Source: Arthrobacter sp. MYb214
GTDB taxonomy: Bacteria; Actinomycetota; Actinomycetes; Actinomycetales; Micrococcaceae
Length of the DNA stretch: 64,000 nucleotides
NCBI RefSeq assembly: GCF_002979865.1
Contig: NZ_PCPZ01000001.1
Location: 868,001-932,000, forward strand
Reading direction: 5' to 3'
In this document: positions 1 through 64,000 of the stretch, piece after piece
Position numbering within the stretch: position 1 is the first letter of the stretch
Layout of the letters: every line of letters begins with the position of its first letter
The notes under the pieces: generated by a model
Seen by the model: the letters and a program-made list of their open reading frames with translations, nothing else
Database searches by the model: none
Told to the model about the DNA's origin: nothing
Made by a program: the position numbers and the translations under genes

Positions 1-2296
1 CGGCCTTGACCACGCAAGCCTGGCCAGCAGGAGCCATGCTCTGCACTTCCAGGGAGTCCACGCCGTAAACCGCCATCAGCGACTTCATATGCGTGAAGTT
101 CGCTTCCAGGCTCTGCTTGTCCGGGATGCTCAAGCGCACGCCGCCCAAGTCCAGGCGTTGGCGCAGATCAGGGTCGTTGGCTTTCAGTGCCACCGGCCAG
201 CCGAATTCTTCGGCCGCCGCAACAGCTTCTTCTGCGGTGTGCACCACCCGATGGGACAGGAACTTGATCCCGTAGAAGTCCAGCAGCTTCTGCACCTGCG
301 CGTCGTCCAATTCCAGCAGGTTGGTCCCCGAGATGGTCTGCACCAATTCATCAAGGTACTCCGCGGCACCGTCCACGTCGATTCCAGCTGGATCCTTCAT
401 CGGCTCGTAGGGAACGTCAACCCACTGCTGGTATCCATAGGCCTTGGCCAGGGCGCCGATGACGGTGGTTGGCGAGGTGTATACCGGAATCCCCTGCTTC
501 AGGCCGCCAGTAATTTTCGTATCCGCCAGGCCCGGAACCAATGCCACCACTGGTTTTGGCTGGCCAATGAACTCCTTGGCGACCTTCAGAACTGCGCTGG
601 TATCCAGCTCCGAGTAGGGCAGGTGCGCCAGCAGAATGGTGTGGATCTGCGGGTCTTCCACCAGTTCCTTGATCCGGGCGCGCAGCACCGGAATGGCCTT
701 GGACTGGCCCATGCTGTAGTCCAGCTCTTCGCTCTGCACGACGGTGTTCAGGTTCCTGTCCTCGGCGACGTCGCACACCACCTCTGCGATGGTCGAGGAG
801 TTGGACAGGATCGCAACGTTCGGGCCCTTCGGCGCAGGGAAGACCGAAAGCAGGGCCGTGACATCCAGCAGCTCTTCTGATGAACGCACGCGAATCACGC
901 CAGACTGGCGAAGAATTGCGTTCATTGCACCTGGTGGCGCTTGGCCTACGCGCACCGAGTGGCCCGGAGGAAGGCGGCGGCCCATCACATCGGATTTAGC
1001 CACGATCACAGGCTTGCTGCGGGCCAGGCGCCGGGCGATGCGTGCGAACTTGCGTGGGTTGCCAAAGGATTCCAGGTACAACGCGACAACATGGGTACGC
1101 AGGTCGTCCTCAAAGAACTGCATCGCGTCGTTGCCGGATACGTCAGCGCGCAGGCCTGCGGAAATGGCGCTGCTGGGGCCAACACCTTGCTGCAAGGCCA
1201 CACCCTGGATGATTGTGCCCATGGCGGCCGATTGGGTGAAGAATCCGACGTTTCCGGATGGCGGAACGTGGTGGCTTCCGGTGGCATACAGCTTCACCTG
1301 CGGGTCGGTATTCATCAGCCCGGCAGAACCCGGCCCTACCACCCGCATGCCGTTGGCACGAGCCAGCGACACAAGTTCACGCTGGGCACTCAACCCTTCC
1401 GGAGTTTCGTAGCCGGTGGTCATGATGACCAGGGATTTGACCCCGTGGGTGGCGCAGTCCCCGATGGCTTCCATGACCCCTTCGCGCGGAATGCACAGGA
1501 AGGCGACATCCACCGGTCCCGGGATTTCGGTGATCTTCCCATAGGCCACCATGCCGCCCACTTCCAAGGCCGCATCGTTCACCGCATACACGGCACCGGT
1601 GTACCCGGATTCCACAATTTGTTCCAGCACGTCGTGCCCCAGCTTGCCCCAGGTGCGGCTGGCTCCGATGACGGCAACGGACCTAGGCGCCAGAAGAGCA
1701 GCAACACTGCTCGCCTCGGCGCGGTGTTCTCGCGCCTCGGTCACTTCGCGGGATTTCTCGGTGGGACTGATGGAAAATTCGAGCATGACTACGCCGTCTT
1801 CAAAATGCCGTGCGACCGCGTACCCGGCATCGGAGAAGACGGTGAGCATCTTCCGGTTCTCTGGAAGAACCTCGGCCGAGAACTTCTCGATGTCGTTTTC
1901 ACGGGCCGCCGCGGCCAGATGCTCCAAGAGGATCGAGCCGATACCAGTGCCCTGGTATTCGTCCGAGACGTTGAAGGCGACTTCCGCCTCCCTCGGGTCA
2001 TCCAAGCGGTCGTAGCGGCCGACGCCGATGATCCTTGCGCCACGAACCACGGTGAAGGCGACGCGATTCACATGGTCGACATTGGTGAACCGTTCGAGCT
2101 CTTTAGGGGTCAGTGACGACTTATACGTAAAATAGCGTAAGTAGACTGACGTCTCAGACTGCTGCTTGTGCATCTCCTGGAGCGCTTGGGCATCCTGCGG
2201 AGTAATCGGCCGCAGGTGTGCAGTTGTCCCATCGCGAAGCACAACATCTGCTTCCCAATGCGCCGGATATGCCGCCGAAAGTTTACGATCCACCAT
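1..2296 (-). CDS. Pat-like protein acetyltransferase: GNAT fused to NDP-forming acyl-CoA synthetase-like module (partial)
   Basis: Translating the minus strand from ATG 2296 gives an open frame of about 765 codons that runs off the left edge. The order is an N-terminal GNAT acetyltransferase (about residues 15-190, with the acetyl-CoA loop YQGTGIGSILLEHL), a CoA-binding Rossmann domain starting at SVAVIGASR, a succinyl-CoA-synthetase-like flavodoxin region, and the beginning of an ATP-grasp domain at the edge. This architecture is that of actinobacterial protein lysine acetyltransferases related to Streptomyces PatA and enteric Pat, which modify enzymes such as acetyl-CoA synthetase. The segment that carries the phosphohistidine in true ADP-forming acetyl-CoA synthetases reads GHSVRVGQAPPG and looks degenerate, so a regulatory rather than synthetase role is inferred. 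The start is supported by TATCCT six bases upstream (leaderless). It is divergent from parC. Confidence 0.88.
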   Translation of the reverse strand, partial: MVDRKLSAAYPAHWEADVVLRDGTTAHLRPITPQDAQALQEMHKQQSETSVYLRYFTYKSSLTPKELERFTNVDHVNRVAFTVVRGARIIGVGRYDRLDDPREAEVAFNVSDEYQGTGIGSILLEHLAAAARENDIEKFSAEVLPENRKMLTVFSDAGYAVARHFEDGVVMLEFSISPTEKSREVTEAREHRAEASSVAALLAPRSVAVIGASRTWGKLGHDVLEQIVESGYTGAVYAVNDAALEVGGMVAYGKITEIPGPVDVAFLCIPREGVMEAIGDCATHGVKSLVIMTTGYETPEGLSAQRELVSLARANGMRVVGPGSAGLMNTDPQVKLYATGSHHVPPSGNVGFFTQSAAMGTIIQGVALQQGVGPSSAISAGLRADVSGNDAMQFFEDDLRTHVVALYLESFGNPRKFARIARRLARSKPVIVAKSDVMGRRLPPGHSVRVGQAPPGAMNAILRQSGVIRVRSSEELLDVTALLSVFPAPKGPNVAILSNSSTIAEVVCDVAEDRNLNTVVQSEELDYSMGQSKAIPVLRARIKELVEDPQIHTILLAHLPYSELDTSAVLKVAKEFIGQPKPVVALVPGLADTKITGGLKQGIPVYTSPTTVIGALAKAYGYQQWVDVPYEPMKDPAGIDVDGAAEYLDELVQTISGTNLLELDDAQVQKLLDFYGIKFLSHRVVHTAEEAVAAAEEFGWPVALKANDPDLRQRLDLGGVRLSIPDKQSLEANFTHMKSLMAVYGVDSLEVQSMAPAGQACVVKA

Positions 2297-2302
2297 AGGC
2301 TT

Positions 2303-2308
2303 AGGATA
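2303..2308 (-). promoter_or_regulatory. -10 hexamer of leaderless pat-like gene
   Basis: On the minus strand TATCCT is followed by exactly six bases and then ATG 2296. No Shine-Dalgarno sequence is present. TANNNT at this distance places transcription initiation on the start codon. Confidence 0.5.
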
Positions 2309-2394
2309 GTCGGCAGTTCGGCGTTGCGCCCAGATGCAACACGAAGATTCGGCAGTTCCGGCCCTAAGACAGTAGATGAAGGACGAACAGAGTA

Positions 2395-5028
2395 ATGGCT
2401 CGTAAGAAGTCTGAAGAGATTCCAGCGGATTTCGTTGAAAATATCGTCGATATAGACGTCACCAATGAAATGGAATCATCCTTCTTGGAGTATGCCTACT
2501 CGGTGATCTACTCCCGCGCGCTTCCCGATGCCCGTGATGGGCTGAAGCCAGTTCAGCGCCGCATCCTCTTCCAGATGGCGCAAATGGGCTTGCGCCCGGA
2601 GAAGGGCCATGTCAAGTCTGCCCGCGTGGTCGGCGAAGTGATGGGCAAGCTGCACCCCCATGGCGACACCGCGATCTACGACGCCATGGTCCGCCTGGCC
2701 CAAGACTTCTCCCTTCGGCTGCCGTTGATCGATGGCCACGGAAACTTCGGATCGCTCGATGACGGCCCGGCAGCCCCGCGTTACACCGAGGCCCGTCTGG
2801 CAGCCTCCGCTGTTGCCATGACCGCTAACCTGGATGAAGAGGTCGTGAACTTCGCCCCGAACTACGACAACCAGTTCATGCAGCCCGAAGTGCTGCCGGC
2901 AGCATTCCCCAATCTGCTGGTCAATGGCACCACCGGCATTGCCGTGGGCATGGCCACCAACATGGCTCCCCACAATCTGGGCGAAGTTGTCGCTGCTGCG
3001 CAACACCTGCTCAAGGAACCTGACGCCACCGTCGAAGAACTCATGAAGTTCATTCCGGGCCCGGATTTGCCCTCGGGCGGCAGCATTACCGGTTTGGACG
3101 GCATCAAGGATGCCTACCGCACCGGTCGTGGCTTGTTCCGCACCCGAGCTACCGTGGCCCTGGAGAAGATCTCCGCACGCAAGTCGGGCCTGGTAGTCAC
3201 CGAACTGCCTTATGGCGTGGGCCCTGAAAAGGTCATCGAGAAGATCAAGGATGGCGTCAACAGCAAGAAGATCTCCGGCATCTCCGATGTTGTCGACCTG
3301 ACCGACCGGCATCACGGCCTGAAGCTGGTTATCGAGCTGAAGAACGGTTTCAACCCGAACGCTGTCCTGGCCAGCCTGTACAAGTACACCCCGATGGAAG
3401 ACTCCTTCGGCATCAATAACGTTGCCCTGGTCGACGGCCAGCCACGCACCATGGGGCTGGGCGAACTGCTCACCGTGTATGTGGACCACCGACTGGATGT
3501 TGTACGCCGTCGCACCGCGCATCGCCTGGCCAAGCGTGAAGACCGTTTGCATCTGGTGGAGGGCCTGCTGATTGCCATCGTTGATATTGACGATGTCATT
3601 GCCATTATCCGTTCCTCCGAGCAGACCGCAGAAGCACGCGAACGCCTGATGACGGTCTTCGACCTGAGCGAGCCGCAGGCCAGCCACATCCTGGAACTGC
3701 GGTTGCGCCAGCTGACCAAGTACTCCACGCTGGAGCTGGAGACCGAAGCCGAGCAGCTGCGCAACGAAATCGAGGAACTGCGCGCCATTTTGGAGTCCGA
3801 TGAGCTGCTGCGCACCCTGGTTTCCGATGAGCTCGGGGAAATGGCCGACACTTTCGGCACCCCGCGCCGGACCAAGCTGCTGAAGTCTGCTCAGCTGGCA
3901 CCGCTGAAGGGCACCGCGTTGCCTGAAGAAGTCGGGACAGGCAAGAAGGCCAAGTTGGCCATGGAAGTCTCCGACAGCCCGTGCTGGGTATTGCTCTCGG
4001 CCACGGGGCAGCTCGCCCGGACTCCTGATCGGGACGTCGTGGACTACTCCGCGGCGCGCATCAAGCACGACGTGCTCACCTCGCAGGTTGCTTCCAGCGC
4101 CCGTGGTGAGATCGGAGCGCTGACGAGTGTCGGACGGATTATTCGCATCTCGCTGATCGATGTTCCGGTGCTTCCCGAATCCCATGGCTTCCCGCAGCTG
4201 GCCCACGGCGTGCCGATCTCCGAGTTCCTCAAGCTGGGCAAGGGCGAAAGCGCGGTGGCACTGGTTCCGCTGAACCAGGTGATTGCCGTGGGCACCAAGA
4301 ACGGTGTGGTCAAGCGGGTCACCCCGGACTACCCGCTGAACCGTGACGAGTTCGAGGCGATCACGCTCAAGGACACCGACGTCGTGATTGCCGCGGCGCC
4401 GGCCGAGGATGCCGATGAGCTGGTGTTCCTGACCAGGCAGGCTCAGCTGCTGCGTTTCAGCGCTTCGGCGGTGCGTGCCCAGGGCCGCACCGGACAAGGC
4501 ATGGCCGGCATCAAGCTCGCCGCCGATGACCAGGTGATCTTCTTCGGTGTGGTTCCTGCCGGTGCTGGCGACGCGGTGGTAGCCACGATCGCTGCCGGTT
4601 CGCAGACCCTTCCTGGCACCTCGGGCCAGTCGGTGAAGCTCACCGACTTCTCCGAGTTCCCGGCGAAGGGCCGCGCCACCGCGGGCGTGCGCGCTCACCG
4701 TTTCGTCAAGGGTGAGGACTACCTGCAGCTGGGCTATGCCGGCCAGGGTCCTGCGCGTGCCAGCTCCAAGGCAGGCGTAGTGCGTGCTTTGCCTACCGAA
4801 TATGGCAAGCGCGATGGTTCGGGCGCGCCTTTGGCCCAGTCAGTGAACATCATTGGCGGAACCATTGCCGGCGGGCACGATGCTTCTGCAGCACCTGCTG
4901 CCCAGGACCTCCAGGCAACCGCGCGGCAAGAAGCGTTGATTCCCGAGACAACCAAGGCAAAAGCGGCCCCGGCCATCACGCCGGGCGAAGACGCGCTGCC
5001 TTTCGACGACGGTGGAGTAATCCTCTAA
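2395..5028 (+). CDS. parC: DNA topoisomerase IV subunit A
   Basis: 877 residues. This is the breakage-reunion subunit that works with ParE (12931-15039) to decatenate replicated chromosomes. The catalytic tyrosine is Y130 in [10 protein letters not shown], in the winged-helix domain. The quinolone-determining segment [10 protein letters not shown] (88-97) has Thr92 at the position of GyrA Ser83 and Asp96 at that of Asp87. The C-terminal beta-pinwheel domain (about 500-820) carries GRTGQGMAG rather than the QRRGGKG-type GyrA box, so this is ParC-like rather than gyrase. The Ala/Pro-rich tail ends in DDGGVIL. The start has a GAAGGAC Shine-Dalgarno at 2378-2384. It is divergent from the pat-like gene and convergent with cydDC across a shared terminator. 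Confidence 0.93.
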
Positions 5029-5050
5029 TCCAGCAGCGCCAGAACTGAAC

Positions 5051-5095
5051 GCGGCGTCGTTTCCACCTCCTATCCGTGGGTGGAAGCGACGCCGC
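5051..5095. terminator. Bidirectional terminator between parC and cydDC
   Basis: A 17-bp stem (5051-5067 paired with 5079-5095, one G-T wobble) with an 11-nt loop lies between the converging stop codons of parC (5028) and cydDC (5100). Confidence 0.75.
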
Positions 5096-5099
5096 AGTC

Positions 5100-8000
5100 C
5101 TATGCGCTGACCCTGGGCTTCTGGCTTCCCAGTTCAATGCGGTGGGTGCACTGCCCGGCAAGCATCTGGTCATGGGTGATCAAGACGACGGTTCGTCCGG
5201 CAAGGGCGAGATGCAAGGTGGAAAGCAGGTCCTGGGCTTCATCCACCCCCAGATGGGCAGTCGGTTCATCAAGCAAGATGATCTGGTGGCCGCCCACCAT
5301 GGCACGGGCCACGGCGAGCTTGCACCGCTGACCGCCGGAGAGCTGGTGCCCGCCGGAACCGATGCGTGCCTCGAGGCCTTCTGGCTGTGTTGCCAACCAG
5401 TCCGACAGCCCGACTTGCTCCAGCACTTCTTCCAGCTGCGCATCGCTGCGCAGCTGGCCTTCAGTGACGCCCAGCATCAGGTTCCGGCGAATCGAGGAGT
5501 CGAAGAGGTGCGCCTCTTGCGGGCACCAGGCAACCGATGACAGGTCTGCCTGCTCTAGATCCAGCAGGTTCCCGCGGGCATCGATGCCCTTCAACTTGCC
5601 CGATTGCGCTGGCAACGCGCCCAGCAACGCGGTGAGCAACGTCGATTTGCCAGAACCCGATGGACCGGTAATGGCCGTCCATTGCCCTGCCGGGATGCGG
5701 GCGTTCAGATTCTCCAGAACTGGCGTTCCCTGCTCGTACCCGAGGCTCAGCGCTTGCGCATCGAAGCCGGCGATCCTGCTTTGCTTCACCGGCGGGTTGT
5801 GCTGCGCTGCTCGTGCGCCGTGGCTTTGCATGCCGCGTTCTTCCAGCCTCGATGACAGTACCTTCAGCGCCCGCCCCTGCTGCACCGCCAGCAGGGCATT
5901 GCCAGCGCTCTCCCCCAAGGCCAGGCCCAGGAGCACGGCCAGTGCCGTAAACGATGCGCTGCTGTGCGATAGCGCGGTGATGGCAATGGCAAGCAATACG
6001 CTGGTCAACGTGGCCAGGGCCGTGGCGCTGCCTTGGCCCAGGGCATGCCGGCGAGCGCGCTGCGTATTGCGTGCTTCGGCGTCCTGGAACCGGCCAATGG
6101 TCCGTTCCATGGCCTGATTGCTGCGCAGTGCGGACTTGTGCCGCAAGATGCCCAGCACGCTCTGGTTCATCTGCATCCGGTGGCTGAGCTGATGCACGAG
6201 GTGTTCGCCTTCAATGCGCTGCACAAGCCAACGCACCGGGAAGACCAGCACCAGCAGCGCACCGAGGGCCAGATATCCGAATTCGGGCTGGATGAAGTAC
6301 AAGGCCGTTGCTGCTGCAACCCACACTACGATTGCCTGCAGCGGCGGGAACAGCACCCGGGCCAATAGGTCGCGCAGTTCATCGACCTCGGCCAGCAAGA
6401 ATCGCAGGATGACCGAGGAACGGGTCAGCAAGCCCCACTGTGCGGGGTTGGCCACCATCGCGTTCCACATCTTCTCGCGCAAATCCGAGGCATAGGCCAG
6501 CACCGCGTCGTGAATCGCGAGCTGTTCCAGGTAGCGGAAGGCAGCTCGTCCGATTCCCAGGCCTCGGACCATCGCGAAGGCTACGGTCAGGTGCAAGATG
6601 GGAGGCTGGTAGCTGGCTTCAACGATCAGCCAACCGCTCAGGGCCGCGAGCGCCACGGCGCATAGCACGCTGACTGTCCCCCAGAGCACGCCCTTGGGGG
6701 CAGCTTTGTACCCGGCAAGCAAGTCGCGCATCGGGGTGAACTTGGACTTCACCGGCCGTTGGCCAGTGGCGCCAGGCTGCGTTGCCGCGGTGGCTCGCGA
6801 CCGGTTGCCTGCGGATTCTTCACGGTGGGCAGGGCCAGCACCATGCGCTATGCTGCCCGCACGTTCGTCCTGCCCGAAGGCGGGGTCGTGGCTGGCGACC
6901 AGCATCGCGCAGCGGGCTGGAAGTCCACTCAGCAGTTCGCGTACTTGCTGGGCGTTGCGCTCATCGAGGTGCGCGGTAGGCTCATCGGCCAGCAGCACGG
7001 TGCAGTGGTCGTCGCTGTGAACCCGCAGCAACGCGCGCAGCACTTCCAGGCGGCGCAGCTCGCCGGGTGAATATTCACCGATCGGGCGCTCGAGCATGGA
7101 CTCCATCGATAGCCGGGAGCTGAGCTCTCGGCGCAGTTCAGCCGATGCCGCGGGGGCGTCCTGGTCCAGTTGCCCGTTGCCGGTTGCTGCGTTGAATTGC
7201 GGATGCTGGCTAATCACTGCAAGCTGGCCGGCTATGAAGACCCGCCCGGTGGCCAAGGCCGGATCGAAGGTGTTGTCGCTGCTGTGCGCCTCGGCGATCA
7301 GCTTGAGCAGCGTGCTCTTGCCCGAACCGCTGGCAGTGGACAATACCAGGCGCTCCCCCGCGCGCAACTGAATATTCACGGCTTGGTGGATTGGATGCAT
7401 GCCATCGTAGCTGATCCGCAGGTCCGCGACGTCCAGGACGCTATCTGCGTTCCTGGCCGTGCTGGCACGAAGCTGATGGACCGGGGTGGCAGCGGTGATG
7501 GCTGTGTACTTCTGGTAGGCAGCCAGCCCGTCATCGGCCGCATGGTAGGCAGAGCCCACTTCGCGCAGTGCCGAGAACAGCTCGGGTGCCAGAATGAGGA
7601 TTATCAGCCCGGCGGCGAGATCCATATTCCCGCTGACCAGTCTCACGCCGATCATCACCGCGAGTACCGCCACCGAAAGGGTTGCGATCAGTTCCAGCCA
7701 GAAGCTGGACATGAATACGGTTTTCAGGTTGGCCATGGTGGCCGCCCGGTATTTGCTGCTGACGGCGGCGATGGCGCTGCCGTGCGCCCGTGCCCGGCCC
7801 AAGCCCAGCAGTGCGGGCAAGCCCTGGGCGAGTTCGTAGAGCTGGTGGGCAAGCCGATCCAAGGTGGCTTGGGATTCGTTGAGGGTGTCCTGGGTGTGCA
7901 TGCCGATCAATGCCATGAACACCGGCACCAGCGGGATCGTCAGGAGCAGCACCACTGCGCTGATCCAGTCCAGCTGCAGAATGTAGAGGCCAAGCAGTAG

Positions 8001-8429
8001 CGGGACGGCCAGGGCGCCGATGAGCGCAGGAATGAATTTGGTGAAGTAGTCATCGAGCTTCTCAAGGCCATGGCTGGCCAAGGTGGCGGTGACCGGTATG
8101 GAATGCTGTTCCGCCGCGGGGACGATGGCCGGTTGCGCGGCTTGCCTGCGCACCAGGTTCAGCCGTAGCCGTTCCTTCGCGCCCAGGCCCATGCGGCGGG
8201 CGCCGGCGTTCAATCCCCATGCGCTGAGCGCTCGAAGCGCGGCGCCGGCCAGCGCCAGGATCAGCAGGTGCGATTCATTGGCCCCTCCATCGGCCATGGT
8301 GGCGATCCATTGGCCCAGCGCGTAGGCGACGAATACCAGCCCGACGACTTTGAGCGCGGAGAACAGCGCCAAAACCAGGAATTGTCGTGGCGTGATCAGT
8401 TCACGCGGCAGGAATCGCGGGGCTGGCAT
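5100..8429 (-). CDS. cydDC: CydDC fusion: heterodimeric-type ABC exporter for cytochrome bd assembly
   Basis: 1109 residues, about twice a normal CydD or CydC. It contains two ABC-transporter half-units in one chain: membrane domain about 15-300, nucleotide-binding domain 1 about 335-525, membrane domain 2 about 575-850, and nucleotide-binding domain 2 about 890-1105. In domain 1, Walker A is ASGSGKST (366-373), Walker B is TVLLADEP (477-484) and the H-loop is His514, but the signature is YSPGE (453-457) instead of LSGGQ. Domain 2 is canonical: GPSGSGKST (922-930), LSGGQ (1030-1034), IILLDEP and His1086. The family exports thiols or affects haem incorporation and is needed for cytochrome bd maturation in the membrane. 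It is the last gene of cydA-cydB-cydDC, 27 nt after cydB, with a GGGAAAGAAG ribosome site. Confidence 0.93.
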   Translation of the reverse strand: MPAPRFLPRELITPRQFLVLALFSALKVVGLVFVAYALGQWIATMADGGANESHLLILALAGAALRALSAWGLNAGARRMGLGAKERLRLNLVRRQAAQPAIVPAAEQHSIPVTATLASHGLEKLDDYFTKFIPALIGALAVPLLLGLYILQLDWISAVVLLLTIPLVPVFMALIGMHTQDTLNESQATLDRLAHQLYELAQGLPALLGLGRARAHGSAIAAVSSKYRAATMANLKTVFMSSFWLELIATLSVAVLAVMIGVRLVSGNMDLAAGLIILILAPELFSALREVGSAYHAADDGLAAYQKYTAITAATPVHQLRASTARNADSVLDVADLRISYDGMHPIHQAVNIQLRAGERLVLSTASGSGKSTLLKLIAEAHSSDNTFDPALATGRVFIAGQLAVISQHPQFNAATGNGQLDQDAPAASAELRRELSSRLSMESMLERPIGEYSPGELRRLEVLRALLRVHSDDHCTVLLADEPTAHLDERNAQQVRELLSGLPARCAMLVASHDPAFGQDERAGSIAHGAGPAHREESAGNRSRATAATQPGATGQRPVKSKFTPMRDLLAGYKAAPKGVLWGTVSVLCAVALAALSGWLIVEASYQPPILHLTVAFAMVRGLGIGRAAFRYLEQLAIHDAVLAYASDLREKMWNAMVANPAQWGLLTRSSVILRFLLAEVDELRDLLARVLFPPLQAIVVWVAAATALYFIQPEFGYLALGALLVLVFPVRWLVQRIEGEHLVHQLSHRMQMNQSVLGILRHKSALRSNQAMERTIGRFQDAEARNTQRARRHALGQGSATALATLTSVLLAIAITALSHSSASFTALAVLLGLALGESAGNALLAVQQGRALKVLSSRLEERGMQSHGARAAQHNPPVKQSRIAGFDAQALSLGYEQGTPVLENLNARIPAGQWTAITGPSGSGKSTLLTALLGALPAQSGKLKGIDARGNLLDLEQADLSSVAWCPQEAHLFDSSIRRNLMLGVTEGQLRSDAQLEEVLEQVGLSDWLATQPEGLEARIGSGGHQLSGGQRCKLAVARAMVGGHQIILLDEPTAHLGVDEAQDLLSTLHLALAGRTVVLITHDQMLAGQCTHRIELGSQKPRVSA

Positions 8430-8456
8430 TACTACTTCTTTCCCTCGGAAATGCGG

Positions 8457-9482
8457 TTACTTGATGATGGAGACGACTCGATGAGTTTCTGGAATGTGCT
8501 CTTCGCGCAAGCGCTTGCGGAAGACCCAGTAGCTCCAGGCCTGGTACGCCAGGACCATTGGCACGCCGAAGGCGGCCACGACGCTCATGAGCTTCAGGGT
8601 GTAGGCAGTGCTGGACGCGTTAGCCACGGTCAGGTCGAAGGCCGGGTCGATGGTCGATGGCAGCACTACCGGGTAAGCGGCGGTGAAGATCGCTGCGACC
8701 CCGGCGAGCAAGGTGGCGCCCAGGGCGATGAAGGAGAGTCCCTCGCGCCCAGCGCGGCCGCTGGCTATCGAAATGGCCAGGCAGACCGCTGCCAGGCCCA
8801 ACACCGCCCAGGCGATGGTGGAATCGTTGTCCAGCAGCACCAGCAGGACCCACGCAACTAAGGGCAGGATTGCTAGCGGCAGCCAGCGGCCTACGAGCTT
8901 TCCTGCTTCATGGCGGACTTTTCCGTCGGTTTTCAACCGCAGGAATGCCAACGCATGGATCCAGCAGAACGCCACCACTGCTGCGCCGCCGAGGACGGCA
9001 TGCCAGTTCAGCCACGCGAAGGCCCCTCCGATTCGGTCGCCGTTCTCGTTCAAAGGCAGACCCAAGGTGGTCAATGCCAGCATGGCACCGACACCGAAGG
9101 CGGCCACCAGCGATCCGATTCCCAAGGCCAGGTCCCAAGCTTTCCGGGTTGCTGCGGTGATCGCCTTGCCTCGGTACTCAATGGCAACGGCACGGAAAAT
9201 CAACGCCAGCAGGACAAAGGTCAGCGGAATGTAGAGGGCCGAGAACAGCGAGGCGTACCAGTGCGGAAACGCTGCGAAGGTCGCACCGCCGGCGGTCAGC
9301 AGCCATACCTCATTGCCATCCCAGACCGGGCCGATGGTATTGAGCAAGAGCCGTTTGCGCTTCTCGGTGGAACGGCCGAGACCGATGAGCATGCCCACCC
9401 CGAGGTCAAAGCCTTCGAGGAAGAGATAGCCGCACCAGAGCAGCGCGATCACAATGAACCAAAGTGTTGGAAGCCAATCCAT
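8457..9482 (-). CDS. cydB: Cytochrome bd ubiquinol/menaquinol oxidase subunit II
   Basis: 341 residues, an integral membrane protein with eight or nine predicted helices that begins MDWLPTLWFIVIALLW, with the family motif FLEGFDLGVGML near residue 25. It pairs with CydA in the haem b/d terminal oxidase that couples quinol oxidation to oxygen reduction with high oxygen affinity. It holds no haem itself and stabilises the CydA haem pocket. A strong AAGGAG precedes ATG 9482. It lies 24 nt after the cydA stop and 27 nt before cydDC, so the three genes form one operon. Length is normal for a short actinobacterial CydB. Confidence 0.95.
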   Translation of the reverse strand: MDWLPTLWFIVIALLWCGYLFLEGFDLGVGMLIGLGRSTEKRKRLLLNTIGPVWDGNEVWLLTAGGATFAAFPHWYASLFSALYIPLTFVLLALIFRAVAIEYRGKAITAATRKAWDLALGIGSLVAAFGVGAMLALTTLGLPLNENGDRIGGAFAWLNWHAVLGGAAVVAFCWIHALAFLRLKTDGKVRHEAGKLVGRWLPLAILPLVAWVLLVLLDNDSTIAWAVLGLAAVCLAISIASGRAGREGLSFIALGATLLAGVAAIFTAAYPVVLPSTIDPAFDLTVANASSTAYTLKLMSVVAAFGVPMVLAYQAWSYWVFRKRLREEHIPETHRVVSIIK

Positions 9483-9506
9483 TGATGTTCTCCTTAGTCC
9501 GTGCCG

Positions 9507-11105
9507 CTAGTAGGCGAAGGCCAGTACGTCGTCGTCATCGTTGTCCGGGTCCGAGGGGCCGTCCGCTGGTGAATGATCTGACGGTTCAAGCTCCGGCATT
9601 GCCGATGCCACGCCGCCACGAATGTAGCGGCTGAGCAGCACCAGTTCCACGACCAGCAGCACACCGTAGATTGTCGTGAGCGCGATCAGCGAGAAGAGCA
9701 GTTCTCCTGCGCTCACTGTCGGAGAGACCGATGCTGCGGTGTACATGAACACCTGGTCCACGCCACCCATCTGCGGGTTGGGGACTACAGTGAATGGCTG
9801 CCGGCCCATTTCGGTGAAAATCCAGCCAGTGGCGTTTGCGCCGAAGGGTGCGGCAATGCCTAGCAGGGCAAGGCGCGAGAGCCATTTGTTTTCTGGGACG
9901 GTGCCCTTGCGAGTGATCCATAGCGCAACGCCAGCAGCCAATGCCGAGAGCCCGCCGAGGGTGATCATCAAGCGGAAGCCCCAGTAGGTCACTTCCATCA
10001 CTGGCAAGTAGTTGATTTCCTGGCCTGCGTACTTGCCGAAGGATTCATCGTTCGGATAGTACTTGCCGTATTTTTCCTGGTATTCCGGAATCAGCGTGTT
10101 CACGCCCTTGATTTCGGTGGTGAAATCCCCATTGGCCAGATACGAGAGAATGCCCGGGATTTCGAAGACCGCTACGACGTTGTCGCAGTTGGTTGAACCC
10201 TTGGCGGTGATATCTCCCAAGGACAGCACCGAGAAGCCTGTTCCATCGTGGCAAGCTGCCTCCGCAGCAGCCATTTTCATCGGCTGCTGCTCGAACATGA
10301 GCTTTGCTTGTTCGTGCCCGCTCAGTGCCACACCGAGGAACGCGACCATTGCTACCGCGGCGCCGATGCGCAGGGACTTGATCCAGACTTGGTAGTCCAC
10401 CTTGTCACGGCTTTTACCGCGGCTGGGATCTTCGCCCACGACAACATATCCGTTGGCATCCACCGAGTCGATGCCTTCTTTGCGTCGGCGGTAGAGATGG
10501 AACCATGAGATGCCCAGCAGGAAGCCGCCGGCAACGGCGAAGGCACCGAAAATAGTGTGCGGGAACGTCACTAGCGCCGTGTTGTTGGTGAACACCGCCC
10601 ATGCGTCGGTCATCACGGCTCGGCCGTCAACTATTTTCGTTCCAACCGGGTGCTGCATCCATGAGTTCGCAACAAGGATGAAGTAGGCGGAAAAGATCGT
10701 TGCCAGGGATGCGCACCAGATGGTTGCCAGGTGCACGCGTTTGGGAAGCTTCTTCCAGCCGAAGATCCAGAGCCCCAGGAATGTAGATTCTACGAAAAAG
10801 GCCAGCAGTGCTTCCATGGCCAACGGCGCTCCGAATACGTCCCCTACATAGCGGCTGTATTCGCTCCAAGCCATGCCGAACTGGAACTCTTGGACAATGC
10901 CCGTGGCGATGCCCATGATGAAGTTGATCAGGAAAAGCTTGCCCCAGAATTTTGTCATTCGCAGCCAGTGCTCGTTGCCGGTGCGATGCCACATGGTTTG
11001 CAGCGTGGCCACGGTCAGGCCTAGTCCAATGGTCAGGGGCACCATCAGGAAGTGGTAGACCGTCGTAATGCCGAATTGCCAGCGGGCAATCTCTAGAGCA
11101 TCCAT
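9507..11105 (-). CDS. cydA: Cytochrome bd ubiquinol/menaquinol oxidase subunit I
   Basis: 532 residues from ATG 11105, which has GAGGA five bases upstream. An in-frame TTG at 11138 would add 11 residues but lacks a ribosome site. CydA carries haems b558, b595 and d and the quinol site. Candidate ligands are His18 (TTVYHFL), His183 (TFPHTIF) and Met370 (LPVMEV). The conserved acidic pair is Glu98 and Glu106. The quinol-loop motif is GRQPF (435-439) rather than GRQPW. The periplasmic Q-loop is of the short type and contains Cys285 and Cys307, recalling the disulfide described in mycobacterial cytochrome bd. The C-terminal tail is highly acidic. It is the first gene of the cyd operon, divergent from a BlaI-family regulator. 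Confidence 0.95.
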   Translation of the reverse strand: MDALEIARWQFGITTVYHFLMVPLTIGLGLTVATLQTMWHRTGNEHWLRMTKFWGKLFLINFIMGIATGIVQEFQFGMAWSEYSRYVGDVFGAPLAMEALLAFFVESTFLGLWIFGWKKLPKRVHLATIWCASLATIFSAYFILVANSWMQHPVGTKIVDGRAVMTDAWAVFTNNTALVTFPHTIFGAFAVAGGFLLGISWFHLYRRRKEGIDSVDANGYVVVGEDPSRGKSRDKVDYQVWIKSLRIGAAVAMVAFLGVALSGHEQAKLMFEQQPMKMAAAEAACHDGTGFSVLSLGDITAKGSTNCDNVVAVFEIPGILSYLANGDFTTEIKGVNTLIPEYQEKYGKYYPNDESFGKYAGQEINYLPVMEVTYWGFRLMITLGGLSALAAGVALWITRKGTVPENKWLSRLALLGIAAPFGANATGWIFTEMGRQPFTVVPNPQMGGVDQVFMYTAASVSPTVSAGELLFSLIALTTIYGVLLVVELVLLSRYIRGGVASAMPELEPSDHSPADGPSDPDNDDDDVLAFAY

Positions 11106-11141
11106 GGATTCCTCAACTATCGTGGGATCGAAGTTCAATCA

Positions 11142-11164
11142 CTTTTCTACGTTCCGTAGAAAAG
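11142..11164. promoter_or_regulatory. Candidate operator: perfect inverted repeat in the cydA leader
   Basis: CTTTTCTACG and its exact complement CGTAGAAAAG are separated by 3 bp (11142-11151 and 11155-11164). Further copies of the half-site TTTCTACG/CGTAGAAA lie at 11200-11206, 11291-11296 and 11395-11402 in the same cydA-blaI intergenic region. BlaI/MecI proteins bind dyads with TAC/GTA cores, so the adjacent repressor is the obvious candidate. This is an inference. Confidence 0.55.
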
Positions 11165-11264
11165 TTCTCCAAGGCCACCATAGACGATTTCGACAGCGTG
11201 TAGAAATCGAGACGATAAGCAATTTCAGAAACTGGAAACTTCGCCAGTGCGCACGTGGGCGCAA

Positions 11265-11293
11265 ATACTAAGCCTATTGACAGGGTTGTGTCT
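11265..11293 (-). promoter_or_regulatory. Putative cydA promoter
   Basis: On the minus strand TAGACA (near 11293-11288) and TAGTAT (11270-11265) are spaced 17-18 bp. The -35 element overlaps one TCTACGG half-site. This predicts a leader of about 150 nt that contains the perfect dyad at 11142-11164. Confidence 0.4.
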
Positions 11294-11394
11294 ACGGTTC
11301 TTAAAAAACCCAAGTCAACAAGTTTCACCCGCGACATTCTCGCACCTCATTGCGAAACGGGTAAAGCATGTACTCACCCCTCTCTTTTACATGC

Positions 11395-11425
11395 CGTAGA
11401 AATATTGTGGAAAGATGGCTACAAT
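11395..11425 (+). promoter_or_regulatory. Putative blaI-family promoter with operator half-site over -35
   Basis: TACAAT at 11420-11425 is a good -10. The -35 position about 18 bp upstream falls inside CGTAGAAA (11395-11402), and an imperfect mate CTTTTAC lies at 11384-11390. Repressor binding here would autoregulate the gene. Confidence 0.4.
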
Positions 11426-11502
11426 TAAGAACCCAAGCAGTGTGCTTGCACTCCATGAGTCAAGCAACCGCGTCAAAACTAATGCAAGTGAGGTACGACC
11501 TA

Positions 11503-11874
11503 GTGGCCAGCCTTGGCGATCTGGAACGCTCCGTCATGGATCTTCTGTGGGATTCTGCAGAACCACTCACCGCGAATGACCTTCGTGATGATTTGGCGGC
11601 GCTTGGCACCGACGCGAAAGAACTCGCAGTCACTACGGTGCTGACTGTGCTAGCCCGTCTCGAAAAGAAGGGTTTGGTAGAGCGCGAGCGCACTACCCGC
11701 CCTCACCGGTACGCAGCTTCATCCTCCCGTGAGGATCACACCGTTGGACTGCTCAACGACGCCCTGGGCACCGCCCAGGACCGTGAAGCAGTCCTGGCAC
11801 GATTCATCGGAGGCATCTCCCCCGACGAGGCAGCATCCCTGCGTGCTATCTTGGACTCAGTAAAGTCCGCATAA
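11503..11874 (+). CDS. BlaI/MecI/CopY-family transcriptional repressor
   Basis: 123 residues from GTG 11503, beginning ASLGDLERSVMDLLWDS, which matches the usual start of actinobacterial BlaI proteins. A GAGG lies about 10 nt upstream. The frame is open from 11368, but that extension is Cys/Arg-rich and unlike the family. The protein has a winged-helix DNA-binding domain (about 5-75; VTTVLTVLARLEKKGLVERE is the recognition and wing region) and a C-terminal dimerisation helix. BlaI repressors are inactivated by proteolysis triggered by a BlaR/MecR membrane protease, and the next gene, 23 nt downstream, encodes an M56 protease. It is divergent from cydABDC and shares operator-like repeats with it. 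Homologous to the BlaI/BlaR pair Rv1846c-Rv1845c by family and arrangement (recalled). Confidence 0.88.
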   Translation: MASLGDLERSVMDLLWDSAEPLTANDLRDDLAALGTDAKELAVTTVLTVLARLEKKGLVERERTTRPHRYAASSSREDHTVGLLNDALGTAQDREAVLARFIGGISPDEAASLRAILDSVKSA

Positions 11875-11897
11875 TTTAGAAGAACTTCGGGGACTGA

Positions 11898-12860
11898 GTG
11901 CTTCTCACCTCATATTTCCTAGCGGCGTTGGCTATCGCATTGGCGTGGCCGACGCCGTTGGCTTTATCCAAGGCTAAATGGACCGCCCGCTCACCAGTGC
12001 AAGCGGTACTCCTTTGGCAAGCCATCGCATTAGGCGGTGGACTTTCCATGATCGGCTCGATGCTTGTCTGGGGCTTGGCCCCATTGGGCGATGACCTCAT
12101 CTCCGCGCTTCATGGCGGCTGGCTCCTGATAATGGGAGATCCCAGTGTGCCCGACCCCGGCGAAGTGCACCTGTTCGCCTTGAGCGCAGCACTGCTCTTC
12201 GGATTTCACCTGGTATTAACCCTCATACGAGCGGCTTGGCGCATCTCTCGCCAACGAGCCAAGCACCGGCATCTGCTGCGCCTCTTGAGCAACCCGTCCC
12301 AGACGCGGCCAAATACCCTAGTGATTGATCACGACATGCCTGTTGCATATTGCGTGCCGGGGATTTCGCAATCGGTGACCGTGCTATCGCGCGGATTGCT
12401 CACCCAGCTCTCTGCCGAAGAGCAACAGGCGGTTATTGCCCATGAACGCTCCCATTTGGATCAACGGCATGATCTGCTGATCCTGGCATTCACGGCGTGG
12501 CACGAAGCATTGCCTTGGCTACCGACTTCACGCCTTGCCCTCGACGCAGTGCGCCAACTGATAGAAATGCTCGCCGACGACAAAGCACTGGAAAAGGTCA
12601 ATAGGCACACTTTGCTCAAAGCCATTGTCACTGTCGCCACCGCCGCAGCAATGGATGATTCGTCGTCAAAGAATCATTCGTCCAGTGCCGGCCTAGTTGG
12701 CATGCCAGATGGTGAAGTCTCCTCCCGCCGGCTGCAACGCTTGCTCTCCCCGCAGGATCCGCTGGGCCGCCCGCAGCGCGCACTAGTGCTCCTGAGCACC
12801 ATCATGTTGCTGATCTGCCCGACAGTCCTGCTCATCGCACCGCGGTTGCTGGACTGGTAG
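11898..12860 (+). CDS. M56-family membrane metalloprotease (BlaR1/MecR1-like, no sensor domain)
   Basis: 320 residues from GTG 11898. Hydrophobic helices occupy about 3-20, 35-60 and 92-112. The zinc motif HERSH (182-186) has the downstream glutamate in EMLADD (223-228), and a last membrane helix lies near 298-315. The protein lacks the extracytoplasmic penicillin-binding sensor domain of BlaR1/MecR1, so the input signal, if any, must be sensed by the membrane part or a partner. It probably cleaves, directly or indirectly, the BlaI-type repressor encoded 23 nt upstream. It is terminated by a strong hairpin and convergent with parE. Confidence 0.85.
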   Translation: MLLTSYFLAALAIALAWPTPLALSKAKWTARSPVQAVLLWQAIALGGGLSMIGSMLVWGLAPLGDDLISALHGGWLLIMGDPSVPDPGEVHLFALSAALLFGFHLVLTLIRAAWRISRQRAKHRHLLRLLSNPSQTRPNTLVIDHDMPVAYCVPGISQSVTVLSRGLLTQLSAEEQQAVIAHERSHLDQRHDLLILAFTAWHEALPWLPTSRLALDAVRQLIEMLADDKALEKVNRHTLLKAIVTVATAAAMDDSSSKNHSSSAGLVGMPDGEVSSRRLQRLLSPQDPLGRPQRALVLLSTIMLLICPTVLLIAPRLLDW

Positions 12861-12872
12861 CACTCTCTTGGC

Positions 12873-12924
12873 GCAAACAGCGAAGTCCCTGGACCCCGTT
12901 AGGGCCAGGGACTTCGCCGTTTGC
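12873..12924. terminator. Bidirectional terminator between M56 protease gene and parE
   Basis: A 20-bp stem (12873-12892 with 12905-12924, one mismatch) lies between the stops of the M56 gene (12860) and parE (12931). Confidence 0.8.
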
Positions 12925-12930
12925 ATTGCT

Positions 12931-15039
12931 CTAGACGTCGATACGATCTCGTTCAAGATCGTCGGCGCCGTCGATAATGAACTTCTTGCGAGGCGCTACG
13001 TCGGAGCCCATCAGCAGATCAAAGACCTCCTCGGCTGCCTGCGCATGCTCGATGCCGACACGGCGCAGCATACGATGACGCAGGTCCATGGTGGTTTCAG
13101 CCAGCTGGTCCGCGTCCATTTCGCCTAGGCCCTTATAGCGCTGGATCGGCTCCTTGTAGCGTCGGCCTTCCTTCTCCAAGTTGGCCAGCAGCTTGGTCAT
13201 TTCCGCCTCAGAGTAGGTGTAGATAACCTCATTCTGCTTCGACCCCGGATTGATCACCTCAATGCGGTGCAGCGGCGGAACCGCTGCATAGACGCGACCG
13301 TGCTCGATCATGGGACGCATGTAGCGATAGAACAACGTCAACAGCAATGTCCGAATGTGCGCACCGTCAACATCAGCATCAGTCATCAAGATGATCTTGC
13401 CGTATCGGGCTTGCTCAATGTCGAAGCTGCGCCCCGAACCGGCCCCAATCACCTGGATCATCGCTGCGCACTCCGCGTTCGAGAGCATGTCCGAAATCGA
13501 GGCTTTTTGCACGTTGAGGATCTTGCCTCGAATTGGCAGCAGCGCCTGGTACTCGCTGGAGCGCGCGAGACGGGCAGTGCCCAATGCGCTGTCGCCCTCG
13601 ACGATGAACAGTTCAGACTTTCCAACTTCCTTGCTGCGGCAATCGAGCAGTTTGGTTGGCAGCGAAGAAGACTCCAAAGCGGTCTTGCGACGCTGGGTTT
13701 CCTTGTGCATACGTGCCGACACGCGAGATTTCATCTCGTTGACGACCTTCTCCAGCAGCGTGGACGCTTCAGCCTTCTCGTTGCGCTTATTGGATCCCAG
13801 TCGGTCGTTGAGTGCCTTCTCCAGCACCTTGGAAACAATCTGGCGCACCTGCGGTGTACCCAAAATTTCCTTGGTCTGCCCTTCGAACTGCGGCTCTGCC
13901 AGTCGGACGGTCAGCACGGCAGTCATGCCCGCCAGCACGTCGTCCTTCTCCAGCTTGTCCTTCTGGCCGAACTTGAGCTTCCGCGCATTGGCCTCCACGT
14001 TCTTGCGGAAGGACTTGAGCATGGCCTGTTCGAAGCCGGCAGTATGCGTACCGCCCTTGGGGGTCGCAATGATATTCACGAAGCTGCGCAGCGAGGTTTC
14101 GTAGCCGATTCCCCAACGCACCGCGACGTCAACTTCGCAGACACGCTGCACATCTTCAATATGGCTGCGACCACTGCCATCGATGACCGGAACCTTTTCA
14201 TGGAACGATCCGCTGCCATGGAAACGCCAGATGTCCGTGACCGGCGAGTCGCTGCTCAGATAGTCGACGAACTCGCTGATGCCGCCATCATGCTGGAACA
14301 CTTCCTCATGAGGCCCGTCCGCACCCGGGGTATCCGGTAATCCACGTTCATCGCGCAGGGTGATGCGCAACCCAGGAACCAAGAAGGAGGTCTGGCGCGC
14401 TCGATCCTGCAAATCCTTATAGGAGAACTTCGCATCCGGGGTGAAGATATGGTTATCCGCCCAGTAGCGAATGCGCGTTCCAGTCACGCCCCGCTTGGCT
14501 TTGCCGATAACGCCCGGAGCCGTCGCCGTCTCATGAGCCTTGAAAGAAGCGTCCGCTTTCTTGCGGCCCTTATCGGTAAATTTGCCTGGCTCTCCACGAC
14601 GGAACTGCAGGCCGTAGGTCTTGCCGCCGCGGTCAACTTCGACGTCCAAACGGGCCGACAAGGCGTTGACGACCGAGGCGCCCACGCCGTGCAGACCGCC
14701 CGAAGCACTGTAGGAGCCACCACCGAACTTGCCGCCAGCGTGCAGCTTGGTGAAGACAACTTCCAAACCGCTCAAGCCTGTCTTGGGTTCAACATCGACA
14801 GGAATGCCGCGGCCGTCATCCTGGACTTCAACGGAGCCGTCAGAGTGCAAGATGACGTCAATTGCCTGGCCGAAACCGCCCAGCGCTTCGTCAACTGAGT
14901 TATCGATGATCTCCCAGAGGCAATGCATCAAGCCACGGGAGTCGGTGGAGCCGATGTACATGCCTGGGCGCTTACGAACCGCTTCCAGGCCTTCCAAGAC
15001 CGAAAGGTGCCGGGCGCTGTAATTGTCGGATGAAGCCAC
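12931..15039 (-). CDS. parE: DNA topoisomerase IV subunit B
   Basis: About 702 residues from GTG 15039, giving ASSDNYSARHLSVLEGLE. An ATG at 15063 is also in frame, but AGGAG of the ribosome site lies between the two and favours the GTG. It is the GHKL ATPase subunit of topoisomerase IV. N-box EIIDNSVDEAL, DDGRGIPV, and the lid glycines GGLHGVGASVVNALS bind ATP. The TOPRIM domain shows EGDSALGTARLARS and the metal site TDADVDGAHIRTL. The C-terminal QRYKGLGEMDADQL is diagnostic of GyrB/ParE. It lacks the large proteobacterial GyrB insert. The partner ParC lies 7.9 kb away, beyond the cyd module. Confidence 0.93.
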   Translation of the reverse strand: MASSDNYSARHLSVLEGLEAVRKRPGMYIGSTDSRGLMHCLWEIIDNSVDEALGGFGQAIDVILHSDGSVEVQDDGRGIPVDVEPKTGLSGLEVVFTKLHAGGKFGGGSYSASGGLHGVGASVVNALSARLDVEVDRGGKTYGLQFRRGEPGKFTDKGRKKADASFKAHETATAPGVIGKAKRGVTGTRIRYWADNHIFTPDAKFSYKDLQDRARQTSFLVPGLRITLRDERGLPDTPGADGPHEEVFQHDGGISEFVDYLSSDSPVTDIWRFHGSGSFHEKVPVIDGSGRSHIEDVQRVCEVDVAVRWGIGYETSLRSFVNIIATPKGGTHTAGFEQAMLKSFRKNVEANARKLKFGQKDKLEKDDVLAGMTAVLTVRLAEPQFEGQTKEILGTPQVRQIVSKVLEKALNDRLGSNKRNEKAEASTLLEKVVNEMKSRVSARMHKETQRRKTALESSSLPTKLLDCRSKEVGKSELFIVEGDSALGTARLARSSEYQALLPIRGKILNVQKASISDMLSNAECAAMIQVIGAGSGRSFDIEQARYGKIILMTDADVDGAHIRTLLLTLFYRYMRPMIEHGRVYAAVPPLHRIEVINPGSKQNEVIYTYSEAEMTKLLANLEKEGRRYKEPIQRYKGLGEMDADQLAETTMDLRHRMLRRVGIEHAQAAEEVFDLLMGSDVAPRKKFIIDGADDLERDRIDV

Positions 15040-15085
15040 TGAGCTGTTGTCTCCTACTTGCATGAGAAAGTACGTCTTATTCCAT

Positions 15086-15091
15086 ATTCTA
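15086..15091 (-). promoter_or_regulatory. Putative -10 of parE
   Basis: TAGAAT on the minus strand would place the transcript start near 15079, leaving the AGGAG ribosome site and GTG 15039 inside the mRNA. No convincing -35 is visible. Confidence 0.3.
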
Positions 15092-15260
15092 ATCGTTAAT
15101 GTGTTCGAATACCCGCTATTTTCCGGTGCTGCCCAGCACGCCGGTCTCCTATGACCTTATCCACATGCGCTACGCGGTGAGCGAAAGAACAGGCAAATCG
15201 GGATAGAGTCGGAGCCCAAGCTGGTTGTATAGAGTAACCATCAACTTTAGGAGGCTGGCA

Positions 15261-15485
15261 ATGACTACTACGACCGCTAGTCGTGAACTGAACGCCCTCG
15301 ACCGGTGCGACCGCTGCGGCGCACAGGCCTACGTGCGAGCCGTGCTGGCTTCGACAGGCGGTGAGTTGCTCTTCTGCGCTCACCATGCCCGCGATGTAGA
15401 ACCGAAACTGCGTCCGCAGACTTCGGTCTGGCAGGATGAGTCCTCGCGACTCTATGAAAAGCCCAAGGTGGACGCCAACGACTAA
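15261..15485 (+). CDS. Small zinc-finger-like protein (DUF7455 type)
   Basis: 74 residues starting at ATG 15261, with a perfect AGGAGG at 15249-15254. Two Cys pairs resemble a treble-clef or zinc ribbon: C16-x2-C19 (DRCDRCG) and C39 with His41/His42 (FCAHHARD). The segment AQAYVRAVLASTGGELLF between them is conserved in actinobacterial relatives found next to sigA and parE. The function is unknown. Its position between parE and sigA suggests an RNA-polymerase or nucleic-acid link, but nothing in the sequence proves it. Confidence 0.8.
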   Translation: MTTTTASRELNALDRCDRCGAQAYVRAVLASTGGELLFCAHHARDVEPKLRPQTSVWQDESSRLYEKPKVDAND

Positions 15486-15508
15486 ACTCGTTGCCAGCCA
15501 CTAATTCG

Positions 15509-15538
15509 AGAAGGTGACCCAATTCTGGGTCACCTTCT
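15509..15538 (+). terminator. Terminator after DUF7455 gene
   Basis: A perfect 12-bp stem (15509-15520 with 15527-15538) with a 6-nt loop is followed by TCTT. It sits 23 nt after the stop codon. Confidence 0.75.
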
Positions 15539-15552
15539 TCTTGCATTAACGG

Positions 15553-15600
15553 CAAATAAAAATGTGGCCAGCAGTTCAATGAATGAACTACTGGCCACAT
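15553..15600 (-). terminator. Terminator of sigA
   Basis: A 17-bp stem with one mismatch (15562-15578 with 15584-15600) and a 5-nt loop is followed, on the minus strand, by TTTTATTT. This is a textbook intrinsic terminator 10 nt after the sigA stop. Confidence 0.85.
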
Positions 15601-15610
15601 CCTCAGATTC

Positions 15611-16822
15611 TTAGTCTAGGTAATCGCGCAGTACCTGGGAACGCGATGGGTGACGAAGCTTGGACATCGTCTTGGACTCGATCTGGCGAATGCGTTCACG
15701 AGTCACACCGTAGACCTTGCCGATTTCATCCAAGGTCTTAGGCTGGCCATCGGTCAGGCCGAAGCGCATGGCCACCACGCCTGCTTCACGCTCTGAGAGC
15801 GTGTCGAGCACCGAGTGGAGCTGCTCCTGCAACAAGGTGAACGAAACTGCATCGGCTGGGACTACTGCTTCCGAGTCTTCAATGAGGTCACCGAATTCGG
15901 AGTCGCCGTCTTCACCCAATGGGGTGTGCAAGGAAATTGGTTCGCGACCATACTTCTGGACTTCGACAACCTTTTCAGGGGTCATGTCCAATTCCTTGGC
16001 CAGCTCTTCTGGGGTTGGTTCGCGGCCCAGGTCCTGGAGCATCTGGCGCTGGACACGTGCCAGCTTGTTGATGACTTCAACCATGTGCACTGGAATACGA
16101 ATGGTACGTGCCTGGTCAGCCATGGCACGGGTAATTGCCTGGCGGATCCACCAGGTGGCGTAGGTCGAGAACTTGAAGCCCTTGGTGTAGTCGAATTTCT
16201 CCACTGCACGGATCAGGCCAAGGTTGCCTTCCTGGATCAGGTCCAGGAACAGCATGCCGCGGCCGGTGTAGCGCTTGGCCAGCGAAACTACGAGGCGAAG
16301 GTTGGCTTCCAGCAAGTGGTTCTTGGCGATCTTGCCGTCGTGGATGATCTGCTCATAGTCCCAGCGCAAGCGCTGGTCCATCGAGCCGTCGTCCTTTTCC
16401 AACTTGTCAGTTGCGAACAGGCCCGCTTCGATGCGCAGAGCCAAGTCAACTTCCTGCTCAGCGTTCAGCAGCGCGACCTTGCCGATCTGCTTCAGGTAAT
16501 CCTTGACTGGGTCAGCGGTCGCTCCAGCGACCATGACCTGCTGCTGTGGAGCATCATCGTCACCGGTTGAAAGGGTGAAGCCCTTCGAATCATCGTCAGA
16601 CTTCGAGTCCTTCGAATCGGTGCCTTGCTCAACATCGTCATCGGCGTCAGCCGACGCTCCGGTTGATTCGTCTTGCACTGCAGTTTCAGCAGCGACCTTT
16701 TTAGTCCGAGGCTTGGCCTTGGTAGCGCGCTTCTTCGCTGCAGGGGCGGCTGCCTCGACCTCGGCCGCTTCAACCTCGGCCTCAGTTGCTTTGCGATTAG
16801 CGTTCGTCTCAGAAGATGACAC
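15611..16822 (-). CDS. sigA: Principal RNA polymerase sigma factor
   Basis: 403 residues from GTG 16822 with AAAGG upstream. The N-terminal 100 residues are a low-complexity tail of Ala/Glu/Lys, then Asp/Ser-rich, replacing region 1.1. Region 1.2 starts at [11 protein letters not shown] (104). Region 2 includes [20 protein letters not shown], then [20 protein letters not shown] for -10 recognition (about 219-238). Region 3 spans about 245-300. Region 4.2 contains the helix-turn-helix [20 protein letters not shown] (363-382), which binds -35. It recruits RNA polymerase to housekeeping promoters such as the TANNNT elements listed here. It is monocistronic with its own terminator. Confidence 0.96.
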
Positions 16823-17076
16823 GAATAACCTTTCTAACGATGCGTTCCGGATGCACCTGCCGGTAACACCACTATGACCCTGTCAAGTCCGATGGCGTTT
16901 AATCATTGACTAAACACCGAGGGCTGGCACATTGATATCAACGCATCAAGCCCGCCTAATGTTCCCGAAATCCGGAGATTTCAAGACATAGGCAATTCGA
17001 ACCTAACCGGGTCTGTTGTCCCATTATCCATGAATTGCCACCAGGACACCACTTGAGACACTCCGGCTGTTGCTGC

Positions 17077-18180
17077 TCAACTGAAACTAGCACGCCATGC
17101 CCGCAATTGGTCGGTCGCCCATTCTGGCATGATTCCATGGGACATCAGCTTTTGCAGCAGCCTGGCCAGCTCGTAATTCGGGTTTTCCTCGACCGCTCGC
17201 CCCAACAGGCACAACGCCATGGATCCCCTGCCTCGCGCCCACTCGATCCACGCAAGAATGCACAGCAGGGCCTGCCGCGCGTTGCCTTCAGCAACGCCGA
17301 GCAGGTCTCTGGCGACCAGCCACAACCGGTCAATCCTCTGCCAGTCCGGAGCATGCCAACCACGTCCCAGCAAATAGTTGGTCAACGGCGCGGCGGCAGC
17401 TTCGCGATCCCCGCGCATCACGCCGAACAGCACATCCAGTGATGCTTCAAGTCCTTGACCAGCCAGGTACGGAAGAAGGTCACGCACGATTTTCACTTCC
17501 AAGGAACCCAGTAGCAATGCGGCATGCTCATGCTCATCGTGAATCCAGGCCCGGGCTTCTGGCTCAGCTAGGTCCATGGTCTGCAGCCACGCTTCCAAGC
17601 AGTTGACGACGTTGTGCTGCTGATTCGAGATGATCTTCAGGATCTCAGCAGCCTGCGGCCATTGCGGGATTCCGCTACCGTCCCATGGAATATCCAACGG
17701 AGCCGACCCGGCGAAGACCAACGACAAATGCGTTTCGTTCGTTTCCACCGGGCGCACGGGCGTCGGCTCTGCGTAATCATCGGTCGCGTAGTTCCAGACC
17801 ACACGATCCTGCCGGCACCAGCTGTGACGCAGCAAGACCTTTTTGCTTGTCAGCCCCTGCTCTAGCTGCGCGACCAGATCCGCGTAGGGAATCCCGGAGC
17901 CGGCCGACGTTCCTTCGGGCGCATAGACCACCAGAACCACCCCTTGGATATGGGGCATTCGTTCTAGCAGACTCAGCAGCTGCGCGGTCCACGTCCCAAG
18001 CTCTGCAGCCGTGTTTTCCTCGGGCAGATCAACTCGCAAGGTCGCTTCCAGATGGTCCTCGTCTATCAGCATCAGCACGGCCGAATTCTGAGGATAGAAA
18101 CCTAGGGCATGGGGCACATACGCCAAGATGTCCTCGCAACTGGACAGCGAGAGAGGGTGGCGTTCCGGTGTAGTTGTCAT
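17077..18180 (-). CDS. DUF4192 family protein
   Basis: 367 residues from ATG 18180 with GTGGAG just upstream. An in-frame codon at 18195 would add five residues without a better ribosome site. The N-terminus SSCEDILAYVPHALGFYPQ is the hallmark of DUF4192, which is confined largely to actinobacteria and has no established function. The sequence looks soluble: there is no signal peptide or membrane segment. A Trp/Leu-rich helical C-terminal half (about 230-365) ends in RAWRASFS. It lies downstream of the MFS gene on the same strand, with an 85-nt gap and no clear terminator, so co-transcription is possible. Confidence 0.8.
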   Translation of the reverse strand: MTTTPERHPLSLSSCEDILAYVPHALGFYPQNSAVLMLIDEDHLEATLRVDLPEENTAAELGTWTAQLLSLLERMPHIQGVVLVVYAPEGTSAGSGIPYADLVAQLEQGLTSKKVLLRHSWCRQDRVVWNYATDDYAEPTPVRPVETNETHLSLVFAGSAPLDIPWDGSGIPQWPQAAEILKIISNQQHNVVNCLEAWLQTMDLAEPEARAWIHDEHEHAALLLGSLEVKIVRDLLPYLAGQGLEASLDVLFGVMRGDREAAAAPLTNYLLGRGWHAPDWQRIDRLWLVARDLLGVAEGNARQALLCILAWIEWARGRGSMALCLLGRAVEENPNYELARLLQKLMSHGIMPEWATDQLRAWRASFS

Positions 18181-18265
18181 GGCTCCACGGTGCAACGCTG
18201 CGCTTGGCGCATGAGGTCAGAGGCTGCGAGCTGTGGAGAACCTTTCGGATCGCCCCGGTGCGGGC

Positions 18266-19528
18266 TTACTGCTCGGCGAGGAAGCGGCGTGCCTTGCGGC
18301 GTTCAACGACCATGAACACCATACCGAGCAATGCCATGGCGAACTGGACTGACAGGGCCACGCGGAAGGCCTGAAGATTGTAGAGCTCGCCCACCGAGCC
18401 GTTGGCCTTATACAGCATGTCCATGATGAATCCGATGACGTAGATCGTGACAAAGGCACCTATGAACCCGCCGGTGTTCACCAGGCCGGTGGCCGTTCCC
18501 AGCACCTGCGGCGGGTTGAACGTTCGGGCGAAGTCGAAGCCGATTACGGAGGCCGGGCCACCGGCGGCAATGGCGATCATCAATAGCACCAGAATCCATA
18601 GCGGGGCCTGCCCTGGCCAGAATAGGACGACTGCCCACATCACCAGGATTGAGCCGACAATGCCCAGGGCAAAGTTGGAACGCTGGCTGGCATGGCGCGA
18701 GGTCAGGGCGCCGAGGATCGGTCCCACCACGATGGAAACGACAACGAACACCGCCATCAAGCCCGATGCCAGCGCACCGTCTATGCCTTGGCCTTCGACA
18801 AGGAAAGGATAGCCCCAGGTCATCATGAAGGTGTTGATCATGAATGCCGTGGAGAAGTGGGTCCAGAACCCCAAACGGGTTCCTGGCTGTTTCCAGGCCC
18901 GGGCGATCCGCGAGCCGGTCTCCTGCTCCCCCTGGCCGGACCCTTCCCAGGTCCTGCCATTGCGCACGAAAGCGATCGTGGTGATGAAGGTGGCAAAAGC
19001 GAAACCGGACATGACCGAGAACGCCGCGGACCAGCCGACGCCCAGCAAGATCATATGGAAAGGAAAGAGGCTGATGAGCTGGCCGAGCTGGCCGAAGGTA
19101 CCGGTGAGCTGGGTCAGCACCGGGATTCGCGAGCCGGAGAACCATAGGGGCAACAGCTTGAGCACCGATACGAAGACCATCGCATCGCCCATGCCAACCA
19201 TGACGCGCCCGGCCAACCCCATGGGGACGTTGACTGAAATCGCAAGGAACGCTTGACCTGCGGCCATCAGCAGGGCGCCGCAGGTAATCAGGATGCGCGG
19301 ACCGAATTTATCCAGCAGCAGCCCTACGGGCACCTGCGCGCCGGCATAGACAACCAGCTGCACGACGGAGAAGGTCGCCAAAATCTGCGCGCTGGCATCA
19401 AATCGTTCGGTGGCTTGGATGCCAGCGACGCCGAAGCTGGTGCGCTGCGAAATTGCAGAAATGTAGGCAAGAATTGCGAAGCCGAAGACAACCCACGACT
19501 TTGGTGAATTCAGATGGGCCTGGCTCAC
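18266..19528 (-). CDS. MFS transporter, sugar-phosphate/anion symporter-like
   Basis: 420 residues with twelve predicted membrane helices. The first begins at SWVVFGFAILAYISA and the last is near 385-410. The loop after helix 2 carries LLLDKFGPRILI, a weak form of the MFS motif A. The substrate cannot be read from the sequence; the family includes nitrate, hexuronate and glycerol-3-phosphate type carriers. The GTG start overlaps the TGA of the PAC2 gene (GTGA), implying translational coupling. The C-terminus VVERRKARRFLAEQ is basic and cytoplasmic. Confidence 0.85.
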   Translation of the reverse strand: MSQAHLNSPKSWVVFGFAILAYISAISQRTSFGVAGIQATERFDASAQILATFSVVQLVVYAGAQVPVGLLLDKFGPRILITCGALLMAAGQAFLAISVNVPMGLAGRVMVGMGDAMVFVSVLKLLPLWFSGSRIPVLTQLTGTFGQLGQLISLFPFHMILLGVGWSAAFSVMSGFAFATFITTIAFVRNGRTWEGSGQGEQETGSRIARAWKQPGTRLGFWTHFSTAFMINTFMMTWGYPFLVEGQGIDGALASGLMAVFVVVSIVVGPILGALTSRHASQRSNFALGIVGSILVMWAVVLFWPGQAPLWILVLLMIAIAAGGPASVIGFDFARTFNPPQVLGTATGLVNTGGFIGAFVTIYVIGFIMDMLYKANGSVGELYNLQAFRVALSVQFAMALLGMVFMVVERRKARRFLAEQ

Positions 19529-20487
19529 TGGTCGTGATCACCTGGCAACGGTTCGATGTGACCGTTTTTCAACCAATCTTCAGTGTTCTCAATGGCCGCA
19601 AGGAAATGCTCGGCGCTGGCGCCCAATTCCTCGGCATCCGCCATCTGCTCGTCTTCATCCAGCAACAGCGAGCGCGGTTCATGCTCTTTGGCATGCGCAT
19701 CGAACCGTTCTTCGAATCCCTCGACCATTTGGCGAACATCGCTATTGGTTTCAAGCTGTTCGGCTAGCTGCTGGTCGACCAGTCGACCTGCCTCACGCAG
19801 CTTGTCCGTTGGCAAAGCCAGCTTCAGTGCCGCTCCTACGTATTCCAGCGTCGCAACGGCAACGGCCGGGTACTCGGATTCGGCGAGGTAGTGCGGGGTG
19901 TGCAGGGAGTATCCCACGACATCACGGCCAGCTTCGCTCAGGCGAATTTCGAGCAGCGAGGCCAGACCTGCTGGCGATTCCACCGTAGGGCTCCACGTCG
20001 AGATGTTCTCGATCAGATCCTTGCGGTTTCCATGTGCGGTAACGCCTACCGGGCGGGTATGCGGCACCGGCATCGGCAACGATGCGGTCCCCACAACCAG
20101 CGATACGTTGAAGGCTTCAATGAAGGAATGCAGTTCCGCGATCACGCGTTCCCACTTCAAGTCGGGTTCTACACCGGTGAGGAACCAGAACTTGCGGTCC
20201 ATCTCATCGGTCATCAGGTAGATCTCCATGCGTGGAGCCTGGTATCCAGCGAAGTGGTCACCCAGGAAAGAGACCCGCGGGCGCTGGGAGGTGTAGGCGA
20301 TCAGCTCATCGGCGTCGAAAGTGGCGAAGAGCTCCGAGTCGAGGCGTCCGAAAAGCTCGTTGGAGACCTGCGAATGGTTATGCCCGGCATCGCTGATGCT
20401 CTTCAGCGAGACGAACATGCCAAGACCTTGAAGGCGCGAGTCATCCAAGTCGTCTGCGACCAGCGTCATCAACGATTCCTTGGACAT
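19525..20487 (-). CDS. PAC2 family protein (proteasome-assembly-chaperone-like fold)
   Basis: 320 residues from ATG 20487, preceded by GAGGAG (20491-20496). The frame is open further upstream to 20691, but that part is unlike the family. Recognisable PAC2 segments are FLGDHFAGYQAPRMEIYLM, the turn YLMTDEMDRKFWFLTGVEPD, and SLHTPHYLAESEYPA. Actinobacterial PAC2 proteins are related to archaeal and eukaryotic proteasome assembly chaperones, but their role is not settled. The C-terminal 60 residues are acidic and helical. It is coupled to the MFS gene by a 4-nt overlap and divergent from pepA. Confidence 0.85.
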   Translation of the reverse strand: MSKESLMTLVADDLDDSRLQGLGMFVSLKSISDAGHNHSQVSNELFGRLDSELFATFDADELIAYTSQRPRVSFLGDHFAGYQAPRMEIYLMTDEMDRKFWFLTGVEPDLKWERVIAELHSFIEAFNVSLVVGTASLPMPVPHTRPVGVTAHGNRKDLIENISTWSPTVESPAGLASLLEIRLSEAGRDVVGYSLHTPHYLAESEYPAVAVATLEYVGAALKLALPTDKLREAGRLVDQQLAEQLETNSDVRQMVEGFEERFDAHAKEHEPRSLLLDEDEQMADAEELGASAEHFLAAIENTEDWLKNGHIEPLPGDHDQ

Positions 20488-20741
20488 TTTCTCCTCATTC
20501 AGGGTCGGCATCCGGCAAAGCGGGAGCGGCAACCATCGGCTGGGACTGCACTTCAAGTACAGATCAATGGTCCATCTTATCGCTACTTGGCTTTCGCTCG
20601 CTGTGAAGTAACGCACGATGACGCGGAACCTCGGATAACCTTGGGGTAGGAGACGCACAGCCCGCCGGCATGACCTGTTCCGGAAAACCACAGGGGCTGT
20701 CGCGACCTTAGACCCTACAAAGGCATAGAAGGAATGATTTT

Positions 20742-22256
20742 GTGATCAACTCCAGTGATCTCACTTTGAGCGCCATTGGCGCCGACATCAAGCGCAAGAG
20801 CGCTGACACCCTCATCCTGGGTGTACTCAAGAACGGCGAAAAGGTGTCCATCGCGGCATCCCCATTCACCGCCGAAACCACCACTTCCCTGGAGCATTCG
20901 CTTTCAGCTTTGGGCGTTGCCGGGAAGGCCGACGAAATCACCGCGCTGCCAGGCGTAGACGGTGCCAAGACCAAGACCTTGCAGTTCATCGGCCTGGGCG
21001 TTGACGAGCTAGCTGATCTGACCGAGGAGAAGCTGCGCCGTGCCGCCGGTTCGGCTGCCCGCCAGCTGAGCAACGCCAAGAGCGCCATTTTCGCCCTGCC
21101 TGCTGACAGCGTGGAGCGCGTGGCCGCCATCGCAGAAGGCATCGCGCTGGGCAGCTACCGCTACGAGAACCACCGTTCGAAGAAGAGCGAGAAGCCGGTA
21201 CTGGCCGAAGCCCAGATCGTCACCTCGGTAGCGACATCCAAGGACCTGCCAGCAGTACTCAAGCGCGCTGCCATCCTGGGCCGCGCAGTACGCGGCACCC
21301 GCGATCTGATCAACGCCCCAGCCAACGTGCTGTACCCGGAGTCCTTCGCCGCAGCAGTGAAGGACCACTCCAAGTCCCTGCCGCTGAAGGTCACCATTTT
21401 CGACGAGAAGCGCCTTGCTAAGGACGGCTTCGGCGGCCTGATCGGTGTTGGCGGCGGTTCGGTTCGCCAGCCGCGCATGGTCAAGATCGAATACGCGCCG
21501 TCGAAGGCCGCCAAGCACATCGCCTTGATCGGCAAGGGCATTACCTTCGACACCGGTGGCACCTCGCTGAAGCCTGCTGCCGGCATGCACGCCATGAAGT
21601 CCGACATGTCCGGTGCCGCCGCGGTTTTCCAGACCGTTGCCGCAGTCGCCGAGCTTGGCCTGAATGTCAAGGTCACTGCATGGCTGTGCCTGGCAGAAAA
21701 CATGCCTGGCGGCGCCTCGACCCGTCCGGGCGATGTGCTGACCATGTTCGGCGGCAAGACCGTTGAAGTGCTCAATACCGACGCCGAAGGCCGCTTGGTC
21801 ATGGCCGATGGCCTGGCAGCTGCCAGCTTGGAGAAGCCGGATGTCATGATCGACATCGCTACGCTGACCGGCGCCCAGATGCTGGCCCTGGGCCTGCGCA
21901 CCGCAGGTGTCATGGGCGACAAGCAGGTCGCCAGCGACTTGGTTGCCGTCTCGGACAAGGTGGGCGAATTGGCTTGGGCCATGCCGCTTCCGGAGGAGCT
22001 GCGCCCGTCCATCGAGTCGCAGGTTGCCGATCTGGCGAACATCGGTGAGCGCATGGGCGGCATGATGACTGCCGCCGTGTTCCTCGAAGAGTTTGTCGGT
22101 GAAGTGGACGGCAAGAAGATCCCTTGGGCCCACATCGACTTCGCTGGTCCTGCGTTCAACGAAGGCAGCGCCTGGGGCTACACTCCGAAGAACGGCACCG
22201 GCTCCCAGGTACGCACCCTGGTTGCCTACGCAGAGCAGCTCGCTGCAGCAAACTAG
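20742..22256 (+). CDS. pepA: Leucyl aminopeptidase (M17)
   Basis: 504 residues from GTG 20742 with AAGGAA upstream. It removes N-terminal residues from peptides with a two-metal centre. Metal and catalytic residues are visible: Lys265 and Asp270 in GKGITFDTGG, Asp288 in MKSDMSG, and the diagnostic NTDAEGRL (345-352) giving Asp347 and Glu349. The N-terminal domain (1-165) is the variable macro-like domain. The length is typical. Its position before the lipoamide genes matches pepB in Mycobacterium tuberculosis as I recall it. It is divergent from the PAC2/MFS pair and closed by a hairpin. Confidence 0.95.
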   Translation: MINSSDLTLSAIGADIKRKSADTLILGVLKNGEKVSIAASPFTAETTTSLEHSLSALGVAGKADEITALPGVDGAKTKTLQFIGLGVDELADLTEEKLRRAAGSAARQLSNAKSAIFALPADSVERVAAIAEGIALGSYRYENHRSKKSEKPVLAEAQIVTSVATSKDLPAVLKRAAILGRAVRGTRDLINAPANVLYPESFAAAVKDHSKSLPLKVTIFDEKRLAKDGFGGLIGVGGGSVRQPRMVKIEYAPSKAAKHIALIGKGITFDTGGTSLKPAAGMHAMKSDMSGAAAVFQTVAAVAELGLNVKVTAWLCLAENMPGGASTRPGDVLTMFGGKTVEVLNTDAEGRLVMADGLAAASLEKPDVMIDIATLTGAQMLALGLRTAGVMGDKQVASDLVAVSDKVGELAWAMPLPEELRPSIESQVADLANIGERMGGMMTAAVFLEEFVGEVDGKKIPWAHIDFAGPAFNEGSAWGYTPKNGTGSQVRTLVAYAEQLAAAN

Positions 22257-22298
22257 CCGCAGCAACGCAGGACTAATGGCAGTTCCTGTGTCCTGGAA

Positions 22299-22347
22299 CT
22301 CATCCCGGTATCGCCAGAACTATCTGCACGATGCCGGGATGAGTTTA
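22299..22347 (+). terminator. Terminator after pepA
   Basis: A 13-bp stem with one mismatch (22299-22311 with 22331-22343) and a 19-nt loop is followed by TTTAAAA. It lies 43 nt after the stop. The rest of the gap to lpdA shows no further feature. Confidence 0.55.
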
Positions 22348-22539
22348 AAAATAAGAGACATACCTGACTTTTAATGCCCCGAAGGTGACTGCAACCATTG
22401 GACGGTACTAAGGTAAGTTTTGAAACATCACCGTGGATTAATGGTGCGCGCCCGCATGTGTCACGCTCCAGGAAGTCCACACCCGATCCCCTGGTCGGCC
22501 TAAGCCGGCCTCACTAAGCGAATACGAGGGAGCGTTCAC

Positions 22540-23919
22540 GTGGCCGATTCGGCAGCAACGCAAGAATTTGATGTCCTCATCCTCGGCGGCGGATCCGCTG
22601 GATACTCGGCAGCATTGCGCGCCATCCAGCTGGGCTACACCGTTGGATTGATCGAGAAGGAAAAGCTGGGCGGCACCTGCCTGCACACCGGCTGCATCCC
22701 AACCAAGGCTTACCTGCACGCAGCAGAGCTGGCCGAGAACGCTCGCGAGGGTGCCAAGTTCGGCATCAACTCCTCGCTGGAGTCGATCGACCTGGCTGGC
22801 GTGCGCAAGTACAAGGAAGACATTGTTGCTGGAAAGCACAAGGGTCTCCAGGGCTTGCTGAAGATGAAGAAGGTCAACGTTATCACCGGTAACGGCCGAC
22901 TGGTCTCCCAGGATTCCATCGATGTTGATGGCACCGTCTACAAGGGCAAGTACATCATCCTGGCTACCGGCTCCACCTCCAAGACCATGGGTCTGGAAAT
23001 CGGCGGCCGCGTACTGACCAGCACCGAAGCACTGAACATGGAAGACCTGCCAAAGAGCGCCATCGTGCTCGGCGGCGGCGTCATCGGTGTCGAGTTCGCT
23101 TCCGTATGGAAGTCTTTCGGCGTCGACGTCACCATCGTCGAGGGCCTGCCTTCGCTGGTTCCGAACGAGGACCCAGCCATCATCAAGAACCTGGAGCGCG
23201 CTTTCAAGAAGCGCGGCATCAAGTTCAACACCGGCGTCTTCTTCGAGAAGGTCGAGCAGGATGCTAACGGTGCCAAGGTCTCCCTGGCTGACGGCAAGGT
23301 CCTGGAAGCAGAGATCGTTCTGGTTGCAGTGGGTCGCGGTCCGGTAACCGAGGGCCTCGGCTTCGAAGAGCAGGGCATCACCATTGACCGCGGCTTCGTG
23401 ATCACCGATGAGCGCCTGCACACCGGCGTTGGCAACATCTACGCAATCGGCGACATCGTTCCAGGCGTACAGCTTGCACACCGCGGTTACCAGCATGGCC
23501 GCTTCGTAGCCGAGGAAATCCACGGCATGAAGCCAACCATCGTCGAGGACATCAACATCCCGAAGGTGACTTTCTGCGAGCCAGAGATCGCTTCCGTGGG
23601 CTACTCCGAGCCGAAGGCCAAGGAGAAGTTCGGTGCCGACCAGATTGAAACCACCGAGTACAACTTGGCTGGCAATGGCAAGTCCTCGATCCTGGGCACC
23701 AGCGGCATCATCAAGATGGTTCGCGTCAAGAACGGCCCAATCGTTGGCGTTCACGGCATCGGCGGCCGCATTGGCGAGCAGATCGGTGAAGCCCAGCTGA
23801 TCGTGAACTGGGAAGCTTACCCAGAGGACGTATCGCAGCTGATCCACGCACACCCAACCCAGAACGAGTCCCTGGGCGAAGCCGCAATGGCTTTGGCCGG
23901 CGCCCCGCTGCACGGTTAA
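22540..23919 (+). CDS. lpdA: Dihydrolipoamide dehydrogenase (E3)
   Basis: 459 residues from GTG 22540 with GAGGGAG upstream. This is the FAD disulfide oxidoreductase that reoxidises dihydrolipoyl groups of the 2-oxoacid dehydrogenase complexes with NAD. The FAD loop is GGGSAGYSAALRA (16-28), the redox-active pair is Cys47/Cys52 in GGTCLHTGCIPTK, the NAD loop is GGGVIGVEFAS, and the C-terminal His438-Glu443 dyad lies in HAHPTQNE. Codon use is strongly biased toward C-ending codons, as in the other central metabolic genes here. It precedes the E2 gene. Confidence 0.95.
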   Translation: MADSAATQEFDVLILGGGSAGYSAALRAIQLGYTVGLIEKEKLGGTCLHTGCIPTKAYLHAAELAENAREGAKFGINSSLESIDLAGVRKYKEDIVAGKHKGLQGLLKMKKVNVITGNGRLVSQDSIDVDGTVYKGKYIILATGSTSKTMGLEIGGRVLTSTEALNMEDLPKSAIVLGGGVIGVEFASVWKSFGVDVTIVEGLPSLVPNEDPAIIKNLERAFKKRGIKFNTGVFFEKVEQDANGAKVSLADGKVLEAEIVLVAVGRGPVTEGLGFEEQGITIDRGFVITDERLHTGVGNIYAIGDIVPGVQLAHRGYQHGRFVAEEIHGMKPTIVEDINIPKVTFCEPEIASVGYSEPKAKEKFGADQIETTEYNLAGNGKSSILGTSGIIKMVRVKNGPIVGVHGIGGRIGEQIGEAQLIVNWEAYPEDVSQLIHAHPTQNESLGEAAMALAGAPLHG

Positions 23920-23931
23920 TCACGCTTTGGT

Positions 23932-23970
23932 CATACAGGCAGCGCGTTAGTTCAACGCGCTGCCTGTATG
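23932..23970 (+). terminator. Perfect 17-bp hairpin between lpdA and the E2 gene
   Basis: CATACAGGCAGCGCGTT (23932-23948) pairs exactly with 23954-23970 around a 5-nt loop, 12 nt after the lpdA stop. No U-tract follows, so it may be a terminator, a processing site or an mRNA 3' stabiliser that sets E3 and E2 ratios. Confidence 0.6.
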
Positions 23971-24036
23971 CACTAGGCTCGGAGGCAACGCCTCCCACCA
24001 CTTTTCAAGCTTTATAAAACAAGGAGATACGGGACG

Positions 24037-25755
24037 ATGTCTGAAACCGTAAACCTACCCGCACTGGGTGAAAGCGTTACCGAAGGTACGGTAACCCGCT
24101 GGCTGAAGCAGGTCGGCGACCGTGTAGAGGTAGACGAGCCGTTGGTGGAAGTTTCCACCGACAAGGTTGACACTGAAGTTCCTTCGCCGGTTGCCGGCAT
24201 CATCGAGGAAATCTTCGTAGCCGAAGACGAGGACGCTGAAGTTGGCGCCCCACTGGTTCGCATTGGCGATGGCTCCGGCGCTGGCGAAGCTGCACCAGCA
24301 GCTCCGGCCGCTGAAGAAGCACCTGACGAACCAGCCGCTGAAGAAGCACCAGCAGCACCTGCAGCCGAAGAAGCTCCAGCAGCTGCACCAGCCGCCGGCG
24401 CTGCTTCAGGCACCGAAGTGACCCTTCCAGCTCTGGGCGAGTCGGTTACCGAAGGTACCGTCACCCGTTGGCTGAAGGAAGTTGGCGAGGAAGTCTCCGT
24501 CGACGAGCCACTGCTTGAGGTTTCCACCGACAAGGTTGACACCGAAGTTCCTTCCCCCGTTGCAGGTACCCTGCTGGAAATTCGCGTTCCAGAAGATGAG
24601 ACCGCTGAAGTTGGCGCTGTTCTGGCTGTTATCGGTGCAGCTGGCGCTGCTCCAGCTGCCGCCCCAGCCAAGGAAGAAGCACCAGCTGCTGCTCCGGCTC
24701 CTGCAAAGGAAGAGGCTCCGGCCGCTCCGGCTCCCGCTAAGGAAGAGGCACCTGCCGCTCCGGCCGCTCCCGCTCCTGCAAAGGAAGAGGCACCGGCTGC
24801 TGAGGCAACCAATGAGTCCGGCTACGTCACCCCACTGGTCCGCCGCTTGGCTAACCAGCACAGCATCGACATTGCTTCGGTGAAGGGTACCGGCGTTGGC
24901 GGTCGCATCCGCAAGCAGGATGTCTTGGACGCTGTTGCCGCCCAGGAAGCTGCTGCACCAGCTGCCGCCCCTGCTGCCGCCCCTGCTCCTGCCGCCGCGA
25001 AGCCAGCTGCTCCTGCAGTTGAGGTTTCCTCGCTGCGCGGCACCGAGGAGAAGGCTCCACGTATCCGCCAGGTCATCGCTCGCCGCATGCGCGAATCCCT
25101 GGACGTATCGACTCAGCTGACCCAGGTCCACGAGATCGATATGACCCGCATCGTGAAGCTGCGTGCTTCGGCAAAGGCCAACTTCAAGGCCACCAACGGC
25201 GTGAACCTCACTTACTTGCCATTCATCGCCAAGGCTGTTGCCGAGGGCCTGAAGGCACACCCTAAGTTGAACGCCGAGTACAACGAAGAGACCCAGAAGA
25301 TCACCTACCACAATGCCGAGCACTTGGCATTCGCAGTCGACACCGACAAGGGCCTGCTGGTTCCTGTTGTATCGAACGCTGGCGATCTGAACCTGGCTGG
25401 CATGGCTTCGCGTATCGCTGATGTTGCTGCACGCACCCGCAGCAACAAGATCGGTCCGGATGAGCTCTCCGGTGGCACCTTCTCGATCACCAACATCGGT
25501 TCGGTTGGCGCACTGTTCGACACCCCGATCATCAACCAGCCACAGGTAGCCATCCTGGGCACCGGTGCGATCGTGAAGCGTCCAATGGTCGTTACCGACG
25601 CAGAGGGCAACGATTCGATTGCCATCCGCCACATGATGTACCTGTGCCTGACCTACGATCACCGTCTGGTAGACGGTGCCGATGCAGGCCGCTTCCTGCA
25701 GACCGTCAAGGCTCGCCTTGAAGGCGGCGCTTTCGAAGGCGAACTGGGACTGTAA
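24037..25755 (+). CDS. sucB: Dihydrolipoyl acyltransferase E2 (sucB/dlaT type, two lipoyl domains)
   Basis: 572 residues with AAGGAG upstream of ATG 24037. Two nearly identical lipoyl domains occur at about 1-76 and 126-200, with lipoyl lysines Lys43 and Lys166 in TDKVD. They are followed by an Ala/Pro/Lys/Glu linker, a peripheral-subunit-binding domain (about 262-300, [20 protein letters not shown]), and the acyltransferase core (about 335-572) with His542 and Asp546 in DHRLVDG. It is often annotated as the 2-oxoglutarate dehydrogenase E2. In M. tuberculosis and Corynebacterium the gene of this type supplies E2 for pyruvate dehydrogenase and is shared with an E1-E2 fusion OdhA/Kgd, so a shared role is likely. 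It lies beside lpdA, lipB and lipA, which serve it. Confidence 0.92.
24661..24798 (+). repeat. Degenerate tandem repeat coding the E2 interdomain linker
   Basis: Four copies of an [11 protein letters not shown]-like unit (AKEE at residues 211, 223, 234 and 248) form the flexible linker between lipoyl domain 2 and the subunit-binding domain. Copy number of such linkers can vary between strains. Confidence 0.7.
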
Positions 25756-25789
25756 AGATCCAGCTTTCGCTTTCGCAGCCTAGGTAGAT

Positions 25790-25832
25790 AATCGCCCCTG
25801 TCGTTGGTTCGACAGGGGCGATTCTGCGTTTT
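25790..25832 (+). terminator. Terminator after the E2 gene
   Basis: A perfect 14-bp stem (25790-25803 with 25810-25823) with a 6-nt loop is followed within 6 nt by TTTT. It lies 34 nt after the stop. Confidence 0.85.
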
Positions 25833-25860
25833 CTACGATCAGTCGAAAATAGATTAGGCT
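25829..25860 (+). promoter_or_regulatory. Leaderless promoter with TTTTCTACG motif over -35
   Basis: TAGGCT (25855-25860) ends six bases before ATG 25867. The -35 position overlaps TTTTCTACG (25829-25837), with CGAAAA at 25844-25849 as a partial mate. The motif repeats the half-site found between cydA and the BlaI-type gene. Confidence 0.45.
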
Positions 25861-25866
25861 AGCATC

Positions 25867-26217
25867 ATGACTATTCTTCTTTCAATCCTGATTTTCGTGC
25901 ATATCTTGGGTGCAGCAGCTATCTTCGGCGGCTGGCTTGCTAATTTCAAGACTCCAACCGTCTCCGTATGGCAGTGGTATGGCGCTATCGTTCAGGTCGT
26001 AACGGGTCTGGCCATGGTCGGTATTCTCGAGGCTGGCGACGGTTCGCCAAACCACATGAAGATTGGAATCAAGTCGCTGATTGCAATCATTATCTTGGTG
26101 GCAGCGTTCCTTGGCCGGAAGAAGATGAAGAACGGCGAGGAAGTTCCTACGGGGATCGCTCACGCCGTGGGTGGCATGGCCTTGATCAACATCGCCATCG
26201 CGGTACTCTGGAACTAA
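25867..26217 (+). CDS. Small four-helix membrane protein, unknown function
   Basis: 116 residues, almost entirely hydrophobic. Helices are about 2-24 (LLSILIFVHILGAAAIFGG), 36-54, 66-84 and 98-115, with a short charged loop GRKKMKNGEEVP between helices 3 and 4. His12 lies in the first helix. I do not recognise a named family with confidence. The start has no Shine-Dalgarno and is predicted to be leaderless. It is isolated by terminators on both sides and carries an upstream motif like that of the cyd/blaI region, hinting at a respiratory or membrane-stress role (inference). Confidence 0.7.
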   Translation: MTILLSILIFVHILGAAAIFGGWLANFKTPTVSVWQWYGAIVQVVTGLAMVGILEAGDGSPNHMKIGIKSLIAIIILVAAFLGRKKMKNGEEVPTGIAHAVGGMALINIAIAVLWN

Positions 26218-26232
26218 TCAGCATTAGCATTG

Positions 26233-26288
26233 ACGGCGGGAGCCGCAACCATCAGCTTGGAGCAAGCTGTGGTTGCACCTCCCGCCGT
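26233..26288. terminator. Bidirectional terminator between membrane protein and kinase genes
   Basis: ACGGCGGGAG (26233-26242) pairs with 26279-26288, and the inner arms (GCAACCA/TGGTTGC, CAGCTT/AAGCTG) extend the stem with bulges. TT runs follow. The genes converge here (stops at 26217 and 26296). Confidence 0.75.
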
Positions 26289-26295
26289 TTCGCTT

Positions 26296-27807
26296 TTAAC
26301 GGCGCAATACCTTGCCAATTTTCCAGCGCTCGTCTTCCAGCACTAGTTCCACTTCGATGCGTTGCGGCTGCGCGGTCTGGACGGCGTGAACCGTGGCTCC
26401 GCGGGCATCCACGTAGCGGTATTCCTCTTGGGTAGAAGTGGCAGCAAGAATGACAGAGTCCCCCTGCCCACGCGCCGATACCGTGACGTCCGTGAGTCTC
26501 GTGCGCAATCCCGCAAATTCCAAACCCATTTTCCGAAGCTGATCGATTGTTTCGAGATCTCGTTGCAGCTGCTCCGCTCCTGAAGTGTAGAGCCCCTTGA
26601 GCTTCTCCCCCGCCAGCTGCCCCATCGCTTCATCGCGCTCTCTTGAAAGCGCGAGGAATGCAGAGATCACGGTGTCCCGATTCAAGGCACAAGCTGGAAC
26701 GTGCGCCCCGTCTTCAATTCTGCAGCTTTGCTCTGCTGACGGTACTGCCGTAGCCGCAGTCGTTTCGGTGGCCACAGCCGCACGGAAATGATTGACGCCC
26801 ACGAGGCTCCCGATAATAACCAAGGAGCCCAGTGCTGCGGCACCGGCCAATTTCACGGCCCCGGGGGTCCGGCGCAATCGATGGCTATGCCAGGAGTCAT
26901 CGCGGCTGGGGCTTCGCTGCCTGCTTGCGGTATCGGCCTGGCGCTTGAAGCGCTTGTGCGCAGCATTCTGTTCCGCGGATGGATGGATGGTCTCCATCAG
27001 ATGAGTAGCTTCTGGAGCTACATGCCCTTCCCAGCTGATGGGCTCTGCCGGACAGCTTGCGAACAACGTTCGAGCAAACTGATCTGCGGTCGGTCGTGCT
27101 TGCGGATCTGGATTCAGCGAATCGATCAACAGTTCATGAATGATCGAAGGGATTCCGGGGAACATCACGCTTGCCGGTGGACGCATCAGTTCCTCTTCGG
27201 GAATCCGTCCGGATAGGAGAAACCACAAGCAGGCGCCCAGCGAAAACACGTCCTGCTCTCCAACTTGGCTTTCCCGTACCCCGGCCTGCATTTCAGGGGC
27301 CATGAATCCTGGCGTACCGGAGCCGGTGAGCGCCTGCCGTGCTGAAGCTGATTCCTGGAAGTCAATGATCTTCGGCATTCCCTTGGCAGTGAGCAATATA
27401 TTGGCCGGCGATAAGTCTCCATGGCGTTGGCCCTGCGCATGCATCACCGAAAGCGTCTGCGCGATGGGTGCCAGCGCGGTCACGCACTCCCCCAGGCCAA
27501 AGGCGCTTCGACTTGCCACAAGATCAGCCACGCTGCCACCGGGGCAATATTCCATAGCCAGCCCCTCGCCCAATTGTGTCGACAGGGTTCCGTAGAAATC
27601 AACGACATATTTCCTTGACTGCTTTACCTGCTCTTGGCGAAGCGAAGTGATGTTTTCCATAGTCAGGCTAAGTTTTAGCGTGAGGTACAACTGGTCGCTT
27701 TCCCTCCGGATCAGCCAAACTTTACACGGTGACTTGGAACTTAGCGGCCTTACCGTGACATGCCCGGGGCTTGTCGGCCACGCTAGAACATTCGTAGAAT
27801 CATCCAT
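26296..27807 (-). CDS. Divergent membrane-anchored Ser/Thr protein kinase
   Basis: 503 residues from ATG 27807; the frame is open to 27894, but the extension is unlike the family. It has an N-terminal kinase fold (about 20-250), a basic juxtamembrane stretch (285-313), one membrane helix (about 316-338) and an extracytoplasmic C-terminal domain of about 160 residues ending KIGKVLRR. The kinase is unusual. The glycine loop is not recognisable, Lys45 may be the VAIK lysine, the catalytic loop reads HGDLSPAN (129-136) with Ser for Lys, and DFG is replaced by DFQ (149-151). APE is present (170-172, in GFMAPEMQ). It could be a low-activity kinase or a pseudokinase scaffold. The minus strand has TACAAC six bases before ATG, possibly a leaderless start. 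Confidence 0.82.
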   Translation of the reverse strand: MDDSTNVLAWPTSPGHVTVRPLSSKSPCKVWLIRRESDQLYLTLKLSLTMENITSLRQEQVKQSRKYVVDFYGTLSTQLGEGLAMEYCPGGSVADLVASRSAFGLGECVTALAPIAQTLSVMHAQGQRHGDLSPANILLTAKGMPKIIDFQESASARQALTGSGTPGFMAPEMQAGVRESQVGEQDVFSLGACLWFLLSGRIPEEELMRPPASVMFPGIPSIIHELLIDSLNPDPQARPTADQFARTLFASCPAEPISWEGHVAPEATHLMETIHPSAEQNAAHKRFKRQADTASRQRSPSRDDSWHSHRLRRTPGAVKLAGAAALGSLVIIGSLVGVNHFRAAVATETTAATAVPSAEQSCRIEDGAHVPACALNRDTVISAFLALSRERDEAMGQLAGEKLKGLYTSGAEQLQRDLETIDQLRKMGLEFAGLRTRLTDVTVSARGQGDSVILAATSTQEEYRYVDARGATVHAVQTAQPQRIEVELVLEDERWKIGKVLRR

Positions 27808-27899
27808 GACTCCGTTGTAACCCAGAATCGTAAATTGCAAGCTGGATATCCACAGATGGGTTCGACGGCTCTGAATTAGCGACCGATCGTTCAAGAGCG

Positions 27900-27905
27900 T
27901 AGGCT
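27900..27905 (+). promoter_or_regulatory. -10 hexamer of leaderless lipB
   Basis: TAGGCT ends seven bases before ATG 27913. There is no ribosome-binding site. Confidence 0.5.
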
Positions 27906-27912
27906 AGCCGTC

Positions 27913-28560
27913 ATGGCGATCGAATTCGAACGAGTCGGACTAGGCTCAAAATTTGTGCCCTACATGGAAGCTTGGGATTACCAAATCCAACTGCATGATG
28001 CGGTAGCCGCGGACACGCAAACCCCAAAAGTCCTGTTCCTGGAGCACGAAGCGGTTTACACCGCAGGCAAGCGAACTGAACCTGAAGATCTCCCGATGGA
28101 CGGGACCCCCGTGGTGGATGTGGATCGCGGTGGAAAGTTGACCTGGCATGGCCCGGGACAGCTCATTGGCTACCCCATCGTCAAGCTACGCAAGATCAGC
28201 GCAATCCGACTTTACGTGGAGACCTTGGAAGAAGCCCTGATTAACGTGGTCAGCGAGCTAGGCATTCCGACGGCCCAGATCAAGGGCCGCTCCGGGGTCT
28301 GGGTACCGGGCAAAGATGGCGCTCAGGACCGCAAAATCGCAGCAATTGGAATCCGCATCAACCACGGTGTCACCATGCACGGTTTCGCATTGAACTGCTC
28401 TAACGCGCTTTCCGCCTACGAACAGATCATCCCCTGCGGCATCTCCGATGCAGGTGTCACCACCATTTCCGAAGAACTCGGCCGTACCGTCACCCCCGAA
28501 GACGTCGTTGACCGCGTACAAACCGAAATAGAGCGTCTGCTCACCCCTCAAGTCGTCTAG
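27913..28560 (+). CDS. lipB: Lipoyl(octanoyl) transferase
   Basis: 215 residues. It transfers octanoyl from acyl carrier protein to lipoyl-domain lysines, the first step of endogenous lipoate assembly. The catalytic Cys175 ([15 protein letters not shown]) and Lys141 (DRKIAAIG) are present, with the substrate-loop motifs [17 protein letters not shown] and GRSGVWV. The length is typical. It starts 34 nt before lipA and forms an operon with it. Targets encoded in the same window are the two lipoyl domains of the E2 at 24037-25755. Confidence 0.96.
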
Positions 28561-28594
28561 ACAGTCACGCCCTCACCAAAGAAAGAGCTGTTTA

Positions 28595-29593
28595 ATGAGC
28601 GTCGAACCAGAAGGCCGCCGTATGCTGCGCGTAGAAAAGCGCAACGCTGCCGTACCTGTGGAGCGTAAGCCAGAATGGATCAAGGCCAAGTTGAGCATTG
28701 GCCCTGAATACGTTGGCCTGAAAAATCTCGTACAGAGCGAAGGCTTGCATACGGTCTGCGAAGAAGCAGGCTGCCCGAACATCTTCGAGTGCTGGGAAGA
28801 CCGCGAGGCTTCCTTCCTGATCGGCGGTTCAGAGTGCACCCGCCGTTGCGACTTCTGCCAGATCGCCACCGGCAAGCCCTTGGCAATTGACCGCTCAGAG
28901 CCATTCAAGGTCGCCATGAGCGTGAAGAAGATGGATCTGCGCTACGCCACCGTAACCGGCGTCGCCCGTGATGACCTCGAAGACGAGGGCACCTGGCTGT
29001 ATGCCGAGACTGTGCGGCAGATCCACAAGATGAATCCAAGCACCGGCGTAGAGCTGCTGATCCCCGATTTCAGCGGCAAGCCGGAGAACCTGGATACCAT
29101 CTGCGATTCGGAGCCAGAAGTCTACGCCCACAACGTAGAGACTGTGCCTCGCCTGTTCAAGCGCATCCGCCCGGCTTTCCGTTACGAGCGTTCCATGGAT
29201 GTGATCACCCATGGCCGCAAGCGTGGCTTGATCACCAAGTCCAACCTGATTCTGGGTATGGGCGAAACTCGAGAAGAAATTTCCGAGGCCATGCGTGATC
29301 TCCATGAGGCAGGCTGCGATCTGCTGACTTTGACCCAGTACCTGCGCCCAACCGACCTGCATCTGCCAGTCGACCGCTGGGTCACCCCGCAGGAGTTCCT
29401 GGAGCTTCAGCAAGAAGCCGAAGAACTCGGCTTTGCCGGAGTCATGGCGGGGCCACTGGTCCGTTCTTCCTACCGCGCTGGCCGCCTGTGGGCCGGCGCC
29501 ATGCGCAAGAAGGGCCGCGAAATCCCAGAGGCATTGGCACATATCGAGTCCTCGGGCAACACGCGCCAGGAAGCAGCTTCGCTGATCAAGTAG
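28595..29593 (+). CDS. lipA: Lipoyl synthase
   Basis: 332 residues. This radical-SAM enzyme inserts two sulfurs into octanoyl-lysine. The auxiliary 4Fe-4S cluster is bound by Cys55, Cys60 and Cys66 ([12 protein letters not shown]), and the radical-SAM cluster by Cys81, Cys85 and Cys88 (CTRRCDFC). The C-terminal serine ligand is in RSSYRAG. All residues needed for activity are visible. AAAGAAAGAG serves as ribosome site. It follows lipB by 34 nt and ends at a strong terminator. Confidence 0.97.
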
Positions 29594-29620
29594 CTCGGTC
29601 CAGTGGACCCCACGGCTAAG

Positions 29621-29664
29621 GCCCCGGAACTCCTGATGGAATCCATCGAGGGTTCCGGGGCTTT
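29621..29664 (+). terminator. Terminator after lipA
   Basis: GCCCCGGAAC (29621-29630) pairs with 29652-29661, with an inner extension CTGATGG/CCATC, followed by TTT. Confidence 0.8.
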
Positions 29665-29759
29665 CCCACTGCCCGTCCATGGGCAATTCAGCTGAAAATG
29701 CCGTGTTGGATCCGGCTCGGCTTAGAACTATCAACTTCATCGCGTAGAATTAAGGCACT

Positions 29760-30509
29760 ATGGCCAAAAACTCCGACAACGACGCAGCCGCGCCTAAGCG
29801 TGGCTTGTTTTCGCGTAAACCAAAAGCTGAGAAGAAGAACAAAGAACCGGGCCGCCTGAAGCAAATTGGCCAGGTCTTCCAGATGACTCGCCGCAATGAC
29901 CCGATGGTCGTGTGGTGGATGGCATTGGCAGCCTTGGCCGTCATTGCTGTCTGCTTGGTCATCGGCTTCTTGATCAAAAACTGGATCACGATGTTGATCA
30001 TCGCAATCCCGCTGGCGCTCCTTGCTGCAATGTTCGTGATGTCCCGCCGCGCAGAGAAAGCTGCGTTCTCGCAGCTTGAGGGCCGCCCCGGCGCTGCCGG
30101 CGCCGCCATGAGTGTGCTGCGTCGCGGCTGGATCCTGAAGCAGGAACCAGTTGCCTACAACCGCCACCAGGATCTGGTGTTCCTCGGTATCGGTCGCCCG
30201 GGCATCGTCCTGGTCACTGAGGGACCAAAGAGCCGGGTTCGTGAGCTTGCCTCTTCCGAGCGCAAGCGCATCGCCCGCGTTCTGCCGAACGTTCCCGTGC
30301 ACATCATCAACGCTGGTTCCGAAGAAGGCCAGACTCCGTTGGCTGAAGTCGGCAAGGCAATGAAGAAGCTTCCAAAGTCGATTACGAAGCTGGAAGTCAG
30401 CGCAATCGACAAGCGCTTGAGCACTTTGACCGCGAATCGTCTGCCTATCCCCAAGGGCGTAGACCCGAACCGCGTCCGTCCAAACCGCCGCGCTACGCGC
30501 GGACGCTAA
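29760..30509 (+). CDS. DUF4191 membrane protein
   Basis: 249 residues. A basic N-terminus (KRGLFSRKPKAEKKNKE) is followed by two adjacent membrane helices (about 50-70 and 74-94) and a cytoplasmic domain (about 105-230) ending in a strongly basic tail. This is DUF4191, the family of M. tuberculosis Rv2219, always near lipA and glnA1. The function is unknown. TAGAAT lies nine bases before the ATG with a weak AAGG between, so the leader is very short. It converges with the RDD gene over a shared terminator. Confidence 0.88.
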   Translation: MAKNSDNDAAAPKRGLFSRKPKAEKKNKEPGRLKQIGQVFQMTRRNDPMVVWWMALAALAVIAVCLVIGFLIKNWITMLIIAIPLALLAAMFVMSRRAEKAAFSQLEGRPGAAGAAMSVLRRGWILKQEPVAYNRHQDLVFLGIGRPGIVLVTEGPKSRVRELASSERKRIARVLPNVPVHIINAGSEEGQTPLAEVGKAMKKLPKSITKLEVSAIDKRLSTLTANRLPIPKGVDPNRVRPNRRATRGR

Positions 30510-30520
30510 AGACAACTACT

Positions 30521-30559
30521 AAAGAAGCCGCAACTGGAATTTCTAGTTGCGGCTTCTTT
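30521..30559. terminator. Bidirectional terminator between DUF4191 and RDD genes
   Basis: A perfect 15-bp stem (30521-30535 with 30545-30559) with A-rich and T-rich flanks on both sides gives a U-tract in either direction. Confidence 0.9.
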
Positions 30560-30579
30560 CTTGCTGTCCGGATCTATTG

Positions 30580-31017
30580 CTAGGAGATATTCACCAGGAT
30601 GGTCTTGGGCAAACGATCATGCAGTCCACGCTGGTCCTTGTCGGTGACGAAGGCCGGAATAGCCAGGCAAAGCAGCAAGGAACGAATCAGGCCTTGGAAC
30701 GGCTTGATTGCGGTTCCATCCAGCGACTGCACCTGCATTCCAAAGGTACGGTGCCCGATCGTGTGCCCGGTGAACCCGACACCGATGATCTGCCCGGCGC
30801 AGAACAGGCTCAATGTTGCCAGATCGTGGCTGTCAAACAGCCACCAGCTCAGCAGCATCGAGAGCCCCCAGTCCAAGAGCAGTGCACCGACCCGTCGCGG
30901 GAATCTGGCAATGGAGCCGGGGCCCTTCTCGGGGCGCCCCATATCCTGCCCGGGCCATTGTTGCGTATTATGCTGCGGCGGCCCTTCAAGCCACGAGCTG
31001 AAGTCTTTTCTTTCCAC
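30580..31017 (-). CDS. RDD family membrane protein
   Basis: 145 residues from GTG 31017; a TTG one codon upstream is the alternative. Three hydrophobic segments lie at about 43-62, 68-85 and 108-125, with the family pattern of Arg in the first helix region (RFPRRVGALLLDW) and paired Asp in DKDQRGLHDRLPKT. The RDD family is of uncertain function, with transport suggested for some members. It is the counterpart of Rv2219A. TAGACT six bases before GTG indicates a leaderless transcript. It is divergent from glnA1. Confidence 0.85.
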   Translation of the reverse strand: MERKDFSSWLEGPPQHNTQQWPGQDMGRPEKGPGSIARFPRRVGALLLDWGLSMLLSWWLFDSHDLATLSLFCAGQIIGVGFTGHTIGHRTFGMQVQSLDGTAIKPFQGLIRSLLLCLAIPAFVTDKDQRGLHDRLPKTILVNIS

Positions 31018-31023
31018 CAATAC

Positions 31024-31029
31024 AGTCTA
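31024..31029 (-). promoter_or_regulatory. -10 hexamer of leaderless RDD gene
   Basis: Minus-strand TAGACT, six bases, then GTG 31017. There is no Shine-Dalgarno. Confidence 0.5.
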
Positions 31030-31149
31030 TCCAGCGATTCTGTGCGCCAGTTAGAACGCGATAACCAGGTAGCAAGTATCCAAGTCAGATTGTTACAGCA
31101 GGCAATCAGCGCAGATCAGCGCGATACGACACGCCCGGATTCTCCGCTT

Positions 31150-31187
31150 GTAACAGGTTGGAAACAATAGAGACACCATTCAGAAAT
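31150..31187 (+). promoter_or_regulatory. GlnR-type box upstream of glnA1
   Basis: Four pentamers occur at an exact 11-bp period: GTAAC (31150), GAAAC (31161), GACAC (31172) and GAAAT (31183). This matches the GlnR consensus of alternating GTNAC and GAAAC separated by 6 bp, the a1-b1-a2-b2 layout known from streptomycetes and mycobacteria. A TATAGG -10 candidate follows at 31192-31197. Confidence 0.7.
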
Positions 31188-31224
31188 GGATTATAGGTAA
31201 GCTTGATACGTAAGCAAGAGGACC

Positions 31225-31242
31225 AGCCGGATCATTCCGGCT
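31225..31242 (+). other. Hairpin in the glnA1 leader
   Basis: AGCCGGA and TCCGGCT form a perfect 7-bp stem with a 4-nt loop, about 50 nt before glnA1. No T-tract follows, so it is not an obvious attenuator. Confidence 0.35.
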
Positions 31243-31291
31243 ACCGGTTCCGTTTACCAAACCTTATATCTCACCAGGGAGTCACCTGCAC

Positions 31292-32716
31292 ATGTTTACC
31301 AGTCCAGAAGAAGTCTTGGCATATATTGCCGAAGAGGACATCAAGTTCGTCGATATCCGTTTCACCGACCTACCAGGTGTACAGCAGCACTTCAACGTGC
31401 CTGCCAAGTCCGTGGATGCCGACTTCTTCGTCAACGGCCAGCTCTTCGATGGTTCTTCCATCCGCGGCTTCGCCGGCATCTCTGATTCCGACATGCAGCT
31501 GATCCCGGACGTCACCACCGGCTTCATCGATCCCTTCCGCCTGGAAAAGACCCTGGCCTTCAACTTCTCGATCATCAACCCACGCACCGGTGAGCCGTAC
31601 CACCGCGACCCACGTGGCGTTGCGGAACGTGCCGAGGCATACCTGGAATCGACCGGTATCGCTGACACCGCGTTCTTCGCCCCAGAAGCAGAATTCTTCA
31701 TCTTCGAAGACGTTCGCTACGAATCCAAGCCACAGGGCGCGTTCTACTCGATCGATTCCGACGAGGCACCTTGGAACACCGGCCGCAAGGAAGAAGGCGG
31801 CAACCAGGGTTACAAGACCCCGTACAAGGGCGGCTACTTCCCAGTTGCACCGACTGACAAGCAGGCTGACCTGCGCGACGCGATCTGCGTCGAGTTGGAC
31901 AAGGCTGGCCTTGAGGTTGAACGCAGCCACCACGAGGTGGGCGCTGCCGGCCAGGCAGAAATCAACTACAAGTTCAACACCATGGTTCACTCCGCTGATG
32001 AACTGATGCTCTTCAAGTACATCGTGAAGAACGTCGCTGACGCGTGGGGCAAGTCCGCAACCTTCATGCCAAAGCCAGTCTTCGGCGACAACGGCTCGGG
32101 CATGCACGTGCACCAGTCGCTGTGGGCCAACGGCGAACCGCTGTTCTACGATGAAAAGGGCTACGCTGGCCTGTCCGATACCGCACGCTGGTACATCGGC
32201 GGCCTGCTGAAGCACGCAGACGCCGTGCTCGCGTTCACCAACCCAACCGTGAACTCCTACCGCCGCCTGGTCAAGGGCTACGAAGCTCCAGTGAACATGG
32301 TTTACTCGCAGGGCAACCGCTCTGCCGGTATCCGTATCCCGATCACCGGTTCGAACCCTAAGGCGAAGCGCATCGAGTTCCGCGCTCCGGATGCTTCCTC
32401 GAACCCATACCTGGCGTTCGCAGCCCAGCTGATGGCTGGCCTGGACGGCATCAAGAACCGCATTGAACCTGCAGAGCCAATCGACAAGGACCTCTACGAG
32501 CTTCCTGTCGAAGAGGCCAAGGAAATCCAGCGCGCACCTGAAAGCCTCGAAGAGGCGCTCAAGGCCCTGGAAGCTGATCACGAGTTCCTGCTCGAAGGCG
32601 GCGTCTTCACCGAGGACCTGATCCAGACTTGGGTCGAGTACAAGCGTGAAAACGAAATCAAGCCATTGAGCCTGCGCCCGAACCCATACGAGTTCGAGCT
32701 CTACTACGGTTGCTAA
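31292..32716 (+). CDS. glnA: Glutamine synthetase type I (adenylylatable)
   Basis: 474 residues. It makes glutamine from glutamate, ammonia and ATP as a dodecamer in the cytosol. Signature segments are [23 protein letters not shown], the glutamate and ammonia loops [19 protein letters not shown] and GSGMHVHQS, and the ATP segment [15 protein letters not shown]. Tyr402 in [10 protein letters not shown] is the adenylylation tyrosine of the beta subtype, the target of GlnE encoded 1.2 kb downstream on the other strand. AGGGAG precedes the ATG. It is preceded by a GlnR-type box and followed by two hairpins. Equivalent to glnA1 of mycobacteria. Confidence 0.97.
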
Positions 32717-32723
32717 TCAGCTG

Positions 32724-32740
32724 ACGGGGCATCGCCCCGT
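32724..32740 (+). terminator. Short hairpin after glnA
   Basis: ACGGGGC/GCCCCGT is a perfect 7-bp stem with a 3-nt loop, 7 nt after the stop. It precedes a larger terminator. Confidence 0.5.
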
Positions 32741-32748
32741 GTAGTTTG

Positions 32749-32809
32749 CAGAGGAGTCTGCACAAAGCGCAAGAACTATGTTCTGGCACTTGTGCGGACT
32801 CCTCTGTTT
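32749..32809 (+). terminator. Main terminator of glnA
   Basis: A 17-bp arm (32749-32765 with 32790-32806, one mismatch) encloses an inner AGAAC/GTTCT stem and is followed by TTT. Confidence 0.8.
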
Positions 32810-32912
32810 AAGCATCAGTGCGGGCCCGCACATGGGCGGCCATCGCGCTCAGGGCAAGTGCCGCCCCGATAACAAGTACTAGTATTCCTGCTTGTCGCTC
32901 TTTGCTTCCCAA
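32808..32912 (-). CDS. Candidate 34-residue single-helix membrane microprotein overlapping the deaminase end
   Basis: A minus-strand frame bounded upstream by TGA starts at TTG 32912, inside the last codons of the deaminase gene, and ends at TAA 32808. The product has a short polar start, one hydrophobic helix (GILVLVIGAALALSAMAA) and the tail HVRARTDA. The composition is that of a real transmembrane segment, and the frame fills the gap exactly. The start codon is weak and only a distant AGGG precedes it. It could also be the remnant of a decayed permease or chance. Confidence 0.25.
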   Translation of the reverse strand: MGSKERQAGILVLVIGAALALSAMAAHVRARTDA

Positions 32913-33349
32913 AGCTCAAATGCCCTGAGCGCACCGGAATCTTCAACCTTGGTAAACGGAATTTTCCGCTCGCTCATGGGAAGCTCAAGCTCCTTGTAAA
33001 TGAAATCATCATCGAAGCCGATCTTCGCGGCTTCGTCGCGCGTATTCGCGTAGTAGACATGCTCGAAGCGGGACCAATAGATGGCACCCAGGCACATGGG
33101 ACATGGCTCGCAGCTGGTGTAGAGCTCGCATTGCGACAGATCGAAGGTTCCCAGTGCTTGTCCCGCTGCGCGGATGGCATTGATTTCGGCGTGCGCCGTT
33201 GGATCCTGGCTACCCACCACCGAGTTGTAGCCAGCGGAAACGACTTTTCCGTCAAGGACTACCACCGCGCCAAATGGTCCGCTGTCATTGGATTCCAGGG
33301 CCAGCAAGGACTGATCAATGGCAGCCTGCAGCATCTTTGGGTCCAGCAT
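32879..33349 (-). CDS. Nucleoside/guanine deaminase, CDA fold
   Basis: 156 residues with GGGGAG upstream of the ATG. It is a zinc hydrolase of the cytidine-deaminase superfamily. Zinc and catalytic residues are His53 and Glu55 in HAEINA, with the cysteine pair in PCPMC (about 83 and 86). The segment YYANTRDEAAKIGFDDDFIYKEL resembles Bacillus GuaD, so guanine to xanthine deamination is most likely. tRNA adenosine deaminase is less likely given this C-terminal segment. It is monocistronic and converges with glnA. Confidence 0.85.
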   Translation of the reverse strand: MLDPKMLQAAIDQSLLALESNDSGPFGAVVVLDGKVVSAGYNSVVGSQDPTAHAEINAIRAAGQALGTFDLSQCELYTSCEPCPMCLGAIYWSRFEHVYYANTRDEAAKIGFDDDFIYKELELPMSERKIPFTKVEDSGALRAFELWEAKSDKQEY

Positions 33350-33454
33350 TTTCGAAGCTCCCCTGCACTCATTATTCGCGTAGAGATTACAATCCCCACC
33401 CTAGTCCCCCGCATCCTGTTCCGGCGGGAAGCGCAGGAAATTGCCGGTTGCGGA

Positions 33455-33937
33455 CTAAGGTTTCAGCGCACGAAGGTAACGCTGACGTGTCACCCACTGC
33501 GCCAGGAGCAGCGCCTTGAAGACTCGACGCCAAGCAGGCACATCAGAAGGTGCCGTGACCGACCTGATCAGCAGGAAAACTTGCTCGTCCGCGCGTTCAA
33601 GAATGAAAGCTTCCACACCCTGAACCGGATGCCCCGGCAGCGTCCGGTAGGAAAACCCTACCCAATCACTTTCCGCAACGACGTCAACGACCTCCACAGG
33701 TTCATGGATGCGCAACGGTCCGACACCGATGGTGATCAAGGGTTGCTGGCCCACGGCGACCGGCAACTGCGGCTGAAGCCTGAACCCGCTGCGTGTCTTG
33801 ACTTCCCAACGGAGCAAGGCAGCGCACGCAACGTTCCACAGGGCTACTCCCCTACCTAGCAGCACGCGGCGTTGCCACGGCCTGGATGAAGCAGCCAGCG
33901 GGCTCCAGGTACGTTCCAGCAGCGTTTCAACGGCCAC
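33455..33937 (-). CDS. DUF1990 family protein
   Basis: 160 residues from GTG 33937. Family marks are the N-terminal GRGVALWNVACAALLRW and the central GFSYRTLPGHPVQGVEAFI. DUF1990 proteins are small, soluble and of unknown function, with a possible lipid- or ligand-binding beta-barrel. The start lies only 8 nt past the glnE stop, and its AGGA ribosome site overlaps that stop, so it is translationally coupled to glnE. No catalytic motif is evident. Confidence 0.82.
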   Translation of the reverse strand: MAVETLLERTWSPLAASSRPWQRRVLLGRGVALWNVACAALLRWEVKTRSGFRLQPQLPVAVGQQPLITIGVGPLRIHEPVEVVDVVAESDWVGFSYRTLPGHPVQGVEAFILERADEQVFLLIRSVTAPSDVPAWRRVFKALLLAQWVTRQRYLRALKP

Positions 33938-33945
33938 CGCGGTTC

Positions 33946-36900
33946 CTAGTTCTCAAAGCCGTAGAACAGCAGTTCAAAGATGCCACGCGCGTGCCGGGTT
34001 GCACGCAAGTAGTCCTCTTCGAGTTCCACGCCAAAGTGCGGCTCATAGCCGCACCACCGAGCCACGGCTTCCATATCGCGCGCCGAACTCGGCAAGACAT
34101 CGCTGGAACGTCCGGACGTGATGATTTCAGCACTGCGAATCTGCGTAGCCAGCCGCCAAGCAATCGCCAGCAGTTCGCTATCGTCTTGCGCAATGAGCTC
34201 CAATTTCGCCAGCTCTTCCAACGCCTGGAGCGTCGAGGTGGTGCGCAGGGATTCGTGCTTCCAGGCGTATTGCAACTGGTAGAACTGCACCAGCCATTCA
34301 ATGTCCGAGAGCGAGCCTCGTCCCAGTTTCAGGTGGCGGTTGGGGTCGGCACCTCGCGGGAGCCGTTCGGATTCAACGCGGGCCTTGATCTTGCGGATAT
34401 CCCGGATCTCCGACTCGTCCAGTCCCTTGCCGTAGCGCACCGGCCTAATCAATTCCATGAAATCTTCAGCCAACTGGTCATCGCCGGCAAACGGGCGTGC
34501 ACGCTGCAACGCCTGGCGTTCCCAGATTTCCACCCATCGCTGGTAATAGGTGGCGTAGGCGTCGAGAGAACGGACCAGCATTCCCTGGCGGCCCTCGGGG
34601 CGCAGATCCGAGTCCACTTTCAATTTCACTTCAGCTGGAATGGCCGGTTTCAACGGTTTGGCGGTCCACGACACCAGGTCGGTAACTACCCGAAGCGCTT
34701 GTTCTTGAGCAGCTTGGGCCGTGGCGCCAGGAACCGGGCGCTGCACGAACAGGACGTCCGCATCAGAGCCGTAACCGATTTCCCGACCGCCTTGGCGGCC
34801 CATGGCAATGACCGAGACGACAGCATGTTCCCCGTGCTTGGCCTGGTCAGCAGCCAAGAGGACCTTCAGCACCCCGTCAACCATGGCGGCGTCGATGTTA
34901 GAGAGTGCTACGCCAACTTCGTCAACGGTCAGCAGGCCAGCGCCGTCGGCAAGCGCGACACGCAAGAACTCGCGGCGGCGCACCATGCGGATCATGCGGA
35001 TGGCAGCTTCTGGCTGCTTCGTGCGATGGATGATCGAGGTGTTCTGCTGCAGCAGGTTCTCGAATGTCTGCGGCGTCAAGGACGCGTCGGAGCCCAGCCA
35101 AGCGGCCGCCGCCGGCTCATTGGCCAGCAGGTCGGTCAGGAAGCGCGTATTGGAGAGCAAGTGGCTCAGCCGTTCGGCGGCAGCGTTGGTATCGCGCAGC
35201 ATGCCGAGGAACCAATGGGACTTGCCCAGCGCTTCGCTGAGCCGGCGGAAGCCCAGCAATCCAGCATCCGGGTCAACCCCGCGGGCAAACCAGTCCAGGA
35301 GTACCGGCAGCAATTGCCGTTGCAATGACGCACTGCGTGAAACCCCACCGGTCAGGGCTTCAATGTGCCGCATCGCCGCCTTCGGGTCGAGATAGCCCAG
35401 GGCGCGCAGGCGGGCTTGCGCCGATTCGGCGGTGAGCTTGACATCATCGGCCGAGAGGTTGGAACTACTGACCAGGAGCGGACGGTAGAAAATACGCTCG
35501 TGCAGCGAACGCACCATGCGCTTGGTTTCATTCCAGCGGCGCATCAGCTTCTCCGGGCTGCTGAGCTGCAGGTCTCCGGCACCACGGATCGATCGTGCAA
35601 GCACGCGCTGGGCGCTTTCTGCCCGGGGCATCAAGTGGGTACGGCGCAATTGGCTGAGCTGTATCCGGTGCTCCAGCAAGCGCAGGAAACGGTATGAGTC
35701 ATCGAAATTCGTCGCATCATCACGGCCGATGTAGCCGATATCGCTCATCGCTTGGATGGCCAGGGTGGTGGTTGGCACCTGGATGGCGGGGTCGACTCGA
35801 CCATGGACGAGTTGGAGCAGCTGGACGGTGAATTCGACATCGCGCAGCCCACCGGGGCCCAGCTTGATTTGCCACGCAACATCTTGCATGTCGATGTTGT
35901 CGCTGACGCGTCGGCGCATGGCCTGGACGGATTCAACGAAGCCCTCACGCTCGGAACTGGACCAAACCATTGGCGAAACCATCCGCTCATAAGAGCGTCC
36001 CAGTTCCTTGTCGCCGGCAATCGCGCGGGCCTTGAGCAGGGCTTGGAATTCCCATGAATGGGCCCACCGGCGGTAATACGCTTCATGGGATGAGAGCGTA
36101 CGGGTCAAGGCCCCGTCCTTGCCCTCGGGGCGAAGATTCGCATCCACTTCCCAGAGCATCGGCTCAGGGCCAGGGACCATCAGTGCACGTGCCGTGTTCC
36201 CGCAGATCACCGTCGCGATCGCGGCGGCCAGGTCGTCATCGATTCCCGGCGTGGAATCGTGGACGTAAATGACATCGACGTCCGAAATATAGTTCAGTTC
36301 ACGTGCACCGCACTTGCCCATGCCAATGATGGTGATCTTAACCCGATCAACGTCGCCAGCATCATATTGTTCGGCGGCTTCGGCCCGGGCAATGGCCAAT
36401 GCCCCCTCCAACGCGGCACCAGCCATGTCGGCCAGTTCGGCGGCGACCAGGGGCAGAATGCGCTGCGGCTGGGTGGAACCCAAGTCCCGGTGGGCCAGCG
36501 AGAGCAAGGCCTTGCGGTAGGCGGTGCGCAAGCGCTGTCGCGCTTCAGCACCGGTATGGGAAGAGACCCAGTGCCCGCCGTCTGATTGCTTGGCCTCGAT
36601 CGATGCCAGCAAGTCCTCGACCAGCTGTTCCGCGGGCACGGGGACGAATTCACCGGGTGGGGCGTGGCGGACGATCTCCAGCGCCTCGGGACAACGCATG
36701 AGGAACTCCCCGAGCGCAGAAGAGCTGCCCAGAAGCCTGACGAGCCCTTGGCAGCTATCGGGCTCCAGGAAGATATCGATGACTTCCGGGTGCCGATCTA
36801 CCAACCGCAGGGCCAGCAGCAGTGCCTGGTCCGGATCTGGCGCATGCGCCATCTTGCTCACGATCAGGCTGGGATCAATCCGGGACAGTTCCTCGGCCTG

Positions 36901-36972
36901 AAGGAATTTCTTGGCCCTTTCGATGTCGCTGAAGCCAGCGTTGAGCAATGCTCGCGAGGGTACTTCCGGCAT
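33946..36972 (-). CDS. glnE: Glutamine synthetase adenylyltransferase/deadenylase
   Basis: 1008 residues. This bifunctional enzyme attaches AMP to, and phosphorolytically removes it from, the GlnA tyrosine. Two nucleotidyltransferase domains are visible. The N-terminal one contains GMGKCGARELNYISDVD (217-233) with Asp231/Asp233 and is the deadenylylase half. The C-terminal one has AMGRQGGREIGYGSDADV (723-740) with Asp737/Asp739 and is the adenylylase half. Helical GlnE-type linker regions follow each (LGPGGLRDVEF and LGRGSLSDIEW). Full length. It lies between glnA2 (52 nt upstream) and DUF1990, a classic actinobacterial order. Confidence 0.96.
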   Translation of the reverse strand: MPEVPSRALLNAGFSDIERAKKFLQAEELSRIDPSLIVSKMAHAPDPDQALLLALRLVDRHPEVIDIFLEPDSCQGLVRLLGSSSALGEFLMRCPEALEIVRHAPPGEFVPVPAEQLVEDLLASIEAKQSDGGHWVSSHTGAEARQRLRTAYRKALLSLAHRDLGSTQPQRILPLVAAELADMAGAALEGALAIARAEAAEQYDAGDVDRVKITIIGMGKCGARELNYISDVDVIYVHDSTPGIDDDLAAAIATVICGNTARALMVPGPEPMLWEVDANLRPEGKDGALTRTLSSHEAYYRRWAHSWEFQALLKARAIAGDKELGRSYERMVSPMVWSSSEREGFVESVQAMRRRVSDNIDMQDVAWQIKLGPGGLRDVEFTVQLLQLVHGRVDPAIQVPTTTLAIQAMSDIGYIGRDDATNFDDSYRFLRLLEHRIQLSQLRRTHLMPRAESAQRVLARSIRGAGDLQLSSPEKLMRRWNETKRMVRSLHERIFYRPLLVSSSNLSADDVKLTAESAQARLRALGYLDPKAAMRHIEALTGGVSRSASLQRQLLPVLLDWFARGVDPDAGLLGFRRLSEALGKSHWFLGMLRDTNAAAERLSHLLSNTRFLTDLLANEPAAAAWLGSDASLTPQTFENLLQQNTSIIHRTKQPEAAIRMIRMVRRREFLRVALADGAGLLTVDEVGVALSNIDAAMVDGVLKVLLAADQAKHGEHAVVSVIAMGRQGGREIGYGSDADVLFVQRPVPGATAQAAQEQALRVVTDLVSWTAKPLKPAIPAEVKLKVDSDLRPEGRQGMLVRSLDAYATYYQRWVEIWERQALQRARPFAGDDQLAEDFMELIRPVRYGKGLDESEIRDIRKIKARVESERLPRGADPNRHLKLGRGSLSDIEWLVQFYQLQYAWKHESLRTTSTLQALEELAKLELIAQDDSELLAIAWRLATQIRSAEIITSGRSSDVLPSSARDMEAVARWCGYEPHFGVELEEDYLRATRHARGIFELLFYGFEN

Positions 36973-37024
36973 GGTGTCTCGTGTTCTCCCGCATTTCGCC
37001 GCGCAGCTTCACGCGGCGAAGTCT

Positions 37025-38365
37025 CTAGAGGATTCCCAAATACTTGTTCAGTTCGTAGGGGGTAATGACCTGGCGGTACTCTTCCCATTCGGTGCGCTTG
37101 TTCGACAGGAACGAGTTGAATACCTGCTCGCCGAGGATCTCGGCCATCAGTTCCGACTCTTCCATGGCGCGCAATGCGTCGTGCAGGCTGCCAGGCAGCG
37201 GAACGTGGCCCGAGGCGCGGCGTTCTGCCGTGGACAGGCTCCAGACATCATCCTCGGTTGGCTCTTCCAGCTCGTAGCCTTCGCGGATGCCTTTCAGCCC
37301 AGCGCCCAGCAATACTGCGTAGGCCAGGTACGGATTAGCTGCCGAGTCGATACCGCGGTATTCCACGCGGGCGGACTGTCCCTTGCCTGGCTTGTACAGC
37401 GGCACGCGGACCAGTGCCGAGCGGTTGTTGTGCCCCCACGAACGGTGGCTCGGCGCCTCCCCTCCACCCCACAACCGCTTGTACGAGTTCACGTACTGGT
37501 TGGTGATGGCGGTCATTTCCGGCGCATGGTGCAAGATGCCGGCGATGAAGGACCGGGCCACATCGGAGAGCTGGTATTCGCGGCCAGCTTCGAAGAACGC
37601 GTTAGCGTCACCTTCGAACAAGGAGAAGTGGGTATGCATGCCGCTGCCCGGATGGTCGGCAAATGGCTTGGGCATGAAGGTTGCATGGATGCCTTTCTGC
37701 ATCGCCATCTCCTTGATGACGGTACGGAAGGTCATGATGTTATCGGCGGTCTGCAAGGCATCTGCGTAGCGCAGATCGATTTCGTTCTGGCCTGGACCTG
37801 TTTCGTGGTGGGAGAACTCCACCGAAATGCCCAGCGCTTCCAGCGTGGTCACGGAAGCACGGCGGAAGTCCTGCCCCACGCCATCTGGCACGTGGTCGAA
37901 GTAGCCACCGTTGTCGATCGGCTGGGGACGGCCATTGGCATCCAGTTGATCGTTCTCCAGCAAATAGAATTCGATCTCCGGGTGGGTGTAGCAAGTGAAA
38001 CCCATATTCGATGCTTCGGCCAGCTGGCGCTTGAGCACCTGGCGCGGATCTGCATTGGACGGCTGGCCCTCAGGGGTCAGGATGTCGCAGAACATGCGGG
38101 AGGTCGGTTCGACTTCGCCGCGCCACGGCAGGATCTGGAAGGTGGCAGGATCTGGCTGAAGCAACATGTCAGACTCGGAGATCCGGGACAGTCCATCAAT
38201 GGAGGAACCATCGAATCCCAGACCTTCTTCGAAAGCATCTTCAACTTCAGCAGGAGCCAACGCCACCGACTTGAGCGAACCAACGACGTCAGTAAACCAC
38301 ATTCGCACAAATCGAACGTCGCGTTCTTCAATGGTGCGCAGTACAAATTCCTGCTGACGATCCAT
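37025..38365 (-). CDS. glnA2: Glutamine synthetase-like ligase GlnA2
   Basis: 446 residues from ATG 38365 (MDRQQEFVLRTIEERDVRF) with an AGGTGGTGG ribosome site; upstream codons to 38437 are open but not family-like. Glutamine synthetase segments FDGSSIDGL, THPEIEFYLLEN, FSHHETGPGQNEID and GSGMHTHFS are present. The beta-subtype adenylylation motif is replaced by EDDVWSLSTAER, without the tyrosine, so GlnE should not act on it. GlnA2 enzymes in mycobacteria and streptomycetes are not the main glutamine synthetase, and the Streptomyces one is a gamma-glutamylpolyamine synthetase. The substrate here is open. Confidence 0.92.
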   Translation of the reverse strand: MDRQQEFVLRTIEERDVRFVRMWFTDVVGSLKSVALAPAEVEDAFEEGLGFDGSSIDGLSRISESDMLLQPDPATFQILPWRGEVEPTSRMFCDILTPEGQPSNADPRQVLKRQLAEASNMGFTCYTHPEIEFYLLENDQLDANGRPQPIDNGGYFDHVPDGVGQDFRRASVTTLEALGISVEFSHHETGPGQNEIDLRYADALQTADNIMTFRTVIKEMAMQKGIHATFMPKPFADHPGSGMHTHFSLFEGDANAFFEAGREYQLSDVARSFIAGILHHAPEMTAITNQYVNSYKRLWGGGEAPSHRSWGHNNRSALVRVPLYKPGKGQSARVEYRGIDSAANPYLAYAVLLGAGLKGIREGYELEEPTEDDVWSLSTAERRASGHVPLPGSLHDALRAMEESELMAEILGEQVFNSFLSNKRTEWEEYRQVITPYELNKYLGIL

Positions 38366-38435
38366 TTTCCACCACCTTTGGGATTCTGATATCCGGCGCT
38401 GATCACAACCGGTAAGAAAATTGACCTGTGGCAAC

Positions 38436-38455
38436 ACTATATCGGTTCAGAACCG
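38436..38455. promoter_or_regulatory. glnA2 -10 candidate and adjacent 13-bp palindrome
   Basis: Minus-strand TATAGT (38441-38436) is a good -10 for glnA2. Immediately upstream lies CGGTTC-A-GAACCG (38443-38455), a perfect dyad within the promoter spacer of glnA2 and about 35 bp from the -10 of divergent panB. It is a candidate operator for an unknown regulator. Confidence 0.4.
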
Positions 38456-38489
38456 TCCCAACGATCAGCATCGCCCTGTGCAAGTGCGA

Positions 38490-38495
38490 TAAAGT
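38490..38495 (+). promoter_or_regulatory. -10 hexamer of leaderless panB
   Basis: TAAAGT ends six bases before ATG 38502. There is no Shine-Dalgarno. Confidence 0.5.
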
Positions 38496-38501
38496 CGATT
38501 C

Positions 38502-39338
38502 ATGCCACAACCATACCTAGGGAACCCTGAAAAAGGCCCGTCCCGTATCCGACTTCATCATTTGCAGCAGGCCAAGGACAATGGCGAAAAATTCGCGATG
38601 TTAACTGCTTATGACGTAATGATGGCAGAGATTTTCGATTCGGCCGGGATCGAGATGCTGCTGGTTGGCGACTCCGCTGCCAATACCGTACTCGGCTACG
38701 AGTCCACGTTGCCCATTACCCTCGACGAAATGATCATGTTCACCAAAGCTGTCGCCAACGGGGCCAAACGCGCCATGGTCGTTGCCGACCTCCCGTTTGG
38801 CAGCTACGAGCAGTCCCCTGCTCAGGCCGTTGCCACTGCGGTGCGCCTGATGAAGGAGGGCCATGCCCACGCGGTCAAGATGGAGGGCACCGCGCAATAC
38901 GCCGAGCATGTCCGCGCCATGGTCCTTGCCGGAGTTCCCGTTATCGGGCACATCGGATTCACTCCGCAGTCCGAGCATGCATTGGGCGGGTACCGTGTGC
39001 AGGGCCGTGGCGACGCTGTAGAGCAGATGAAGCACGACGCTGTGCAATTGCAGGATGCAGGCGCCTTCTGCATCCTGATGGAAATGGTGCCAAGCCCGGT
39101 CGCTGCCAAAATCGATGCCGCGCTGCAGGTGCCGACCATCGGCATCGGCGCTGGCAATTCCACCACCGGACAGGTCCTGGTTTGGCAGGACATGCTGGGT
39201 CTTGGCGGGGGCCGCACCCCGCGCTTCGTGAAGAAGTACGCTGATCTGCGTGAGGTTGTCGGCAACGCGGTGCGCGAGTACCACCAGGACGTGGTTTCCG
39301 GCACCTTCCCCTCGGCAGAGTACGAGTTCAAGGAATAG
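38502..39338 (+). CDS. panB: 3-methyl-2-oxobutanoate hydroxymethyltransferase
   Basis: 278 residues. It makes ketopantoate from 2-oxoisovalerate and methylene-tetrahydrofolate, the first committed step of pantothenate and CoA synthesis. Motifs are MLTAYDVMMAEIFDSAGIEM, LLVGDSAANTVLGY with the metal Asp, the lysine and glutamate in AVKMEGT, and the catalytic region FCILMEMVPSPVA. The C-terminal GLGGGRTPRFVKKYADL is also typical. panC and panD are not adjacent. Predicted leaderless. It converges with the SPOR-like microprotein gene. Confidence 0.96.
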   Translation: MPQPYLGNPEKGPSRIRLHHLQQAKDNGEKFAMLTAYDVMMAEIFDSAGIEMLLVGDSAANTVLGYESTLPITLDEMIMFTKAVANGAKRAMVVADLPFGSYEQSPAQAVATAVRLMKEGHAHAVKMEGTAQYAEHVRAMVLAGVPVIGHIGFTPQSEHALGGYRVQGRGDAVEQMKHDAVQLQDAGAFCILMEMVPSPVAAKIDAALQVPTIGIGAGNSTTGQVLVWQDMLGLGGGRTPRFVKKYADLREVVGNAVREYHQDVVSGTFPSAEYEFKE

Positions 39339-39358
39339 AAGCCGGCTCACGTCATATC

Positions 39359-39411
39359 GCAAAGCGGTGCGCTGCCTCGATGTCATCCATCGTGGCAGCG
39401 CACCGCTTTGC
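39359..39411. terminator. Bidirectional terminator between panB and the SPOR-like gene
   Basis: A perfect 18-bp stem (39359-39376 with 39394-39411), extended by an inner CGATG/CATCG pairing, lies between converging stops at 39338 and 39449. Confidence 0.85.
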
Positions 39412-39448
39412 CATTCGCCGCACCGGCCTAGCTCGGTGCCCTTGACTT

Positions 39449-39643
39449 CTACTCGTCGTCTTCCTCTGCGTCGTCCCACGCCTCATTGCGTGCCTGGACC
39501 TTCGCCATTGCCGCTTCGGCTTCAGCAACCGTGTCATATGGGCCAAGCAACTGCGACCAATCAGACTGCGGGCCATTCTCCACGGTCTTGGTCGAGACGT
39601 TGTACCAGTACTGCCCCTCGCCCGGGGTGCCAACTGAGCTCAT
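39449..39643 (-). CDS. Short SPOR-like acidic protein
   Basis: 64 residues with GAGGAG before ATG 39643. The N-terminal GQYWYNVSTKTVENG and SQLLGPYDTVAEAEAAM match the pattern of a minimal SPOR-like fold, in which an aromatic strand and a GPY turn are typical. The tail is acidic (EAWDDAEEDDE). There is no signal or membrane segment, so it would be cytoplasmic. Small proteins of this kind are common in Micrococcaceae, with no defined role. It is monocistronic. Confidence 0.75.
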   Translation of the reverse strand: MSSVGTPGEGQYWYNVSTKTVENGPQSDWSQLLGPYDTVAEAEAAMAKVQARNEAWDDAEEDDE

Positions 39644-39764
39644 GGAAAACTCCTCTATTCTCGATTCTTGCTGCTTCTTCCACGGTATCCCAACCGGCGG
39701 AAAATAGGTGCAACACCACCTGTTCTATCGGCTATCTCCTAGCGAAGCGGCAGATACGTGAAGC

Positions 39765-39770
39765 TAGAAT
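39765..39770 (+). promoter_or_regulatory. -10 hexamer of leaderless map
   Basis: TAGAAT ends six bases before ATG 39777. There is no Shine-Dalgarno. Confidence 0.55.
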
Positions 39771-39776
39771 AAAAGC

Positions 39777-40652
39777 ATGGCTATTGCTTCAACTGCACCC
39801 CTTGGAAATCTCACCGCCGGCACGGTCTCCCCGGAACTTCCGGCACCGAAACACATTGAACGCCCCGAATACGTTGGCAAGAAGGAACCTGCCAGCAACA
39901 CGGCTTCGGAAATCAAAAGCCCAGAAGTCATCGAACGCATTCGCATAGCTTCAAGGATTGCCGCTCAGGCACTGCAGGAAGTTGGCAAGGCTTGCCAGCC
40001 GGGAGCCACCACCGACCAGCTCGATCGGCTTGGCCACGAATTCCTCATGGATCACAACGCCTACCCGTCAACCTTGGGCTACCGCGGATTCCCCAAGTCG
40101 CTGTGCTCCTCGTTGAACGAGGTCATCTGCCACGGCATCCCGGACACCACCGTGTTGCAAGATGGCGACATCATCAATATCGATATCACCGCCTTCATCG
40201 GTGGCGTTCACGGAGATAACAACGCCACCTTCCTGGTCGGTGACGTGGATGAAGAATCGCGCCTGCTGGTCGAGCGCACCGAAAACTCGCTGAAGCGCGC
40301 CATCAAGGCCGTGATGCCAGGGCGTGAGATCAATGTGATCGGCCGAAGCATTGAAACCTACGCCAAGCGGTTCGGCTACGGCGTGGTCCGCGACTTCACC
40401 GGCCACGGCGTCGGCGAGGCCTTCCATTCCGGCTTGATCATCCCGCATTACGATGCGGCGCCGGCCTACAACACTCCCATCGAGCCGGGCATGGTTTTCA
40501 CCATCGAGCCGATGCTCACCTTGGGCACCGTCGAATGGGACATGTGGGAAGACGACTGGACCGTGACCACCAAGGACAAGAAGCGCACCGCGCAGTTCGA
40601 GCACACCCTGCTGGTCACCGACGATGGCGCGGAAATTCTCACCCTGCCATAG
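39777..40652 (+). CDS. map: Methionine aminopeptidase, type I with N-terminal extension
   Basis: 291 residues. It removes N-terminal Met from nascent proteins. The pita-bread fold residues are His119 (ICHGIP), Asp136 (NIDITAF), Asp147 (VHGDNN), His210 ([10 protein letters not shown]), Glu244 (FTIEPM) and Glu275 (QFEHTLL), the complete two-metal site. A Pro-rich N-terminal extension of about 45 residues is as in mycobacterial MetAP1c, proposed to contact the ribosome. Predicted leaderless, and convergent with nrdR. Confidence 0.95.
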
Positions 40653-40670
40653 CCGCTGCGACGCCTACGC

Positions 40671-40718
40671 CAAACGCCAGTGCCCGCGACCTCGAAAGGT
40701 CTGGGGCACTGGCGTTTG
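40671..40718. terminator. Bidirectional terminator between map and nrdR
   Basis: A perfect 15-bp stem (40671-40685 with 40704-40718) with an inner ACCT/AGGT pairing. TTTG follows on the plus strand. Confidence 0.85.
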
Positions 40719-40734
40719 CTCTACGCGAAAACTG

Positions 40735-41223
40735 CTAGTCGGCCGAGAGCGGACGCTGGTTTCCCTGCGGAACCTTGCCACGGCGATCGCGCAGCCGGGC
40801 AATGGCGGTCTCGAAATCAGTCAGCGACTGGAAGTTGTGGTAGACACTGGCAAAGCGCAAGTAAGCGACCTCGTCGAGGCGCGACAATGGCTCCAAGATG
40901 GCCAGGCCCACCTGGTGGGCCGGGATTTCAGCAGCCCCGGAGGTCCGGACTGCCTCTTCGACTTCCTGGGCCAGGACGGCAAGGTCGTGATCGGTGACCG
41001 GGCGGCCCTGGCAGGCCTTGCGAACACCGTTAATGACCTTGTTGCGCGAGAACGGTTCTACGGCACCGGACTGCTTGAGCACGTTGAGGCTGGCAGTTTC
41101 GGTGGTGGTGAAACGGCGCGAACAAGCCGTGCACTGGCGTCGGCGGCGGATCGAGACGCCGTCGTCGGCAACTCGACTATCGACCACTCGGGAATCCGCA
41201 TTGCGGCAATACGGGCAGTTCAC
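40735..41223 (-). CDS. nrdR: Ribonucleotide reductase regulator NrdR
   Basis: 162 residues from GTG 41223 with GGAGGT four bases upstream. The N-terminal zinc ribbon is Cys3/Cys6 (NCPYC) and Cys31/Cys34 (CTACSRRF). An ATP-cone domain follows (about 49-139; [19 protein letters not shown]) and senses dATP/ATP. It represses ribonucleotide reductase operons, which are not in this window. It lies 84 nt after hisD on the same strand. I see no convincing NrdR-box pair in that gap. Confidence 0.95.
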
Positions 41224-41307
41224 GGCACCTCCATCTGTAGCCTAAGAAGCATTCTCGGTTCACCCATGGTGGCAAGAATCAACTCATGTCACCTAACAGT
41301 TTAGCGT

Positions 41308-42660
41308 CTATTGCGCGTTTCGCACCGCGACCGCGTCTCCATGGGCTGGCAGGTCCTCGGCATTGGCAAGATTAATCACGTGAGCGGCCACTTCGCCCAG
41401 CGCGGCCTTGTCGTAGTTGATCACCTGGATGGCTTTCAAGAAGGTATTCACGTTCAGCCCCGAGGCGTGCAGCGCGGTGCCACTAGTCGGCAGCACGTGG
41501 TTGGATCCTGCGCAGTAGTCGCCCAGCGAAACCGGGGCATAGGCGCCGACAAACACGGCGCCAGCAGCGGTGATGCGGGCCGCGGTGGATTCCGCCTCGG
41601 CCACCATGATTTCCAGGTGCTCGGCGGCGTAGGCGTTGCACACCTCGATCCCCTGCTCCAGGTCCTTGACCAAGATGACGGCCGATTGGGATCCTGACAG
41701 TGCCTCTGTCACACGGGCGGAGTGCTTGGTGGCGGCAACCTGCACCATGAGTTCCTTGCGCACGCCAGCAGCTAGTTCAGGTGAATCGGTAATCAGCACG
41801 GCCGCGGCGTTGGCATCGTGTTCTGCCTGCGAAATCATATCGGCAGCGACGAAGCCCGGGTTAGCTCCCTTGTCGGCAAGAATCGCGATTTCCGTAGGAC
41901 CAGCTTCAGCGTCAATGCCTACCACGCCCTTGACCAAGCGCTTGGCGGTTGCCACGAACACGTTGCCTGGACCGGAGATCACGTCAACCGGTTCGATCCC
42001 GCCACGCTCATCGTTCGGCATGTCCACCCCGTAGGCGAACGCGGCAACAGCCTGGGCACCGCCCATGGCGTGCACCTCGTCGATGCCCAGCAGCTTGGCG
42101 GCAGCCAAGATGGTGGGGTGCGGCAGTCCGGCGAATTCCTTCTGCGGCGGGCTGGCCAGGGCTAGCGAGCTGACGCCGGCTGCCTGGGCAGGTACGGCGT
42201 TCATGATGACCGAGGACGGGTAGACGGCCAGGCCACCTGGCACGTACAGGCCGACGCGGCGCACCGGGACCCAGCGCTGGGTGACAGTTGCCCCGGTAGC
42301 GTAGCGGACTTCGGCGTCGTCCGGGCGCTGGGCCTTGGCGAATACGCGGGCGCGGTCAATGGATTCTTCCAGCGCCAGGCGAACCTGCGGGTCCAGTTCT
42401 TCCAGGGCGCGGTCCAGCTCATGCTGCGGCACACGGGTATGCTCCAGCTCAACGTGGTCAAAGCGCTGGGCCAGGTCCTTGAGTGTTTCCATGCCATGGG
42501 CGCGGACATCATCGATGATCTGCTGCACGGTTTCGGCTGCGGTCTGGGAGTTCATCTCCGGGCGCGGCAGCTTGGCTTTCAGCTGTGCGTAGCCCAGGGA
42601 TTCGTTGCGCCAATCAAGGGTGGCGAGTGCTGAGAATTCGGTTTCTGGAATAGTGCTCAC
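41308..42660 (-). CDS. hisD: Histidinol dehydrogenase
   Basis: 450 residues from GTG 42660. It performs the last two oxidations of histidine synthesis, histidinol to histidine, with zinc and NAD. Motifs are VGLYVPGGLAVYPSSVIM, ISGPGNVFVATAKR, the zinc loop EAGPTEIAILAD, NHVLPTSGTA and the C-terminal GLNVNTFLKAIQVI. It is the only his gene in the window; in related genomes hisD starts the his operon, but here nrdR follows. Predicted leaderless, with the -10 in the arm of a hairpin region following dnaE. Confidence 0.95.
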   Translation of the reverse strand: MSTIPETEFSALATLDWRNESLGYAQLKAKLPRPEMNSQTAAETVQQIIDDVRAHGMETLKDLAQRFDHVELEHTRVPQHELDRALEELDPQVRLALEESIDRARVFAKAQRPDDAEVRYATGATVTQRWVPVRRVGLYVPGGLAVYPSSVIMNAVPAQAAGVSSLALASPPQKEFAGLPHPTILAAAKLLGIDEVHAMGGAQAVAAFAYGVDMPNDERGGIEPVDVISGPGNVFVATAKRLVKGVVGIDAEAGPTEIAILADKGANPGFVAADMISQAEHDANAAAVLITDSPELAAGVRKELMVQVAATKHSARVTEALSGSQSAVILVKDLEQGIEVCNAYAAEHLEIMVAEAESTAARITAAGAVFVGAYAPVSLGDYCAGSNHVLPTSGTALHASGLNVNTFLKAIQVINYDKAALGEVAAHVINLANAEDLPAHGDAVAVRNAQ

Positions 42661-42666
42661 CTACCT

Positions 42667-42672
42667 AGTTTA
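42667..42672 (-). promoter_or_regulatory. -10 hexamer of leaderless hisD
   Basis: Minus-strand TAAACT, six bases, then GTG 42660. The -35 position (about 42690-42695) falls in the dnaE terminator stem. Confidence 0.5.
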
Positions 42673-42677
42673 ACGCC

Positions 42678-42718
42678 GATGACCGGGGAAGGTTCATTAG
42701 TTACCTTCCCCGGTCATC
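42678..42718 (-). terminator. Hairpin between dnaE and hisD
   Basis: A perfect 16-bp stem (42678-42693 with 42703-42718) with a 9-nt loop lies 20 nt after the dnaE stop. There is no good U-tract. It overlaps the upstream part of the hisD promoter. Confidence 0.65.
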
Positions 42719-42737
42719 CAAGCCGTGATCCGTTTCC

Positions 42738-45700
42738 CTATACGTCCAGGCAGTGAGGGCCCAGCAGCACCTTCAAATCGCCGAACAGGGCAGGATTGGG
42801 GTTCACCCTGAAGTTCATGCCCAGGCGCAGCAGCGAGGTGCCGCGGCTGCCGGTGAGCTTCACCCGCACCTCGGTGTTGCCGCTGTGGGTGCGCAGCACA
42901 TCGCCCAGCTTCTGCACCAGGGTCTCGGTGGCCTTGTGTGTCGGAATGCCGATGACTACCGGTCCCCCGTTGGCATCCTCGGAAATTTCCGGGATCATCA
43001 TTTCCTGCGCGTTCAGGGTGATGGAGCCGTCATCGCGGCGCTGCACGCGCCCCTTGATGACCACGATCAGGTCATCGGCCAGGATCTCGGCGATCGGCTG
43101 GTAGGCCTGGCCGAAGAACATGACCTCCATCGAACCGGAGAGGTCTTCGATCTCGCAGCGCGCATACGGGTTGCCGCTCTTCTTGGCGATGCGCCGCTGC
43201 AGACCGGAAATCATGCCGGCGATGGAAATGATGTGGCCATCCTGCGGGCCGTCATCCGAGAGCACGTGCGTGACCGGCATGTCAGCGTACTGGTCCAGGG
43301 CCGAGCCCAGTCCCTGCAGCGGGTGGTCGGAAACGTACAGGCCGAGCATGTCGCGCTCGTAGGCCAGTTTTTCCTTTTTGTCCCAATCGGGCATGTCGGG
43401 GATCGCCACGTGCATCGACTCCGAGGACTCATCCGCGCCCAGGGCGCTGAACAGGTCGAACTGGTTGGCCGCCTCGTTGCGCTTGACCTGGATCACCGAA
43501 TCCACGGCTTCTTCGTGGATGGCCACCAGCGCCCGGCGTGGATGCTTCATGGAGTCGAAGGCACCGGCCTTGATCAGCGATTCAATGGTTCGCTTGTTGC
43601 AGACCACGGCCGGGACCTTGCCCAGGAAATCGTTGAAGTCGTTGTAGTTGCCCTTCTCCGTGCGGGCCTCGACCATGCCGGCCACCGCATTGGTGCCGAC
43701 GTTGCGGATGGCGCCCATGCCGAAGCGGATATCCTTGCCCACTGGGGTGAAGTTCAACGCCGATTCGTTGACATCCGGCGGCAGCACGGTGATGCCGATG
43801 TGGCGGCATTCGTTCAGGTACAGTGCCAGCTTGTCCTTGTCATCGCCCACCGAGGTCAGCAGCGCGGCCATGTATTCGGCCGGGTAGTGCGCCTTGAGGT
43901 AGGCGGTCCAGTAGGAGACCACGCCGTACGCGGCCGAGTGGGCCTTGTTGAACGCGTAGTCGGAGAATGGCAGCAAGATGTCCCACAGGGTCTGCACGGC
44001 GGCGTCCGAGTAGCCGTTGTCGTTCATGCCCTGCTTGAAGCCGGCGAACTGCTTATCCAGTTCCGACTTCTTCTTCTTGCCCATGGCACGGCGCAAGATA
44101 TCGGCCTGGCCCAGCGAGTAGCCGGCCAGCTTCTGCGCAATAGCCATAACCTGCTCCTGATACACGATCAGGCCGTAGGTGCCGCCGAGGATCTCTGCCA
44201 GCGGTTCAGCGAGCTCCGGGTGGATTGGGGTGACTTCCTGCAACCCGGTCTTGCGCAGGGCGTAGTTGGTGTGGGAGTTGGCGCCCATCGGGCCCGGACG
44301 GTACAGCGCGATCACTGCGGAGATGTCTTCGAAGTTATCGGGGCGCATCATCTTCAGCAGCGAGCGCATGGGACCGCCATCGAGCTGGAACACGCCCAGG
44401 GTGTCGCCGCGGGCCAGCAGGTTGTAGGCCTCGGGGTCCTCGATACTCAGGGTCTCGAGGTCGATTTTGGTGCCGGTGTTGTACTCGATGTTCTCCAGGG
44501 CATCGGAAATGATGGTGAGGTTGCGCAACCCCAGGAAGTCCATCTTGATCAGCCCCAGGCCTTCACAGGTCGGGTAGTCGAACTGGGTAATGACCTGTCC
44601 ATCCTGGATGCGCCGCATGATGGGGATGACGTCGATGATCGGGTCCGAGCTCATGATCACGCCGGCGGCGTGCACGCCCCACTGGCGCTTCAGGCCTTCC
44701 AGGCCCTTGGCCGTCTCGAAGACGCGGGCCGCCTCCGGGTCATTGGCCACCAGGTTGCGGAAGTCCCCCGCCTCCGAATAGCGCTTGGATTGCGGGTTCT
44801 CGATGTCGTTCAGCGGGATGTCCTTGGCCATCACCGCCGGCGGCAGCGCCTTGGTCAGGGTCTCGCCCATGCTGAACGGGTAGCCGAGCACGCGCGATGA
44901 GTCCTTCAGCGCCTGCTTGGTCTTGATTGAACCGTAGGTCACGATCATCGATACGCGCTCATCACCGTACTTCTCGGTCACGTACTTGATGACCTCGGAA
45001 CGGCGGCGATCATCGAAGTCGACATCGAAGTCGGGCATGGAAACACGTTCCGGGTTCAGGAAACGCTCGAAGATCAGGCCGTGCACCAGCGGATCGAGGT
45101 CCGTGATCCGCATGGCGTAGGCGACCATGGAGCCTGCACCCGAACCACGCCCCGGGCCAACACGGATGCCGTGGTCCTTGGACCAGTTGATGAAGTCGGC
45201 CACGACCAGGAAGTATCCCGGGAAGCCCATCTTGATGATGACGTCCAGCTCGTAGTCTGCCTGCTTGCGCGAAGCTTCTGGGATGCCGTTCGGGTAGCGG
45301 TAGTGCAGTCCCTTGTCGACTTCCTTGATCAGCCAGCTGGTTTCGTCCTCCCCCGGCGGGCAAGGGAATTTCGGCATGTAGTTGGCGTTCGTGTCGAAGG
45401 AGACCTCGACCCGGTCGGCGATCGCCAGGGTGTTGTCGCAGGCTTCAGGAAATTCCTTGAACAAATCGCGCATTTCGCGCGCCGATTTCAGGTAGTAGCC
45501 GGTGCCGGAAAAAGCGAAGCGGCTGCCGCCCTGGTCATAGGTGGGCTCGTCGAGCGTGGAGCCGGAGTTGATGGCCAGCAGCGCCTCGTGGGCCTTGGCA
45601 TCGGATTCATGGGTGTAGTGCAGGTCGTTGGTAGCCACCAGCGGAATGCCCAGTTCCTTGGCCAGGCGCAGCAGGTCCTTGGTGATGCGGCGTTCGATCT

Positions 45701-46301
45701 CCAGACCGTGGTCCATGATCTCGCAGAAGTAGTTTTCCTTGCCGAATAAATCCTGCAGTTCAGCCGCGGCCGCCTTCGCCGCATCGTACTGGCCCAGGCG
45801 AAGCTTGGTCTGGACTTCACCCGAAGGGCAGCCGGTCGTGGCAATGAGGCCTTCGTGGTGCTCGTTGAGCAGCTCGCGGTCCCAGCGCGGGTATTTGCCG
45901 AACACGGAGTCCAGCGAGGCGCGGGACGAACCCTTGAAAAGGTTGTCCATGCCCTTGTTGTTGTACGAGAGCAGGGTCATGTGGTTGTACAGGCCGCCAC
46001 CGGAAACGTCATCGCCCTTTTGCGATTCGTCGGTACGCCATTTCACGCGGGTCTTGTCGTCGCGCGCGGTGCCCGGGGTGACATAGGCTTCTACGCCGAT
46101 GATCGGCTTAACGCCAGCTCCGGTGGCTTGGCGCCAGAAATCGAAGGCACCGAACAGGTAGCCATGGTCGGTAATCGCCATGGCTTCCATGCCCTGCCGG
46201 TTAGCTTCGGCGAAGAGTTCGCCTAGGCGCGCCGCACCGTCCAGCATGGAGTATTCGGTGTGGGTATGAAGATGGACAAATCCGTCACGTGTAGCACTCA
46301 C
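42738..46301 (-). CDS. dnaE: DNA polymerase III alpha subunit
   Basis: 1187 residues from GTG 46301. This is the replicative polymerase. The N-terminal PHP domain begins HLHTHTEYSMLDGA with His11/His13 and retains TDHGYLFG, consistent with proofreading by PHP as in mycobacterial DnaE1. The palm catalytic aspartates are Asp424/Asp426 in PDFDVDFDD. The segments GPGRGSGAGSMVAYA and HSAAYGVVSYWTAYLKAHYP are alpha-subunit hallmarks, and an OB fold (about 1015-1100) precedes the C-terminal domain. Predicted leaderless. Confidence 0.96.
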   Translation of the reverse strand: MSATRDGFVHLHTHTEYSMLDGAARLGELFAEANRQGMEAMAITDHGYLFGAFDFWRQATGAGVKPIIGVEAYVTPGTARDDKTRVKWRTDESQKGDDVSGGGLYNHMTLLSYNNKGMDNLFKGSSRASLDSVFGKYPRWDRELLNEHHEGLIATTGCPSGEVQTKLRLGQYDAAKAAAAELQDLFGKENYFCEIMDHGLEIERRITKDLLRLAKELGIPLVATNDLHYTHESDAKAHEALLAINSGSTLDEPTYDQGGSRFAFSGTGYYLKSAREMRDLFKEFPEACDNTLAIADRVEVSFDTNANYMPKFPCPPGEDETSWLIKEVDKGLHYRYPNGIPEASRKQADYELDVIIKMGFPGYFLVVADFINWSKDHGIRVGPGRGSGAGSMVAYAMRITDLDPLVHGLIFERFLNPERVSMPDFDVDFDDRRRSEVIKYVTEKYGDERVSMIVTYGSIKTKQALKDSSRVLGYPFSMGETLTKALPPAVMAKDIPLNDIENPQSKRYSEAGDFRNLVANDPEAARVFETAKGLEGLKRQWGVHAAGVIMSSDPIIDVIPIMRRIQDGQVITQFDYPTCEGLGLIKMDFLGLRNLTIISDALENIEYNTGTKIDLETLSIEDPEAYNLLARGDTLGVFQLDGGPMRSLLKMMRPDNFEDISAVIALYRPGPMGANSHTNYALRKTGLQEVTPIHPELAEPLAEILGGTYGLIVYQEQVMAIAQKLAGYSLGQADILRRAMGKKKKSELDKQFAGFKQGMNDNGYSDAAVQTLWDILLPFSDYAFNKAHSAAYGVVSYWTAYLKAHYPAEYMAALLTSVGDDKDKLALYLNECRHIGITVLPPDVNESALNFTPVGKDIRFGMGAIRNVGTNAVAGMVEARTEKGNYNDFNDFLGKVPAVVCNKRTIESLIKAGAFDSMKHPRRALVAIHEEAVDSVIQVKRNEAANQFDLFSALGADESSESMHVAIPDMPDWDKKEKLAYERDMLGLYVSDHPLQGLGSALDQYADMPVTHVLSDDGPQDGHIISIAGMISGLQRRIAKKSGNPYARCEIEDLSGSMEVMFFGQAYQPIAEILADDLIVVIKGRVQRRDDGSITLNAQEMMIPEISEDANGGPVVIGIPTHKATETLVQKLGDVLRTHSGNTEVRVKLTGSRGTSLLRLGMNFRVNPNPALFGDLKVLLGPHCLDV

Positions 46302-46307
46302 CCAACC

Positions 46308-46313
46308 AGTCTA
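46308..46313 (-). promoter_or_regulatory. -10 hexamer of leaderless dnaE
   Basis: Minus-strand TAGACT, six bases, then GTG 46301. Confidence 0.5.
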
Positions 46314-46369
46314 GCGATCAAACCCGGACTTGGGCCCACCCCGGCGCGGTGCTGTGGCTAGCACGACAC

Positions 46370-46402
46370 AAGGTGCTGCCGGCCAGTGGCCAACAGCACC
46401 TT
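46370..46402 (-). terminator. Hairpin after rluD
   Basis: AAGGTGCTG and CAGCACCTT form a 9-bp stem (46370-46378, 46394-46402) with an inner GGCC/GGCC pairing, 5 nt after the rluD stop. The U-tract is poor. Confidence 0.45.
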
Positions 46403-46407
46403 GGAAC

Positions 46408-47352
46408 TCAGTATCCGCCTTCGCGCAGCAGCTCGACGGCGCCTGCCAGATCCGCAGGATATTCGCTTTCGTATTCCATCCACTGGCCGGAGACCGGATG
46501 GGAGAATCCAAGACGTTTTGCATGCAGCCACTGCCGGGTCAGGCCCAGAGCGGCACCCAGCTTGGGATCCGCTCCGTAGGTCTGGTCTCCGGCACAAGGG
46601 TGCCCGAAGGCTGAGAAGTGGACGCGGATCTGGTGGGTGCGCCCGGTTTCCAGTTGCACCTCGACCAGCGAGGCGCGGCCGAAGGCCTCGATCACCTTGT
46701 AGTGGGTGACCGAGTCCCGCCCGCCATCCAGGACAGCGAACTTCCAGTCGTGGCCCGGGTGGCGCCCGATCGGCGCCTCGATGGTGCCTTCCAGCGGGTC
46801 AGGCAGGCCCTGCACCACCGCATGGTAGATCTTCTTGGGGGTGCGTTCCTTGAAGGCGCGCTTCAGTTCGGTGTAGGCGCGTTCGGTTTTCGCCACGACC
46901 ATCAGGCCGCTGGTGCCCACGTCCAAGCGGTGCACTATGCCTTGGCGTTCGGCGGCACCGGAAGTGGTGATGTTGTAGCCCTCGGCCATGAGTGCGCCGA
47001 CAACTGTCGGGCCCACCCACCCCGGGGATGGATGGGCTGCGACACCCACGGGCTTGTCGATGACCACATAGTCATCGTCGTCCGCGATAATCTTCAGCTC
47101 TTCCACTTTCTCAACCTTAATTTCTAATGGGTCTGCCTGCGGCGGGATGGTGACTACCAGCTGGTCCCCCGCCTTGATCTTCAGAGATTTGGCAATGGTT
47201 CGTCCGTTGACCTGGATCTGCGAATCCTTGCAAAGGCTCGAAGCCAAGGTGCGCGGGATCTGCAGGGACCGGGAGATATAGGCGTCAAGGCGTGCGCCGG
47301 CATCGGCTGGGTCAACCAGCAGTTCGTGAATGGTGGTTTCGTTCGAGATCAT
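46408..47352 (-). CDS. rluD: RluA/RluD-family pseudouridine synthase
   Basis: 314 residues. An N-terminal S4 domain (about 17-65, GARLDAYISRSLQIPRTLAS) binds RNA. The catalytic aspartate is Asp144 in HRLDVGTSGLMVV. The family isomerises uridines in 23S rRNA helix 69 (RluD) or related sites; which site cannot be told from sequence. The ATG overlaps the lspA stop (ATGA), so translation is coupled. The order divIVA-lspA-rluD-dnaE is the usual actinobacterial one. Confidence 0.92.
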   Translation of the reverse strand: MISNETTIHELLVDPADAGARLDAYISRSLQIPRTLASSLCKDSQIQVNGRTIAKSLKIKAGDQLVVTIPPQADPLEIKVEKVEELKIIADDDDYVVIDKPVGVAAHPSPGWVGPTVVGALMAEGYNITTSGAAERQGIVHRLDVGTSGLMVVAKTERAYTELKRAFKERTPKKIYHAVVQGLPDPLEGTIEAPIGRHPGHDWKFAVLDGGRDSVTHYKVIEAFGRASLVEVQLETGRTHQIRVHFSAFGHPCAGDQTYGADPKLGAALGLTRQWLHAKRLGFSHPVSGQWMEYESEYPADLAGAVELLREGGY

Positions 47353-47930
47353 GCGTTTGGTTCTGCTTCCTCCTTGTTGGACTTGTCTTTCTTTGGAGGA
47401 TCGCCAATGCTGCCATCGAGGTTGCGCCCGCGGATGAGCATGTACGCCACCGCGATCATGGAACAGACGATGAAGGAGTCGGCGACGTTGAAGATAGCGA
47501 AGTGGGTGACGGAAAACATGTCTACCACATGGCCGAATCCGAAGCCCGGTTCACGGAACAGCCGGTCCACGACATTGCCCAGGACACCGCCGAGCAGGCA
47601 GCCCAGGGCTATGGCCCAGCTTCTGGACAGCACCTTGCGGAAAAACAGGTAAATGACGTAGACCGCGACTGCCGATTGCAGGATCGCGAAGACTATGGTG
47701 AAGTCTTCGCCGATGGAGAAGGCGGCACCAGGGTTCAGGATGTAGTGGATGTTGAAGAATCCGGGAATCACTTCAATCGATTGGCCAAGCCGCATGTTCT
47801 GTTCAACGGCAATTTTGACGGTTTGGTCCAGTACCAGCGCGATCAGAGCGATCACGAGGCCAAGGCCAACGTATTTCTTCGCCTTCGCGCCCGCGTTTCC
47901 GGATTGAACTGCGTCCACAGTGGTACCCAT
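47349..47930 (-). CDS. lspA: Lipoprotein signal peptidase II
   Basis: 193 residues with AGGAA before ATG 47930. It cleaves signal peptides of diacylglyceryl-modified prolipoproteins. It has four membrane helices. The catalytic aspartates are Asp122 in GNVVDRLF and Asp151 in FNVADSF. The N-terminal 20 residues are a polar cytoplasmic extension and the C-terminal tail is Lys/Glu-rich. It overlaps rluD by 4 nt. Confidence 0.95.
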   Translation of the reverse strand: MGTTVDAVQSGNAGAKAKKYVGLGLVIALIALVLDQTVKIAVEQNMRLGQSIEVIPGFFNIHYILNPGAAFSIGEDFTIVFAILQSAVAVYVIYLFFRKVLSRSWAIALGCLLGGVLGNVVDRLFREPGFGFGHVVDMFSVTHFAIFNVADSFIVCSMIAVAYMLIRGRNLDGSIGDPPKKDKSNKEEAEPNA

Positions 47931-47946
47931 TATTTCCTCTTAAACG

Positions 47947-47987
47947 TCAACGGTGGTGATCGGAATGTATCCGTTCACCACCGTTGA
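47947..47987 (-). terminator. Terminator of divIVA
   Basis: A perfect 13-bp stem (47947-47959 with 47975-47987) lies between the divIVA stop (48028) and lspA. On the minus strand it is followed by CGTTTAAG. Confidence 0.7.
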
Positions 47988-48027
47988 TCTTACTTGATAG
48001 CTAGATCAAGTTATGAACTGTCAGCGA

Positions 48028-48777
48028 CTAGCTGGTCTTGCCTGCCGCACCAGCATCGATCGAACCCTGGGACTCAAGGTCACGCAGCTGTCCTTCGATG
48101 TAGGTCTTCAGGCGAGCACGGTAATCGCGTTCGAAGCCACGCAACTGCTCGAGCTTGCGCTCCAGAACCGACTTCTGCTGCTCCAAGGCCGACAAGGTCT
48201 TGCGGCTCTTCTCTTCAGCGGTGGTGACCAAGGTGTTAGCTTCGGTCTTCGCTTCGGAGATGATCTTGTCGCGCTGCTCGACACCGGCAGCGACGTACTC
48301 GTCGTGCAGACGCTGAGCCATGGACAGCACGTTGGCTGCCGACTCTGCGGATTCGGAGCGAGGAGTTGCAGCTGGCGCTGCTGCTGCGGCCGGAGCTGCA
48401 GGTGCCTTCTCAGCGGCAGCTGGCTTAGCTTCTGCCTTCTTTTCCTCAGCTGGCTTGGCAGCTGGGGTTTCTGCCTTCGCTGGCTCTGCAGGCTTAGCTT
48501 CTGCCTTCTTCTCTTCAGCTGGCTTAGCAGCTGGAGCAGCAGGAGTAACTGGAGCGGCCGAAACAGGTGCAGGAACAGCCTGCTCCTTCGATACCGAACC
48601 CGCATCTTCGCCAAGTTCGGCAAGGCGGCTGCGCAGAGCCTCGTTCTCACCGGTTAGGCGACGCAGCTCCACAACGATTTCGTCGAGGAAGTCATCTACC
48701 TCGTCTTGGTCGTAGCCTTCACGGAACTTGGTCGGCTGAAACCGCTTATTGACTACGTCTTCTGGCGTCAGAGCCAT
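48028..48777 (-). CDS. divIVA: DivIVA/Wag31 polar growth scaffold
   Basis: 249 residues with GAGGTGA before ATG 48777. The N-terminal lipid-binding domain begins MALTPEDVVNKRFQPTKF and leads into a first coiled coil (about 22-56). A low-complexity Ala/Pro/Lys/Glu linker (65-138) and a second coiled coil (about 150-235) follow. It marks curved membrane at poles and septum and recruits cell-wall synthesis in actinobacteria. The linker contains two copies of a 13-residue unit. The downstream order lspA-rluD matches relatives. Confidence 0.93.
   Translation of the reverse strand: MALTPEDVVNKRFQPTKFREGYDQDEVDDFLDEIVVELRRLTGENEALRSRLAELGEDAGSVSKEQAVPAPVSAAPVTPAAPAAKPAEEKKAEAKPAEPAKAETPAAKPAEEKKAEAKPAAAEKAPAAPAAAAAPAATPRSESAESAANVLSMAQRLHDEYVAAGVEQRDKIISEAKTEANTLVTTAEEKSRKTLSALEQQKSVLERKLEQLRGFERDYRARLKTYIEGQLRDLESQGSIDAGAAGKTS
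48418..48525. repeat. Near-identical repeat in the DivIVA linker
   Basis: The 39-bp units at 48418-48456 and 48487-48525 both encode KPAEEKKAEAKPA. The direct repeat could expand or contract by recombination. Confidence 0.7.
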
Positions 48778-49007
48778 TGGGTCACCTCAATACTGGGATC
48801 ATTTCCGCACGACCATTGTCTTGCCTTGCGAAACACTTACCGTTTTTGTCAGTGTCGCGACCGGTGAAGTCGGAGCACCATTTCCTAAAGGATATAACGA
48901 TTTGGACAATTATTACGAAATCGAGCTTACGCGCGAGTCTCTTATTCTTTGAATCTACAGCTTTTGACTGCTCAGGACAATCCCCGTGAAGCACGGAAAT
49001 GCCCTAA

Positions 49008-49304
49008 TCAGATCCCTGTCCTGAGACCCAGGTTGGCTACCACCGCTTTAAGAATGATTACGACGATGAACAACACAAGAAAGGACAGGTCAAGACGGAT
49101 TCCGCCGAGATCCAGGGGTTTGATCTTCCGGCGCAACCAGCGCAGCGGAGGATCGGTAATCGACACGATTGCACTTGCGACAATCAATGCGATGCCTTTG
49201 GGTCGCCAGTGGCGAGCAAAGCTTTCCGTTACATCCAACACAATTCTCATTAAGAGCAGAATCTGGAGGATGGCTAAGGCGAGATAGATGATCCCGAACA
49301 CCAT
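49008..49304 (-). CDS. yggT: YggT family membrane protein
   Basis: 98 residues with AGGAG before ATG 49304. Two hydrophobic segments (about 4-24 and 72-92) flank a conserved central part with DPPLRWLRRKIKPLDLGGIRLDLS, the YggT signature. It is a membrane protein between sepF and divIVA in most actinobacteria. The precise function is unknown; links to division and osmotic or Turgor control have been proposed for homologues. It lies 23 nt after sepF. Confidence 0.9.
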   Translation of the reverse strand: MVFGIIYLALAILQILLLMRIVLDVTESFARHWRPKGIALIVASAIVSITDPPLRWLRRKIKPLDLGGIRLDLSFLVLFIVVIILKAVVANLGLRTGI

Positions 49305-49327
49305 TTTGTGCTTGTGCTCCTGGTGTC

Positions 49328-49879
49328 TTAGCTCTGATTAAAGAAGGTTGCTTGCGCTTCGGACTGCTTGCGATCTTCACCGAGGACCTCAACGGTCGCT
49401 GGTGAGAGCAAGAAGACCTTGTTCGTGACTCGCTCAATGGAGCCGTGCAGGGCGAAAACAAGACCGGCCGAGAAGTCGACGAGGCGCTTGGCATCGGTTT
49501 CACCCATGTCGGTGACATTCATAATCACCGGGATGCCGTCACGGAAGTTCTCACCGATGATCTTGGCATCGTTATAAGAACGAGGGTGGACGGTAGTAAT
49601 CTGACGCAATTCGGAATCCTCATCCCGTACTGAAGGGGCACGCTTAATAGGGGTGACCGGAGCACGGTATTCCGTCTCTGGTTCTCTAGCTTGTGTTTGC
49701 GGCGCAGCCTGCCTTGCAACAGGCTGTGGGCGTGGGGCTTCGGCAGGTCGCTTTGGAGCTGTGTCCTCAACTACCCGAACCTGGGTTTTGGGCTCAGCGT
49801 GTTGTGTCTGGGTCTCTTCCTGCTCGACGGCGTCCGCCAAGCCGAGATATACCATTGCCTTACGCAGTCCGTCAGCCAC
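49328..49879 (-). CDS. sepF: Cell-division protein SepF
   Basis: 183 residues from GTG 49879 with GAGGAG upstream. The N-terminal amphipathic helix ([14 protein letters not shown]) binds membrane, a variable Pro/Gln-rich linker spans about 25-95, and the C-terminal DUF552 fold (about 95-180) contains [19 protein letters not shown] and [15 protein letters not shown]. SepF anchors FtsZ to the membrane and is the essential tether in actinobacteria, which lack FtsA. It is co-oriented with ftsZ and yggT. Confidence 0.95.
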
Positions 49880-50004
49880 GATGTTTCTCCTCGTTTATCC
49901 CATGCATGCAACCCCATTGCACGCTTCCGCTACTTCGACGCTACCGCACAAAATAATGCAGGCATCGTTCATTCGATCAATTCTTGGCGGTGTGTCGCGC
50001 ACGC

Positions 50005-50727
50005 CTACGCGGCGGTCCAGATGAGTCCGGCAAGTCGTCCTGCACGGCTTGAACGCCGGTAGGAATAGTAACTTTCGTCTTCCAAGGTGCAGACACCGGA
50101 TTGCCGCACGTCCACCCCGAGGCCGCGCAGTTCTTGTTCGGCTGAGGCCGGAAGGTCCAGCCCATGGGTCCCCCAGCGAGTCGTGGTGCGAATCCCGGTG
50201 CGCAACTCTTCGGATTCCTGGGCCATGCTTTCTGGAACTTCATAGCATCGGCCGCAGATCGAAGGGCCGATCACGGCTTCCACTGTGTCGGCACCATGAG
50301 CCTTCAGGCCCTCGACCGTTTTTGCCAGGATCCCGTCGAGCAGCCCGCGCCGGCCGGCGTGGGTTGCGGCACTCAGGGTTTGCCCATCGCGCGTGTTTCT
50401 TCCGACAAAGAGCACCGGAAGGCAGTCGGCGACCATCACTGCCAGGGGCTGGGTGCCAGTTGGGTCCAGCAATCCATCGCAGGTTGGCGCTGCCGGCTCT
50501 AGCCACGAGGTGCGCCGCACCGGCGTGACCTCATATACATCGGCGGAGTGCACCTGGTTCATGAAGTTAAGCGAGAAGCGTCGAACCCCGATCAAGTCCT
50601 CCAATTTGGCTCGATTCTCCGCCACAAGGCGGGGATCGTCATTCACGTGCAGGGCGAGGTTTCCCTCAGCCTGCGATGTGAATGCCAGTTGGATGCTCGG
50701 ATCGAGGTTCGACGCGAAATGTAGCAC
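50005..50727 (-). CDS. pgeF: Peptidoglycan editing factor PgeF (YfiH/laccase-domain family)
   Basis: 240 residues from GTG 50727, 20 nt after the ftsZ stop. The zinc site is formed by His in NQVHSADV, Cys in VMVADCLPVLF, and His in ATHAGRRGLLDGI; the GPSICGRCYEV segment completes the family. Homologues have been described as purine nucleoside phosphorylases or as removing mis-incorporated serine-containing muropeptide precursors. The dcw context favours a role in cell-wall fidelity. The usual next gene, yggS, is absent. Confidence 0.9.
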   Translation of the reverse strand: MLHFASNLDPSIQLAFTSQAEGNLALHVNDDPRLVAENRAKLEDLIGVRRFSLNFMNQVHSADVYEVTPVRRTSWLEPAAPTCDGLLDPTGTQPLAVMVADCLPVLFVGRNTRDGQTLSAATHAGRRGLLDGILAKTVEGLKAHGADTVEAVIGPSICGRCYEVPESMAQESEELRTGIRTTTRWGTHGLDLPASAEQELRGLGVDVRQSGVCTLEDESYYSYRRSSRAGRLAGLIWTAA

Positions 50728-50747
50728 TGCTCAGCTTCTTGCTGTTT

Positions 50748-51947
50748 TTACTTCAGGAAGTCCGGGACATCCAGGTCGTCGTTCGAACCATTCAGGTCCG
50801 AGTCGACAACATCTGGAAGGTCCTGGAAGGAGCTAGCCTGCTCTGCGGCAGCTGGCTTCTCATGAGCAACCTGGGCTGGCTTCGCAGCTTCGGTTGCAGC
50901 AGGTGCTGGTGTTTCTGGAATGCTCGCTGGCACTTGCTCAGCCGGGCGCGCGGAGACAGCTGGCTTTGCTGCGACCGGTGCCATTGGCTTGCTGGTGACA
51001 TCTGGCTCGTCGAAGCCGGCTGCAATCACGGTGACACGTGCTTCGTCGCCCAAGGCGTCGTCAATGACGGCACCGAAGATGATGTTGGCTTCCGGGTGGG
51101 CAACTTCCTGCACGAGGCGTGCAGCTTCGTTGATTTCGAACAAGCCGAGGTCGGAGCCGCCCTGGATGGAGAGCAGGACGCCGTGGGCGCCATCGATAGA
51201 AGCTTCGAGCAGTGGCGAGGCAATAGCCAGCTCCGCTGCCTTCACTGCACGGTCTTCGCCCCGCGCCGAACCGATGCCCATCAATGCCGAGCCTGCGCCC
51301 TGCATAACGGACTTCACGTCGGCGAAGTCGAGGTTGATCAGGCCCGAGGTAGTGATCAGGTCGGTAATGCCCTGCACGCCGGAGAGCAGAACCTGGTCTG
51401 CCTGGCGGAATGCATCGAGCACCGATACGTTGCGATCCGAGATCGACAGCAGTCGATCGTTCGGGATCACAATGAGGGTATCCACTTCGTCGCGCAGGGC
51501 TTCGATGCCCGACTCGGCGGAGTTAGCGCGGCGGCGACCCTCGAAGGTGAATGGACGGGTGACCACGCCGATGGTCAGCGCGCCAAGCGAGCGGGCAATG
51601 CGGGCCACGACCGGCGCGCCGCCGGTACCAGTACCGCCGCCTTCGCCAGCGGTCACGAAGACCATGTCCGCGCCGCGCAGGACGTCTTCGATTTCTTCTA
51701 CATGATCTTCCGCTGCCTGGCGTCCCACATCAGGGTTGGCGCCAGCGCCCAGGCCACGAGTCAGTTCGCGTCCTACGTCGAGTTTGACGTCGGCATCACT
51801 CATAAGCAGAGCCTGGGCATCGGTGTTAATGGCGATGAACTCTACGCCCTTGAGACCGACTTCGATCATTCGATTGACTGCGTTTACACCGCCACCGCCG
51901 ATTCCGACGACTTTAATGACCGCGAGGTAATTCTGTGGAGCTGCCAC
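50748..51947 (-). CDS. ftsZ: Cell-division GTPase FtsZ
   Basis: 399 residues from GTG 51947. It is the tubulin-like GTPase that forms the Z-ring. The GTP loop [11 protein letters not shown] (18-28), the tubulin signature [13 protein letters not shown] and the T7 loop [10 protein letters not shown] are intact. A variable Ala/Pro/Glu linker (about 320-385) precedes the C-terminal peptide [10 protein letters not shown], which is the SepF-binding tail. A 219-nt upstream gap contains its promoter region. Confidence 0.97.
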
Positions 51948-52009
51948 GTCCCGCTTCCCTTGTTAGATGTGCTACATATTTCACGACTCCAGCTAAAGAC
52001 CTTCACCTT

Positions 52010-52036
52010 TAGCCTTAAGGTTAAGATTCTGTCAAG
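52010..52036 (-). promoter_or_regulatory. ftsZ promoter candidate with embedded palindrome
   Basis: Minus-strand TTGACA (52036-52031) is a consensus -35. The following spacer contains the near-perfect 16-bp palindrome TTAGCCTTAAGGTTAA (plus-strand 52010-52025). The -10 would be the weak TAAAGG. A repressor on this dyad would block the promoter. Confidence 0.4.
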
Positions 52037-52166
52037 CTGTCGTTATTAGAAACGCTATGAGTCGTGTGGTCTTTCTGCAACGACCGCCTAGGCGTGTCGC
52101 TTATTCAAAACTATCTTTCCAGAATTTCTTGGCTTATTGGTCTTCCCGCGCCCAGAGCACCGCGAC

Positions 52167-52901
52167 TTAATAGACCACGGGATTTTCTGGGTTGGTGACG
52201 TCGATGGTCGTCTTGGCCGCGTGCTTTTTCTCAAGCTCTTTCAAGAAGATCGTCGCCACTTCATTTTTCAGGGCCGCTTTCTTGGCGTCTCCCCAAATCA
52301 AAGTGCGGTTCTTCGGCAACGCCAGTTCGGCGAACCCTGCCTTGGACAAGGATGCCGTTGAGACTTCCTTGAGCACTTTCTTGTCAACGGTGCTCAAGAT
52401 TCCGGTCAGCAGCTTGAACTGCTCCGGATCAGCAGTGACGTCGGTGGCCTTGATCTTGGGCAACTGGTCCTTGTCATTCTTGCCGACGGTGCGAAGCTTC
52501 TTGCCGGTCTCGGAGACCAGGTACTGCTTCTTGCCCTCCAGCAAGATGGCCACCGGCACAGCTTCGATTACCTCAACGACCAAGGTGTTGGGCATCTGGG
52601 CCTTGACCACGATTTCGTCGATGGCCGGCTGCTCGCCGATCAGCTCCTGGACCCTCGATTCAGAGATCCGCGGCAGCGGAACGCCCTTCAATGGTTCCAG
52701 GGACTTCCCCAGCTTCTCGGAATTGACCAGCTTGGTGCCGGTTACTTCGATCTTCTTGGCAGCGATCACCGGTGAGAAGCTCAAGATCAAAACCGCAGCG
52801 AGGCTGAGCACGACGATGCATGCCGTGAGAATAATCAGGATCTTGCGCCGTTTTTTCTCCGGGCTCTCCGGAAGTTCTACGACTTTTGCTGCTTCACCCA
52901 T
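52167..52901 (-). CDS. ftsQ: Cell-division protein FtsQ
   Basis: 244 residues with AAGGTGA before ATG 52901. Topology is a short cytoplasmic basic N-terminus (EKKRRK), one membrane helix (about 22-48), a POTRA domain (about 50-118, IEVTGTKLVNSEKLGKSLEP) and an extracytoplasmic beta domain. It bridges early and late divisome proteins (FtsB/FtsL, FtsW/FtsI). The sequence is short relative to proteobacterial FtsQ but usual for actinobacteria. It lies 62 nt after murC. Confidence 0.92.
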   Translation of the reverse strand: MGEAAKVVELPESPEKKRRKILIILTACIVVLSLAAVLILSFSPVIAAKKIEVTGTKLVNSEKLGKSLEPLKGVPLPRISESRVQELIGEQPAIDEIVVKAQMPNTLVVEVIEAVPVAILLEGKKQYLVSETGKKLRTVGKNDKDQLPKIKATDVTADPEQFKLLTGILSTVDKKVLKEVSTASLSKAGFAELALPKNRTLIWGDAKKAALKNEVATIFLKELEKKHAAKTTIDVTNPENPVVY

Positions 52902-52963
52902 GGATCACCTTGGTAGACGGAAGTGGACCAACTGCGATGGCCTCGGACTCGGGACGGAATTCG

Positions 52964-54361
52964 TCAGCTCAGCGACTTGACGATGTCTGGGCCTAGCGCT
53001 GTGACATCGCCGGCGCCAATGGTCATGATGACATCGCCCGGCTCGGACTGCTCAACCACGTGCGCTACAGCGGCTGCCGGCGAAAGTACCTGGGCAGGAA
53101 CCTCGATGCGCGATGCGATCAGTTCGCTGTCCACGCCATCGATAGGTTCTTCACGTGCCGGGTAGATATCCAGCACGGCCACCGAATCGGCCAGGGACAA
53201 GGCCTGGGCGAATTGGCGGAAGAACTCTTGGGTACGGCTGAACAGGTGCGGCTGGAAGACAATGTGCAGCCGGCCGTTGCCGGCCACCGTACGGCCGGCG
53301 GTCAGCGCTGCCTGCACCTCGGTCGGGTGGTGCGCGTAGTCGTCGTAGACACGGACCTCTGCGGCTTCACCCTTGAATTCGAATCGGCGAGCTGCCCCGG
53401 AGAAACTGGAGAGCGCCTGCAGCGCTTCGTCAACGTCCACACCTGCATCAATGCCGACAGACAATGCGGCGGCAGCATTAAGCAGGTTGTGCTGGCCGGG
53501 CACTGCCAGATCCAGGATGCGGCTTTGTCCGCTGCCCCATTCGATGGTTGCGGTGAAGCGGCCGTCTTCGGTGGCGCGGGCATCGGAAAGGCGGCGGTCG
53601 GCGTGATCGCTGAAGCCGTAGGTCTGCACGCGGATTTCCGGACGCTCTGCGCGCATCTTGTGCGCCAGATCGTTGGAACCCTCATCATCTGCACAGCAGA
53701 TCAGCAAGCCGTCTGCCGGCAATAGCCTGGCGAAGTCCACGAAGGCCTGGTGCACTGCTTCAGCGGTACCGTAGTGATCCAGGTGGTCGGCTTCGACGTT
53801 GGTCACGATGATGGCATCCGGCCGGTAGTTGAGGAAGGAAGCGTCGGATTCGTCCGCTTCGGCCACGAAGTAGGATCCGGCCCCGAGCTCGGCGTTGGTG
53901 CCCAGGCTTGGAATATTCGCTCCCACGGCGAAGCTCGGACGCGCGCCAATGGTCTTGAGCATATGGGCGGTCAGCGAAGTGGTGGTGGTCTTGCCGTGAG
54001 TACCGGCGATGGCCACGATCTTCTCGTGGCCGCGCATGGTAGCTTCCAGGCCTTCGGAGCGGTGCAAGATTCGCAGTCCGCGGCGCAGGGCTTCGTCATA
54101 TTCCGGGTTTCCGGCCTTGATGATCGAGGAGATCACCACGGTGTCGGCGTCGCCGAGGTTCGCTGGGTCGTAGCCTACGTGGATTCGCGCGCCGCGCTCA
54201 CGCAAGCCATCGAGCACCGGGAGATCCTTGGCATCGGTGCCGGAGACAGCCAGGCCGTAGTCGAGCAGCAGCCGTGCAACCGCTGATACGCCAACCCCGC
54301 CTACACCCATCAGGTGTACCTTGCCCAGATCGGCGTTCAGTTCGTCGGCTCGCAGTGCCAT
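52964..54361 (-). CDS. murC: UDP-N-acetylmuramate-L-alanine ligase
   Basis: 465 residues from ATG 54361 (MALRADELNADLGKVHLMG) with GAAGG upstream, 4 nt after the murG stop. It adds L-Ala to UDP-MurNAc. The UDP-binding loop is GVGGVGVSAVARLL, the ATP loop is GTHGKTTTTSL, and the central motif is EADESDASFLNYRPD. Domain 3 contains YDDYAHHPTEV. Catalytic residues all appear present. It is part of the dcw operon. Confidence 0.96.
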   Translation of the reverse strand: MALRADELNADLGKVHLMGVGGVGVSAVARLLLDYGLAVSGTDAKDLPVLDGLRERGARIHVGYDPANLGDADTVVISSIIKAGNPEYDEALRRGLRILHRSEGLEATMRGHEKIVAIAGTHGKTTTTSLTAHMLKTIGARPSFAVGANIPSLGTNAELGAGSYFVAEADESDASFLNYRPDAIIVTNVEADHLDHYGTAEAVHQAFVDFARLLPADGLLICCADDEGSNDLAHKMRAERPEIRVQTYGFSDHADRRLSDARATEDGRFTATIEWGSGQSRILDLAVPGQHNLLNAAAALSVGIDAGVDVDEALQALSSFSGAARRFEFKGEAAEVRVYDDYAHHPTEVQAALTAGRTVAGNGRLHIVFQPHLFSRTQEFFRQFAQALSLADSVAVLDIYPAREEPIDGVDSELIASRIEVPAQVLSPAAAVAHVVEQSEPGDVIMTIGAGDVTALGPDIVKSLS

Positions 54362-54365
54362 GGTT

Positions 54366-55487
54366 CTAGCCTTCCTGACCCGCACGGCGGCGGGTTGAAA
54401 CTTCATCAATAATCCGTCGCGCCATGATCTGCGCGGCGTCGCGCTGCCCCAATGAGGCAGCGGCTTGAGACATCTTTTCAATTTTATGCTGATCGGTCAG
54501 CAGATTGATGACATTTTCGCTGATATAGGACTTTGTGAACTCCGCGTCGGAAACCAGGACGGCTCCCCCGGCAGCGACCAGTTCACGGGCGTTGAGCTTT
54601 TGCTCGCCGTTGCCGATGGGCAGCGGAACCAGTACCGAGGCCGTGCCAGCTACGGCCAGTTCGCAGACGGTGCCCGCGCCGGAGCGGCAGATCATCAAAT
54701 CCGCGACGGCGTAGGCGTAGTCCATGCGGTCCACGTATTCGGTCTGGCTGTAGCCTTCATGGGACAGCAGATTGCCCGAGGCGTCCAGAATCTGCTTTCC
54801 GCGTCCGGTGATGTGGATAGTGTGGATGCCAGCTGCGTTCAGCTCGTCCAGGGACTGCTCGATGGCGGTATTGATGCTCTGCGCTCCGGAGGATCCACCG
54901 GTGACCAGAAGTACCGGCTTCTGCCCGGTGATACCGAAGTACCCGCGTGCTTCGCCTCGCAGCGCGGCTTTGTCCATGGTGGCAACGTTGGAGCGCATCG
55001 GCATGCCCACCTGCATCTCACCGGGCAGCCCGGTGTTGGCGAAAGTGGTTCCGACGAATGCCGCGTTCTTTGCCCCGAGCTTGTTGGCCATGCCGGCAAC
55101 GGAGTTGGCCTCATGCACGAAGATCGGCAGCTTCAGCTGCTTCGCGGCAAGATATGCCGGGGTGCAGACATAACCGCCGACGCCCAGGACGGCCTCGGCC
55201 TTGGTAGTGCGCAGAACGTTCTTGGCGTTGTTAATGGCCTTGATGAAACGGAAAGGGAACTTGAGCAGATCCACGTTGATGCTGCGTGGCATCGGGGCCT
55301 TGGGGATGAGTTCGAGCGGGTAGCCGGCTTCCGGCACCAGCTTGGTTTCCAGGCCACCGGGAGAACCCAGTGCTGTGACCATTGCTTCGGGATGCTCGGC
55401 CTTCACGGCATCAGCTATGGCCAGCATGGGCGAGATATGGCCGGCAGTTCCGCCGCCGGCGACGACTAGACGAAGTGCTTCGCTCAT
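54366..55487 (-). CDS. murG: Undecaprenyldiphospho-muramoylpentapeptide beta-N-acetylglucosaminyltransferase
   Basis: 373 residues from ATG 55487 (MSEALRLVVAGGGTAGHIS) with AAGGAG upstream. The frame extends to 55535, but the extra residues are not family-like. It adds GlcNAc to lipid I, making lipid II at the inner membrane face. The N-terminal lipid-linked loop GGGTAGHISPMLAIAD and the UDP-GlcNAc site CRSGAGTVCELAVAGTASVLVP are visible. It is followed 4 nt later by murC. Confidence 0.96.
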   Translation of the reverse strand: MSEALRLVVAGGGTAGHISPMLAIADAVKAEHPEAMVTALGSPGGLETKLVPEAGYPLELIPKAPMPRSINVDLLKFPFRFIKAINNAKNVLRTTKAEAVLGVGGYVCTPAYLAAKQLKLPIFVHEANSVAGMANKLGAKNAAFVGTTFANTGLPGEMQVGMPMRSNVATMDKAALRGEARGYFGITGQKPVLLVTGGSSGAQSINTAIEQSLDELNAAGIHTIHITGRGKQILDASGNLLSHEGYSQTEYVDRMDYAYAVADLMICRSGAGTVCELAVAGTASVLVPLPIGNGEQKLNARELVAAGGAVLVSDAEFTKSYISENVINLLTDQHKIEKMSQAAASLGQRDAAQIMARRIIDEVSTRRRAGQEG

Positions 55488-55586
55488 CTGTTGCTGTACT
55501 CCTTCGTCCTGCCAATGGGCAGGATCAACGTCCACCGCAGATTCAGCGATGGGCCTCTGCTTCTGATAGCGGCCGCTAGCGGCGCA

Positions 55587-56840
55587 CTATTTGGTTTTCT
55601 TGCTCTTTGCCGGTTTCTTTTCCAGCGTTGCTTCGAATTCAAGTTTTTGCGCCCGGGCCGAGGAGAGGACATAGCCCATTGCCAGCATGATGGCGAGCAT
55701 CGCCGAGCCGCCGGAGGAAATGAACGGCAGCGGAACACCGATCACGGGAAGTACGCCGGTGACGGTACCCAGATTCACGAAGGTCTGGCCGATGACCCAG
55801 GACATCAGGCAACCCATGAGCACCTTGGTGTACAAGTCCTTGGCGCGTGCTGCAATGCGATACATCGCCAAGGCCAGCAGCATGAACATGACCAGGACGA
55901 ACAGCACGCCGATCAGGCCGAACTCTTCACCCAGGATGGAGAAGATGAAGTCGTTCTGCGCCTCAGGCACATAGGACCACTTCATGCGGGACTGGCCTGC
56001 GCCCACACCGAACCAGCCGCCGGAGGCGAAGGCGTGAAGGCCCATGCTGGCCTGGTAGCAAAGGTCGCTGCTCGGGCCGCAATCGGTATCAAGCCAAGCG
56101 ACGATGCGCTGGCGGCGGTTGGAGGAAGCGAAGATCGCCACGGACAGGCCCAGGACACCGACCACCGAAAACGCCGCCAGCCACTTCATCCGGATGCCGC
56201 CCAAGAACATCGCCGAGGCAATGATCATCAACAAGACCAGCGCTGTACCTACGTCCTTGCCGACCACGATGAGGCCAACAATGAAGACCCCCACCGGGGC
56301 AATCACTGGGACGACCAAATGCTTGATGTCGTGCAGCAGATGCTGCTTCTTTTCCAGCATGAACGCGGCAAAAACAGACAACGCCAGTTTGGCGAACTCG
56401 CTGGGCTGCAGGCCGAAGCCGCCGATGCGGATCCAGTTTCGGTTGCCGAGCACCGTATGGCCCAATGGCGTGAACGCCACGAGGAACAACAGGACCACTG
56501 CCGCAATAACGGAAGGCCAGGCCAGCCGCTTCAGCGTTTCCGGCTTGATCCGCTGCATGACCAGCATGCAGAGAATACCCAAGGCGGCAAAGCCACCCTG
56601 GGACAGCGCCACGGTGAAACCGTCCCTGCCCTTCGCGATCGCTTCAACCGACGCCGATGACTGGACCATGACCACACCGAAAACGGCCAGCACGATGGAG
56701 CCCACGAGCACCAGCCAGTAGTCCGTGGAGGCCATGCGGCCGCTGGAGTTCTCGACGGTTCCGAGCATCCTGCCGAATCTCGCGTACCAAGGGAGTTCGG
56801 CTTTGGAACCTGCTGGCTTCTTGTTCATTTTCATCGCCAT
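55587..56840 (-). CDS. ftsW: Lipid II polymerase of the divisome (SEDS family)
   Basis: 417 residues with AGGAGG before ATG 56840. Ten membrane helices are predicted after a 45-residue basic N-terminus. SEDS motifs include RIGGFGLQPSEFAKL, the extracellular loop with the catalytic-region FASGGWFGVGAGQSRMKWSYVPEAQNDFIFSILGEE split by the glycine turn, and GVPLPFISSGGSAML. It polymerises lipid II with FtsI during septation. The C-terminal tail is Lys-rich. It lies between murD and murG as usual. Confidence 0.95.
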   Translation of the reverse strand: MAMKMNKKPAGSKAELPWYARFGRMLGTVENSSGRMASTDYWLVLVGSIVLAVFGVVMVQSSASVEAIAKGRDGFTVALSQGGFAALGILCMLVMQRIKPETLKRLAWPSVIAAVVLLFLVAFTPLGHTVLGNRNWIRIGGFGLQPSEFAKLALSVFAAFMLEKKQHLLHDIKHLVVPVIAPVGVFIVGLIVVGKDVGTALVLLMIIASAMFLGGIRMKWLAAFSVVGVLGLSVAIFASSNRRQRIVAWLDTDCGPSSDLCYQASMGLHAFASGGWFGVGAGQSRMKWSYVPEAQNDFIFSILGEEFGLIGVLFVLVMFMLLALAMYRIAARAKDLYTKVLMGCLMSWVIGQTFVNLGTVTGVLPVIGVPLPFISSGGSAMLAIMLAMGYVLSSARAQKLEFEATLEKKPAKSKKTK

Positions 56841-56883
56841 CGGTGCCTCCTGCCTCGGTGTCGTTTATTCGGTCAGCTTTCGA

Positions 56884-58428
56884 TTACTGGTCTTCGCCAG
56901 TTTTATCCATCAGATCACTGACGGCAGCGATAAATGCGTTGCCACGCTGGGCGTAGGAACTGAATTGGTCCATCGAGGCCGCGGCGGGAGCCATGAGCAC
57001 GGTATCCCCTGCTTCGGCTACTTCGGCAGCCTTGGAGACCGCACGCGTCATGACCTGGGCGCCGCTTGGAACCGAACCGTCACCGCCCTGCGCTGCCCCA
57101 GTGATGTCGATGACTTCAACCTCTGGCGCGTGGGCAGCGAGTGCTTGGCGCAAACCGGCGGTGTCGGTGCCGATGAGCAAGACCTTGGCCAGGCGCTGCG
57201 CGTGCTTGGCGATCAAGTCGCCGTATTCCACGCCCTTGGACAAGCCACCGGCAATCCAGACCACACGGGTGAATGCAGCCAACGAAGCATCGGCCGCATG
57301 CGGATTAGTGGCCTTGGAATCATTGATCCACAGGATGTCGTTCTTGCGGGCGACGGCCTGGATCCGGTGATCGCCGGAGTCGAAGTTCGCCAAACCCGCA
57401 GCGACAGCTTCTGCATTCACTCCGTACGCGCGGGTCAGCGCCGCCGCGGCAGCCGCGTTCGCGGCGGTGTGGCGCGGAACAATCTCGCCGATGTCCTTCA
57501 GGGCGATCAGTTCCACGGCACTGGTCTTGCGCTCTTCGATGAAGGCGCGGTCCACCAGCAGGCCTTCGACAACACCCACCATCGATACTGCTGGGGTATC
57601 GGTGGTGAAGCCGATAGCACGGCAGCCTTCGATGACTTCAGCGTTTTCCACCATGGTGATGGTGCGCTCATCGGCGGCGTTGAAGATCGCTGCTACCTGG
57701 GTGCGTTCGTAGATCTTGGCCTTGGCGGCCTTGTAGTTGTCGAAGCCGCCATGCCAGTCCACGTGGTCTTCGGCCAGGTTCAAGACCACCGAGGCAAGCG
57801 GAGAAATGCTATGCGTGTAGTGCAGCTGGAAGCTGGAGAGCTCGACGGCGAATACGTCATAGTCCACCGGTTCGCGTACGGCATCCAGGATCGGGGTGCC
57901 GACGTTGCCGACGGCGATGGCCTTCAGCCCATCGGCGCGCAGGATCGCCTCGGTCATGCCCACAGTGGTGGTCTTGCCGTTGGTGCCGGTAATCGCCAGC
58001 CACTGTGGTGCTGTGTGGCCGGCACGGTTCTGCACGCGCCAAGCCAGCTCGATATCGCTCCAGATCTCGATGCCCTCGGACTCGGCCTCTGCGATGACCG
58101 GATTACGGGGATTCCAGCCTGGGGAAACCATGACCAGCTGGGCCAGCTTGCCATCGACCAACGGCAGGGCTTGTACGTTCCCGTCGCCCAGCAGCACCTC
58201 ATGGGCCCCGACGATCTTCAGCGTCTCGGCACGTTGCTGGTTCAGCTGGTCATCGCGGCCGTCGATGACGGTGACGATGGCACCCAGCTCGATGAGGGTG
58301 TCGGCCGCAGAGAATCCGGAGAGTCCCAGTCCGGCGACGACTACGCGCAGGCCTTTCCAATCAGCATCCCAGCTGGTTAGCGAGTCAAGAGATTTGCCAG
58401 CGTCTACGCTCACAGTGCGACAACCCAT
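56884..58428 (-). CDS. murD: UDP-N-acetylmuramoylalanine-D-glutamate ligase
   Basis: Up to 514 residues from ATG 58428. A GTG at 58413, which overlaps the mraY TGA as GTGA, is the other plausible start and would give 509 residues. It adds D-Glu to the muropeptide precursor. The N-terminal Rossmann loop is VVVAGLGLSGFSAADTL, the ATP loop is TGTNGKTTTVGMTEAIL, and the domain-2 motif is NLAEDHVDWHGGFDNYKAAK. C-terminal SKATNPHA is also typical. It is translationally coupled to mraY. Confidence 0.95.
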   Translation of the reverse strand: MGCRTVSVDAGKSLDSLTSWDADWKGLRVVVAGLGLSGFSAADTLIELGAIVTVIDGRDDQLNQQRAETLKIVGAHEVLLGDGNVQALPLVDGKLAQLVMVSPGWNPRNPVIAEAESEGIEIWSDIELAWRVQNRAGHTAPQWLAITGTNGKTTTVGMTEAILRADGLKAIAVGNVGTPILDAVREPVDYDVFAVELSSFQLHYTHSISPLASVVLNLAEDHVDWHGGFDNYKAAKAKIYERTQVAAIFNAADERTITMVENAEVIEGCRAIGFTTDTPAVSMVGVVEGLLVDRAFIEERKTSAVELIALKDIGEIVPRHTAANAAAAAALTRAYGVNAEAVAAGLANFDSGDHRIQAVARKNDILWINDSKATNPHAADASLAAFTRVVWIAGGLSKGVEYGDLIAKHAQRLAKVLLIGTDTAGLRQALAAHAPEVEVIDITGAAQGGDGSVPSGAQVMTRAVSKAAEVAEAGDTVLMAPAAASMDQFSSYAQRGNAFIAAVSDLMDKTGEDQ

Positions 58429-59513
58429 TCAGAGTAGAAGAGACCCAGGCCCGCGGCCACGAACAGGCCGGCAAGGATCCAGAATCGGATAACAACGTTT
58501 TCTTCGGACCAGCCCGAAAGCTCGAAGTGGTGCTGCAGCGGCGCCATCTTGAACACGCGCTTGCCGCCCGAGAGCTTGAAGTAGCCCACCTGGATGATCA
58601 CCGACAGGGAGATGATCACGAACAGGCCGGCAATTACCACCAGCAGCAGCTGGGTGCGCGAGAGGATCGCGAAGGCAGCCACGGCGCCGCCGATGGCCAG
58701 CGATCCGGTGTCGCCCATGAAGATCTTCGCCGGCTTGGCGTTGAACCAGAGGAAGGCGATCAGCGCACCGGAGAGGGTGGCCCCCAGCAGGGCCAGGTCC
58801 TGCGGGTCGCGTACCGAGTAGCAGACGTCCAGCGAGTCCATGTTGCTGCAGGCCTGGTTCTGCTGCCAGATGCCCATCAGGGTGTAGGCGCCGAAGACCA
58901 TGATCGAGGCACCGGTAGCCAGTCCGTCCAGGCCATCGGTCAAGTTCACGCCGTTGGTAGCACCGGTAACGATGAAGTTCGCCCAGAGCACGAACAGGAT
59001 CATGCCCAGCATCGGGCCTGCGAAGGCCAGGTCGATGTTGGTGTCGCGCAGGAAGGAGATCGCGGTAGAGCCCGGAGTCAGGCCCTGGTCATTGGGGAAC
59101 TGCAAGGCCAGCACGGCGAAGCTGATGCCGAAGAATGCCTGCAGGACAATCTTCTGCCAGGCGCGCAAGCCCAATGAGCGCTTCTTGAAGATCTTGATGA
59201 AGTCATCGAGGAAGCCGACCAGTCCCATGCCGCCGAAGAGCATCAGGACCAGCATTCCGCTGGCGGTAATTCCCGAAGAAGTGCGTCCCATGAGCGAAAG
59301 GATGCCATGGGTGGCGAAGTACGCCACGAACACGGCCAGGACGAAGACCACTCCGCCCATGGTCGGGGTGCCGGACTTGATGGCGTGCGAGTTCGGCCCG
59401 TCGTCGCGCACGACCTGCCCGTATTGCTTCTTGGTGAGCAGGCGGATGTACAGCGGCATGGCCACCATGGTCAGCACGAGGGCAATGCCGGCCCCCAGAA
59501 TCAATGCGATCAT
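58410..59513 (-). CDS. mraY: Phospho-N-acetylmuramoyl-pentapeptide transferase
   Basis: 367 residues, ten membrane helices. It transfers the muramyl pentapeptide to undecaprenyl phosphate, giving lipid I. Motifs are LVGFLDDFIKIFKKRSLGL with the DD pair, NGVNLTDGLDGLATG, the metal-site FMGDTGSLAIGG and PLQHHFEL. The ATG overlaps the murF TGA (ATGA). The C-terminus overlaps the murD start. Confidence 0.97.
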   Translation of the reverse strand: MIALILGAGIALVLTMVAMPLYIRLLTKKQYGQVVRDDGPNSHAIKSGTPTMGGVVFVLAVFVAYFATHGILSLMGRTSSGITASGMLVLMLFGGMGLVGFLDDFIKIFKKRSLGLRAWQKIVLQAFFGISFAVLALQFPNDQGLTPGSTAISFLRDTNIDLAFAGPMLGMILFVLWANFIVTGATNGVNLTDGLDGLATGASIMVFGAYTLMGIWQQNQACSNMDSLDVCYSVRDPQDLALLGATLSGALIAFLWFNAKPAKIFMGDTGSLAIGGAVAAFAILSRTQLLLVVIAGLFVIISLSVIIQVGYFKLSGGKRVFKMAPLQHHFELSGWSEENVVIRFWILAGLFVAAGLGLFYSEWVVAL

Positions 59514-60967
59514 GCGTTGTCGCCTTCCTTCGCGAATGCTGCAATGTCGTCGCCGAGGAAGCGTAGACCGGCCCCGTTAGAGGACTTGAACAAGGCGATG
59601 TCGCCTGGCTGAAGCTGCTCTTGCAGCAGCGCGCGAGCCTCATCTACGTCTTCAACGTAGAAGGCCTCGTCGCCCCAGCTGCCTTCGAGCACAGCGGAGT
59701 TGTAGGCGGGCTTTGCGCCACGGCCTACCACTACAAGTTTCTTGATGTTCATGCGAACTGCCATGCGGCCCAGCAGGTCGTGCTGGTGGATGCTGTCATC
59801 GCCCAGTTCCAGCATTTCGCCCAGGACTGCCCAAGTGCGTCGGCCCGGTGCGCCGTCGGCGCCCAGGCCCAATTCGGCCAGGGTCACCAGCGCAGCGCGC
59901 ATTGATTCAGGGTTCGCGTTGTACGCGTCGTTGATGATGCTCACGCCGTCAGCGCGCTCGATGCGCTCCATGCGCCAGCGGCTGCCGGCAGCGCGGCCTT
60001 CCAGGCCTGCGGCGATCAATTCCGGGGCGATATCCAGGGCCAGTGCAGCGTTGGCCGCGGCGAGGATATTCGAGACGTGATGGCGTCCCAGGAGGCCCGA
60101 GGTGATGCGCTTGCTGTAGCCGCCAGGGAATTCAAGAGTGAGTTCTGGCTGCCCGTGGGAATTCACAACAACGTCGGTGGCCCAGACCCCAGCGTTTTCC
60201 GGCTTGTTCTTTCCGGTGCCGAAGAAGCGCACGGCTCCCCCGGAACGCAAGTCCATGCGTGCCACGCGGGGGTCTTCAGCATTCAAGATGGCCGTGCCAT
60301 CGGCTGGCAGGGCTTCAACGAGTTCGCCCTTGGCCTTCTCGATGTTCTCCACCCCGCCGAATTCGCCGGCATGGGCGGTACCGACGCACAACACGACACC
60401 GACCTGCGGGTGCACCATATCTGTCAGGTACGTCAGGTGGCCAATGCCGGTGGCCCCCATCTCGATGACAAAGTACTTGGTCTCTTCGGTGGCGCTGAAT
60501 ACCGTCAGCGGGACGCCGACTTCGCCATTGTACGAGCCGATTGGCGACACGGTCGGCGCCACTTGCGACAGAATACCGGCGAGCAGGTCCTTGGTGGTGG
60601 TCTTGCCGGCCGAACCGGTGATGCCCACGACCTTGGCGTCGTTCTTTTCCTTGAGAAGCGCAACGATGTGCGCGGCAATTTTGCCCATTGCTTCTACCGC
60701 GTCTTCAATGATGATCGCCGGGTGTTCCCTGCGGTCTTCATCGTGGGTAATGCGTTCAGCTAGGGCCAGCACTGCGCCGGCGGCGCGTGCACGGTCGATA
60801 AAGGCGTGCCCGTCGGAGAGTTCTCCGGGCTTGGCGACGAATAAGGCACCCGGGACGACTTCGCGCGAGTCAGTGGTCACGGAAGTGATCACCGTGTCGG
60901 AGGCGGCTGTAGCAGTCGCTTTTCCGCCGGTGATTTCCAGCAGGTCGGTCAGAGACAGTTCAATCAT
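59510..60967 (-). CDS. murF: UDP-N-acetylmuramoyl-tripeptide-D-alanyl-D-alanine ligase
   Basis: 485 residues. It joins D-Ala-D-Ala to the tripeptide precursor. The ATP loop is GSAGKTTTKDLLAGIL, and the central region includes EMGATGIGHLTYLTDMVHP. Domain 3 has INDAYNANPESMRAAL. The ribosome site before ATG 60967 is weak. The gap to murE is 50 nt. It overlaps mraY by 4 nt. Confidence 0.96.
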   Translation of the reverse strand: MIELSLTDLLEITGGKATATAASDTVITSVTTDSREVVPGALFVAKPGELSDGHAFIDRARAAGAVLALAERITHDEDRREHPAIIIEDAVEAMGKIAAHIVALLKEKNDAKVVGITGSAGKTTTKDLLAGILSQVAPTVSPIGSYNGEVGVPLTVFSATEETKYFVIEMGATGIGHLTYLTDMVHPQVGVVLCVGTAHAGEFGGVENIEKAKGELVEALPADGTAILNAEDPRVARMDLRSGGAVRFFGTGKNKPENAGVWATDVVVNSHGQPELTLEFPGGYSKRITSGLLGRHHVSNILAAANAALALDIAPELIAAGLEGRAAGSRWRMERIERADGVSIINDAYNANPESMRAALVTLAELGLGADGAPGRRTWAVLGEMLELGDDSIHQHDLLGRMAVRMNIKKLVVVGRGAKPAYNSAVLEGSWGDEAFYVEDVDEARALLQEQLQPGDIALFKSSNGAGLRFLGDDIAAFAKEGDNA

Positions 60968-61017
60968 GGCAATAAGGACTTTACACTTGAGCGGTGGCGA
61001 TAGTGGACTTGTACGTT

Positions 61018-62610
61018 CTAGGAATTGGTCACAAATCCATGAAGATTCAGTGCTTTCGCTAGTTCCACTCGATCATCCAGTTCCACGTCAATTCCCGCGA
61101 CGTCTTGGCTGACTTCATGTCCCCGCCCGGCCACGAGAATCGCGTCGTTGGCTTCGGCCAAACTCACAGCGAACTCTACGGCTTTGGCGCGTGGCGCGAT
61201 GTTGTGAAGCTGCACCTGCGGACGCTCGGAATCGAGAACTTGCTGTGCTCCGGCGGCAACCTGGGCGCGGATCGGAGCCGGGTCTTCGCTGTGCGGGTCG
61301 TCGTCGGTCACAATGACGATATCCGCGTGGCGGGCTGCCACCGCTCCCATATCCGGGCGCTTGGTCTTATCGCGCTCTCCGGTGGCGCCGAAGACGACGA
61401 TCCGGCGTCCCTGCTCCCCCGGACGGATGGAATCCAAAGCCTTTGCCAGTGCATCCGAATTATGGGCGAAATCGACTACGGCTACCGGAGATTCGGCTAC
61501 GACCTGCATCCGCCCTGGAACGGCGACCGACAGCGGATCCTTGGAGTCCAAGGCCTGCTGCAGGGCTTCGAGGTCCGCACCGCCGGCCAGCACCATCAAG
61601 GCCGCCAGTGCTCCGTTGGCGACGTTGAACATGCCTGGAAGCAGGGTCCGGGTCCGCAGCTGGCGTCCATCCCGGTGCACCAGGGTGAAACTGTGGCCCA
61701 ATCCGCAGTGCGCCAGTTCGGCAACCCTCCAGTGCGCCGAAGGGTGTTCGCCGTCGAGGCTCAGGGTCTCGGTAGGCACCAGGGCGCGCTCGGCCAGGCG
61801 CTGGCCGTATTCATCGTCTACCATGACCACTGCGCGCTCGGAGCGTTCCGCGGTGAATAGTTCGGCCTTGGTTTCGAAGTACTCGTCCATCGTGCCGTGC
61901 AGGTCCAAGTGGTCCTGGGTCAGGTTGGTGTAACCGGAAACGGCAAAGCGCAGGGCATCAACGCGGCCATAGCTCAGCGAGTGGCTGGATACCTCCATGG
62001 CCACCGACGTGACTTCCTGCTGCGCCATGCGCGAGAGCACGCCGTGCAGCTGGGTGGACTCCGGGGTGGTCAGCACGCTGGGGATGATCTGCCCGCGGGC
62101 GGACATCTCAATCGTGCCGATCAGGCCGGTTTCTTCACCCAGCGCATCCAGGATCGCGCGGATCATGAAGGTTGTGGTGGTCTTGCCGTTGGTGCCGGTG
62201 ACAGCGAACAGCTTCGGGCTGCGCTGGTCGGTTCCGTAGACGCTCTGCGCGATCACGGCTGCGGATTTGCGTACATCTGCAACGACGGCCACCGGGATCG
62301 AGAGGTCATCGCTGAGGAATTCGAGTCCTGCAGTATCGGTGATCAGTGCGACAGCACCGTTGCCGATGGCGGTTTCCACGAATTCGGCACCGTGGCGCTT
62401 GGCGCCGGAAATACCCAGGAAGACGTCACCGCTCTGTACGATCTGCGGGTTGAGGCTGACGCCGAGGATTTGCGGAGCGGCATTGAGCAGCGCTCCAGTT
62501 CGCACCGCGCCAGCTGTGCCGCAGAGCTGGTCGAAGCCAAGACCGGCGATGCTCTCTGGGCGTAGGTACCGTTCTAGCTCACGCGGAGTGTCGGGGTTCT
62601 GGACTACCAA
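61018..62610 (-). CDS. murE: UDP-N-acetylmuramoyl-tripeptide synthetase MurE (probably L-lysine-adding)
   Basis: 530 residues from TTG 62610, which overlaps the ftsI stop. It adds the third residue to UDP-MurNAc-L-Ala-D-Glu. The ATP loop is TGTNGKTTTT (138-147), the carbamylated lysine is Lys248 in YFETKAELF, and the substrate region reads VTDDDPHSEDP (434-444). Diaminopimelate-adding enzymes have DNPR there, and lysine-adding enzymes have D(D/N)P(N/A), so DDPH points away from diaminopimelate. Lys-type peptidoglycan is known in Micrococcaceae. Confidence 0.93.
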   Translation of the reverse strand: MVVQNPDTPRELERYLRPESIAGLGFDQLCGTAGAVRTGALLNAAPQILGVSLNPQIVQSGDVFLGISGAKRHGAEFVETAIGNGAVALITDTAGLEFLSDDLSIPVAVVADVRKSAAVIAQSVYGTDQRSPKLFAVTGTNGKTTTTFMIRAILDALGEETGLIGTIEMSARGQIIPSVLTTPESTQLHGVLSRMAQQEVTSVAMEVSSHSLSYGRVDALRFAVSGYTNLTQDHLDLHGTMDEYFETKAELFTAERSERAVVMVDDEYGQRLAERALVPTETLSLDGEHPSAHWRVAELAHCGLGHSFTLVHRDGRQLRTRTLLPGMFNVANGALAALMVLAGGADLEALQQALDSKDPLSVAVPGRMQVVAESPVAVVDFAHNSDALAKALDSIRPGEQGRRIVVFGATGERDKTKRPDMGAVAARHADIVIVTDDDPHSEDPAPIRAQVAAGAQQVLDSERPQVQLHNIAPRAKAVEFAVSLAEANDAILVAGRGHEVSQDVAGIDVELDDRVELAKALNLHGFVTNS

Positions 62611-64000
62611 GATTTCTTCTGATCCTCACCTACAAAGACGTCATACGCCTCTGACTTTGTCGTGCTCGGTGGCACATTGAATGTGTTGAGAGTATGGCTC
62701 ATAACATCGGTAAACGTGTCAGCTACCGAGAAGTCTTTCCAGTTGCCCTTTGGCCTGTACATGGTTGCCACGACGACGAACTGCGGATCTTCCAAGGGAG
62801 CGACACCTGCAAAGGAATAAGTATATCCGTCATAGCCCTTGGCGCTTGCCGCCTGGCCTGTACCGGTCTTGCCGCCCACGCGGTACCCGGGAATGCGCTC
62901 CTTGTAGCCGGTACCGTCGTCAACGACCGATTCCATGAGCTTGAGCATTTCGTCAGCGGTGCTTTTCTTGACCACGCGCTTCTTTTCCGGTGCGGGGATC
63001 TTGGTGATGGTACCGTCTTCGTTGCGGTAGCCCTCAATCAGGCTTGGCGAAAGGCGAACGCCGCCGTTGGCCAAGGACTGGAAAATTGAAGCGGTGTGCA
63101 GCACGGTCTGCGAATAGCCCTGGCCGAACATGGTGGTGTACTGCTGGCGGCGGTCCCAATTATCGGGATGCGCCAATTGGCCAGCGCTAGCGCCATTCAA
63201 GCCGACGCGGATGGGCGAACCCAATCCGAAGGCACGCATGTAGTCGTAACGGGTCTGCTTGCTCATGGTATTTCCGACCATCACGGTGCCGGTGTTGTAG
63301 GAACGGGCGAAGATGCCCGAGACCGTCATGTCGTACGTTGGGTGTTCCAACGAGTCATTGATGGTTTCCTTGGTGAACGTCTTCTTATTCGGCACACGCA
63401 TCTCGGTCAGCGGATCCACTCCGCCCTGGTCGATGGCCGCCGCGAAGATCGCGGCCTTGCCGGTGGAACCTGGCTCGAAAGCACGGGTGATGGAGGTGGA
63501 GCGGCGGAACTCCGGCTTGGTAGCGCCTGGATCATTCGGGTCCAATTCAGCGGAGTCGCCGATGGCGAGGATCTTGCCGGTATCCGCTTTCATGACGACC
63601 ACGGAAACCCACTCAGCGTTGAACTGAGCTTGCTTCTTTTCTGCTGCACGCTGGGCAACGTAGTTGATGTCGGAGTCGATGGTCAGGATGACGTCCTGGC
63701 CATCGACTGCAGGGGTTTCTTCGACCTCGGTGACGGGAATGCGCACGCCATCGGCGCTGATCTCGAACTTGCGGCTGCCGGCCGTGCCGGCCAGGTGTTC
63801 CTCCTGGCTCAGTTCCAGGCCTTCGGCTCCCACCACGGCTGTTTGGTCTTCGGAGTTGCGCACGAACCCCAGCAGTGGTCCTGCAATTACGCCTTGCGGG
63901 TACTGGCGTTCGCTGCGCAGCAATGAGGCAAGTCGCGGAATACCGATTTCGAGGACTTCGTTGCGTACTTCCGGGGTCACGCTCTTGGCGAGCATGACGT
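62604..64000 (-). CDS. ftsI: Divisome transpeptidase FtsI/PBP3 (partial, N-terminus beyond right edge)
   Basis: About 464 codons are visible. The frame continues past 64000, so the membrane anchor and the start are missing, and Met at 63995 is internal. It is a class B penicillin-binding protein that cross-links septal peptidoglycan. The active-site motifs are STGK (codons 63467-63456, in EPGSTGKAA), SYN (63302-63294) and KTGTG (from 62870). The preceding dimerisation domain includes SERQYPQGVIAGPLLGFV. No PASTA domains follow before the stop at 62604. It overlaps the murE start. Confidence 0.95.
   Translation of the reverse strand, partial: VMLAKSVTPEVRNEVLEIGIPRLASLLRSERQYPQGVIAGPLLGFVRNSEDQTAVVGAEGLELSQEEHLAGTAGSRKFEISADGVRIPVTEVEETPAVDGQDVILTIDSDINYVAQRAAEKKQAQFNAEWVSVVVMKADTGKILAIGDSAELDPNDPGATKPEFRRSTSITRAFEPGSTGKAAIFAAAIDQGGVDPLTEMRVPNKKTFTKETINDSLEHPTYDMTVSGIFARSYNTGTVMVGNTMSKQTRYDYMRAFGLGSPIRVGLNGASAGQLAHPDNWDRRQQYTTMFGQGYSQTVLHTASIFQSLANGGVRLSPSLIEGYRNEDGTITKIPAPEKKRVVKKSTADEMLKLMESVVDDGTGYKERIPGYRVGGKTGTGQAASAKGYDGYTYSFAGVAPLEDPQFVVVATMYRPKGNWKDFSVADTFTDVMSHTLNTFNVPPSTTKSEAYDVFVGEDQKKSW

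Follow-up and report, generated by a model that had tools for sequence, protein, structure and literature searches.

The BlaI-type repressor and the M56 membrane protease encoded beside the cytochrome bd operon very probably act as a regulator of that operon and of their own genes, and it seems likely that BlaI controls, together with cyd, a broader set of respiratory genes. The original prediction had proposed a membrane-signal, proteolytic switch for the terminal oxidase. The part of it that makes the pair the regulator of cyd is supported, as all 18 genomes of the genus (18/18) have a shared operator in the cyd/blaI gap, and this operator is found in 80/80 of the best loci of the family and co-occurs with BlaI; its limitation to the terminal oxidase is too narrow, the same operator being found before ctaE-qcr, ctaB, the ATP synthase operon, hmp, SURF1 and other genes. 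The operators, their positions and conservation, the gene identities and the co-occurrence with BlaI are established from the sequence of the whole 64,000-nucleotide stretch analysed (the window), of the rest of this genome and of its relatives.

The head-to-head arrangement of the repressor and protease genes with cydAB-cydDC, as first described, is confirmed by Pfam and NCBIfam matches and by the strands of the genes. On the forward strand, blaI (11503..11874) encodes a winged-helix repressor of the BlaI/MecI/CopY family (123 amino acids), whose protein (11503-11871) matches Penicillinase_R (PF03965) with 74.5 bits against a cut-off of 22.6; it is the sole PF03965 match in the 3.72-Mb genome in a profile search. 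The same strand carries a gene (11898..12860) for a BlaR1-type M56 membrane zinc protease of 320 amino acids, with a HEXXH motif and without a C-terminal sensor domain. Its protein (11898-12857) matches Peptidase_M56 (45.1 bits, cut-off 31) and also Peptidase_M48, with no further Pfam family at E 0.001. On the reverse strand lie the presumed targets: cydA (9507..11105; cytochrome bd subunit I, Cyt_bd_oxida_I, 501 bits), cydB (8457..9482; subunit II, Cyt_bd_oxida_II) and a fused cydDC (5100..8429; thiol-reductant exporter), a single ORF that scores above the NCBIfam cut-offs for both CydD and CydC. The gap between the cydA ATG (11105) and the blaI GTG (11503) is 397 nt long.

Four putative operators lie in this gap. 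The perfect 10-bp inverted repeat with a 3-bp spacer noted originally is there exactly, as CTTTTCTACG-TTC-CGTAGAAAAG at 11142-11164, and contains the perfect dyad TTTCTAC-GTTCC-GTAGAAA found by pattern search (operator 1, 11144..11162). Three sequences described as half-sites, at 11200, 11291 and 11395, are also present but are not halves, and the half-site reading was rejected, since each half belongs to a degenerate copy of one 19-bp dyad (11188-11206, 11289-11307 and 11384-11402). Once degenerate copies are allowed, the operator seems best written as TTTCTAC-N5-GTAGAAA (19 bp). Operator 2 (TTTCGACAGCGTGTAGAAA, 11188..11206, one mismatch, by pattern search) lies 44 nt from operator 1, and a site with at most two mismatches recurs 43-46 nt from operator 1 in 18/18 genomes of the genus. 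Operator 3 (TGTCTACGGTTCTTAAAAA, 11289..11307) is weak (position weight matrix, or PWM, score 12.1) and overlaps the predicted cyd-side -35 hexamer, while operator 4 (CTTTTACATGCCGTAGAAA, 11384..11402, two mismatches, by pattern search) overlaps its blaI-side counterpart. The promoter-like sites themselves (cyd side 11294-11265, blaI side 11397-11425; shuffle mean 0.6 sites) are consensus matches only. The claim that the operators cover the -35 elements of both genes holds, at the level of consensus matches, for these two dyads, within which the first hexamers fall, but not for the perfect dyad (11144), whose position is some 100 nt downstream of the cyd promoter predicted here. The coverage of -35-like hexamers of both divergent predicted promoters fits repression.

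Searching the window for TTTCTACG-N3-CGTAGAAA with at most three mismatches gave five matches, against a mean of 0.08 and a maximum of 1 in 100 dinucleotide shuffles. The fifth dyad, overlooked originally (TTTCTACGATCAGTCGAAA, 25830..25848, one mismatch, by pattern search), is upstream of a forward-strand ORF directly behind it (25867..26217) for a 116-aa membrane protein without a Pfam family; an operator before this small membrane protein gene occurs in 6/18 genomes of the genus at no more than one mismatch.

A scan of the whole genome for the dyad, as the original prediction had suggested, returned 3 exact copies of TTTCTAC-N5-GTAGAAA, 5 sites with at most one mismatch and 12 with at most two; the reversed pattern gave 0 at one mismatch and 7 at two. 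The strong sites (at most one mismatch, 5 versus 0) are therefore real by number. Genome-wide counting was rejected as sufficient proof of the weak ones: 12 versus 7, and 17 versus 15 for the longer operator form at up to three mismatches, are too close to the reversed control, and it is conservation, not number, that speaks for the weak sites. Three of the 12 dyads lie in the cyd/blaI gap. Exact copies are found in the promoter of the flavohaemoglobin gene hmp, which an Rrf2-family regulator gene adjoins, and at a Pyridox_ox_2 (PNPOx) gene paired with an APP1 phosphatase gene. One dyad each is located before DUF3099-SURF1 (in a gap common to a fabG-like gene), at ctaE (followed by a cytochrome c gene, ctaE-qcr), ctaB, carD and the small membrane protein gene (25867), before a gene for a membrane protein without known family followed by copC, and at atpI-atpB of the ATP synthase operon, where AtpI is named from its position and has no Pfam family. 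The number and quality of dyads per promoter (four at cyd/blaI, exact copies at hmp and PNPOx, weaker ones at ctaE, ctaB and atp) suggest a graded response, with cyd shut tightest.

Across 18 genomes of the genus there are 61 sites with at most one mismatch (2-5 per genome), versus 7 in all for the reversed pattern. Judged by tblastn neighbours, 59/61 lie at four promoters, those of cyd/blaI, hmp, PNPOx/APP1 and the small membrane protein, with two (L097 and L117) left unassigned; the cyd/blaI gap has such an operator in every genome (18/18). For the weaker sites at ctaE, atpI and ctaB, a PWM was built from 84 sites (at most two mismatches) of genus loci, none of them from these three genes, and run over the 54 loci of the three. 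Upstream of each gene, a dyad is found at a fixed place in 18/18 genomes. It is the top-scoring position in 53/54 loci (L088 scores higher elsewhere) and scores at least 8.8 in 52/54 (the exceptions being L063 with 7.4 and L072 with 2.7), and other positions reach that score twice in about 198 kb. At the ctaE, atpI and ctaB promoters, 13/14, 13/14 and 11/14 columns of the dyad arms are invariant, versus 41/120, 6/120 and 38/103 in the flanks. The ctaB dyad keeps its arms and has a free spacer (0/5 invariant); the spacers at ctaE and atpI are near-invariant too (4/5 and 5/5), so part of the conservation there may serve the promoter itself. Taken at the level of the genus, these patterns point to weaker, position-conserved operators before ctaE-qcr, ctaB and atpI-atpB.

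The association with blaI extends to the family. Among the best 80 of 571 BlaI loci, taken as Micrococcaceae, all 80 have a dyad (at most one mismatch) upstream of blaI, mostly two or three, and none has half-sites at spacing 3, 4, 6 or 7; cydA is divergent from blaI in 76 of these 80 (75 found by script and L213 by its listed matches). In a sample of 99 genomes of the order, BlaI (called at E of at most 0.001, paralogues included) is present in 36. The exact core TTCTAC-N5-GTAGAA occurs in 15/36 genomes with BlaI and in 0/63 without (Fisher p 2.6e-8, relatedness ignored), with 71 matches in 15 genomes versus 14 in 12 genomes for the reversed core. At 25 of the 30 best order BlaI loci cydA is divergent, and 24 of these 25 gaps contain a dyad candidate, as counted without a shuffle control, one being weak (L134) and L132 having none. 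In some families the dyad arms are shifted to TACTAC or TACGAC, and there six aligned BlaI proteins read AYTTVMTVL where those of TTCTAC loci read A[VLAT]TT[VL][LH]TVL. Since the type of motif and the BlaI sequence change together, this suggests that BlaI reads the dyad.

Which genes carry the dyad elsewhere in the order was surveyed by eye for the dyads of seven genomes and part of the core-search loci, with Pfam for some. One genome (G088) has 15 exact cores versus 0 in the control. They are found at a gene for a HemQ-type chlorite dismutase, behind a flavin amine-oxidase-family gene that we take to be HemY, and at SURF1, ctaC (behind an Fe-S assembly gene), ctaB, a TlpA-like gene, sdhC-sdhD (in a gap common to a sugar nucleotidyltransferase-like gene), carD (by likeness), a winged-helix regulator/ABC pair, Pyridox_ox_2, isocitrate lyase and blaI itself, among others. 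In other genomes of the order, dyads lie at hmp, HemQ, YceI, a cytochrome c gene behind ctaE, CtaG, CopC, a TlpA-like gene with a multicopper oxidase, and universal stress proteins. For dyads at L250, L251, L277, L281, L159 and L154 no target gene was assigned. Six dyad neighbours (L274, L282, L247, L248, L265 and L160) match no Pfam family, and in another family a WhiB gene adjoins one dyad. Some of the targets, namely carD, YceI, Usp, PNPOx and isocitrate lyase, are not obviously respiratory.

Class-wide, we searched 98 genomes for a type-B dyad (GTACTAC-N5-GTAGTAC, at most one mismatch). Its class-wide enrichment was rejected: there are matches in 32/98 genomes, and these exceed the reversed control in only 9/98. 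Of the 30 type-B loci listed by the search, 25 match no query protein, three have their only match, to a FabG, ABC or YceI gene, in another part of the locus, and two (L305, L313) have BlaI at the dyad. Nine further class sites picked by hand (L315-L320, L322-L324) comprise three at cydA, two before a WhiB/copC-like neighbourhood and four with nothing recognised. The three at cydA (L315, L318, L320) belong to three genomes of one family (f35), with the type-B dyad just upstream of cydA and no adjoining blaI; in one of these genomes, a dyad also lies just upstream of blaI on a separate contig (L313, the cydA locus being L315). A second search started from cydA, found in 62/98 class genomes. Within 300 nt upstream, a BlaI-type dyad is present in 16 of the best 30 class cydA loci (shuffle expectation 0.06) and absent from the other 14; the expression was devised after types A and B had been seen and 4 of the 16 genomes (G000, G022, G183, G150) had already come up earlier, so this count is support and not an independent test. 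Nine of the 16 have BlaI and M56 adjoining, and seven have no blaI beside them.

The proteins themselves are members of the BlaI and M56 families and not of a beta-lactam receptor system. The M56 zinc site (H182, E183, H186, E223) is invariant in 14/14 aligned sequences. HEXXH is found in 79 of the best 80 Micrococcaceae loci, two of whose ORFs are short (160 and 166 aa), and the protein is no longer than 346 aa in all 80. The statement that the protease has no penicillin-binding sensor domain stands, with its 320 aa and its matches to Pfam M56 and M48 alone, so unlike a BlaR1/MecR1 receptor. In a structure model (pLDDT 90.5), the top Foldseek matches are BlaR1 (8exs, E 2.2e-4), but with a TM score of 0.36 and an rmsd of 19. 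About 30 residues before HEXXH, a cysteine in an AYCxP motif (Cys152) is kept in 76 of the best 80 Micrococcaceae loci and 26 of the best 30 order loci; it may serve in sensing or as a zinc switch. Among aligned BlaI sequences, 19/19 have F101, which presumably lies where the S. aureus repressor is cleaved. The closest PDB relative of BlaI by sequence is 2g9w (E 8.7e-23), which we take to be M. tuberculosis BlaI (Rv1846c, with Rv1845c as its partner BlaR).

The BlaI-BlaR1 and MecI-MecR1 systems of S. aureus and B. licheniformis combine a repressor of the BlaI fold and an M56 zinc protease in one operon with autoregulated dyads. The pair described here resembles them in these respects and differs in having no extracellular penicillin-binding sensor and in its respiratory targets. 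For M. tuberculosis BlaI, Sala in 2009 reportedly listed five loci, including atp, blaC-sigC, rv1456c and rv3921c. That system is alike in its BlaI sequence (2g9w being the closest), its sensor-less M56 partner and the ATP synthase operon as a target. It differs in being tied to blaC-sigC and a beta-lactam response, whereas here the pair is head-to-head with cyd, the genome has no class-A beta-lactamase above the cut-off, and operators lie at ctaE-qcr, ctaB, hmp, SURF1 and others. The operator is of the TTCTAC type here, whereas a TACTAC type is predicted for M. tuberculosis BlaI, 2g9w reading AYTTVMAVL. Binding of BlaI at the cytochrome bd and ATP synthase promoters is stated, after Sala 2009, in PMC5473688. 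PMC12565901 describes repression of the mycobacterial atp operon by BlaI, by EMSA and qRT-PCR, and an M. smegmatis BlaI knockdown that did not raise ATP; according to a review, too, the atp operon is regulated by BlaI (PMC5874750). Control of ATP synthase by mycobacterial BlaI has therefore been reported before. Among the papers that our literature search listed, none was recognised as dealing with a respiratory regulon of BlaI outside mycobacteria.

That the dyads serve another regulator of respiration, with blaI a mere neighbour, is very improbable. The binding of BlaI to the dyad is a prediction from sequence, and other regulator genes do occur nearby (the Rrf2-family gene at hmp, the WhiB gene at one dyad in another family), but the dyad precedes blaI in 80 of the best 80 loci, even precedes it where cydA sits on another contig (L313, L315), has its core in none of the 63 genomes lacking BlaI, and varies in type with the BlaI sequence. 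A different proposal accepts BlaI as the reader and supposes that it senses copper or haem supply like CopY, shortage of the cofactor inducing assembly factors and the bd oxidase, which contains no copper. The dyad neighbours CtaB, SURF1, CtaG, CopC, TlpA-like protein, HemQ-type chlorite dismutase and multicopper oxidase would fit, as would the near-invariant AYCxP cysteine ahead of the M56 zinc site (76 of the best 80 loci) and the common superfamily of BlaI and enterococcal CopY. The NCBIfam CopY_TcrY score of BlaI is weak, at 25.2 bits far under the cut-off of 121.95. CopY binds copper through a CxC motif, whereas the BlaI protein here has no cysteine, so that copper binding in the manner of CopY is impossible; unlike CopY it is paired with a protease and its targets reach beyond copper, as hmp, ATP synthase, sdh and carD are not copper genes. 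We consider copper or haem sensing unlikely.

The same operators and regulon could also answer, as classical BlaI/BlaR1 systems do, to beta-lactams or to damage of the cell wall, with respiration adjusted secondarily to wall stress. Beta-lactams are said, from the work of Sala in 2009, to release BlaI in M. tuberculosis, and one class-A-like match in this genome falls just below the Pfam cut-off (20.0 vs 22 bits). PMC5473688 and PMC8265638 describe M. tuberculosis BlaI as the blaC repressor, with sigC and atp genes in its regulon. The M56 protein here has no penicillin-binding domain, from which the original prediction concluded that a beta-lactam response could be set aside; this argument is weak, because mycobacterial BlaR is likewise without a sensor domain and is yet discussed, in PMC5473688, as controlling BlaI and BlaC. 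A beta-lactamase role is disfavoured on other grounds, as none of the 12 dyads (at most two mismatches) was found beside a beta-lactamase gene (the search covering class A) and the sole class-A-like match, below the cut-off, is on a contig without such a dyad. We consider a wall or beta-lactam signal rather unlikely.

Control of respiration by BlaI remains the reading we prefer. BlaI and its sensor-less M56 protease would form an autoregulated switch of the BlaI/BlaR type with aerobic respiration as its regulon; the binding of BlaI to the operators, repression by this binding, cleavage of BlaI by M56 and the signal are what we infer for it. The 19-bp dyad TTTCTAC-N5-GTAGAAA would be bound by BlaI dimers. 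Repression would be strong at cydABDC and blaI itself (four dyads) as well as at hmp and PNPOx/APP1, and weaker at ctaE-qcr, ctaB, the ATP synthase operon, DUF3099-SURF1, the copC-containing operon and carD, each of which has a single degenerate dyad. M56 probably releases this repression by proteolysis: the state of the membrane or of respiration would activate it, BlaI would be cut, and the derepressed regulon would tune oxidase and coupling capacity together. Respiratory state, copper or haem supply and wall damage are candidates for the signal.

Parts of this wiring between BlaI and respiration appear to recur in many related bacteria. We put forward, tentatively and as a possibility on which we would not yet rely, that across the Actinomycetes the aerobic respiratory chain is under an ancient master regulator, the BlaI/M56 pair without sensor domain, which reads the state of the membrane respiratory system via M56, the control of beta-lactamase being a late side branch. 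If this were true, a switch known from textbooks for antibiotic resistance would take a central place in the energy metabolism of a large class of bacteria, the presence of mycobacterial BlaI on the ATP synthase operon and of a BlaR without a beta-lactam sensor would be explained, and one regulator would coordinate the bd oxidase, the bc1-aa3 branch and ATP synthase. What is predicted can be stated concretely, as one 19-bp operator and a list of named promoters in a host that is not a pathogen. The regulon in such a case would span bd and aa3 oxidases, haem and copper assembly, cytochrome c, sdh, ATP synthase and NO detoxification, and M56 might sense through its near-invariant AYCxP cysteine.

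Among the strongest predicted targets of the BlaI dyad is a gene for a Pyridox_ox_2 protein (positions 1060-1491 of locus L005, and its orthologues), which carries an exact copy of the dyad in the genome of the window and is partnered in the genus by an APP1 phosphatase gene. The combination of Pyridox_ox_2 gene and dyad was met again in three of the genomes compared (G088, G022 and G041). A strong dyad with a short leader also precedes a 116-aa membrane protein gene (window 25867-26217), for which no Pfam family was found; this dyad is retained, with at most one mismatch, in 6 of the 18 genus genomes.

Upstream of ctaB (L073-L090), the aligned sequences of the 18 genus genomes share a putative 5' element, a leader block that hardly varies and lies between the dyad and the start of ctaB. 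The spacer of the dyad is less conserved than this block.

Dyads are also found in front of regulator genes. CarD is a global regulator that binds RNA polymerase, and carD has an upstream dyad in two genera (L017, identified by Pfam CarD, and L256, by sequence likeness). In family f35 of the class-wide set, a WhiB gene that is followed by a copC-like gene also has a dyad upstream (L317:1669-1986). This arrangement may be compared with the link between WhiB4 and BlaR reported for mycobacteria (PMC5473688).

The M56 protease (window 11898-12860) has a near-invariant cysteine in an AYCxP motif, about 30 residues N-terminal of HEXXH, present in 76 of 80 Micrococcaceae loci (the best 80 of 571 BlaI loci) and in 26 of the 30 best order loci. 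CydD and CydC are fused in a single 1109-aa ORF (window 5100-8429), and the cyd-blaI-M56 block is flanked by two ORFs (2395-5028 and 12931-15063), both named by eye as type II topoisomerase subunit-like. In G088 (L325), a topoisomerase-like ORF, likewise named by eye, is directly followed by blaI-M56, without cydA.
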